Shown here piece by piece: positions 1 to 28,065 of a stretch of DNA of 28,065 bases; positions within the stretch are counted from its first letter, which is position 1, and every line of letters starts with the position of its first letter. The notes under the pieces were generated by a model, which saw only the letters and a program-made list of their open reading frames with translations, was not told the DNA's origin and searched no databases. The stretch lies in the IMG/VR virus record IMGVR_UViG_3300022821_000090, positions 1 to 28,065 of that record, one strand, 5' to 3'. Made by a program: the position numbers and the translations under genes. This stretch comes from a virus.

Positions 1-49
1 CCTGCACACGCACAGTCGCAAGTTTCGATAGGGGGGGTCATTCCCGACG

Positions 50-1528
50 ATGGCGGAAAACAGCGAGATTTCATGGCCGGCGGATTCGGTGGAGCGGCGA
101 TCGGTCGATTCCCTGATTCCCTACGCCCGGAACGCCCGCACCCATAGCGAGGCGCAGGTTGAGCAGCTGGCCGCTTCGATTCGGGAGTGGGGCTGGACCG
201 TCCCGGTTCTGGTCGACGAGACTAGCGGGATCATCGCGGGTCACGGCCGCGTCCTGGCGGCCAAGCAGCTGGGCCTCGAGGAGGTCCCCGTCATTGTCGC
301 GCGCGGCTGGACCGAGGTGCAGAAGCAGGCCTACGTCCTGGCCGATAACAAGCTTGCTGAGAACGCCGGCTGGGACGAGGGACTTCTGCGGGTCGAGATC
401 GAGTCATTGCAGGCCCTTGAGTTCGACATGGCAGTGTTCGGTTTTTCCGACGACGAGATCGCCGAGCTTTTCGCCTTCGAGGATGGTACTGCGGGCAACA
501 CGGACCCGGACGCGGCACCCGAAGCTGGGGCCATCGCAGTGTCTCGAGTGGGCGACCTTTGGGAGCTAGGGCCGCACCGGGTGTTGTGCGGGACGGTGCT
601 CGCCGGCCTCGAGCTGGAGCGCTTGCTCGGTGACGACAAGGCCGACGCGGTGTGGACCGATCCGCCCTACAACGTGGCCTACGGTTCGACGCTCGCCGGC
701 GGCATTCAGAACGACGACATGTCGGCGGAGGACTTTGCGGCGTTTCTGCACACCGCGATGAAGAACACGGCCGCCGCGATGAAGCCGGGTGCGGCTGTCT
801 ATGTCGCCCATTCGGAGACGGAGGGCGGGACATTCCGGGATGCTTTCCTGGCGGCGCCGTTGAAGCTTTCGAGCTGCCTGATCTGGGTCAAGAGCGAGTT
901 CGTGCTCGGACGTGCCGACTACCAATGGAAGCACGAACCGGTGCTTTACGGCTGGAAGCCGGGCCGGGCGCACAAGTGGTACGGCGGTCGCAAGGAGACG
1001 TCGATCCGGGAGCTCGAGGACACCTCGGTGTTTTCGTTCAACGAGGACGGCTCGGTGGTGGTGACGGTGGGCGGTCAGTCGCTGCTGATCACGGGTGACA
1101 ATCTAGTCGCGAAGCCGCTTGAGACGACGTTGGTGCCGGTGCCGAAGCCGCGGCGATCGGCCGAGCATCCGACGATGAAGCCGATCGGTTTAGTGGCCCG
1201 CATGTTGAAGAATTCGGCGCGCGAGGGCGACGTCGTGCTGGACCCCTTCGGTGGCTCTGGGTCAACGCTGATCGCCTGCGAGACGCACGGGTTCCGTGGC
1301 CGCCTACTTGAGATCGACCCGAAGTTCGTCGACGTCATCGTGCGCCGTTGGCAGGAATTTACGGGCCAGCAGGCGATTTTAGACGGCGACGGGCGCACGT
1401 TTGCGGAGGTCGCGAAGGCGAAAGGTTTAGATGATGAAGCGGGGCCCGAGGCCGAAGCCGAACCACCTGAAAGTGGTGACCGGGAATCCGGGCCGGCGGC
1501 CGATCAACGAGAGCGAGCCACGGCCTAA
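50..1528 (+). CDS. ParB-domain / beta-class DNA methyltransferase fusion
   Basis: This 492-residue protein is a DNA amino-methyltransferase (N6-adenine or N4-cytosine) with an N-terminal ParB/sulfiredoxin-like domain. Residues about 15-110 form the ParB-like part, including IIAGHGRVLAA. The catalytic motif IV DPPYN lies near residue 205 and the SAM-binding motif I DPFGGSGST near residue 398. The order IV then I is that of beta-class enzymes, with the target-recognition region between them. Such fusions are common directly upstream of phage terminase genes, where they probably protect phage DNA from host restriction. The C-terminal 30 residues are acidic and low in complexity. The last 98 bases overlap the small terminase gene. 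A G-rich run lies 13-20 bases before the ATG. The recognition sequence cannot be read from the protein. Confidence 0.93.
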   Translation: MAENSEISWPADSVERRSVDSLIPYARNARTHSEAQVEQLAASIREWGWTVPVLVDETSGIIAGHGRVLAAKQLGLEEVPVIVARGWTEVQKQAYVLADNKLAENAGWDEGLLRVEIESLQALEFDMAVFGFSDDEIAELFAFEDGTAGNTDPDAAPEAGAIAVSRVGDLWELGPHRVLCGTVLAGLELERLLGDDKADAVWTDPPYNVAYGSTLAGGIQNDDMSAEDFAAFLHTAMKNTAAAMKPGAAVYVAHSETEGGTFRDAFLAAPLKLSSCLIWVKSEFVLGRADYQWKHEPVLYGWKPGRAHKWYGGRKETSIRELEDTSVFSFNEDGSVVVTVGGQSLLITGDNLVAKPLETTLVPVPKPRRSAEHPTMKPIGLVARMLKNSAREGDVVLDPFGGSGSTLIACETHGFRGRLLEIDPKFVDVIVRRWQEFTGQQAILDGDGRTFAEVAKAKGLDDEAGPEAEAEPPESGDRESGPAADQRERATA

Positions 1529-1940
1529 GCCCGCCCTGCCGGCGCCGCCGGACCACCTCAACGCCGACGCCAAGCTGGAGTGGGAGCGGGTCGCGGGGGA
1601 GCTCTTTGAGCTCGGGCTGCTTAGCAATATCGATCGCGGCGCCCTGGCCGCCATGTGCCAAGCGTATGGGCGGTGGATTCAGGCTGAGCGCGCTTTGCTG
1701 AAGATGGCGGGGAACGACCCGTTGACCGGCGGGCTCATGGTGAAGACCAAGAACGGCAACGCCATTCAGAACCCGGTCGTTGGAATCGCCAACAAGGCCG
1801 CTGCTGACTACGTGAAGTTCGCCGCTGAATTTGGGATGACGCCGAGTGCCAGAAGTCGAATCGAAGCCGACCGCCTCGTCGACCGGAACGCGACGGCGAC
1901 GCCGGAAAGCAAAGCCTCGACATACTTCGCCGACGACTGA
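1431..1940 (+). CDS. Terminase small subunit, P27 family
   Basis: This 169-residue protein is the DNA-recognition subunit of the packaging motor. The N-terminal motif VVTGNPGRRPINESEP is the hallmark of the P27 (HK97/phi-type) small terminase family, and the length is normal for it. The central part is helical and probably oligomerises. The start follows an AAAGG at 1420-1424. A second ATG immediately after (1434) is equally possible. The gene begins inside the methyltransferase frame and ends inside the large terminase frame, so all three are likely translated in a coupled way. Family assignment is confident from the motif and position; the cos/pac specificity is not visible. Confidence 0.92.
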   Translation: MMKRGPRPKPNHLKVVTGNPGRRPINESEPRPKPALPAPPDHLNADAKLEWERVAGELFELGLLSNIDRGALAAMCQAYGRWIQAERALLKMAGNDPLTGGLMVKTKNGNAIQNPVVGIANKAAADYVKFAAEFGMTPSARSRIEADRLVDRNATATPESKASTYFADD

Positions 1941-3732
1941 GGTCGACCCGGCCACAGCCTACGCTCAGGACGTTGTTGCCGGCCGCATCATCGCGGGGCC
2001 CTATGTTCGTGCGGCGTGTGCGCGCCATCTTGACGATCTGGAGCACGGGCCGGCGCGCGGACTGAGCTGGGATGTCGAGCAGGTCTATCGAGTAGTCGGC
2101 TATTTTTTGACTGTCCTGACCGTCGAGACTGAGCGGAACGACGAAGCCACAGGCGAGGCAGTCTCTGAGGCCATCCCGTTTCACCTGGAGCGCTGGCAGT
2201 GCTTCGTGGTGGGCAGCTTGTTCGGGTGGAAGAACGCGGCAGGCCACCGTCGGTTCCGGCGTGCCTATCTTGAGATTGCCAAGGGCAACGGCAAGTCGCC
2301 CATGGCCGCCGGCATCGGACATTACATGCTGACCTCTACCGGCAAGCTGCGGGCAGAGGTTTACAGCGCGGCCACCGACCGCGATCAAGCGATGATCACG
2401 TTTCGGGATGCGGTTGCCATGTGGGAGCGCAGTCCGGAGCTTCACAAGCGGATGCTGCCCTCGGGCCGGAACCCGGTTTGGCAGCTGACCTACTTGAAGC
2501 GCAATTCGTTCTTCAAGCCGATTTCGTCGGAGAAGAAGGGCAAGTCCGGCATTCGACCGTATTGCGCACTTGTCGACGAGGTGCACGAGCACCGGGACAA
2601 CAGCGTAATCGAGATGCTGCGAGCCGGGACCAAGGGCAACCAGCAGGCGCTGATATTCGAGATCACGAATTCCGGGTTTGACCGCAAGTCGGTCTGCCGC
2701 GCTGAGCATGAATACACCGTCAAAGTGGTCGAGCGCGCGATCGATAACGACGCCTTTTTCGGCTTCATATGCTCGCTGGATGAAGGCGACAAACCGTTCG
2801 AAGACGAGACGTGCTGGATCAAGGCAAATCCGAACCTCGGTGTGTCGATCCATCCCGCTTATATCCAGGAGCAGGTCTTGGAAGCCAAGGGCATGCCGTC
2901 GAAGGAAGCGTTGGTCAGGCGCCTTCATTTCTGTGAGTGGACCGACGCCGCGAATAGCTGGATCACACAGTCGGTCTGGTCCAAGACTGAGGACGAGGAC
3001 CTAGACGAGCGCGACTTTGAGGGCGCGCCTTGCTGGCTCGGGCTCGATCTGGCGTACACGACTGATCTGGCGTCGCTCGCGAAAGTGTTTGAGGTCGCCG
3101 ACCATCTCTACGCTTTCGTCGACTTCTGGAAGCCGATCGAGGGCTTGCGGGAGGCGGCGGATAAGGACGGTGTTCCCTACGACATATGGGTGAATAACGG
3201 GCACCTTTTCACGACGCCCGGCAAGGTAATCAAGCTGCAGCCGATCGCCGAGCGCATCGCCGAGGCCGCCAGCCTGCACACTCTGCGTGTACTGGCCTAC
3301 GACCGGTACCGGCACAAGGAGCTCGACACCGATCTGCAGGATCTCGGGATCATCGTGCCGATGATGGAGCATCCGCAAGGCTTCCGGCGTGGCGGTATCA
3401 TGAAGGACGTCCTCGGCAACGCGGTTCTGGGCGACGACGGCAAGCCGAAAGAGAACCCGCTCTGGATGCCGGACAGCGTTCAGGAGCTTGAGAACGCAAT
3501 CATCGAAGAGCGGCTGACGGTGAAGCTGAACCCGGTGCTGCGGTGGAATGTTGCGAGCGTGGTGATCCGCGACGACCCTGCCGGTACCGGCAACCGGATC
3601 ATGGACAAGCGCAAGTCGACAGGGCGCATCGATGGTGCGGTGTCACTCGCGATGGCAGCTGGCGCGGCGCTCCGCTGCCGTGTGCCGGGCGACGGCGGGT
3701 CGGTTTACGACTCTGAGGATTTCTTCATCTGA
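1846..3732 (+). CDS. Terminase large subunit
   Basis: This 628-residue ATPase-nuclease pumps DNA into the prohead and cuts it. A P-loop (AKGNGKS) is near residues 145-151. A Walker B strand followed by an acidic pair (CALVDEVHEH) is near 240-249. The nuclease domain begins with the acidic motif LGLDLAYTTDLA near 400. Length and order match the Terminase_1 (YmfN-like) family that pairs with P27 small subunits. The start is GTG, since no ATG precedes the conserved DPATAYAQDVVAGRI segment; this gives a 95-base overlap with the small subunit gene. The first 35 residues are basic (RRRRRK) and probably disordered. Confidence 0.95.
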   Translation: MPEVESKPTASSTGTRRRRRKAKPRHTSPTTEVDPATAYAQDVVAGRIIAGPYVRAACARHLDDLEHGPARGLSWDVEQVYRVVGYFLTVLTVETERNDEATGEAVSEAIPFHLERWQCFVVGSLFGWKNAAGHRRFRRAYLEIAKGNGKSPMAAGIGHYMLTSTGKLRAEVYSAATDRDQAMITFRDAVAMWERSPELHKRMLPSGRNPVWQLTYLKRNSFFKPISSEKKGKSGIRPYCALVDEVHEHRDNSVIEMLRAGTKGNQQALIFEITNSGFDRKSVCRAEHEYTVKVVERAIDNDAFFGFICSLDEGDKPFEDETCWIKANPNLGVSIHPAYIQEQVLEAKGMPSKEALVRRLHFCEWTDAANSWITQSVWSKTEDEDLDERDFEGAPCWLGLDLAYTTDLASLAKVFEVADHLYAFVDFWKPIEGLREAADKDGVPYDIWVNNGHLFTTPGKVIKLQPIAERIAEAASLHTLRVLAYDRYRHKELDTDLQDLGIIVPMMEHPQGFRRGGIMKDVLGNAVLGDDGKPKENPLWMPDSVQELENAIIEERLTVKLNPVLRWNVASVVIRDDPAGTGNRIMDKRKSTGRIDGAVSLAMAAGAALRCRVPGDGGSVYDSEDFFI

Positions 3733-3746
3733 GCGACGGGAAGCTG

Positions 3747-5309
3747 ATGGCCTGGTTGAACAACACTGTGGCGACGGTCTGGCGCGCTGGGCACGCGGTC
3801 GGCGGAGTGCTGAGCCCGCGTGCTGGCGACACACCCGGTCCCGGCGCCGATTGGTGGTACCAGGACGTTGGCAATGGCGGCCGCAATCAGGCCGGCGTCG
3901 TCGTGTCGCCCGACGTCGCCCTCAAGGCGTCGGCGGTCTATGCCTGCGTGAAGGTGCTGGCGGAGACCATTTCGACGCTGCCATTGCAGATGTACCGCGA
4001 GCTAGGAGACGCGGGCCGTACACCGGCGTCCGATCACCCGCTGGACGAGGTGATTCGTTACCAGCCGAACGCCTGGCAGACGGCGGTCGAGTTCTGGGAA
4101 ATGATGATTTTGCACGCCGCCCTTCGGGGCGCCGCGTATGCCGAGATTGTGCCGGGGGCCCGGGGCGCGGTCGACCAGCTCAAGCCTCTGCACACCGATC
4201 GGGTCCAGGTCGAGCAGATGGCAGACGGGTCATTGCGCTACCAGGTCACGAATCCTAAGACGGGCCAGCGTCGGACGTTGCTACAGGAAGAGGTCCTTCG
4301 CATCCCGGGTATGTCCTCGGATGGCATCCGGGGCCTTCGCGTCGTCGACCTGGCATCTGAGGCGATTGGCCTTGGCATGGCGGCTGATGCCTATGCAGCG
4401 CGCGTTTTCAGCAACAAGCTGAATATCGGCGGGTACCTAGTGCATCCCGGCAAGCTTGGGCCCGAGGCACAGAAGAACTTAATCCAGGCGCTCGTCGAGC
4501 GCTTCGCTGGCATCGGCAATTTCCACCGGCCGATGGTGCTGCAGGAAGGGATGCAGTTCCACAAGGCCACGATGGACGCCAAGGAAGCGCAGCTGCTCGA
4601 GGCGCGGAAGTGGCAGATTGGCGAGGTTGCCCGCTACTGGCGGGTTCCGCTGCACATGCTCGGCGTCGACGACCAGACGAACCGGTCGACGGTTGAGGCC
4701 CAGGCGATCGACTTCGTGAAATACACGCTGCGTCCCTGGATCAAGAAGATTGAGCAGGCGATCCGGCGCGACCTCATCGTGGCGCGGACGACGTACAGCG
4801 CGAAATATAACCTCGAGGGCCTTCTCCGGGGCGACAGCGCGGCGCGCAGTACTTACTTCGCAGCTGCACTTGGTGCCAGCGGTCGTGCGGCCTGGATGAA
4901 TCCGAACGAGGTTCGCGCGATCGAGGGCTTGAACCCGAGTGACGACCCTCGCGCAAACCTGCTGGGCGGCATGATGCCGGCGACCGGCGCCGCATCGGCG
5001 GCCGGTCACTCGCCCGGACGGCTTGTCTACAAAGAGATTGCGGCAGTTCGCAAGGCCACGATGCGCCACGCGGACGACGCGGAAGCTTTCCGCAGCTGGG
5101 TTGGTGCTTTCTACGGCGGATTGGTGAGCGATGTCATGAAGGCGTTGGACGTCGACAACACCGCAGCCCGCGCATATTGCGCCCACGCCAAGGGCGAGGT
5201 CCTCGCGGCGGACGACGTTGAGGGCCTGCTCGATCGCTGGCAGGCGTCGCGTGTGCAGGAAATCGAGCGCACGCTCGATACCGAGAAGCGTGCTGAGGTC
5301 GCCGAGTGA
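3747..5309 (+). CDS. Portal protein, HK97 family
   Basis: This 520-residue protein forms the dodecameric ring at the head vertex through which DNA passes. Family features visible in order are an N-terminal segment ending in ALKASAVYACVKVLAETIS (about 55-75), the PLDEVIRYQPNAWQT region (about 93-107), the central SSDGIRGLRVVDLASEAI stretch, and the conserved GEVARYWRVPLHMLGV block near 290-305, followed by NRSTVEAQAIDFVKYTLRPW. The last 130 residues, rich in Ala, Asp and Glu, are less conserved in this family. A GGGA lies 7-10 bases before the ATG. The gene ends in a GTGA overlap with the next one. Confidence 0.95.
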   Translation: MAWLNNTVATVWRAGHAVGGVLSPRAGDTPGPGADWWYQDVGNGGRNQAGVVVSPDVALKASAVYACVKVLAETISTLPLQMYRELGDAGRTPASDHPLDEVIRYQPNAWQTAVEFWEMMILHAALRGAAYAEIVPGARGAVDQLKPLHTDRVQVEQMADGSLRYQVTNPKTGQRRTLLQEEVLRIPGMSSDGIRGLRVVDLASEAIGLGMAADAYAARVFSNKLNIGGYLVHPGKLGPEAQKNLIQALVERFAGIGNFHRPMVLQEGMQFHKATMDAKEAQLLEARKWQIGEVARYWRVPLHMLGVDDQTNRSTVEAQAIDFVKYTLRPWIKKIEQAIRRDLIVARTTYSAKYNLEGLLRGDSAARSTYFAAALGASGRAAWMNPNEVRAIEGLNPSDDPRANLLGGMMPATGAASAAGHSPGRLVYKEIAAVRKATMRHADDAEAFRSWVGAFYGGLVSDVMKALDVDNTAARAYCAHAKGEVLAADDVEGLLDRWQASRVQEIERTLDTEKRAEVAE

Positions 5310-5689
5310 CCGCGCCGGTTCCGGCAGCCGTGCGCGACCGCAACTTCTTTGCGGTTGCCCACGGCAACGCCCGTCGGGTCGTGCCGATCAAGCTTGAGCA
5401 GATACTCCGGTCGGAGTCATTTCAACGCGGCTACGCGGACCGTGCCGCGGGGCTACCGCGTTTGAAGATGGCGCAGGGGAACGGCGCCGAGCTCAACTAC
5501 GAGCGCGGCCGCATGTTCGCCGCTGCAATCATGGGGCACGGCCTGGCGCCGGCGCCCATCCTGGAAGATGGCGATTTGGTCGAGGGCGTGACGGATTTTG
5601 CTCTGGCCTTCGCCGACGACTGGGACCCGATCAACACGATTCTGGCCCAATGGCGGCCGGGTGAAGCACAGAACGGAGACGCCAAATGA
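5306..5689 (+). CDS. Small protein with RMF-like motif pattern, unknown function
   Basis: This 127-residue protein lies between portal and protease and is coupled to both, by a GTGA overlap at its start and an ATGA overlap at its end. I do not recognise a firm family. The central part reads SFQRGYADRAAGLPR and then YERGRMFAAA, a pattern resembling ribosome modulation factor-like proteins (RGY-x-x-x-x-x-G followed by YERGR-x-F). Several phages carry small proteins of this type among their head genes, but a role in ribosome binding is only a guess here. The rest is soluble, with no signal peptide or membrane segment. Confidence 0.75.
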   Translation: MTAPVPAAVRDRNFFAVAHGNARRVVPIKLEQILRSESFQRGYADRAAGLPRLKMAQGNGAELNYERGRMFAAAIMGHGLAPAPILEDGDLVEGVTDFALAFADDWDPINTILAQWRPGEAQNGDAK

Positions 5690-7059
5690 GCAAGATGCGC
5701 CGGATGCGCCGAGAGCTGCGGGCCAACCTTGGGAAGGTGGTCGGCTATCAGATTCGGGACGGCTACGGCGCGTCGATCGTGCCGGTCCTCGAGCGTGCCA
5801 TTCGCGGCGAGCACTTGGAGGACCCAGAGTTCTTTGGTGCACTAGCGGACGACTCGACGGCGATGGAGGAGCGCGACCGTGTTTCCCGCCGCTTTGCCGC
5901 GCCCATGATCATTCCGGCCGGCAAGGGCGGCAAGGCCACGGCGCTAGTATCGGTCCGCGGCATGGCGCTCTACGACTTCGAATATCAACCGTTTGCGTTT
6001 TCGACCTTGCTGCTCGCTCAGACTGTGACGGCCCTCGCGAACGACCCGGAGATCGGCACCATCATCCTGGATATCGACAGCCCGGGCGGTGTCGTGACGG
6101 GCACGCCGGAAGCCGGTGACGCCATCTTCGCGGCGCGCAAGAACGCGAACGTCGTGGCCCTGATCAATCCGCTTGCCGCCTCGGCGGCCTACTGGATCGC
6201 GTCGCAGGCGTCGGAAGTGGTCTGCGTGCCATCAGGCGACGTTGGCTCGATCGGCGTGTTCATGATGCACGTCGACTGCTCAGCGGCTTTTGACGCGGCA
6301 GGGATCAAGCCGACGTTCATCTTTGCTACCGACAGTCCCCACAAGGTCGAAGGCAACATGTTCGAGCCCCTCGGCGACGAGACTCGCGAGTACTTGCTGG
6401 GCGAGGTCGACGTGATCATGGCCCAATTTGTGAAGGCGGTAGCGCGAGGCCGCGGGGTGCCTGTGTCGAAGGTTCTGTCCGACTTTGGGAAGGGCCGCAC
6501 GCTGATGGCGCCGGCGGCCAAGGCTGCTGGCATGGTCGACCGTGTGGCGACGATCGGTGTGGCAATGGCGCGCTGGGGTATCTCGGCGCAGTCGCTCGAG
6601 GGGCGTCGTCGCGGCGAGGATCCGGCGCCTGGGCCGAACGCGGCGGGCTCATTTCTTCACAAGGCGCGCGCCTATGATGCGGCCAAGCCCATCACCCACG
6701 CCAAGGTTGGCGAGACGTCGACCGCAGGGCTCGTTGTCATCGATGAGGCCACGGGCGATGAGGTCACCTGGGTGACCGAGGTCAACACCGACGAGGGCTG
6801 GCTTGTGCGGCACCGCACCGACGAGGATGGGAACCCTCAGGTCTGCCATGGCGGCCCCATTTGCGCGCTATGTGAAAGCCAGCCGACGGGCGAGCACGTC
6901 GCTGCCGAGCGTCTTGATGGCCAGTTTCGCATCGAGCAACGAGACCCAATTGTTGAGGGTCAAGAGACGCTCGAGGTCGACGAGCTGGCATTCAAAAAGG
7001 ATGGCGCCAACCGTGCCGCGTCGGCACGCCGGCGCCTCGCGATCGAGCGCCACCGCTAG
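5686..7059 (+). CDS. Prohead protease, S49 (SppA-like) family, with C-terminal extension
   Basis: This 457-residue serine protease should cleave capsid and scaffold during head maturation. The ClpP/SppA-fold core shows DIDSPGGVVTG (about 128-138) and NPLAASAAYWIAS, with the likely nucleophile Ser166. GDVGSIGV follows. Lys220 in SPHKVEGN, 54 residues after the serine, matches the spacing of the Ser-Lys dyad in S49 enzymes. The core ends near residue 300. Residues about 335-430 form an extra domain (VTEVNTDEGWLVRHRTDEDG) with a Cys cluster at 387, 393 and 396 (CHGGPICALC). That resembles a small free-standing phage protein fused to the protease. No separate scaffold gene is visible, so the C-terminal region could act as scaffold. 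It starts in an ATGA overlap. Confidence 0.9.
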   Translation: MSKMRRMRRELRANLGKVVGYQIRDGYGASIVPVLERAIRGEHLEDPEFFGALADDSTAMEERDRVSRRFAAPMIIPAGKGGKATALVSVRGMALYDFEYQPFAFSTLLLAQTVTALANDPEIGTIILDIDSPGGVVTGTPEAGDAIFAARKNANVVALINPLAASAAYWIASQASEVVCVPSGDVGSIGVFMMHVDCSAAFDAAGIKPTFIFATDSPHKVEGNMFEPLGDETREYLLGEVDVIMAQFVKAVARGRGVPVSKVLSDFGKGRTLMAPAAKAAGMVDRVATIGVAMARWGISAQSLEGRRRGEDPAPGPNAAGSFLHKARAYDAAKPITHAKVGETSTAGLVVIDEATGDEVTWVTEVNTDEGWLVRHRTDEDGNPQVCHGGPICALCESQPTGEHVAAERLDGQFRIEQRDPIVEGQETLEVDELAFKKDGANRAASARRRLAIERHR

Positions 7060-7191
7060 ACCAACAAGTTTTCTGCAGTAGGGACTCCGTTGAGCTCCTG
7101 ACCTGCAGCACCAACGGCGGGCCCAACTTGGTCCGCCACCACAACCGCCAGCGCTGCGAAGCGCCGGCTTTCCCACAGATGGAGAGTCTCC
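7060..7191 (+). promoter_or_regulatory. Structured leader of the major capsid gene
   Basis: This is a 132-base gap with no gene. It holds three nested structures. An 8-bp hairpin (7116-7123 with 7130-7137, one G-T pair, loop CAACTT) has no T-run after it. A 5-bp hairpin (7151-7155 with 7160-7164) is closed by the GNRA loop GCGA. A near-palindrome covering the ribosome-binding site and start codon runs 7179-7193. No convincing sigma-70 promoter is visible. Confidence 0.6.
7151..7190 (+). promoter_or_regulatory. GNRA-hairpin translation leader, copy A (capsid)
   Basis: Stem GCGCT/AGCGC (7151-7155, 7160-7164) with tetraloop GCGA, then TTCCCACAGATGGAGA (7170-7185). The Shine-Dalgarno GGAG is at 7181-7184 and the ATG follows at 7192. 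The start codon is 27 bases after the stem. The 16-base segment with the SD is identical to that before the tail tube gene (16362-16377). Confidence 0.7.
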
Positions 7192-8694
7192 ATGAGAACG
7201 TTTTTTGCGCTTGCGGGGCTGTCAGCCCTCGTGGCGGTCGCGACCATCGGCCTGATGGTCCCGGACGCCTATGCGGCCTCGGCCGCGCTGCCCGACATCT
7301 TCAACCACATTGCCGGCGCTGACTACGCCACCGGCACCATCCTTGCCGGCCTGCTTGTTGGTCGCATCAAGGTGCTCCGCGACAAGAAGGCGGACCTCCT
7401 GAAAGAGGCCGATGCCCTCGCCGAAAAGGTCGACGCTGGCCATGCGTCGGCGGAAGAGCAGGACCGCCTCGAAGCCATCCTAGAGGACGACGGCGGAGAA
7501 CTGGCCAAGGCCAACAAGTCCATTGCGCGTGAGGAGCGCTTGATGGATGAGCGTCGGCAGCTGCCGGCGGCTGACCCTGAGAATGACGACACCGAGATCG
7601 AGGCGACCGATCGCACCAAAATTCCGGCGACTGTCAGGAAGCCGGACCGAGCGTTCAGCTCCTTCGGCGCCCAACTGCAGGCTATTGCCCACGCGGGCAT
7701 GGACAAGGGCGGTGACCGCGACGGTCGACTGGTCTGGCAGGCTGCTGGCACCGGTGCGAATGAGGCGGTTCCGTCCGAGGGCGGTTTCATCGTCCAGCAG
7801 GACTATTCGACCGAGCTGCTCGAGGGCATGCACGAGATGGGCGAGATTCTTGCCCGTGTCCGTCGCATCCCTATCACGATCGGCAACGGCATCAAGCTGC
7901 CGGCGATCGACGAGACCAGCCGCGCCAACGGCTCCCGCTTCGGCGGTGTCCAGGCGTATTGGGCGGATGAGGGTGACACCGTCACGGCTTCGAAGCCGAA
8001 GTTCCGCAAGCTGGAACTGTCGCTCGAGAAGCTGCTGGCGATCGGTTACGCGACCGAAGAGTTGCTGGCCGATGCCTCGGCGCTCGAGACGGTCATGCGC
8101 ACGGCCTTCATTGAAGAGCTGACGTTCAAGACCGAGGACGCCGTGATCAACGGTACTGGCTCCGGCCAGCCGCTCGGCATCCTGAATTCCGGCGCTTTGG
8201 TGAGTGTTGCCAAGGAATCGGGTCAGGCCGGGTCGACGGTTGTGACGGCCAACGTCCTGAACATGTGGGCGCGCACGCCTATCCGCTCCCGCAAGAACCT
8301 GGTCTGGGTGATCAATCAGGATGTCGAGAGGCAGCTCTACTCGCTGACTCTCGGCTCGGGCACGGCCGTCGTGTTGCTCTACACGCCTCCGGGCGCGAAC
8401 GGCAACAACACGCCGTATGGCTTGCTGCTCGGTCGACCGGTTATTCCCATCGAGTACGCAGCCACGCTCGGCACGGTTGGCGACGTGATCCTGTTCGACC
8501 CGATGTCGTACGTGATGATCGACAAGAACGGGATCCAGCAGGCGGCATCGATGCATGTCCGGTTCCTCTACGAGGAAATGACCTTCCGCTTCACCTATCG
8601 GACGGACGGTCAGCCGGTCTGGGACTCGGCGGTCACGCCGTACAAGGGCACCAACACGATCTCGCCTTACGTCGCGTTGGCGACGCGAGCCTAA
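7192..8694 (+). CDS. Major capsid protein, HK97 fold, with signal-peptide-like N-terminus
   Basis: This 500-residue protein is the shell subunit. Residues about 185-500 are a typical HK97-fold capsid core (SEGGFIVQQDYSTELLEG, then AYWADEGDTVTASKPKF, then GTGSGQPLGILNS). Residues about 61-135 are the helical, charged delta domain that the prohead protease normally removes. The unusual part is residues 1-60. MRTFFALAGLSALVAVA is followed by a DAYA-AS cleavage-like site and a second hydrophobic stretch (TGTILAGLLVG). Capsid proteins normally start at the delta domain. An in-frame GTG at 7372 (residue 61) would give the usual start but has no clear SD, whereas the ATG at 7192 has a strong one (GGAG, 7181-7184). 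It is followed by a terminator-like hairpin. Confidence 0.95.
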   Translation: MRTFFALAGLSALVAVATIGLMVPDAYAASAALPDIFNHIAGADYATGTILAGLLVGRIKVLRDKKADLLKEADALAEKVDAGHASAEEQDRLEAILEDDGGELAKANKSIAREERLMDERRQLPAADPENDDTEIEATDRTKIPATVRKPDRAFSSFGAQLQAIAHAGMDKGGDRDGRLVWQAAGTGANEAVPSEGGFIVQQDYSTELLEGMHEMGEILARVRRIPITIGNGIKLPAIDETSRANGSRFGGVQAYWADEGDTVTASKPKFRKLELSLEKLLAIGYATEELLADASALETVMRTAFIEELTFKTEDAVINGTGSGQPLGILNSGALVSVAKESGQAGSTVVTANVLNMWARTPIRSRKNLVWVINQDVERQLYSLTLGSGTAVVLLYTPPGANGNNTPYGLLLGRPVIPIEYAATLGTVGDVILFDPMSYVMIDKNGIQQAASMHVRFLYEEMTFRFTYRTDGQPVWDSAVTPYKGTNTISPYVALATRA

Positions 8695-8711
8695 CGACGG
8701 AATGCGTGAGC

Positions 8712-8735
8712 GGGAGCGGTCTTTGGGCCGCTCCC
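8712..8735 (+). terminator. Terminator-like hairpin after the capsid gene
   Basis: A perfect 8-bp stem GGGAGCGG/CCGCTCCC (8712-8719, 8728-8735) with an 8-base loop, 17 bases after the capsid stop codon. Only scattered T residues follow, so it may be a weak terminator or an mRNA 3'-end stabiliser. Confidence 0.5.
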
Positions 8736-8765
8736 TGATCGCTTTCCGTCTTTCTCCACAACACC

Positions 8766-8780
8766 AGGTCAAGGAGACCT
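8766..8780 (+). promoter_or_regulatory. Hairpin presenting the SD of the decoration gene
   Basis: Stem AGGTC/GACCT (8766-8770, 8776-8780) with loop AAGGA, which is itself the Shine-Dalgarno sequence, 10 bases before the ATG at 8785. The loop would expose the SD to the ribosome. Confidence 0.45.
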
Positions 8781-8784
8781 AGTT

Positions 8785-9258
8785 ATGAAAGGCTTCAACA
8801 TCGCGGAGATGGGCCACGTCGTTAACGTGCTTCCGCCCATCGATATCACTGGCGGCGCGAACGGCGACGTTTTCTCTATGGAAAACTACGGTCACGCCAC
8901 GATCATCGTTCAGGTTGGTGTGTCGGCAGCGGCCTTCACGACAATCAAGATCAACGAGTGCACGAGCTTTGCCGCGGCTGGCGCCACGGCGATCGCCTTT
9001 AGCGTCTACAAGGAAGAGACGGCCGCGGGCGACACTTTGGGTGCACGGGTCGCTGTCGCTGCTGCCGGCATGACGCCGTCTGCCAACGACACGATCATGT
9101 ATGTGATCGAGTTGGACGCCTCCGAACTGTCCGACGGTTCGCAGTTCGTTCAACTGGCGTTGGCAAACGCGTCCGCTAACAGCGTCATCGCCTCGGCGGT
9201 TGCTATTCTCAGCGGCTCTCGTTACGCGAAGACTCTGTCGGCAACGGCGATCGCGTAA
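8785..9258 (+). CDS. Probable capsid decoration/structural protein
   Basis: This 157-residue protein directly follows the major capsid gene, where phages of this type encode a head decoration (cement) protein. It is rich in Ala, Thr and Ser with beta-strand character (GHATIIVQVGVSAAAFTTIKI, split by polar turns). It contains the segment AFSVYKEETAAGDTLGARV, which I recall from unnamed structural proteins in the same position in other phages. It has no signal peptide, membrane segment or catalytic motif. The start is set by the AAGGAG at 8771-8776. The gene is bracketed by two strong hairpins, suggesting that its transcript level is set separately. Confidence 0.85.
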   Translation: MKGFNIAEMGHVVNVLPPIDITGGANGDVFSMENYGHATIIVQVGVSAAAFTTIKINECTSFAAAGATAIAFSVYKEETAAGDTLGARVAVAAAGMTPSANDTIMYVIELDASELSDGSQFVQLALANASANSVIASAVAILSGSRYAKTLSATAIA

Positions 9259-9288
9259 CCCAACCACGGCAATCTCTCGACGCCGAAC

Positions 9289-9315
9289 GGGGCGGCCTTC
9301 GGGTCGCCCCACCTT
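9289..9315 (+). terminator. UUCG-loop terminator-like hairpin
   Basis: A 9-bp stem (9289-9297 with 9302-9310, one G-T pair) closed by the very stable C(TTCG)G tetraloop. ACCTTTT follows (T run 9314-9317). It is 30 bases after the decoration gene stop codon and fits a Rho-independent terminator or attenuator. Confidence 0.65.
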
Positions 9316-9332
9316 TTCCCTTGAAAGGGAGA
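9315..9332 (+). promoter_or_regulatory. SD-sequestering hairpin before the small basic protein
   Basis: TTTCCCT (9315-9321) can pair with AGGGAGA (9326-9332) around loop TGAA, giving 7 pairs including one G-T. The 3' arm is the whole Shine-Dalgarno of the gene at 9341. It shares the T-run with the preceding terminator-like hairpin. Confidence 0.4.
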
Positions 9333-9340
9333 CTACCGAC

Positions 9341-9562
9341 ATGAAAGTTCGTCAGCTCGTCGGCCGCCTTGCCGGCCAGATCGTTGACATGCCTTACGCC
9401 GAGGCGACCTCCTGCGTTGGTTGCGGCACCGCCGCGTGGCCCGAGGACACCCCGCGCGTGAAGGGGCTCAATATTCCGACGCCCGCGCCGGTGGCAGGCG
9501 CGACACCGAAGCCGGCCGCCAAGAAGAAGGCGACACCGGTCAAGAAAGCCCGCGCCCGTTAA
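9341..9562 (+). CDS. Small basic-tailed protein, unknown function
   Basis: This 73-residue protein begins MKVRQLVGRLAGQIVDMPYAEA and contains a C-V-G-C pair near residue 26. It ends in a lysine-, alanine- and proline-rich tail (KPAAKKKATPVKKARAR) that could bind nucleic acid. The start is set by AAAGGGAG at 9324-9331; the frame is open further upstream but through non-coding hairpin sequence. The stop overlaps the next start as TAATG. I do not recognise the family. Phages often carry small proteins with such a basic tail next to the decoration gene, possibly a head component. Confidence 0.75.
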   Translation: MKVRQLVGRLAGQIVDMPYAEATSCVGCGTAAWPEDTPRVKGLNIPTPAPVAGATPKPAAKKKATPVKKARAR

Positions 9563-10206
9563 TGGCGCGGAAGCCCTGGTCGATCCCGGTCATGTGGCCG
9601 GGGGAAACCGTTGTGGTCCTGGGCGGAGGGCCGTCGCTGGATCTCAAGCAGATCCACACTGTTGCTCGGGCCCGGCTGGCAAACCGCTGCCGGGTCATCG
9701 CAGTAAACGATGCAGTCTTTCCAGCGTGGTGGGGCGATTGGCTCCATGGGTGCGACTTCAAGTGGTGGGATTGGCACAAGGAAACGGCACTCAAATTCCC
9801 GGGCATCCGGACCACCTGCACCGAGACAGTGCCGATCGCGTGGGCGCACTACCTGCAGGTCGCCAAGCCTAACTCGAAGACTGGTCGACGCACCGGCATG
9901 CCGAAGCGGCCCTACATGGTCGCTGGCGGTGGCAACGGCGGGTACCAGGCCATTCAGTGTGCCGTGAAGGCCGGTGGCGCGAAGGTTCTGCTCCTGGGCT
10001 TCGACATGGGATTCAGCCCTTCGGGCGAGTCTCATTTTTTTGGCGACCACCCCGACCGCATGCGATCCGACTACGTGGAGACCATGCTCCCCAATTTTCC
10101 TGGCCTCGCGAAGGTGCTCAACGAGCTCGGCGTCGAGGTCATCAACTGCTCGCCGCAGACACAGCTCGACGTGTTTCCGACGGCGCGCCTCGAGGACGTG
10201 ATTTGA
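9562..10206 (+). CDS. DUF115 / MptE-like (Maf-related) Rossmann-fold protein
   Basis: This 214-residue protein opens the sugar gene cluster. Residues 17-28 read VVVLGGGPSLDL, the nucleotide-binding loop typical of the DUF115/MAF_flag10 superfamily, followed by RVIAVNDAVFPAWWGDWLHGCD. Relatives include 6-hydroxymethylpterin diphosphokinase MptE and the flagellin-modifying Maf proteins, which attach nonulosonic acids to protein. Phage members are often given uninformative names. The sugar-transferase neighbours make a Maf-like glycosylation role more plausible than pterin chemistry, but this is inference. The ATG overlaps the previous stop (TAATG), and the stop overlaps the next TTG start. Confidence 0.8.
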   Translation: MARKPWSIPVMWPGETVVVLGGGPSLDLKQIHTVARARLANRCRVIAVNDAVFPAWWGDWLHGCDFKWWDWHKETALKFPGIRTTCTETVPIAWAHYLQVAKPNSKTGRRTGMPKRPYMVAGGGNGGYQAIQCAVKAGGAKVLLLGFDMGFSPSGESHFFGDHPDRMRSDYVETMLPNFPGLAKVLNELGVEVINCSPQTQLDVFPTARLEDVI

Positions 10207-10889
10207 TCCGTTTTGCCCACATCATCGACGACAAGAACACCGGCGACCTGATGAGCGGGCCGTACCGGTGGTTCGACTTTCCGGCGCACGAGGCGTTCAA
10301 CTACTCGGCGCCGGTTCCCGACGATGGCGCTCTGACCGTTTTCGGCGGCGGAACGATGGTGAACTGGCTCACCAACCAGCGGCCGGACGATTTACCGAGA
10401 GGCCCGAAGGTAGTTTGGGGTGCAGGTTCGAGCCGCCACGGCGAGGTCGATCCCTGGCCCGACCCGTCGGGCTTCGACCTGATCGGGACGCGGGAATGGA
10501 CGGCGGAACGCGAGGCGGCTGGACTGTGGGCACCATGCCCGTCGTGCATGAGCCCGCTGCTCGACCAGGACTATGAGATCACGCGCGCCAAGGTGGCGTT
10601 CGTCAACGCGAGCGACGGCATCAGGTCGCGCTACCCGGCCGTCTATGGCCTCGACGTTCCGATGATGGGCAACGACCGGCCCATGTCGGAGATCATCGCG
10701 TTCCTTGGTTCGGCCGAGACGGTGGTGACAAACAGCTACCACGGCCTGGCATGGTCCTCATGGCTTGGCAGGAATATCGAAGTGCACGGATACAGTTCGA
10801 AGTTTCACCGGTTCCCATACCTGATCCCGGTCGACGAGTGCCGGGCCGCGACGCGGCGGTTTTATGAGCGCGTGAGGGAGCTGGCATGA
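10203..10889 (+). CDS. Polysaccharide pyruvyltransferase-like protein
   Basis: This 228-residue protein resembles the polysaccharide pyruvyl transferase family (CsaB/WcaK-like), which adds ketal-linked pyruvate to sugars. Two signatures are visible. The N-terminal NTGDLMS (12-18) corresponds to the family's N-x-GD loop, and the C-terminal VVTNSYHGLAWSSWLGR (about 174-190) to its conserved S-x-HG segment. A CPSC pair lies near residue 115. The start is a TTG in a TTGA overlap with the previous gene; the frame is open upstream but inside that gene. The protein is shorter than bacterial members (about 300-400 residues), so the fold may be minimal and the donor uncertain. Confidence 0.8.
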   Translation: MIRFAHIIDDKNTGDLMSGPYRWFDFPAHEAFNYSAPVPDDGALTVFGGGTMVNWLTNQRPDDLPRGPKVVWGAGSSRHGEVDPWPDPSGFDLIGTREWTAEREAAGLWAPCPSCMSPLLDQDYEITRAKVAFVNASDGIRSRYPAVYGLDVPMMGNDRPMSEIIAFLGSAETVVTNSYHGLAWSSWLGRNIEVHGYSSKFHRFPYLIPVDECRAATRRFYERVRELA

Positions 10890-11626
10890 GCGGCCGCAGT
10901 CCCGGTCTGTCCGGCCTTGTCCGGCTTCGCGACGAAGAGGCGTGGTGCCGCCTGGCGCTCGAGTCCTTCGTTGATTGGTGCGACGAGCTGATCGTGGTGC
11001 TCAACACCTGCACTGATCGGACGCCGGAAATCGTGGGCAGCTTTGCAGCCCAACACCCGGACAAGGTCAAGGTGTTTGACTACCCGCACCGGATTCACGA
11101 AATGGGCCCCGGCCACGATCGCTGCCCGACAACGGACGAGCGCGCCTCCGCGGCGCTCTACAACTTCACGCAAGAGCGGTCGACGTTTGATCATGTGATC
11201 AAGCTGGACGGCGACATGGTGATGATGGACTGGGCCGGGGCTCGGGTACGCGAGCGCATGGCCGAGGGTCACCATCGGATCAAGCTCTACGGCACTGACC
11301 TCGTGGGCGACGACCTACGGCACATCGGCTGCCACCCGCTCTGCCCGACGAACGGCGTCTATCAGGCCTGGGGCACCCGCTACGAGCAGGGCCCGGTGAC
11401 GCAATCGCTCAAGGGCGCGCCGGCACCGACTGCCGAGATTCGCGACGCGTTTTTGCACTTCAAGTGGGCGCGCAAGTCCTTCGCTGCGGCGACGGCTCAG
11501 TGGCCGCCCGACTGGGATCAGATTCCGCACTTTCAGAAGATCGCTGAGCGCCGATTCCCGGCTGCTCGTTACAACGGCGAATATCCGGCGTCAGTGGCCG
11601 CGCTGCTTAGTCAGGAGGCCGCATGA
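10886..11626 (+). CDS. Glycosyltransferase, family 2-like
   Basis: This 246-residue GT-A type protein starts with GLSGLVRLRDEEAWCRLALESF, the donor-binding beginning of GT2 enzymes, followed by CDELIVVLNTCTDRTPEIV. It has a metal/nucleotide-binding DGDM in IKLDGDMVMMDW near residue 105. The C-terminal half (FLHFKWARKSFAAATAQWPPDW) matches what I recall of phage GT2-like proteins. It is probably soluble and uses a nucleotide sugar; the acceptor is unknown. It begins in an ATGA overlap and ends in an ATGA overlap, so it is co-translated with its neighbours. Confidence 0.85.
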   Translation: MSGRSPGLSGLVRLRDEEAWCRLALESFVDWCDELIVVLNTCTDRTPEIVGSFAAQHPDKVKVFDYPHRIHEMGPGHDRCPTTDERASAALYNFTQERSTFDHVIKLDGDMVMMDWAGARVRERMAEGHHRIKLYGTDLVGDDLRHIGCHPLCPTNGVYQAWGTRYEQGPVTQSLKGAPAPTAEIRDAFLHFKWARKSFAAATAQWPPDWDQIPHFQKIAERRFPAARYNGEYPASVAALLSQEAA

Positions 11627-12183
11627 TTCAACCGCATGTCGTCGCGAACTTAGAGCGTTGGTCGGAGTTCTACGGCGCCTCGATGCTGATGCTCGGCGCC
11701 ACAGGGAGCAATGTGCCGGAGTATCCAACGGCGCGCGATTTCTTCGGACGCTGGGTCGGCAGCTATGCCGATCTCGACCTGGACCCGGCAGCGAAAATCC
11801 AAGAGGACCTAAACCGCGACCTCGCTTCGCTTTCCCAAGGCTACGACAGCGTGTTCAACCTCGGGACGATCGAGCACGTTTGGAACCAACACAACGCCTG
11901 GGCCAATGCGCTCCGGGCGGTTGCAGTCGGCGGCCACTTTCTGAGCCACGGCCCTGTGAACGGTTGGATAAATCACGGCCTATTCATGGCCAATCCCGGC
12001 GCCGTGCGGGCGTTCGTCGCCAAGAACGGCTTCGAAGTGGTCGACGAGTTCAACACGAAGTGGCGCCAGCAGGGCGAAGTGTTGTGGCTTGCCGCACGCA
12101 AGGTCCGGCACATCGAGGACCTGTCGGACTATGAGCCTGCTTGGCAGATCTACGAGCAGGGCAACAAAAAGGCAGTCCGATAA
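11623..12183 (+). CDS. SAM-dependent methyltransferase-like protein (cluster)
   Basis: This 186-residue protein has the second half of a class I methyltransferase pattern. DLDLDP and the acidic region that follows (about 50-60) could hold the SAM ribose, and YDSVFNLGTIEHVWNQ (about 76-91) is the motif around strand 4. A post-motif (ALRAVAVGGHFLSHGPVNGW) then follows. A canonical glycine-rich motif I is weak (SMLMLGATGSNVPEY, about 20-34), so activity is less certain than for the second methyltransferase at 12894. It probably modifies a sugar or protein made by the cluster. ATGA overlap with the gene before it. Confidence 0.75.
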   Translation: MIQPHVVANLERWSEFYGASMLMLGATGSNVPEYPTARDFFGRWVGSYADLDLDPAAKIQEDLNRDLASLSQGYDSVFNLGTIEHVWNQHNAWANALRAVAVGGHFLSHGPVNGWINHGLFMANPGAVRAFVAKNGFEVVDEFNTKWRQQGEVLWLAARKVRHIEDLSDYEPAWQIYEQGNKKAVR

Positions 12184-12918
12184 ATGCCGGCGCATTCCGC
12201 GGTCGGTGGTGGTGCTATGACCCTGTCCGTCGTCTGCTTTCTTTGGCGCGATCCCGACTTCCGACACGCCAATCTCTACGAGTACGGCCCTCGTTACGTC
12301 AACGTCCTGCGCAACATGCTGGAGCGCCACCTGCCGATCGAGCACCAGTTGTGTTGCGTGACCGACATTCCGGATGGGATTGATGATCGCGTTCGCATCG
12401 TCCCGATGCCGAAGGACGTTCGAGCGTTCGAGCGCTACTACCGCAAGCTCTACGCGTATCACCCGGACGCCGCGAATATCTTCGGCGCTGACCGGCTGTT
12501 GCTGATCGATCTTGACACAGTGATTGTCCGGGACATGAGCGTGCTGGGCCTCGATCGTTCTGACCCTTTTATCGCTTGGTCGACGCACCCCGGAACCAAG
12601 GCGCGCTTCAATACCTCGCTTGCCCTGATGGACGCTGGGGCCTTTCCGGAAATATGGGAGCGATTTGTCCCAGTGGAGAGCGCCAAGGAGCTCGAGAGCT
12701 TGGGGTACGAGGACGGCGACCAGGACTGGGTGTCACACGTCATCGGCAACAAGGGCGCCACCTGGGCGCGCCGTGGCGATGGCGTTGAGCCCTTCTATCA
12801 GAGCCGGTTCGAAGGCCTGCCACAGAGTGCAAGCGTGGTTTTCTTCAATGGGCGTAGGTCGCCTGCAATGCGGGAATTGCAGCAGCAGCACCAGTGGATT
12901 GCGGACAATTGGAAATAG
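12184..12918 (+). CDS. Glycosyltransferase, GT-A fold (GT8-like)
   Basis: This 244-residue protein contains LLLIDLDTVIVRDMS around residues 105-118. Its D-L-D is the metal-binding DxD motif of retaining GT-A enzymes such as GT8. RFNTSLALMDAG and EDGDQDWVSHVIG correspond to the acceptor-side motifs (an N-T/S-G-like segment and DQD) seen in that group. The annotated ATG follows the previous stop directly. A second ATG at 12217 (MTLSVVCFLW) begins the recognisable fold and may be the true start, because the first 11 residues are low in complexity. Donor and acceptor are unknown. Confidence 0.82.
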   Translation: MPAHSAVGGGAMTLSVVCFLWRDPDFRHANLYEYGPRYVNVLRNMLERHLPIEHQLCCVTDIPDGIDDRVRIVPMPKDVRAFERYYRKLYAYHPDAANIFGADRLLLIDLDTVIVRDMSVLGLDRSDPFIAWSTHPGTKARFNTSLALMDAGAFPEIWERFVPVESAKELESLGYEDGDQDWVSHVIGNKGATWARRGDGVEPFYQSRFEGLPQSASVVFFNGRRSPAMRELQQQHQWIADNWK

Positions 12919-13514
12919 CGCCCTGGCCCGACGCTCGGCTCAGTCCGGACGGTCGGATCAAGGATGTCCGCGGCGACCACGTGGGCCGCTACAGGTGGGC
13001 TACGGAGCGTTTGCGGGGCGTCGGGGCACTGGTCATTGATGCCGGCTGTAACTGCGGCTACGGGGCCTCGATTCTGGCAGCAGCGGGCCTCGAGGTCCTG
13101 GCGGTCGACAACTGGGTCGAGGGTCTGGATTGGGGCCAGGCGCAGTACGACGCCGACACCATCACTTGGCGCGAAATGGACTTGGACCGGCCGTGCGACT
13201 TCTCTCCGGCCGGCGCCGTGGTGGCGTTCGAAATCATCGAGCACCTGCCGGACCCTCGGCACTTGTTACGGGCCGCTCGGGCAGCGGCACCGCGGTTGCT
13301 GGCGAGCGTGCCGAACGAGGCGGTCTGGCCGCACGAACCGCGTCTGTTTCCGGTGCACCAGCGCCACTACCGCCGCGCCGAACTCTTGGCGTTGCTGACG
13401 GAAACGGGCTGGAATCCGGTTGGCTGGTACGGGCAACGGGGCGGGAGTTCGCCTGTCGAGTCCGCCGTCAACGGCCGGACGCTCGTGGTCGAATGCGTAA
13501 GGGCTGAGGAATGA
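12894..13514 (+). CDS. Class I SAM-dependent methyltransferase (cluster)
   Basis: This protein of up to 206 residues shows a clear SAM-binding motif I (VIDAGCNCGYG, 47-57), an acidic residue after strand 2 (VLAVDNW), and motif IV region FEIIEHLPDPRHLL (about 112-125). The final part, FPVHQRHYRRAELLALLTETGW, is typical of Methyltransf_11/23 proteins that modify small molecules or sugars. The GTG start gives a 25-base overlap with the preceding glycosyltransferase; a TTG at 12909 is an alternative and neither has a strong SD. It ends in an ATGA overlap with the next gene. Confidence 0.82.
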   Translation: MDCGQLEIAPWPDARLSPDGRIKDVRGDHVGRYRWATERLRGVGALVIDAGCNCGYGASILAAAGLEVLAVDNWVEGLDWGQAQYDADTITWREMDLDRPCDFSPAGAVVAFEIIEHLPDPRHLLRAARAAAPRLLASVPNEAVWPHEPRLFPVHQRHYRRAELLALLTETGWNPVGWYGQRGGSSPVESAVNGRTLVVECVRAEE

Positions 13515-14311
13515 GAGCTGCAATTCATGTCAACGGCGCAGCGCATCAGAGCGCCAATGCGCGGGCCATGCGCGCCGGCCTCGAGCGCCACGGCGTTGAG
13601 GTTGTGCATGCTGCGGTCGACGTGCCGGTCCTGTGTGACTTTGCCGTGATCTGGGGATGGCGCCAGCCGGCCGTGTCGGCGAACGGACCGACCCTGGTCA
13701 TGGAGCGCGGCTATATCGGCGACCTCGAGAACCGCCGGCGCTGGACGTCGCTGGGTTGGGACGGGCTCAACGGTCGCGCTCGTCGACCAAGCCCCGATGC
13801 TGGCGAGCGCTGGGACGCGCACTTCGAAACGATGATGCAGGCGCCTCGCGACGGTGGCGCCTACGTTTTGCTGGCCGGCCAATGCCGGGGCGATCGCGCC
13901 GTCGCGGGAACCAACATTGCTTTGTGGGCGCGCGATACGGCCCGCCAGTTGCAGGAGCTGACCGACTTGCCGATCAGGTTTCGCCCGCATCCGCAGGAGC
14001 TCTCGCCATGGGACGTTCATGGCGTTGCAACGTCGGATCGCACGCTTGCCGAGGATCTGGCGGAGGCGGCGTTTGTCGTGACGTTCAATAGCAACGCCGG
14101 TGTCGACGCTGCTCTTGCCGGCGTGCCGGTGGTCGCCGTCGACGAGGGCGCCATGGCCTGGCCTATCGCCGCACATGAGCTGACCGCCACCCCTGTGCTG
14201 CCGGGGCGGCGTACGTGGGCTACGCAGCTGGCGTTCTGCCAGTGGACGGCCCAAGAGATCGAAACCGGAGAGGCGTGGGAGGCGTTGCGCGAATGTATGA
14301 CGGCCGATTGA
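13511..14311 (+). CDS. Capsule-polysaccharide-type glycosyltransferase-like protein (GT-B)
   Basis: This 266-residue protein closes the sugar cluster. PIRFRPHPQE (about 154-163) and, downstream, FVVTFNSNAGVDAALAGVPVVAVDEGAM (in two blocks, about 188-214) match the donor-binding end of GT-B proteins of capsule export/synthesis type. There, an R-x-HP motif precedes an S-N-x-G-V-[DE]-A-L-x-x-G-x-P-V segment. The N-terminal half is shorter than in full-length enzymes. It may transfer a sugar or act as a truncated relative. It begins in an ATGA overlap and overlaps the head-tail connector gene by 19 bases, so the sugar genes and the structural operon are one translational unit. Confidence 0.75.
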   Translation: MRAAIHVNGAAHQSANARAMRAGLERHGVEVVHAAVDVPVLCDFAVIWGWRQPAVSANGPTLVMERGYIGDLENRRRWTSLGWDGLNGRARRPSPDAGERWDAHFETMMQAPRDGGAYVLLAGQCRGDRAVAGTNIALWARDTARQLQELTDLPIRFRPHPQELSPWDVHGVATSDRTLAEDLAEAAFVVTFNSNAGVDAALAGVPVVAVDEGAMAWPIAAHELTATPVLPGRRTWATQLAFCQWTAQEIETGEAWEALRECMTAD

Positions 14312-14922
14312 CGCTGGTCACCGCGCCGGCCTTTGAGCCGCTGACGCAGGCGGAGGCTTGGGCACACCTGCGGGTGCCGCTACTCGGCAGCCCTGCGGCG
14401 CCTGCGGACGAGACGAACATCGACCGACTCATTCAGCAGGTGCGTGAACACGTTGACGGCCGTGACGGTTGGCTGGGCCGTGCGCTTGTGACGCAGACGT
14501 GGGACCTCAAGATGGACGGGTTCCCGCGCGCGGCGATCAAGCTGCCCTTGCCGCCGCTGCAGTCGGTGACGTCGGTCACCTACGTCGACGGCAACGGTGA
14601 TAGCCAAACGCTCGCCGCGTCGGGGTACACGGTGACCGGTGTCGGGGAATTGGGCCCGGCGCGCATCGTCCCGTCCTACGGCAACAGTTGGCCGACGACG
14701 CGCAACCACGTCGACGTCGTGACGGTTCGGTTCGTTTGTGGCTACGCCAGCGGCAGCAGCCCGGACGACAACACGAAGGTCCCGGCGGCGATCAGGGGCG
14801 GCCTGCTGCAGTTGCTGGAGCATTGGTACGACAATCCTTCGGCGGTCAGCGTCGGCGGAAGCGTGGCACCGATGCCGATGGCGGTGGAGTCGCTGCTGAT
14901 GCCCTACCGCGTGGAGATGTAG
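14293..14922 (+). CDS. Head-tail connector protein (gp6-like)
   Basis: This 209-residue protein is the adaptor that binds under the portal ring. LTQAEAWAHLRVPLLG (about 15-30), then TNIDRLIQQVREHVDGRDGWLGRALVTQTW and the KLPLPPLQSVTSVTYVDGNG segment are the classic features of the HK97 gp6 / SPP1 gp15 connector family. The C-terminal VPAAIRGGLLQLLEHWYDNP is also conserved. The start chosen is the ATG at 14293 (MYDGRLTLV). The frame is open further upstream, but only inside the preceding glycosyltransferase gene. GGGAGGCG lies 9-16 bases before the ATG. Confidence 0.92.
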   Translation: MYDGRLTLVTAPAFEPLTQAEAWAHLRVPLLGSPAAPADETNIDRLIQQVREHVDGRDGWLGRALVTQTWDLKMDGFPRAAIKLPLPPLQSVTSVTYVDGNGDSQTLAASGYTVTGVGELGPARIVPSYGNSWPTTRNHVDVVTVRFVCGYASGSSPDDNTKVPAAIRGGLLQLLEHWYDNPSAVSVGGSVAPMPMAVESLLMPYRVEM

Positions 14923-14925
14923 CCC

Positions 14926-15180
14926 GTGGCGTCGACGAAACTTGTTTTGCGGTTTCAGGACGATGGGGTTGCGGATGCCGTCCGCGAGTTCACGTCGCTT
15001 TATCGCGGCGGTGCCGGCGTGCCGACCTATCTGCGAGACCGCGTTGACGGGATGCTCGCTAATCGTGGGCAGGGGTTCCTGCGCTTTGAGCGGCTGACAG
15101 TTAGTCCAGGCCATGAATTGCTCGCCATCCTGGCGACGCTACGCGCGATCCGGGGAGCGTCATGCAGCTTGGCACCCTAG
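14926..15180 (+). CDS. Hypothetical protein between connector and head-closure genes
   Basis: This 84-residue protein has a GTG start three bases after the connector stop. It begins MASTKLVLRFQDDGVADAV and contains a mix of beta and alpha segments. There is no signal peptide, no membrane segment and no recognised motif. It overlaps the next gene by 19 bases, and codon use matches its neighbours, so it is likely real. Given the position, it may be a neck or assembly factor, but nothing in the sequence proves this. Confidence 0.7.
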   Translation: MASTKLVLRFQDDGVADAVREFTSLYRGGAGVPTYLRDRVDGMLANRGQGFLRFERLTVSPGHELLAILATLRAIRGASCSLAP

Positions 15181-15479
15181 ACCGCTACGTCACGATCCAG
15201 CAGGCGACCAAGGCGCAGGACGCGGCGTTTCAGGAGATCGAGACCTGGTCGACCTATGCGCAGGTCTGGGCCAGAAAGATGGATATCCGCCCGCGCGATC
15301 GCTTTGCTGCCGATCAGGTCATCGAGGAAGAGATCACGACGTTTCGCGTGCACTACATGTCGGCGCTGACCGTCGAGATGCGCGTCGTCCACGACAGCAA
15401 GACCTACGAGATTATCGGCATTGCTGAGCTCGGGCGCCGCGAGGGTCTGGACGTAACAGCGAGAGCGATGTTGCCGTGA
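15162..15479 (+). CDS. Head closure / head-tail adaptor protein (HK97 gp16 family-like)
   Basis: This 105-residue protein matches the phage head-tail joining family (SPP1 gp16-like). It begins LGTLDRYVTIQQATKAQDA, followed by the conserved WSTYAQVWARKMDIRPRDRF and the end YEIIGIAELGRREGLDVTARA. This small beta-barrel plugs the connector after DNA packaging. Its order after the connector is standard. The ATG at 15162 has GGGGAGC just upstream. It ends in a GTGA overlap with the tail completion gene. Confidence 0.9.
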   Translation: MQLGTLDRYVTIQQATKAQDAAFQEIETWSTYAQVWARKMDIRPRDRFAADQVIEEEITTFRVHYMSALTVEMRVVHDSKTYEIIGIAELGRREGLDVTARAMLP

Positions 15480-15895
15480 GTATTGAGACTGCTGTCGCCA
15501 ATTATGTGATCACCGACGGAACGGTGGCCGGGCTCGTGGTTGCCCGCATCTACCCGCTGCGGCTACCCCAGAATCCGACATACCCGGCGCTTGTGTTCCG
15601 TCGGGTGTCGGGCCCACAGCTGCACAATCTGGCTGGCGCCGCCGGTCGCGCGACGCCCAGGCTGCAGATCGATTGCTATGCCGAGACCTATCTCGAAGCC
15701 AAGGATCTCGCGGCGGCGGTCAAGGCGCGGCTGGATGGTTACCGAGGGACCATGGACACGGCGGATTCGCCCGCGGTTACGTTCACGGTCGACACCTGCA
15801 AGTTGGAAAACTCGTTGGATTTCGACGAGAGCGATGTTCCCAACAAGACGCTGCACCGCATCGCCCAAGACTACATCGTCAATCACAGGGAATAG
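15476..15895 (+). CDS. Tail completion / terminator protein (DUF3168 family)
   Basis: This 139-residue protein is of the DUF3168 type (SPP1 gp17-like), which caps the tail tube and joins it to the head. Visible features are the N-terminal ETAVANYVITDGTVAGLVVARIYPLRLPQ (in segments) and PTYPALVFRRVSG, then RLQIDCYAETYLEAKDLAAAVKARL, all typical of the family. GTG start in a GTGA overlap with the head-closure gene. Confidence 0.88.
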   Translation: MSIETAVANYVITDGTVAGLVVARIYPLRLPQNPTYPALVFRRVSGPQLHNLAGAAGRATPRLQIDCYAETYLEAKDLAAAVKARLDGYRGTMDTADSPAVTFTVDTCKLENSLDFDESDVPNKTLHRIAQDYIVNHRE

Positions 15896-15901
15896 CCGAT
15901 C

Positions 15902-16213
15902 ATGACCCTTTTCCTCGTTATCACGCCTGACGGCCCCGTCATCGCGCGGGCCAATCGCAAGCACCATGTCCCCGGCCTCGGCCTCGATGGCGAGGTCCAC
16001 ACGTTGCTGCCCGATGGCATGGACGGTGTTGTCTGGGACGGCCGTGAGGGCGACGCCGAGTCGGGCGCACCGGTCGACAGCCCTGACGCCGAGCAAGGCG
16101 CCGGCGAGGGCACCCGGTTCTTGGGCGACAAACCGAAGCGCGGATCATCTCGGCGCAAGGCCGAGCGCTCGCTGAGCGATCCGCCGGAAACGGACGACGC
16201 CACCGCCGACTGA
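15902..16213 (+). CDS. Hypothetical protein upstream of the tail tube gene
   Basis: This 103-residue protein has a short ordered beginning (LFLVITPDGPVIARANRKHHVPG) and a long disordered, acidic and basic tail (GDKPKRGSSRRKAERSLSDPPETDD). There is no recognised family, signal peptide or membrane span. It is followed at once by a canonical terminator, so it is the last gene of the head/connector segment. Small, partly disordered proteins at this point in phage genomes are usually unassigned. Confidence 0.7.
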   Translation: MTLFLVITPDGPVIARANRKHHVPGLGLDGEVHTLLPDGMDGVVWDGREGDAESGAPVDSPDAEQGAGEGTRFLGDKPKRGSSRRKAERSLSDPPETDDATAD

Positions 16214-16222
16214 TTTTTTCAG

Positions 16223-16243
16223 CCCCGTTCACGCGGGGTTTTT
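16223..16243 (+). terminator. Rho-independent terminator before the tail tube gene
   Basis: Stem CCCCG/CGGGG (16223-16227, 16234-16238), loop TTCACG, then TTTTT (16239-16243). It is 9 bases after the stop of the gene at 15902. An additional AGC/GCT flank and a T-run on the 5' side give the whole element partial two-way symmetry. Confidence 0.8.
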
Positions 16244-16278
16244 GCTGAATTGGCGTCCCGGGGCAGGCGCCGAATGCA

Positions 16279-16310
16279 ACGCCGTGAGGCGTCGCGTCCC
16301 TTAGATGGAG
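16279..16310 (+). promoter_or_regulatory. GNRA-hairpin leader, orphan copy
   Basis: Stem ACGCC/GGCGT (16279-16283, 16288-16292) with loop GTGA and a possible 2-bp extension past one mismatch, then GTCCCTTAGATGGAG with SD-like GGAG at 16307-16310. No start codon for a real gene follows at the usual distance. Confidence 0.6.
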
Positions 16311-16342
16311 CCCCTTCGAAACTAGAGACTGTCCACCCGCCA

Positions 16343-16382
16343 ACGCCGCGAGGCGCAGGCCTTCCCACAGATGGAGAAATAC
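16343..16382 (+). promoter_or_regulatory. GNRA-hairpin translation leader, copy C (tail tube)
   Basis: Stem CGCC/GGCG (16344-16347, 16352-16355) with a flanking A-C mismatch and loop GCGA, then TTCCCACAGATGGAGA (16362-16377) with GGAG at 16373-16376. The GTG start is at 16384, 27 bases after the 5-position stem. Confidence 0.7.
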
Positions 16383-16383
16383 C

Positions 16384-16800
16384 GTGACCACATACGTTGC
16401 CGACGGGACCGTCTTTTCACGGTCCAATGCAGACTCTCCGGAAACCTACACCGCCATTGCTCAAGTCATGAGCATCGGCTCCGTCGGTCAGGACCGGGGC
16501 CTGATCGATGTGACCAACCTTTCGTCCCCGGCGCGCGAGTACAAGAAAGCGATCAAGGACGGACAGGAAATCCAGTTAGTGATCCAGTATGACCCGGACG
16601 ATAGCGGGCATGCCGGGCTGCGCACCGACAACAACGCCGAGACGGCCCGAAACTTCCGGGTCACGTTTACGGACTCCCCAGCGCAGACTGTGACGTTCGC
16701 TGGCCTGGTGACCAACTGGTTGGTCACCAACATCGAGATCGACAACATTCTTCAGCTGAATGTGACGGTCAAGCCGACGGGTGACTTAACTTTTGCCTAG
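16384..16800 (+). CDS. Major tail (tube) protein
   Basis: This 138-residue protein should polymerise into the tail tube. It is mostly beta, with IGSVGQDRGLIDVTNLSSPAREYKK (in segments) and GQEIQLVIQYDPDDSGHAGL, the loop-and-strand pattern of the siphophage tail tube family. The end VTNIEIDNILQLNVTVKPTGDLTF is typical. Position after the tail completion gene and before the chaperones fits. It has a GTG start with the SD TGGAGA in a dedicated hairpin leader. An alternative ATG frame inside the SD (16371) gives an unrelated sequence and is not used. Confidence 0.9.
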   Translation: MTTYVADGTVFSRSNADSPETYTAIAQVMSIGSVGQDRGLIDVTNLSSPAREYKKAIKDGQEIQLVIQYDPDDSGHAGLRTDNNAETARNFRVTFTDSPAQTVTFAGLVTNWLVTNIEIDNILQLNVTVKPTGDLTFA

Positions 16801-16811
16801 TAGCCCAGCCC

Positions 16812-16850
16812 ACGCCGTGAGGCGTCGGCATTCCCAGGACGGAGAAAACC
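16812..16850 (+). promoter_or_regulatory. GNRA-hairpin translation leader, copy D (tail chaperone)
   Basis: Stem ACGCC/GGCGT (16812-16816, 16821-16825) with loop GTGA, then TTCCCAGGACGGAGA with GGAG at 16841-16844. The ATG is at 16854, 28 bases after the stem. It shares stem and loop with the orphan copy. Confidence 0.7.
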
Positions 16851-16853
16851 CCT

Positions 16854-17168
16854 ATGAACGACAAGACCCTCGACGAGGTCACGCTGCCCAGCGGCGACGT
16901 CGTCTATTCGAAGCCCATGACTGTGGGCGCGATCCGCCGAGCCATTGCCCAATCCAAGGACAAGGCCAACAAGAACAAGCAGGACGACGAGAAGCTGACA
17001 GATCTCGTGATTGCCGGGACCATCGTCCATCAGGACGGCAGTCCGTTTTTTGCCGATATCGCGGACATTCTGGAAGTCCCGCAGCCCGACTTCATGGCGC
17101 TGCAGAGGCTATCTCTTCGTACGAACGGCATGGGCGGTGATGAGGCAGAGGACGTCGCGGGAAACTAG
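16854..17168 (+). CDS. Tail assembly chaperone, upstream frame (lambda G-like)
   Basis: This 104-residue protein is the first frame of the tail chaperone pair that coats the tape measure during tail assembly. It begins with a short beta part (TLDEVTLPSGDVVYSKPMTVGAIR). A helical part follows (DDEKLTDLVIAGTIVHQDGSPF, ADILEVPQPDFMALQRLS), typical of Phage_TAC-type proteins. The final codons GGA AAC TAG carry the slippery heptamer GGGAAAC directly before the stop, so a fraction of ribosomes should continue in the -1 frame. It has its own hairpin leader, in keeping with a need for high expression. Confidence 0.88.
   Translation: MNDKTLDEVTLPSGDVVYSKPMTVGAIRRAIAQSKDKANKNKQDDEKLTDLVIAGTIVHQDGSPFFADIADILEVPQPDFMALQRLSLRTNGMGGDEAEDVAGN
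17159..17165 (+). other. Programmed -1 ribosomal frameshift site
   Basis: The heptamer G GGA AAC (zero frame) has the canonical X-XXY-YYZ form and sits immediately before TAG (17166-17168). After slippage the codons read GGG AAA, then CTA GCG AGC, which opens into the downstream chaperone frame up to 17512. A following RNA structure is not obvious. Confidence 0.85.
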
Positions 17169-17512
17169 CGAGCGACCCGCGCCGGCGGTTTCTGTTTCGC
17201 CTGGCCCTCGCACTCGGTCGCACCGTGGCCGAGCTTGAGGACACCCTGTCGAACGTGGAGCTGAATGAGTGGGTCGCGTTTTATTCCATTGAGCCGTTCG
17301 GGAGCGAGATCGAGTGGCTCCGGGTCGGCACCATCGCCGCGACGATGGTCAACGTCGCCAGGGGCTTCAGCGGCAAGAAGGGCGGTGCAACGCCCATGAG
17401 TTTCGTGCCCAAGTTTGCGACCCCTTCTGGGAAGAAGTCCCGGTCGCGCCTAATCCGGCAGAACCTGATCGAGACCTTTGGTGATCGGGTGAAGTTAAAA
17501 AAGGACGAATAG
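17165..17512 (+). CDS. Tail assembly chaperone, -1 frame part (G-T fusion product)
   Basis: This frame is reached by the -1 shift and adds 115 residues to the 104 of the first frame, giving a 219-residue fusion. It reads LASDPRRRFLFRLALALGRTVAEL and then NEWVAFYSIEPFGSEIEWLRVGT, the pattern of DUF4035/tail assembly protein T-like proteins. The conserved part starts before the first possible independent start (GTG at 17225), and that GTG has no SD. Both points support translation as a fusion rather than a separate gene. It would recruit tape measure and tail tube subunits. Confidence 0.82.
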   Translation, partial: LASDPRRRFLFRLALALGRTVAELEDTLSNVELNEWVAFYSIEPFGSEIEWLRVGTIAATMVNVARGFSGKKGGATPMSFVPKFATPSGKKSRSRLIRQNLIETFGDRVKLKKDE

Positions 17513-17517
17513 TCGAA

Positions 17518-17937
17518 ATGCCCATCACGGACTTCACCATCAGGGGGGCCAAGGAGATGGATAAACTCCTGCGAGAGCTCGGCCCTCGGACCGCCAACCG
17601 TGTTGGCGATCAGGCGTTGCGTGCTGGCGCGAAGGTCATCGTGGAAGAGGCCAAGCGGCTAGTTTCTGTCAAGACCGGAGAACTACGCGATGCGATCACG
17701 GTTGCGACGGAAAAGAGCCGGACGGCCGGAGACGAGCGGATTGTGTTCATCGGCTTCAAGCCGCCGGTGTCACGCCGTGCTCATCTGACCGAGTATGGAA
17801 CGTCAAAAACTCCAGCCAAGCCGTTCATTCGCCCGGCCATGGACACCCGGGCTTCGGACGCGCTCGCGGCGATCGGCAAGGTCCTTGCGCGCGGCATCAC
17901 GCGAGAAGCCAATAAACTCGCAAAGCCGGTGAGGTAG
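17518..17937 (+). CDS. HK97 gp10-like neck/tail protein
   Basis: This 139-residue protein resembles the HK97-gp10 family. It has DFTIRGAKEMDKLLRELGPRTA at the start, a central RAGAKVIVEEAKRLVSVKTGELRDAI (in segments), and the characteristic HLTEYGTSKTPAKPFIRPAMD near residues 98-118. These proteins usually sit between the head-closure and DUF3168 genes, as part of the head-tail junction. Here the gene stands just before the tape measure. The start at 17518 is the first ATG after the chaperone stop; the SD is weak. Confidence 0.85.
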   Translation: MPITDFTIRGAKEMDKLLRELGPRTANRVGDQALRAGAKVIVEEAKRLVSVKTGELRDAITVATEKSRTAGDERIVFIGFKPPVSRRAHLTEYGTSKTPAKPFIRPAMDTRASDALAAIGKVLARGITREANKLAKPVR

Positions 17938-17941
17938 CCCC

Positions 17942-20900
17942 GTGGCTTCGATCGGATCACTGACCGCTTCGCTCGCCCTGGAGTCGGCCGCGTTCAAGCG
18001 CGACCTTTCCAAGGCGTCGCAGGCGGTCGCGTCGAATTCGGCGAAGATGAACAAGTCGTTGCGTTCGATTCAGACGTCGACCAAGGGTCTAAACCGGCAA
18101 TTCGGCCAGCTCCGCGCCGGCGTCACGGCGCTGGCGGGCGCCTTGGTGGTACGGCAGTTCACCAGTTTTGCACGCGCCGCGATCGAGACGGCGGACTCGC
18201 TGGCCAAGCAGTCGAAGCAGCTTCAGTTCGCTGCGGGCGAGCTACAGCGCTACCGCATTGAGGGCGAACTTGCCGGCGTCACAACGGAGAAGCTCGAGTC
18301 CGGCATCGGTGCCTTCGTCAAGCGGGTTGGCGAGCTACGCGCCGGCACCGGCACGCTGGTGACCATTCTCGACAAGTCTAATTTGGCGCTAAAGCAGCAG
18401 CTGCTCGCGGCTACCAGTGCCGAGGACGGCTTGAAAATCATGTTGGAGGCGATCCGCAACACCGGCAGCTCCTTCGATAAGCTGGCGCTGGCGGCGGCGG
18501 GGTTCGGTCGCCAGGCCGGCCAGGCGATGGTGTTGCTGGCCGAGAGCGCCGGCACACTGGACGTCGAGATGGCCAAGCTTGTCACCCGGAGCGACTCGGT
18601 GCTGGCGGCGTCGGAGCGGCTCAACGACGAGTTGACGCTACTCAAGGCTGCGTTTTCGGCCGGCTTCGACACGGCGATCATCGAGGGGCTATCCGGATCG
18701 GTGGACGCCTCGGCCGAGTCGATGCGCGAGGCGCGCGAGATCGGCGAGGAATTCGGCCGCGCGGTGGGCCAGGCGATGCGTGCCACGGCCGAGGCGGCCA
18801 AGTTCGTGGCCCGCAACATGCGCGTAATAGTCACCGTCCTCGGCTCCCTGGTGGCGCTCAAGGCGGCCGGTGTGATCATTAGCATCGCTACTGCCATGGT
18901 GGTCTTGGCGAAGGCCATGGTGTCAGCAGCGTTGGCGGGCAATTTTCTAAAGCTCGGCCTCGTCGGCGCGAAGAAGGGACTCATCGGCATCGTCGCGGCG
19001 GTTGCGGCGGCGTCGGCGATCTGGGCGGCGTTTGGCAGCGAGGCTGTCGCCGCGATCGAGGACGCGCAAACCGCGGTCGAGAAGCTGACTGACGGTAGTG
19101 GCGGTGTCTCGGCGCTGACCGACGAGATCGAGAAATCGATCGAGGCCAATAAAGAGCAAATCGAGATATACAAGGGCGTCGCCTTCGCGCTGGAAGTCGG
19201 GTCAATCAAGCACACGCAGGTTGCCGACGCGATTGCTTTGGAGAACGAAGTCTCTCGGCTCGGCATCGACCTCACGACGGAGCAAGGCGCGGAGTGGCTT
19301 CGCACGGCCCGTGAGGCACAGAAATATGAGAAGCGCCTGGAGTCGCTGGTCGATGTCCAGGAGCAGAACGCTGCCGCTGCGAAGGAGGTGCTCCAGGCGA
19401 CCGCTGAGCAGGAGCGCGAGATTCGGGAGGCGATGCAGCGCCCGTTCCTCAACGCGATCGAGGGCATCCAGAGCGCCTTTACGGGCGCGTTCGAGTCGCT
19501 GTTTTCCGGCGGCGTTCGGACATTCTCCGATCTCGCATCGACAGTGAAGGGCGTTTTCGTCCGCTTGGCGGCGGAGATCGCGGCCTTGCTGGTGTTCCGC
19601 CCGGCGCTAGGCGGGCTGCTAACGGGCTTTGGCGCGACCGGCTTGGCTTCGTCGCTCGGTGTCGGCGGCGGCGGCGGCGGTGGTAGCGGCCTCCCTAGCA
19701 TCCCGGGCATCGGCAATCTATTCTCCGGCGTCGGCAGCACGGTCAACAGTTTCGGGTTCAGGTCCGGGCTGTTTGGCATGCCGGCCATGAACACGCCTAT
19801 GGGCTTCTCGCCGGCTGCCGCGGGGTCGCTAACCAGCGCCTCGCTTTCATCCGTCCTGGGTGTCGCCGGCCTCGGTGCCTTTGGCGGTGGCATTCTCGCC
19901 AGCTTGATCGGCGGCAACACGACCGGCGGCAGTGTTGGTGGAGGCCTTGGGGCCGGGCTCGGCTTCGCGGTCGGTGGCCCGATCGGCGGCCTGATCGGCG
20001 GCGGTCTAGGCAGCATCGCAGGCAGCCTGTTTGGTGGTGGCCGCAGCGTTGGGCCGATCGGCCACACCAATATTGTGTCAGAGGGCGGCAAGCTGGTGGT
20101 TAGCACCTCGGGGGCCGACAACGGCGCGAACGTTTCTGCGACCATCCAACAGGCCCAACAGGCCGTGCAGGCGCTCAATGCTCTGGCGTCTCAGTTTGAC
20201 CTGGCCTTCAAGTCCAATGAGCCGACCAACGGGATCTTGGTCGGGACGATCGGTCAGGGCGCCAACGTGTCGGGCCCGAAGTCGGTCGAAGAATTCATTC
20301 AACATGTGCTCAAGAGCGGGCAGATCAGCGGCAGCGGCAGCGCCGACACGGTTCTCAAAAACATCGACCCGACGGCGAGCATCGACAAGCTGACGGCCGG
20401 TTTGCAGCTCGCGCAGGCGATCGATGACATCGACTTGACCGACACCGAGCTGTCCATTCGCAACATCAACAAGGCCTGGGCCGAGCAGATCGACCTCGCG
20501 AAGGAGCTGGGGCTCGCAACCGGCAAGCTCGTGGAGCAGCGGGACAAGGAAATTCAGGCCGTCCACAATCAAATCGATATTGAAAAGCTGAACGCCCGCG
20601 CTCAGTTCACCCAGGCCGCTAGTTCGATCGCCGATTTTGTGCGGGCTCAGTCGTTGTCGGCCACTTCGAGCCTAAGCCCCACAGCGCGGCTGACGGAGGC
20701 GCAGCGGCAGTTTTCCGGATTGCTGAACACGGTGCGCGGCGGCGATCTCGGCTTCACCGGCGATCTGACTCAGTCGGCGTCCACGCTTCTTAGTGTCGGT
20801 CGTGAAAACTTTGCGTCATCGGTCGACTTCGCAAATCTCGAAGGCTTTGTCCGAAGCAGCCTGTTGAACCTCGCGGAGACCGTTGGCAGCGACAGGTTTT

Positions 20901-21046
20901 TCGAGGACGCGCGGGTGGAGGCGACACGCCAACAAACTGCGGTGCTGAGCGGCGACTTGGACGAGGTGCGCGCGGCGGTCGAAAACGAAGTCGGGTCCCT
21001 GAGAACGGAGATTCGACTACTGCGGGAGGCTTTGTTGGCAGCATGA
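17942..21046 (+). CDS. Tape measure protein
   Basis: This 1034-residue protein sets tail length and is ejected with the DNA. It has a coiled-coil N-terminal third (LTASLALESAAFKRDLSKASQ; AKMNKSLRSIQTSTKGLNRQF) and hydrophobic, possibly membrane-inserting segments around residues 297-365 (VTVLGSLVALKAAGVIISIA; GIVAAVAAASAIWAAF). A charged middle follows, then an FLNAIEGIQSAFTGAFESLF region near 500-520. A Gly-rich block near 574-705 includes a GGC-codon run and glycine-zipper-like repeats. The end is a coiled coil. It is the longest gene of the window and follows the chaperones, as usual. GTG start; it ends in an ATGA overlap with the hub gene. Confidence 0.95.
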   Translation: MASIGSLTASLALESAAFKRDLSKASQAVASNSAKMNKSLRSIQTSTKGLNRQFGQLRAGVTALAGALVVRQFTSFARAAIETADSLAKQSKQLQFAAGELQRYRIEGELAGVTTEKLESGIGAFVKRVGELRAGTGTLVTILDKSNLALKQQLLAATSAEDGLKIMLEAIRNTGSSFDKLALAAAGFGRQAGQAMVLLAESAGTLDVEMAKLVTRSDSVLAASERLNDELTLLKAAFSAGFDTAIIEGLSGSVDASAESMREAREIGEEFGRAVGQAMRATAEAAKFVARNMRVIVTVLGSLVALKAAGVIISIATAMVVLAKAMVSAALAGNFLKLGLVGAKKGLIGIVAAVAAASAIWAAFGSEAVAAIEDAQTAVEKLTDGSGGVSALTDEIEKSIEANKEQIEIYKGVAFALEVGSIKHTQVADAIALENEVSRLGIDLTTEQGAEWLRTAREAQKYEKRLESLVDVQEQNAAAAKEVLQATAEQEREIREAMQRPFLNAIEGIQSAFTGAFESLFSGGVRTFSDLASTVKGVFVRLAAEIAALLVFRPALGGLLTGFGATGLASSLGVGGGGGGGSGLPSIPGIGNLFSGVGSTVNSFGFRSGLFGMPAMNTPMGFSPAAAGSLTSASLSSVLGVAGLGAFGGGILASLIGGNTTGGSVGGGLGAGLGFAVGGPIGGLIGGGLGSIAGSLFGGGRSVGPIGHTNIVSEGGKLVVSTSGADNGANVSATIQQAQQAVQALNALASQFDLAFKSNEPTNGILVGTIGQGANVSGPKSVEEFIQHVLKSGQISGSGSADTVLKNIDPTASIDKLTAGLQLAQAIDDIDLTDTELSIRNINKAWAEQIDLAKELGLATGKLVEQRDKEIQAVHNQIDIEKLNARAQFTQAASSIADFVRAQSLSATSSLSPTARLTEAQRQFSGLLNTVRGGDLGFTGDLTQSASTLLSVGRENFASSVDFANLEGFVRSSLLNLAETVGSDRFFEDARVEATRQQTAVLSGDLDEVRAAVENEVGSLRTEIRLLREALLAA

Positions 21047-22731
21047 CCGGAGTTTTTCCACTCGCTCAAGAGGCGGTCGCGAGATCATATCCGCCGGTGG
21101 TGACGCCCTCGGCGTTTCAGGCGCTCATCGAGTCCGCCGACTCTGAGATGCAGTTCTTAGTCGAGATCACGACCTACCGCGGCGGCGAAAGCCGTTCAGG
21201 CGGCCTGTGGACGCTGGCGGAGGGGCCCCTCGCGGCCGTTCCGGGCGCCGTCGGCACCAGCGGCGCCGGCCAAGTCACGCTGCTTTATGCGGACAAGGAT
21301 TGGGCTGGCGCTCCAAGCGATGCGGACAAGCCGAACACCTACTACGAAGGCCGGGCTACCGTGCCAATTGTGCTTGATAGGGAGGTGTCAATAGAGCCCG
21401 AACAGTCCCGCCGCGTGCAGCGTCAGTTCGGCGCGATCGAGATCGCAAACGGTGACGGCGAGATGGACGCGATTGTTCAAAGCTTTGCCGTCGATGGTTG
21501 GCCCGCGAAGGTGTTCCTGGGGCCATACATGGCGGCCTATTCGTCGTTCAAAAAGATTGCCGACGTTTTGGGGGTCGCATGGGCAATTGACGCAGAGACC
21601 GTGCGTCTAAGCGTGCGCGAAAGTGCCTACAGCCTCGCCCTGCCTTTGCAGGCGACTCTCTTTGCCGGCACCGGTGGGGCGGAGGGCGGCGCTGAGATAA
21701 AGGGCAAGACCAAGCCGCTGCTTTTCGGCACCTGCCGCAACGTCATGCCCTACCAGATTGACACGACGAACCTGATCTATCAGGTTCACGATGGCAAGAT
21801 TTCCGCTGTCTCGAAAGTCTATGACCGCGGCGTGGAGCTGACCGATAGCACTAATGACGCCGCGAACTATACGGCGCTGGCTGCGCTGAGCGTGTCCGCT
21901 GGTGAGTTTGCAACCTGTCTCGCCGAAGGCTTGTTCAAAGTCGGCTCGAGCCCGGGCGGACTGATCACCGCGGATGTTCTTGGTGACGCCGATGCAACAT
22001 ACACGAACACGCTGAGCGGGATCGCGCTACGCATTCTTAAGGACCGGGTTGGCGTCGCCCCCAGCGCGATCATTGACTCGGCGTTTGTCGGGGCCGGCGC
22101 GACGACCGGCGCCCAAGGCCTCTACATGCGCGATGGGGAATCCGGCGCGGAGGCGATAGATGCGCTGATGGCGAGCGTCGGCGGTTGGTGGGGGCCAGGA
22201 CGTGATGGCCGTCTCAAGGCCGGTCGCCTGACGAAGCCTGAGGACAGAACGCCGACCGTGGTGCTCGACGAAGACGATATCGTGTTTCTCGAGCAGGTGG
22301 GGCAGCCCACGCCCAGGTGGCGCCAGAAGATAGGCTACCAACGAAATTGGACGGTTCAGACCGACTTGGCGGCGTCTGTTTCAGACGATCGCAAGCAGTT
22401 CCTGGCAGAGCAATACCGGGTCGTATCCGACGCCGATGCAACCGTAAAGGCGCGGCACCAGCAAGCGCTCGATCCCGACCCCCTGCTGACGACTGCCGAC
22501 GACAGCGCCGACGCCGCGACTTTGGCGACACATCTTCTTGCGCTGCATTCGATCGACCGTCAGGAATTCGAATGCACGGTGCAGCGCCGCGGGTATGGGG
22601 TCGATATCGGAACAATCCTGCGCATTGGTAACTACAGCAGATACGGACTCTCAAACGGCAAGAACTTCTATGTCGTGGGCGTGCGCGACGACGGCAAACG
22701 GGGTGAAAACATCTTGAGGCTCTGGGGGTAG
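21043..22731 (+). CDS. Tail hub / distal tail protein
   Basis: This 562-residue protein is a beta-rich tail-tip component. The N-terminal region (MQFLVEITTYRGGESRSGGLW; TVPIVLDREVSIEPEQ) looks like the first, ring-forming domain. The middle has VYDRGVELTDSTNDAANYTAL and LFKVGSSPGGLITADVLGD, a conserved pattern I recall in alphaproteobacterial phage tail proteins resembling gp27-like hub domains. The C-terminal part (DIGTILRIGNYSRYGLSNGKNF) fits an OB-like hub strand set. It probably replaces the lambda M/L/K/I/J set, of which no obvious members are seen. Exact family unproven. Confidence 0.8.
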   Translation: MTGVFPLAQEAVARSYPPVVTPSAFQALIESADSEMQFLVEITTYRGGESRSGGLWTLAEGPLAAVPGAVGTSGAGQVTLLYADKDWAGAPSDADKPNTYYEGRATVPIVLDREVSIEPEQSRRVQRQFGAIEIANGDGEMDAIVQSFAVDGWPAKVFLGPYMAAYSSFKKIADVLGVAWAIDAETVRLSVRESAYSLALPLQATLFAGTGGAEGGAEIKGKTKPLLFGTCRNVMPYQIDTTNLIYQVHDGKISAVSKVYDRGVELTDSTNDAANYTALAALSVSAGEFATCLAEGLFKVGSSPGGLITADVLGDADATYTNTLSGIALRILKDRVGVAPSAIIDSAFVGAGATTGAQGLYMRDGESGAEAIDALMASVGGWWGPGRDGRLKAGRLTKPEDRTPTVVLDEDDIVFLEQVGQPTPRWRQKIGYQRNWTVQTDLAASVSDDRKQFLAEQYRVVSDADATVKARHQQALDPDPLLTTADDSADAATLATHLLALHSIDRQEFECTVQRRGYGVDIGTILRIGNYSRYGLSNGKNFYVVGVRDDGKRGENILRLWG

Positions 22732-22734
22732 GCG

Positions 22735-23520
22735 ATGCCAGATCCGGCAATCATTCTGAGTTGGACCAATCATGTGGACGCAAGCGCCGCCATCTTGAGC
22801 GCCTCAGCGGCGGTCGGCGCCATGCCCGTCGCCAACATTGCCGACTCCCGCATGGGGCGCCGCTGGCGGACAGCGACGTTGACCGCCTATGGCCAGGTCG
22901 ATTTTGGATCCGACAAGACGGTCGGCGTCGTGGCGCTGCGGTTCGCCCGGGACACGACGTTCCCGACGGCCGGGACGGTGCAGCATCAGCTCGACGCCGA
23001 CGGCGGAACTGCTGGTGCCGGCGCGGCGTACGACAGCACCGCGGTGGCGATCAATACCGCTGACGGCTACGGCTATCACGTGCATGTCCCCGCGAGCAGC
23101 GTTGCGGCGCGCTACTGGCGGTTCACGTTCAACGTGTCCGGGGTCAGCTTCATCGACACTTCGAGGGCCTGGGCGGGCGAGGCCTGGTCGCCAACGTACA
23201 ACATTGCTTTCGGCTACGGCGACGAGTGGGAGGATATGTCGCGGATGTCGCAGGCGGAGCGCTCCGGCGCGGCGTTCGTTGATCCCAGGAATCGGCAGCG
23301 GCTGTTTTCGTTCGGCCTTGAGGCGATGAGCGAGTCGGAGCGCGACGATATCCGGGAAATGCAGCGCATTGCGGGCGTCTCGCAGCAGGTCCTCTTAGTG
23401 AAGAACAGCGACTCTCCGGCGAAAGAGACTGTGCTTGGGAGGCTGGACCGATCGACGCCGATCTTGCACCCCAATCTGCCCATTTTCAGCAAGGCCTTCT
23501 TGCTGAAGGAAAGCCTCTAG
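22735..23520 (+). CDS. Tail protein with galactose-binding-like N-terminal domain
   Basis: This 261-residue protein has an N-terminal jelly-roll-like domain. VANIADSRMGRRWRT, then VDFGSDKTVGVVALRFARDTT and the strand YWRFTFNVSGVSFIDTSRAWAG (in segments) are characteristic of F5/8C (discoidin)-like modules that bind sugars. The C-terminal half (EWEDMSRMSQAERSGAAFVDPR; MQRIAGVSQQVLLVKN) matches tail proteins that follow the hub gene in related phages. It may contribute to host-surface contact. It starts three bases after the hub stop, with GGGGG just upstream. Confidence 0.78.
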   Translation: MPDPAIILSWTNHVDASAAILSASAAVGAMPVANIADSRMGRRWRTATLTAYGQVDFGSDKTVGVVALRFARDTTFPTAGTVQHQLDADGGTAGAGAAYDSTAVAINTADGYGYHVHVPASSVAARYWRFTFNVSGVSFIDTSRAWAGEAWSPTYNIAFGYGDEWEDMSRMSQAERSGAAFVDPRNRQRLFSFGLEAMSESERDDIREMQRIAGVSQQVLLVKNSDSPAKETVLGRLDRSTPILHPNLPIFSKAFLLKESL

Positions 23521-23535
23521 CCCCAATTCCTGGCA

Positions 23536-23575
23536 GTGCCGTGAGGCACCGCCCATCCCATTTGATGGAGAAAAC
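23536..23575 (+). promoter_or_regulatory. GNRA-hairpin translation leader, copy E (tail fibre)
   Basis: Stem GTGCC/GGCAC (23536-23540, 23545-23549) with loop GTGA, then ATCCCATTTGATGGAGA with GGAG at 23567-23570. The TTG start is at 23578, 28 bases after the stem. Relative to copy D, two pairs are changed together (A-T to G-C and C-G to T-A). Confidence 0.7.
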
Positions 23576-23577
23576 CA

Positions 23578-24957
23578 TTGGCTAAAATCGGCAATCGGGT
23601 CAAAGAGACCTCCGACACCACGGGTACCGGCACGCTTGACCTCAACGGTGCGCCGACGGGCTTCCGGGCATTCTCCGACGAGCTGACAAGCGCCGACGAG
23701 GTGTACTATCTGATCGTCGACGATCCTGATTCGCCGACCGAGTATGAGTTTGGTGTCGGCACCTTTACTGCCGGCACGCCCGACACGTTGAGCCGGGACA
23801 CCGTGCACGGGTCGTCCAATGCGGATGCCAAGGTGTCGTTTTCCGCCGGCACCAAGACGGTCATTTCAACCGCGCTTGTGGAGACCTTTCGGACGATTGA
23901 GGTCACCAACGACGCCGGTGACGTCGCGCTCACTGTCGGCAATACCGCGGGCAGCGGGTCGACGGATGAAACGGCGAGCCTCGTCTTCCAGCACGCCGGA
24001 CAACCGGGCGGCAAGATCGTTTCCGGTCGGATCGGAACTTACGCGGCGGCCGGCACCGAAGACGGATACCTTGCGTTCCACACCGCGATCAACGGCGCCG
24101 ATGTTGAAGTTATGCGGATTATCCCGGCGATCAACGGCCTCGACAAGGGCGCGGTCCTTATTGGGGACACGGCAAATTCTCTAAACGTTCTGGGCCTGAC
24201 AATTAACCAGGACACGGACGACGGGGAGATTCTCTCGCTCAAGTCGTCGGATGTTGCTCACGGATTTACGAGCGAAACGGAAACGGACACGTTCGGCCTG
24301 TTCACGAAGGCGCGCGCGACTAATGGCGGCTTGCGAATCAACGCCATGCACGAGGATTCGGGCAATGCCGAGGGTATCTTTCAGCTCTACGCCTTCACGC
24401 CGCAAACCTTCACCACCACGAAAACAACGGTAAATTGGAACGCCGCGATGGAAATGCGCGTGCTCGGGCATAACGGCGCGGGCAGTTATGTGAACGCCAC
24501 GGCGAACGGGAATGTCTTGTCGCTCGCCGTCTACAAGGGTGGCGCCCAGACGTTCATTTTCGGTGTTGATGTAGAGGGCGACACGCACCAGGACGGTACG
24601 AGCGGGACGGCGTTTGACGAATACGACGATGCTCTCGCGGTCCGACTCTTTGACTTGCATCGCGACGCGCCGGGTTTGATTCGGTCGGAGTTCGATCGGT
24701 TTGTTAAGGGCAATCGTAAGACGCTCGAGCGGATCGGCGTTCTCGGGCGGATCACGCAAAAAGAGCTCGACGCTGGCGCTCGGCCGCTTGTCAACACCTC
24801 GCAATTGCAGCGGCTCCACAACGGCGCCATTTGGCAGCAATACGTTAGAACGCTGGCGATCGTCGAGGAGCTCGAGGCGCAAGTACCAGGGTTCGCGGCG
24901 GCCGTTCAATCTCGACTAAGTGCGGCCCGGATGCCCGGGCTACCTATCAATATCTAA
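23578..24957 (+). CDS. Tail fibre/spike-like protein
   Basis: This 459-residue protein begins with a particle-binding domain found at the N-terminus of many phage fibres. It reads IGNRVKETSDTTGTGTLDLNG, TGFRAFSDELTSADEVYYLIVDDP (in parts), then GTPDTLSRDTVHGSSNADAKVSF and an end at ISTALVETF near residue 110. The middle is beta-rich and repetitive in character (GDVALTVGNTAGSGSTDETASL; GAVLIGDTANSLNVLGLTINQ), like receptor-binding or chaperone-folded fibres. The last 110 residues are helical and charged (FDEYDDALAVRLFDLHRDAPG). TTG start. It is the best candidate for the receptor-binding protein. Confidence 0.85.
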   Translation: MAKIGNRVKETSDTTGTGTLDLNGAPTGFRAFSDELTSADEVYYLIVDDPDSPTEYEFGVGTFTAGTPDTLSRDTVHGSSNADAKVSFSAGTKTVISTALVETFRTIEVTNDAGDVALTVGNTAGSGSTDETASLVFQHAGQPGGKIVSGRIGTYAAAGTEDGYLAFHTAINGADVEVMRIIPAINGLDKGAVLIGDTANSLNVLGLTINQDTDDGEILSLKSSDVAHGFTSETETDTFGLFTKARATNGGLRINAMHEDSGNAEGIFQLYAFTPQTFTTTKTTVNWNAAMEMRVLGHNGAGSYVNATANGNVLSLAVYKGGAQTFIFGVDVEGDTHQDGTSGTAFDEYDDALAVRLFDLHRDAPGLIRSEFDRFVKGNRKTLERIGVLGRITQKELDAGARPLVNTSQLQRLHNGAIWQQYVRTLAIVEELEAQVPGFAAAVQSRLSAARMPGLPINI

Positions 24958-24976
24958 CGAGGAAAGGGGTTTCCAA

Positions 24977-25291
24977 ATGGGTCTTATCGTCGATCTAGGT
25001 ACGTCAAAACATGGTGTCGATCTCTCGGCCGCTTATGTGCGATTCGAGAAAAATCCGATTTTCGATTACGGCGTTGGGACCGTCCGGCTCCGCTTCGAGA
25101 TATTCGTCAATTCGGCGTCTGCGACGGCCAACAAGGCAGCTTTGCCGGGCGTAGCACTGGCGCAAAACGAGGTCCTGCGGACGTTCGATCCAGCGAGTGA
25201 CGCCGCGCTCGAGGTCGCTGCGGCGGCCTATGCTGCGGTCAAGGCGAACGGCGCGACCTGGCCTGAATTGCAGGGGGCGATCGATGCCTAG
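24977..25291 (+). CDS. Small tail-associated protein, unknown function
   Basis: This 104-residue protein starts MGLIVDLGTSKHGVDLSAAYV. It continues with a beta part (VRLRFEIFVNSASATANKAALPGV) and an Ala-rich helical end. It has no signal peptide or membrane segment. The start is set by GGAAAGGGG at 24961-24969; an upstream open frame from 24920 runs inside the fibre gene. Given its place after the fibre, it may be a fibre chaperone or virion component, but I do not recognise it. Confidence 0.75.
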   Translation: MGLIVDLGTSKHGVDLSAAYVRFEKNPIFDYGVGTVRLRFEIFVNSASATANKAALPGVALAQNEVLRTFDPASDAALEVAAAAYAAVKANGATWPELQGAIDA

Positions 25292-25520
25292 CGCGCCCGA
25301 GCAAGAGACGGGCGCACGCGGCCCCAGCGCGCAAGCCCTTGTGAATGCCTTCCAGCGTCGTTTGAAGATGATCACCGACGAGGCCGTTCATCTTGAAGCG
25401 GCCCTTAGCGACGCCAACGGCCACCTCGCTGGGCAGGCGATCAAAATCCAGGAGCTCGAGGCACAGCTAGCGCCGAAGCCGAAGCGGGCGCGCAAGACGA
25501 AGCGTGAGCCGAAGAAGTGA
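25284..25520 (+). CDS. Small coiled-coil protein, unknown function
   Basis: This 78-residue protein is mostly helical: ALVNAFQRRLKMITDEAVHLEAAL followed by LAGQAIKIQELEAQL. It ends in a strongly basic tail (PKPKRARKTKREPKK). The start has GGGGGC upstream (CAGGGGGCGATCG then ATG) and overlaps the previous gene by 8 bases. Possibly a tail assembly or DNA-binding protein; the function cannot be read. Confidence 0.7.
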   Translation: MPSAPEQETGARGPSAQALVNAFQRRLKMITDEAVHLEAALSDANGHLAGQAIKIQELEAQLAPKPKRARKTKREPKK

Positions 25521-25825
25521 CCCACCCGGCCTCGCTCAGCATCGCCGCCTTCATGGCGGCTTTTTTGTGCCCTGCAGGAGCGTTCGCCCAGACGATCTGC
25601 GGGACCTACGACGCCCTGACCGGCCGGCTCGCGGCGCAGTACGGCGAGCGGGTTGTTGCGATCGGCTTGTCCAACAGCGGACGGGCCTACGTCGAGTTCT
25701 GGGCTTCCGAATCAGGCGGCACCTGGTCGGTCATCACGACATTACCCAATGGCGTTTCGTGTCTGACCTCCTCCGGCCGCGACTTTCAGTTCTTGGTGAA
25801 GCCCGCAGAGGGGAAGCGGACATGA
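25517..25825 (+). CDS. Secreted small protein with signal peptide
   Basis: This 102-residue protein carries a clear Sec signal peptide: LSIAAFMAAFLCPAGAFA, with cleavage probably before QTICGTYD. The mature part (about 78 residues) has two Cys (ICGTYD and VSCLTS) that could form a disulfide bond in the periplasm. It contains GRAYVEFWASESGGTWSVIT, which I recall from uncharacterised alphaproteobacterial proteins. GTG start in a GTGA overlap. The codons for the signal peptide contain a terminator-like hairpin. It lies between the tail and lysis genes and may act in the envelope during infection; function unknown. Confidence 0.75.
   Translation: MTHPASLSIAAFMAAFLCPAGAFAQTICGTYDALTGRLAAQYGERVVAIGLSNSGRAYVEFWASESGGTWSVITTLPNGVSCLTSSGRDFQFLVKPAEGKRT
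25544..25566 (+). terminator. Terminator-like hairpin inside signal-peptide codons
   Basis: Stem GCCGCC/GGCGGC (25544-25549, 25555-25560), loop TTCAT, then TTTTTT (25561-25566). The shape is that of a textbook intrinsic terminator, placed 24 bases after the stop of the preceding gene but within the coding sequence of the gene at 25517. Confidence 0.6.
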
Positions 25826-26115
25826 GCGACGAAGAGACGGTCGGGGTCGACCCGCGGGAATCGGACGACCTGGTGGTGCACGTGGCGTCCTGCCATCACC
25901 GCTACAAGGCGCTCGATCAGCGCACCAAAAACACGAACCTGAAGATCGACCGCATTGAGGGCAAGGTCGACGCGAACGCCAAGAGTGCGCGCAAGCAGTA
26001 CGGCCAGATTCGGTGGCTGATCATTGTCGCTGTTCTTCTGTTCTTTGCGGCAGATCAGGGGACGACGGTTGGAGCGTTTCTGCGCGGCGCGGTCGCTGCT
26101 GTGTTCACTCCATGA
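25822..26115 (+). CDS. XhlA-like membrane protein, holin candidate
   Basis: This 97-residue protein has a soluble, coiled-coil first part (RYKALDQRTKNTNLKIDRIEG) and a C-terminal hydrophobic segment (WLIIVAVLLFFAADQGTT, then GAFLRGAVAAVF). This layout resembles XhlA/hemolysin-type phage proteins, some of which act with or as holins. It begins in an ATGA overlap with the secreted-protein gene and precedes the endolysin gene, the usual holin place. The open frame upstream of 25822 lies inside other genes. Only one or two membrane spans are visible, so the holin role is a moderate inference. Confidence 0.7.
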   Translation: MSDEETVGVDPRESDDLVVHVASCHHRYKALDQRTKNTNLKIDRIEGKVDANAKSARKQYGQIRWLIIVAVLLFFAADQGTTVGAFLRGAVAAVFTP

Positions 26116-26126
26116 ATGAGGAAACC

Positions 26127-26795
26127 ATGACGGACAAACTCCCGCGCGGCGTGCGCAACAACAACGCCGGAAACCTGCGCCACGACGGCACCCCGTGGCA
26201 GGGCATGGCCGACCCGCCATCAGACGGCGAGTTCTGCCGCTTCGTGTCGCCGGCGTTCGGCATCCGAGCCATGGCGCGCGTTCTGATTACCTACCAGGAC
26301 AAGCGCAAGGCGGCCGACGGTTCGGCGATCGACACGGTGCAGGAGATTATCGAGCGCTGGGCGCCGCCTTCCGAGAACAACACCGGCACCTATGTCGCCA
26401 ACGTCCGCCGCATCATGGGCCTCGAGCCTGGCGCGTCGATCGATGTGCACCAGCACAGCGTCATGAAGCGGCTGGTCAAGGCGATCATCCAGCACGAGAA
26501 CGGCGTGCAGCCTTACGACGACGCGACGATCGACAAGGGCCTCGTCCTCGCCGGCGTCGAGCCGCCGACGAAACCCCTCGGGAAGAGCCGGACGGTTCAA
26601 GGTGCGCAGGTCGCGGGTGCGGCCACCGCCGTCGGGATGGCGGCTCAGTACGCTGACCAAATCTCCACGGTGCTGCCGTTCGTCGACCGGGTGTTTGCCT
26701 ACGTGCCGGCCTGGGCGATCGGTGGAGCCGCGCTCTTGGGCCTGGCCTACGTGATCTATGCCCGCGTCGACGATCGCCGGCGCGGCCTGCGATGA
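26127..26795 (+). CDS. Endolysin/virion-type muramidase with C-terminal membrane anchor
   Basis: This 222-residue protein begins LPRGVRNNNAGNLRHDG (residues 5-21), followed by FGIRAMARVLITYQD and the IIERWAPPSENNTGTYVANV segment (about 74-93). That is the pattern of structural protein P5/T7-type lytic enzymes that cut peptidoglycan. The enzyme part ends near residue 145. A linker follows, then a hydrophobic C-terminal segment (AWAIGGAALLGLAYVIYARV, about 194-213) that would anchor it in the membrane. The start at 26127 has GAGGAAACC directly upstream; an ATG at 26112 in an ATGA overlap is possible but has no SD. Confidence 0.85.
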   Translation: MTDKLPRGVRNNNAGNLRHDGTPWQGMADPPSDGEFCRFVSPAFGIRAMARVLITYQDKRKAADGSAIDTVQEIIERWAPPSENNTGTYVANVRRIMGLEPGASIDVHQHSVMKRLVKAIIQHENGVQPYDDATIDKGLVLAGVEPPTKPLGKSRTVQGAQVAGAATAVGMAAQYADQISTVLPFVDRVFAYVPAWAIGGAALLGLAYVIYARVDDRRRGLR

Positions 26796-27124
26796 GTGGT
26801 TCGAGCGAGCTCAAGCCGTTCACGACGGACGGCTGCTCGGGCGGCATGTCGCTGCTCTGGCGGAAGGTCATCGGCCACCCGCCTCCCTGGGAGGATCTGT
26901 GCGTCGAGCATGACAGGGCCTACCACGTTGGCGGACACACCAGTTTGCGCCGCCGAGCCGACCGCGTCCTCGCCCAGGGCATTGCCGATTGCGGGCACCC
27001 GGTTTGGGCGGTCCTGGTGTACGTCGGCGTTCGCCTCGGTGGAGCTGGGCTCCTGCCGACGCCGTGGCGCTGGGGGTACGGCTGGCGTTGGCCCCGCCAC
27101 CGCGCACCTGGAGGTCAGTCGTGA
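26792..27124 (+). CDS. Phospholipase A2-like small protein in the lysis cassette
   Basis: This 110-residue protein has a layout like bacterial secreted phospholipase A2. TTDGCSGG (11-18) corresponds to the calcium loop (S-x-D-G-C-S in the Streptomyces enzyme). C37-V-E-H40-D41-R-A-Y44 fits the C-x-x-HD-x-x-Y active-site helix. Asp57 in RRRADRVL fits the second catalytic Asp. Cys15 and Cys37 could pair. The C-terminal half is hydrophobic (VWAVLVYVGVRLGGAGLL), followed by a Trp-rich end. No signal peptide is seen. It lies between endolysin and spanins, suggesting a role in lysis or membrane disruption. Activity unproven. Confidence 0.7.
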   Translation: MSGSSELKPFTTDGCSGGMSLLWRKVIGHPPPWEDLCVEHDRAYHVGGHTSLRRRADRVLAQGIADCGHPVWAVLVYVGVRLGGAGLLPTPWRWGYGWRWPRHRAPGGQS

Positions 27125-27363
27125 TCCTCGCAGCACTCGCGGCGGCAAAATCCAAATTGTTCATCTACGGCGGCATCGCGCTCGCTGTCCTGCTCGTGGT
27201 GTTCGGCATCTATCGGAAGGGCGAGAACGCCGCCAAGGCATCGATCGAGGCCGGTATGGCTCGCAAAGCAATGGAGATCAAAGATGCGCAGCTTCGTGCT
27301 ACCCGGAATCGCGCTCGGACTGACGACGATCTTGACCGCGTCCTGCGGGACGGGGGCTTCTAA
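27121..27363 (+). CDS. Inner-membrane spanin, Rz-like
   Basis: This 80-residue protein starts with GTG after an excellent GGAGG (27111-27115). It has an N-terminal membrane segment (LFIYGGIALAVLLVVFGIY) followed by a charged helical periplasmic part (KGENAAKASIEAGMARKAMEIKDAQLRA), the layout of an i-spanin. The next gene, an Rz1-like lipoprotein, begins inside it in another frame, as in classic Rz/Rz1 pairs. At 80 residues it is shorter than lambda Rz (153), so the pair would span the periplasm only if its partner is long enough. Confidence 0.82.
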   Translation: MILAALAAAKSKLFIYGGIALAVLLVVFGIYRKGENAAKASIEAGMARKAMEIKDAQLRATRNRARTDDDLDRVLRDGGF

Positions 27364-27532
27364 CGTCGTCCTGACCAACGTCTGCCCGTTCGTCGTCGAG
27401 TACACCCAGGCGGAACAGGTGCAGGTCGCCGACGACCTCAAGGTGCTGCCGGACGGCTCGCCGGTCCGCGAGTGGATCAAGGACTATGGCGTGATGCGCA
27501 ATGAGTCCCGTGCCTGCTCGGGCGGCTCCTGA
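27284..27532 (+). CDS. Outer-membrane spanin lipoprotein, Rz1-like
   Basis: This 82-residue protein has a lipoprotein signal peptide (MRSFVLPGIALGLTTILTAS) with a lipobox T-A-S-C and the lipid-modified Cys at 21. The mature part (CPFVVEYTQAEQVQVADDLKV and WIKDYGVMRNESRAC, split) matches proteins I recall at the end of alphaproteobacterial phage lysis cassettes. The gene overlaps the Rz-like gene by 80 bases in the +1 frame relative to it. GGAG lies 7 bases before the ATG. It would reach from the outer membrane to the i-spanin and fuse the membranes. Confidence 0.82.
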   Translation: MRSFVLPGIALGLTTILTASCGTGASNVVLTNVCPFVVEYTQAEQVQVADDLKVLPDGSPVREWIKDYGVMRNESRACSGGS

Positions 27533-27621
27533 TGCCGAATGCCGGCCCGCTCCTGCACCACGTCGACGGCGGCTACTTCCACTGGTGCCCGGCGTTGGCC
27601 GCCTCGGCACCGACTGAGTGA
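27532..27621 (+). pseudogene. Truncated small phage protein, DUF6527-like remnant
   Basis: This 29-codon frame starts in a TGATG overlap with the spanin stop. It begins PNAGPLLHHVDGGYFHWCP, the opening I recall of small phage proteins of the DUF6527 type (often misnamed ammonia monooxygenase), which then continue with a second Cys and more than 40 residues. Here the frame turns into ALAASAPTE and stops. A neighbouring frame reads RHRLSEPV from 27605, so a frameshift is likely. It may be a decayed gene or a sequencing error. Confidence 0.35.
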
Positions 27622-27652
27622 GCCGGTGGAACACGAAGTATCCGCCGAAGTC

Positions 27653-28065
27653 TTAAGCGGCGCGTGTCGCGGCGATCGATTGTTTCAACCAGTTTCCCGC
27701 CGTCTCAGCTAACTGCACGGGCACAGCGTTTCCTAACTGCCTCAAACTCTCCGACCATGAAGCCGGGAACAGGTAGTCATCCGGCATCCCAACCAAGCGC
27801 GCGGCCTCGCGGATCGTGAAATAGCGGACCTTGCCGTTGTCCTCGACAAGCATGTTCTCGCCGCCGGGGACGCCGTGATTGCCCGCCTTCAACGCCTTGG
27901 CAGGTTTGTCCAATGGGCTCCCGGTGTGCCCCTGATAGACGCGGGCTCCCGGCTGCATGACGTGATTCTGCTTGCCGTTCGGCTGGCCCAGGCCGTGTAG
28001 TGCATCGCGCGTTGTCACCCAAGACAAGCCGGGAGGTGGCTGCGATTGCTCGCTAAGCACCGCGA
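27653..28065 (-). CDS. C5-cytosine DNA methyltransferase, C-terminal part (cut by window edge)
   Basis: This is the last part of a Dcm-like methyltransferase. Visible are the end of the target-recognition domain (GSPLDKPAKALKAGNHGVPGG), motif IX-type FTIREAARLVGMPDDYLF and motif X RQLGNAVPVQLAETAGNW. The catalytic PCQ and SAM motifs lie beyond the window, so the true start is not visible; the GTG at 28058-28060 is not the start. The gene runs towards the late operon and ends 31 bases past the stop of the small remnant at 27621. Phages use such enzymes to protect DNA against host restriction. Confidence 0.88.
   Translation of the reverse strand, partial: AVLSEQSQPPPGLSWVTTRDALHGLGQPNGKQNHVMQPGARVYQGHTGSPLDKPAKALKAGNHGVPGGENMLVEDNGKVRYFTIREAARLVGMPDDYLFPASWSESLRQLGNAVPVQLAETAGNWLKQSIAATRAA

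Follow-up and report, generated by a model that had tools for sequence, protein, structure and literature searches.

Why would the major capsid protein (MCP) of a tailed phage begin like a secreted protein? The question is raised by a 28,065-base viral record from IMG/VR, the whole of which was analysed and is called the window here. The N-terminus of its MCP (ORF 7192-8694, plus strand, 500 amino acids) reads MRTFFALAGLSALVAVATIGLMVPDAYA/ASAALPDIFNHIAGADYATGTILAGLLVGRIKVLRDKK, where the slash marks the predicted cut. It was found that the protein is a known family member with an unusual added part, namely an ordinary HK97-fold MCP (TIGR01554, PF05065) with 56 extra in-frame residues at its N-terminus. 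TIGR01554 matched residues 62-485, from model position 4, with 190 bits (cut-off 27.5), and PF05065 matched residues 197-485 with 144 bits (cut-off 24.2, E=6e-42). The best Foldseek matches of the AlphaFold2 model (pLDDT 83) were the capsid proteins of GTA, Mycofy1, T5, and HK97. The gene order is terminase, portal, and S49 head maturation protease, followed by the MCP. The features of the locus are as follows.

5686..7059, plus strand: gene of the S49 (SppA-like) head maturation protease (PF01343, E=6e-26; phrog_53, E=2e-60; SppA_dom, E=5e-31, the last being below that model's own cut-off)
7181..7184, plus strand: Shine-Dalgarno GGAG of the upstream ATG at 7192 (sequence)
7192..7359, plus strand: N-terminal extension of the MCP, residues 1-56 (without counterpart in about 180 other homologues; TIGR01554 begins at residue 62)
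7192..7275, plus strand: signal-peptide-like part, residues 1-28, with R2, a hydrophobic region at about 5-23, and the c-region VPDAYA (scorer, approximate dG)
7276..7329, plus strand: linker, residues 29-46, with no K/R and two Asp (sequence)
7330..7437, plus strand: predicted continuous helix 47-82, whose start (47-56) is weakly hydrophobic and runs into the delta-domain helix (AlphaFold2)
7360..7641, plus strand: delta (scaffold-like) domain, residues about 57-150, with a putative end (alignments, predicted helices)
7780..8646, plus strand: HK97-fold capsid domain, residues 197-485 (PF05065, Foldseek)

AlphaFold2 predicted helices over residues 47-123, with high confidence from about residue 57, and the S49 protease gene adjoins. 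Cleavage of the delta domain may occur near residue 150, and the S49 protease is a candidate for the enzyme that removes the extension together with the delta domain. HK97 gp5 resembles the window MCP in having the HK97 fold, a fused N-terminal helical scaffold domain, and a head maturation protease gene upstream. In contrast, gp5 lacks a signal-like extension: its N-terminus already belongs to the scaffold helices, residues 2-66 forming the towers (PMC10275583).

Is the extension really made? The sequence-only reading had placed the start of translation at the upstream ATG, and this was borne out by the same arrangement in three independent relatives (L003, L004, and L225) and by the lack of a usable internal start. 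In all four extended MCP genes, GGAG lies 7-10 nucleotides ahead of the first ATG. The next in-frame start candidates after ATG 7192 have no Shine-Dalgarno sequence, the GTG at 7372 having only GGT, and no internal start with a clear Shine-Dalgarno sequence at a common place was found among the four genes. Internal initiation, whether at GTG 7372 or at ATGs in the relatives, is thus ruled out by the Shine-Dalgarno sequences and the lack of conservation, and an assembly artefact is ruled out by the same extension on independent contigs. The codon-position GC of the extension is like that of the body in the window and L004, and less clearly so in L003 and L225. Neither misannotation nor misassembly accounts for the extension; a wrong start codon or a chimeric assembly, with the true protein beginning at residue 57-61, is very improbable, as the place where close homologues begin speaks for it but GTG 7372 is all that the window offers there and the contigs showing the extension are separate.

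Does the extension look like a signal peptide? N-termini were scored with a crude home-made scorer (not SignalP), calibrated on E. coli proteins. The window MCP scored 10.95 and the three extended relatives 11.5-12.3. Among the E. coli references, secreted proteins (n=15) had a median of 11.1, cytoplasmic proteins (n=46) a maximum of 9.7, and membrane proteins (n=15) a maximum of 10.6; the 180 other MCP homologues reached at most 10.4. The scores of all four extensions fall in the range of E. coli secreted proteins. By the same scorer, the four share the Sec type I features, that is, a charged n-region, a hydrophobic region, and small residues at -3/-1. In the window, the c-region VPDAYA carries the A-x-A, and the predicted cut is after A-Y-A, at residue 28. 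Thus, the signal-peptide-like N-terminus with a cleavage-like site that had been read from the window stood up to scoring and recurs in the three relatives. The N-terminal membrane anchors TolA and TolR score nearly as high as the four extensions. Therefore, the scorer distinguishes the extension from the starts of cytoplasmic proteins, but hardly from an N-terminal membrane anchor that stays uncleaved, and the score favours a membrane signal more than cleavage.

The N-terminal sequences, with the predicted cuts, are given below.

Window: MRTFFALAGLSALVAVATIGLMVPDAYA/ASAALPDIFNHIAGADYATGTILAGLLV
L003: MNTKKLFAWGFAFAALCLVAVVGEPAMA/AQAIHLDAHSYFSEAAGAGMALAGL
L004: MKKITLIAFGFALLAAAAMTLGWVGEAAAAVPLLGDANAFSLQDSLMSGLAVMGL (cut somewhere within GEAAAA; the exact site is ambiguous, and the scorer chose an earlier site)
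L225: MRNNKTIFAVLGSIAIAAIFLVVSGGDATA/AYAGTNFALTDFSGPAGASMALIGL

All four have a K/R within positions 2-5 followed by a hydrophobic region of 15-20 residues, Gly/Pro and an acidic residue ahead of a small-residue A-x-A/A, and then a K/R-free linker, after which comes the K/R-rich start of the delta domain (RIKVLRDKK in the window). The approximate dG of residues 5-23 is -0.95 in the window, and that of the corresponding region ranges from -0.95 to -2.06 over the four MCPs. The K/R-free run is 55 residues in the window and 49-55 among the four (p < 0.001 when each N-terminus is shuffled at constant composition), although equally long runs are also found in MCP bodies (longest run: median 44, 95% 65). 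A second hydrophobic stretch had also been claimed. A weakly hydrophobic segment is indeed present, but it is predicted to form the start of helix 47-82 and is not a convincing membrane helix; the approximate dG of +1.2 kcal/mol in the window (+2.1 to +2.7 in the relatives) does not support a clear second transmembrane helix. The AlphaFold2 model of the L225 protein has a helix at 3-23, a break, and a helix at 46-80. Since residues 1-48 of the window model are of low confidence, no claim is made on their fold. A Pfam search with the extension gave no meaningful match and hence no sign of homology to a known domain, and the PorA hit (E 0.19) is probably a signal-peptide coincidence. As to the suggestion that the extension is an acquired host segment, there was no support either way.

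Is this common among HK97-type MCPs? I analysed a set of 188 non-redundant MCP homologues with a complete 5′ end from viral and genome collections. A signal-like hydrophobic start together with a Shine-Dalgarno sequence was found only in the window, L003, L004, and L225 (the window is identical to the record L002, L003 also occurs as L155, and L004 also occurs as L012). The MCPs of the three relatives are 61-71% identical and lie on separate contigs. The hydrophobic start of L142, far upstream, is probably a wrong start. The extension is absent from the about 180 other homologues, and it is as unusual for this family as had been supposed. Close homologues begin exactly at residue 57 of the window MCP (MRIKVLRDKK in L227 and MRIKVLRDRK in L017 for GRIKVLRDKK in the window), so that the delta domain, which had been set to begin at residue 61, is better taken from the family start at 57. 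The sequence-only reading had named beforehand, as speaking against it, an alignment in which all homologues start at residue 61. This nearly applies, yet the objection does not hold, as the extension also occurs in three other phages. Among 385 genomes from the class to which a Rhizobium relative belongs, no extended copy was found (E 1e-80; only that Rhizobium matched).

In a tree of 41 MCPs, the extended proteins fall into more than one clade. The sister of L225 is L017, without the extension, and L005, a close relative with a 69% identical MCP that also lacks the extension, is placed among the window, L003, and L004. Because strongly supported branches force them, there were at least two changes in the presence of the extension; its history is either a single gain followed by losses or a series of gains. 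The common c-region pattern and the same fusion point would favour a single origin. As judged from the four N-termini, the signal-peptide features persist despite the diverged sequence.

A further element lies between the protease and MCP genes, and in all 14 related phages that have it, it is found close ahead of the MCP gene.

7074-7107, plus strand: 34-nt hairpin (covariation, 14 phages)
Same hairpin in relatives: L003 3734-3767; L004 3806-3839; L005 3894-3927; L014 2890-2923
L016 1864-1897; L017 2878-2911; L024 2858-2891; L154 5278-5311
L158 9243-9276 (minus strand); L225 9098-9131; L227 8818-8851
L229 8888-8921; L243 5058-5091 (minus strand)

It consists of two stems, outer and inner, with a TAG/TGAY internal loop between them, a single bulged base in the inner stem, and a loop of the YGTN type. 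Over the 14 phages, in an alignment fitted to the RNA model, 95.5% of the pair cells pair, and the covariation is 0.64 (0.205 when shuffled); a MAFFT alignment of the first nine sequences gave 0.641 (0.191 when shuffled). Rfam has no match for this leader hairpin. The RNA model also gave two weak matches in the same genome set; neither lies near an MCP, and both seem to be chance hits. Since the hairpin is found with and without the MCP extension, it is independent of the extension; as a candidate leader RNA, it may control capsid expression. In L003 (3799-3820) and L005 (3967-3984), it is followed, ahead of the MCP start, by a hairpin with a T-run that resembles an intrinsic terminator; none was found on that strand in the window by the same scan. 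With such a downstream hairpin, the element in L003 and L005 could be part of an attenuator or antiterminator. Further downstream in the window (9421-14311), a block of small genes that are not virion-structure-like separates the head genes from the head-tail connection genes; one of them has an MptE-like PF01973 match below the cut-off. L003 and L225 have a comparable block in the same place.

What might the extension do? The anatomy of a signal sequence ahead of a scaffold domain makes membrane targeting of the nascent MCP the simplest reading. Inner-membrane targeting is plausible and is the reading favoured here; a functional Sec/SRP-type signal fused ahead of the delta domain, for membrane targeting and subsequent removal, is given about an even chance. 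Guided by the signal, MCP chains would reach the cytoplasmic face of the inner membrane while still nascent, become concentrated there, and start prohead assembly. With a K/R-free linker and a K/R-rich delta start, the chain would tend to form a hairpin that keeps the capsid domain in the cytoplasm. The signal would be clipped by host signal peptidase at A-x-A/A or by the phage S49 protease, and the remainder of the extension would be lost together with the delta domain as the head matures, so that the mature capsid would be an ordinary one. Filamentous phage pVIII has a comparable layout, that is, a cleavable signal peptide, an acidic segment, a hydrophobic stretch, and a K/R-rich segment left in the cytoplasm. 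The window MCP N-terminus resembles it in layout, and homology is not claimed; unlike pVIII with its transmembrane helix (PMC3185693), the window MCP has a weak hydrophobic stretch followed by a 440-residue HK97-fold protein.

Some points speak against targeting. The second hydrophobic stretch is too weak for a clear stop-transfer, and a working signal without one would export the capsid protein. The close relative L005 and L017, the sister of L225, manage without the extension. Moreover, in HK97 prohead I the N-terminal coiled-coil towers are inside the shell and point inward (PMC10275583), so that permanent membrane anchoring is hard to square with a closed shell; anchored subunits in a closed prohead would need membrane inside it. 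The signal may be gone before closure, hydrophobic tips may gather inside, or membrane may be transiently enclosed. It seems unlikely that the HK97-type capsid protein itself is inserted in the inner membrane by its signal sequence, with the towers facing the membrane and the shell forming on or briefly around it until freed by proteolysis.

Alternatively, the extension may be a hydrophobic scaffold tip that is never in the membrane. Such tips would pack with each other inside the prohead at the ends of the coiled-coil towers, help capsomers and the portal nucleate, and then be cut off in maturation. This is doubtful but deserves to be kept in view. HK97 towers are inward-pointing N-terminal coiled coils (PMC10275583), and the continuous helix 47-82 of the window model joins the hydrophobic stretch to the delta domain. 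However, the charged n-region, the helix-breaking Gly/Pro before A-x-A/A, and the K/R-free linker, all kept in the four MCPs, are left unexplained. A strongly hydrophobic N-terminus should also be caught by SRP/SecA anyway, which counts against such a tip.

It is improbable that the extension is an ordinary signal peptide with no role in assembly, taking some MCP into or across the membrane for reasons of a different kind, such as Sec loading or superinfection effects. The signal-peptide scores fit this idea, and the weak second stretch would not reliably halt translocation; on the other hand, no other late protein normally matches the MCP in abundance, its export should lower the yield, and no partner genes were recognised. 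A neutral or near-neutral fusion has a similarly low probability. Since the N-terminal region would be discarded in maturation, extra sequence ahead of it would be tolerated, and the patchy distribution on the MCP tree, with at least two gains or losses, agrees with this. Nevertheless, the signal-peptide features are retained in four copies that have otherwise diverged, each fused at the same family start.

Few viral proteins have been studied as much as the HK97-type capsid proteins, which are regarded as cytoplasmic; no report of one with a signal peptide was found in the open-access literature searched. Membrane-built proheads have a precedent in T4 and SPN3US, whose heads begin on the inner membrane and whose proheads are released with proteolysis (PMC9026906, PMC7411985). 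This is a comparison of how they work only, and T4 differs in being anchored by its portal (gp20 with YidC) instead of by a signal at the N-terminus of the capsid protein. The natural pairs with and without the extension, L225/L017 and window/L005, permit direct swap tests. These results suggest that in a small group of tailed phages, whose MCP has an export-signal-like front end, head building may start at the cell membrane. If this is true, a conserved signal on the MCP would mean that the shell protein itself directs head assembly to the membrane, a task for which T4 uses the portal.
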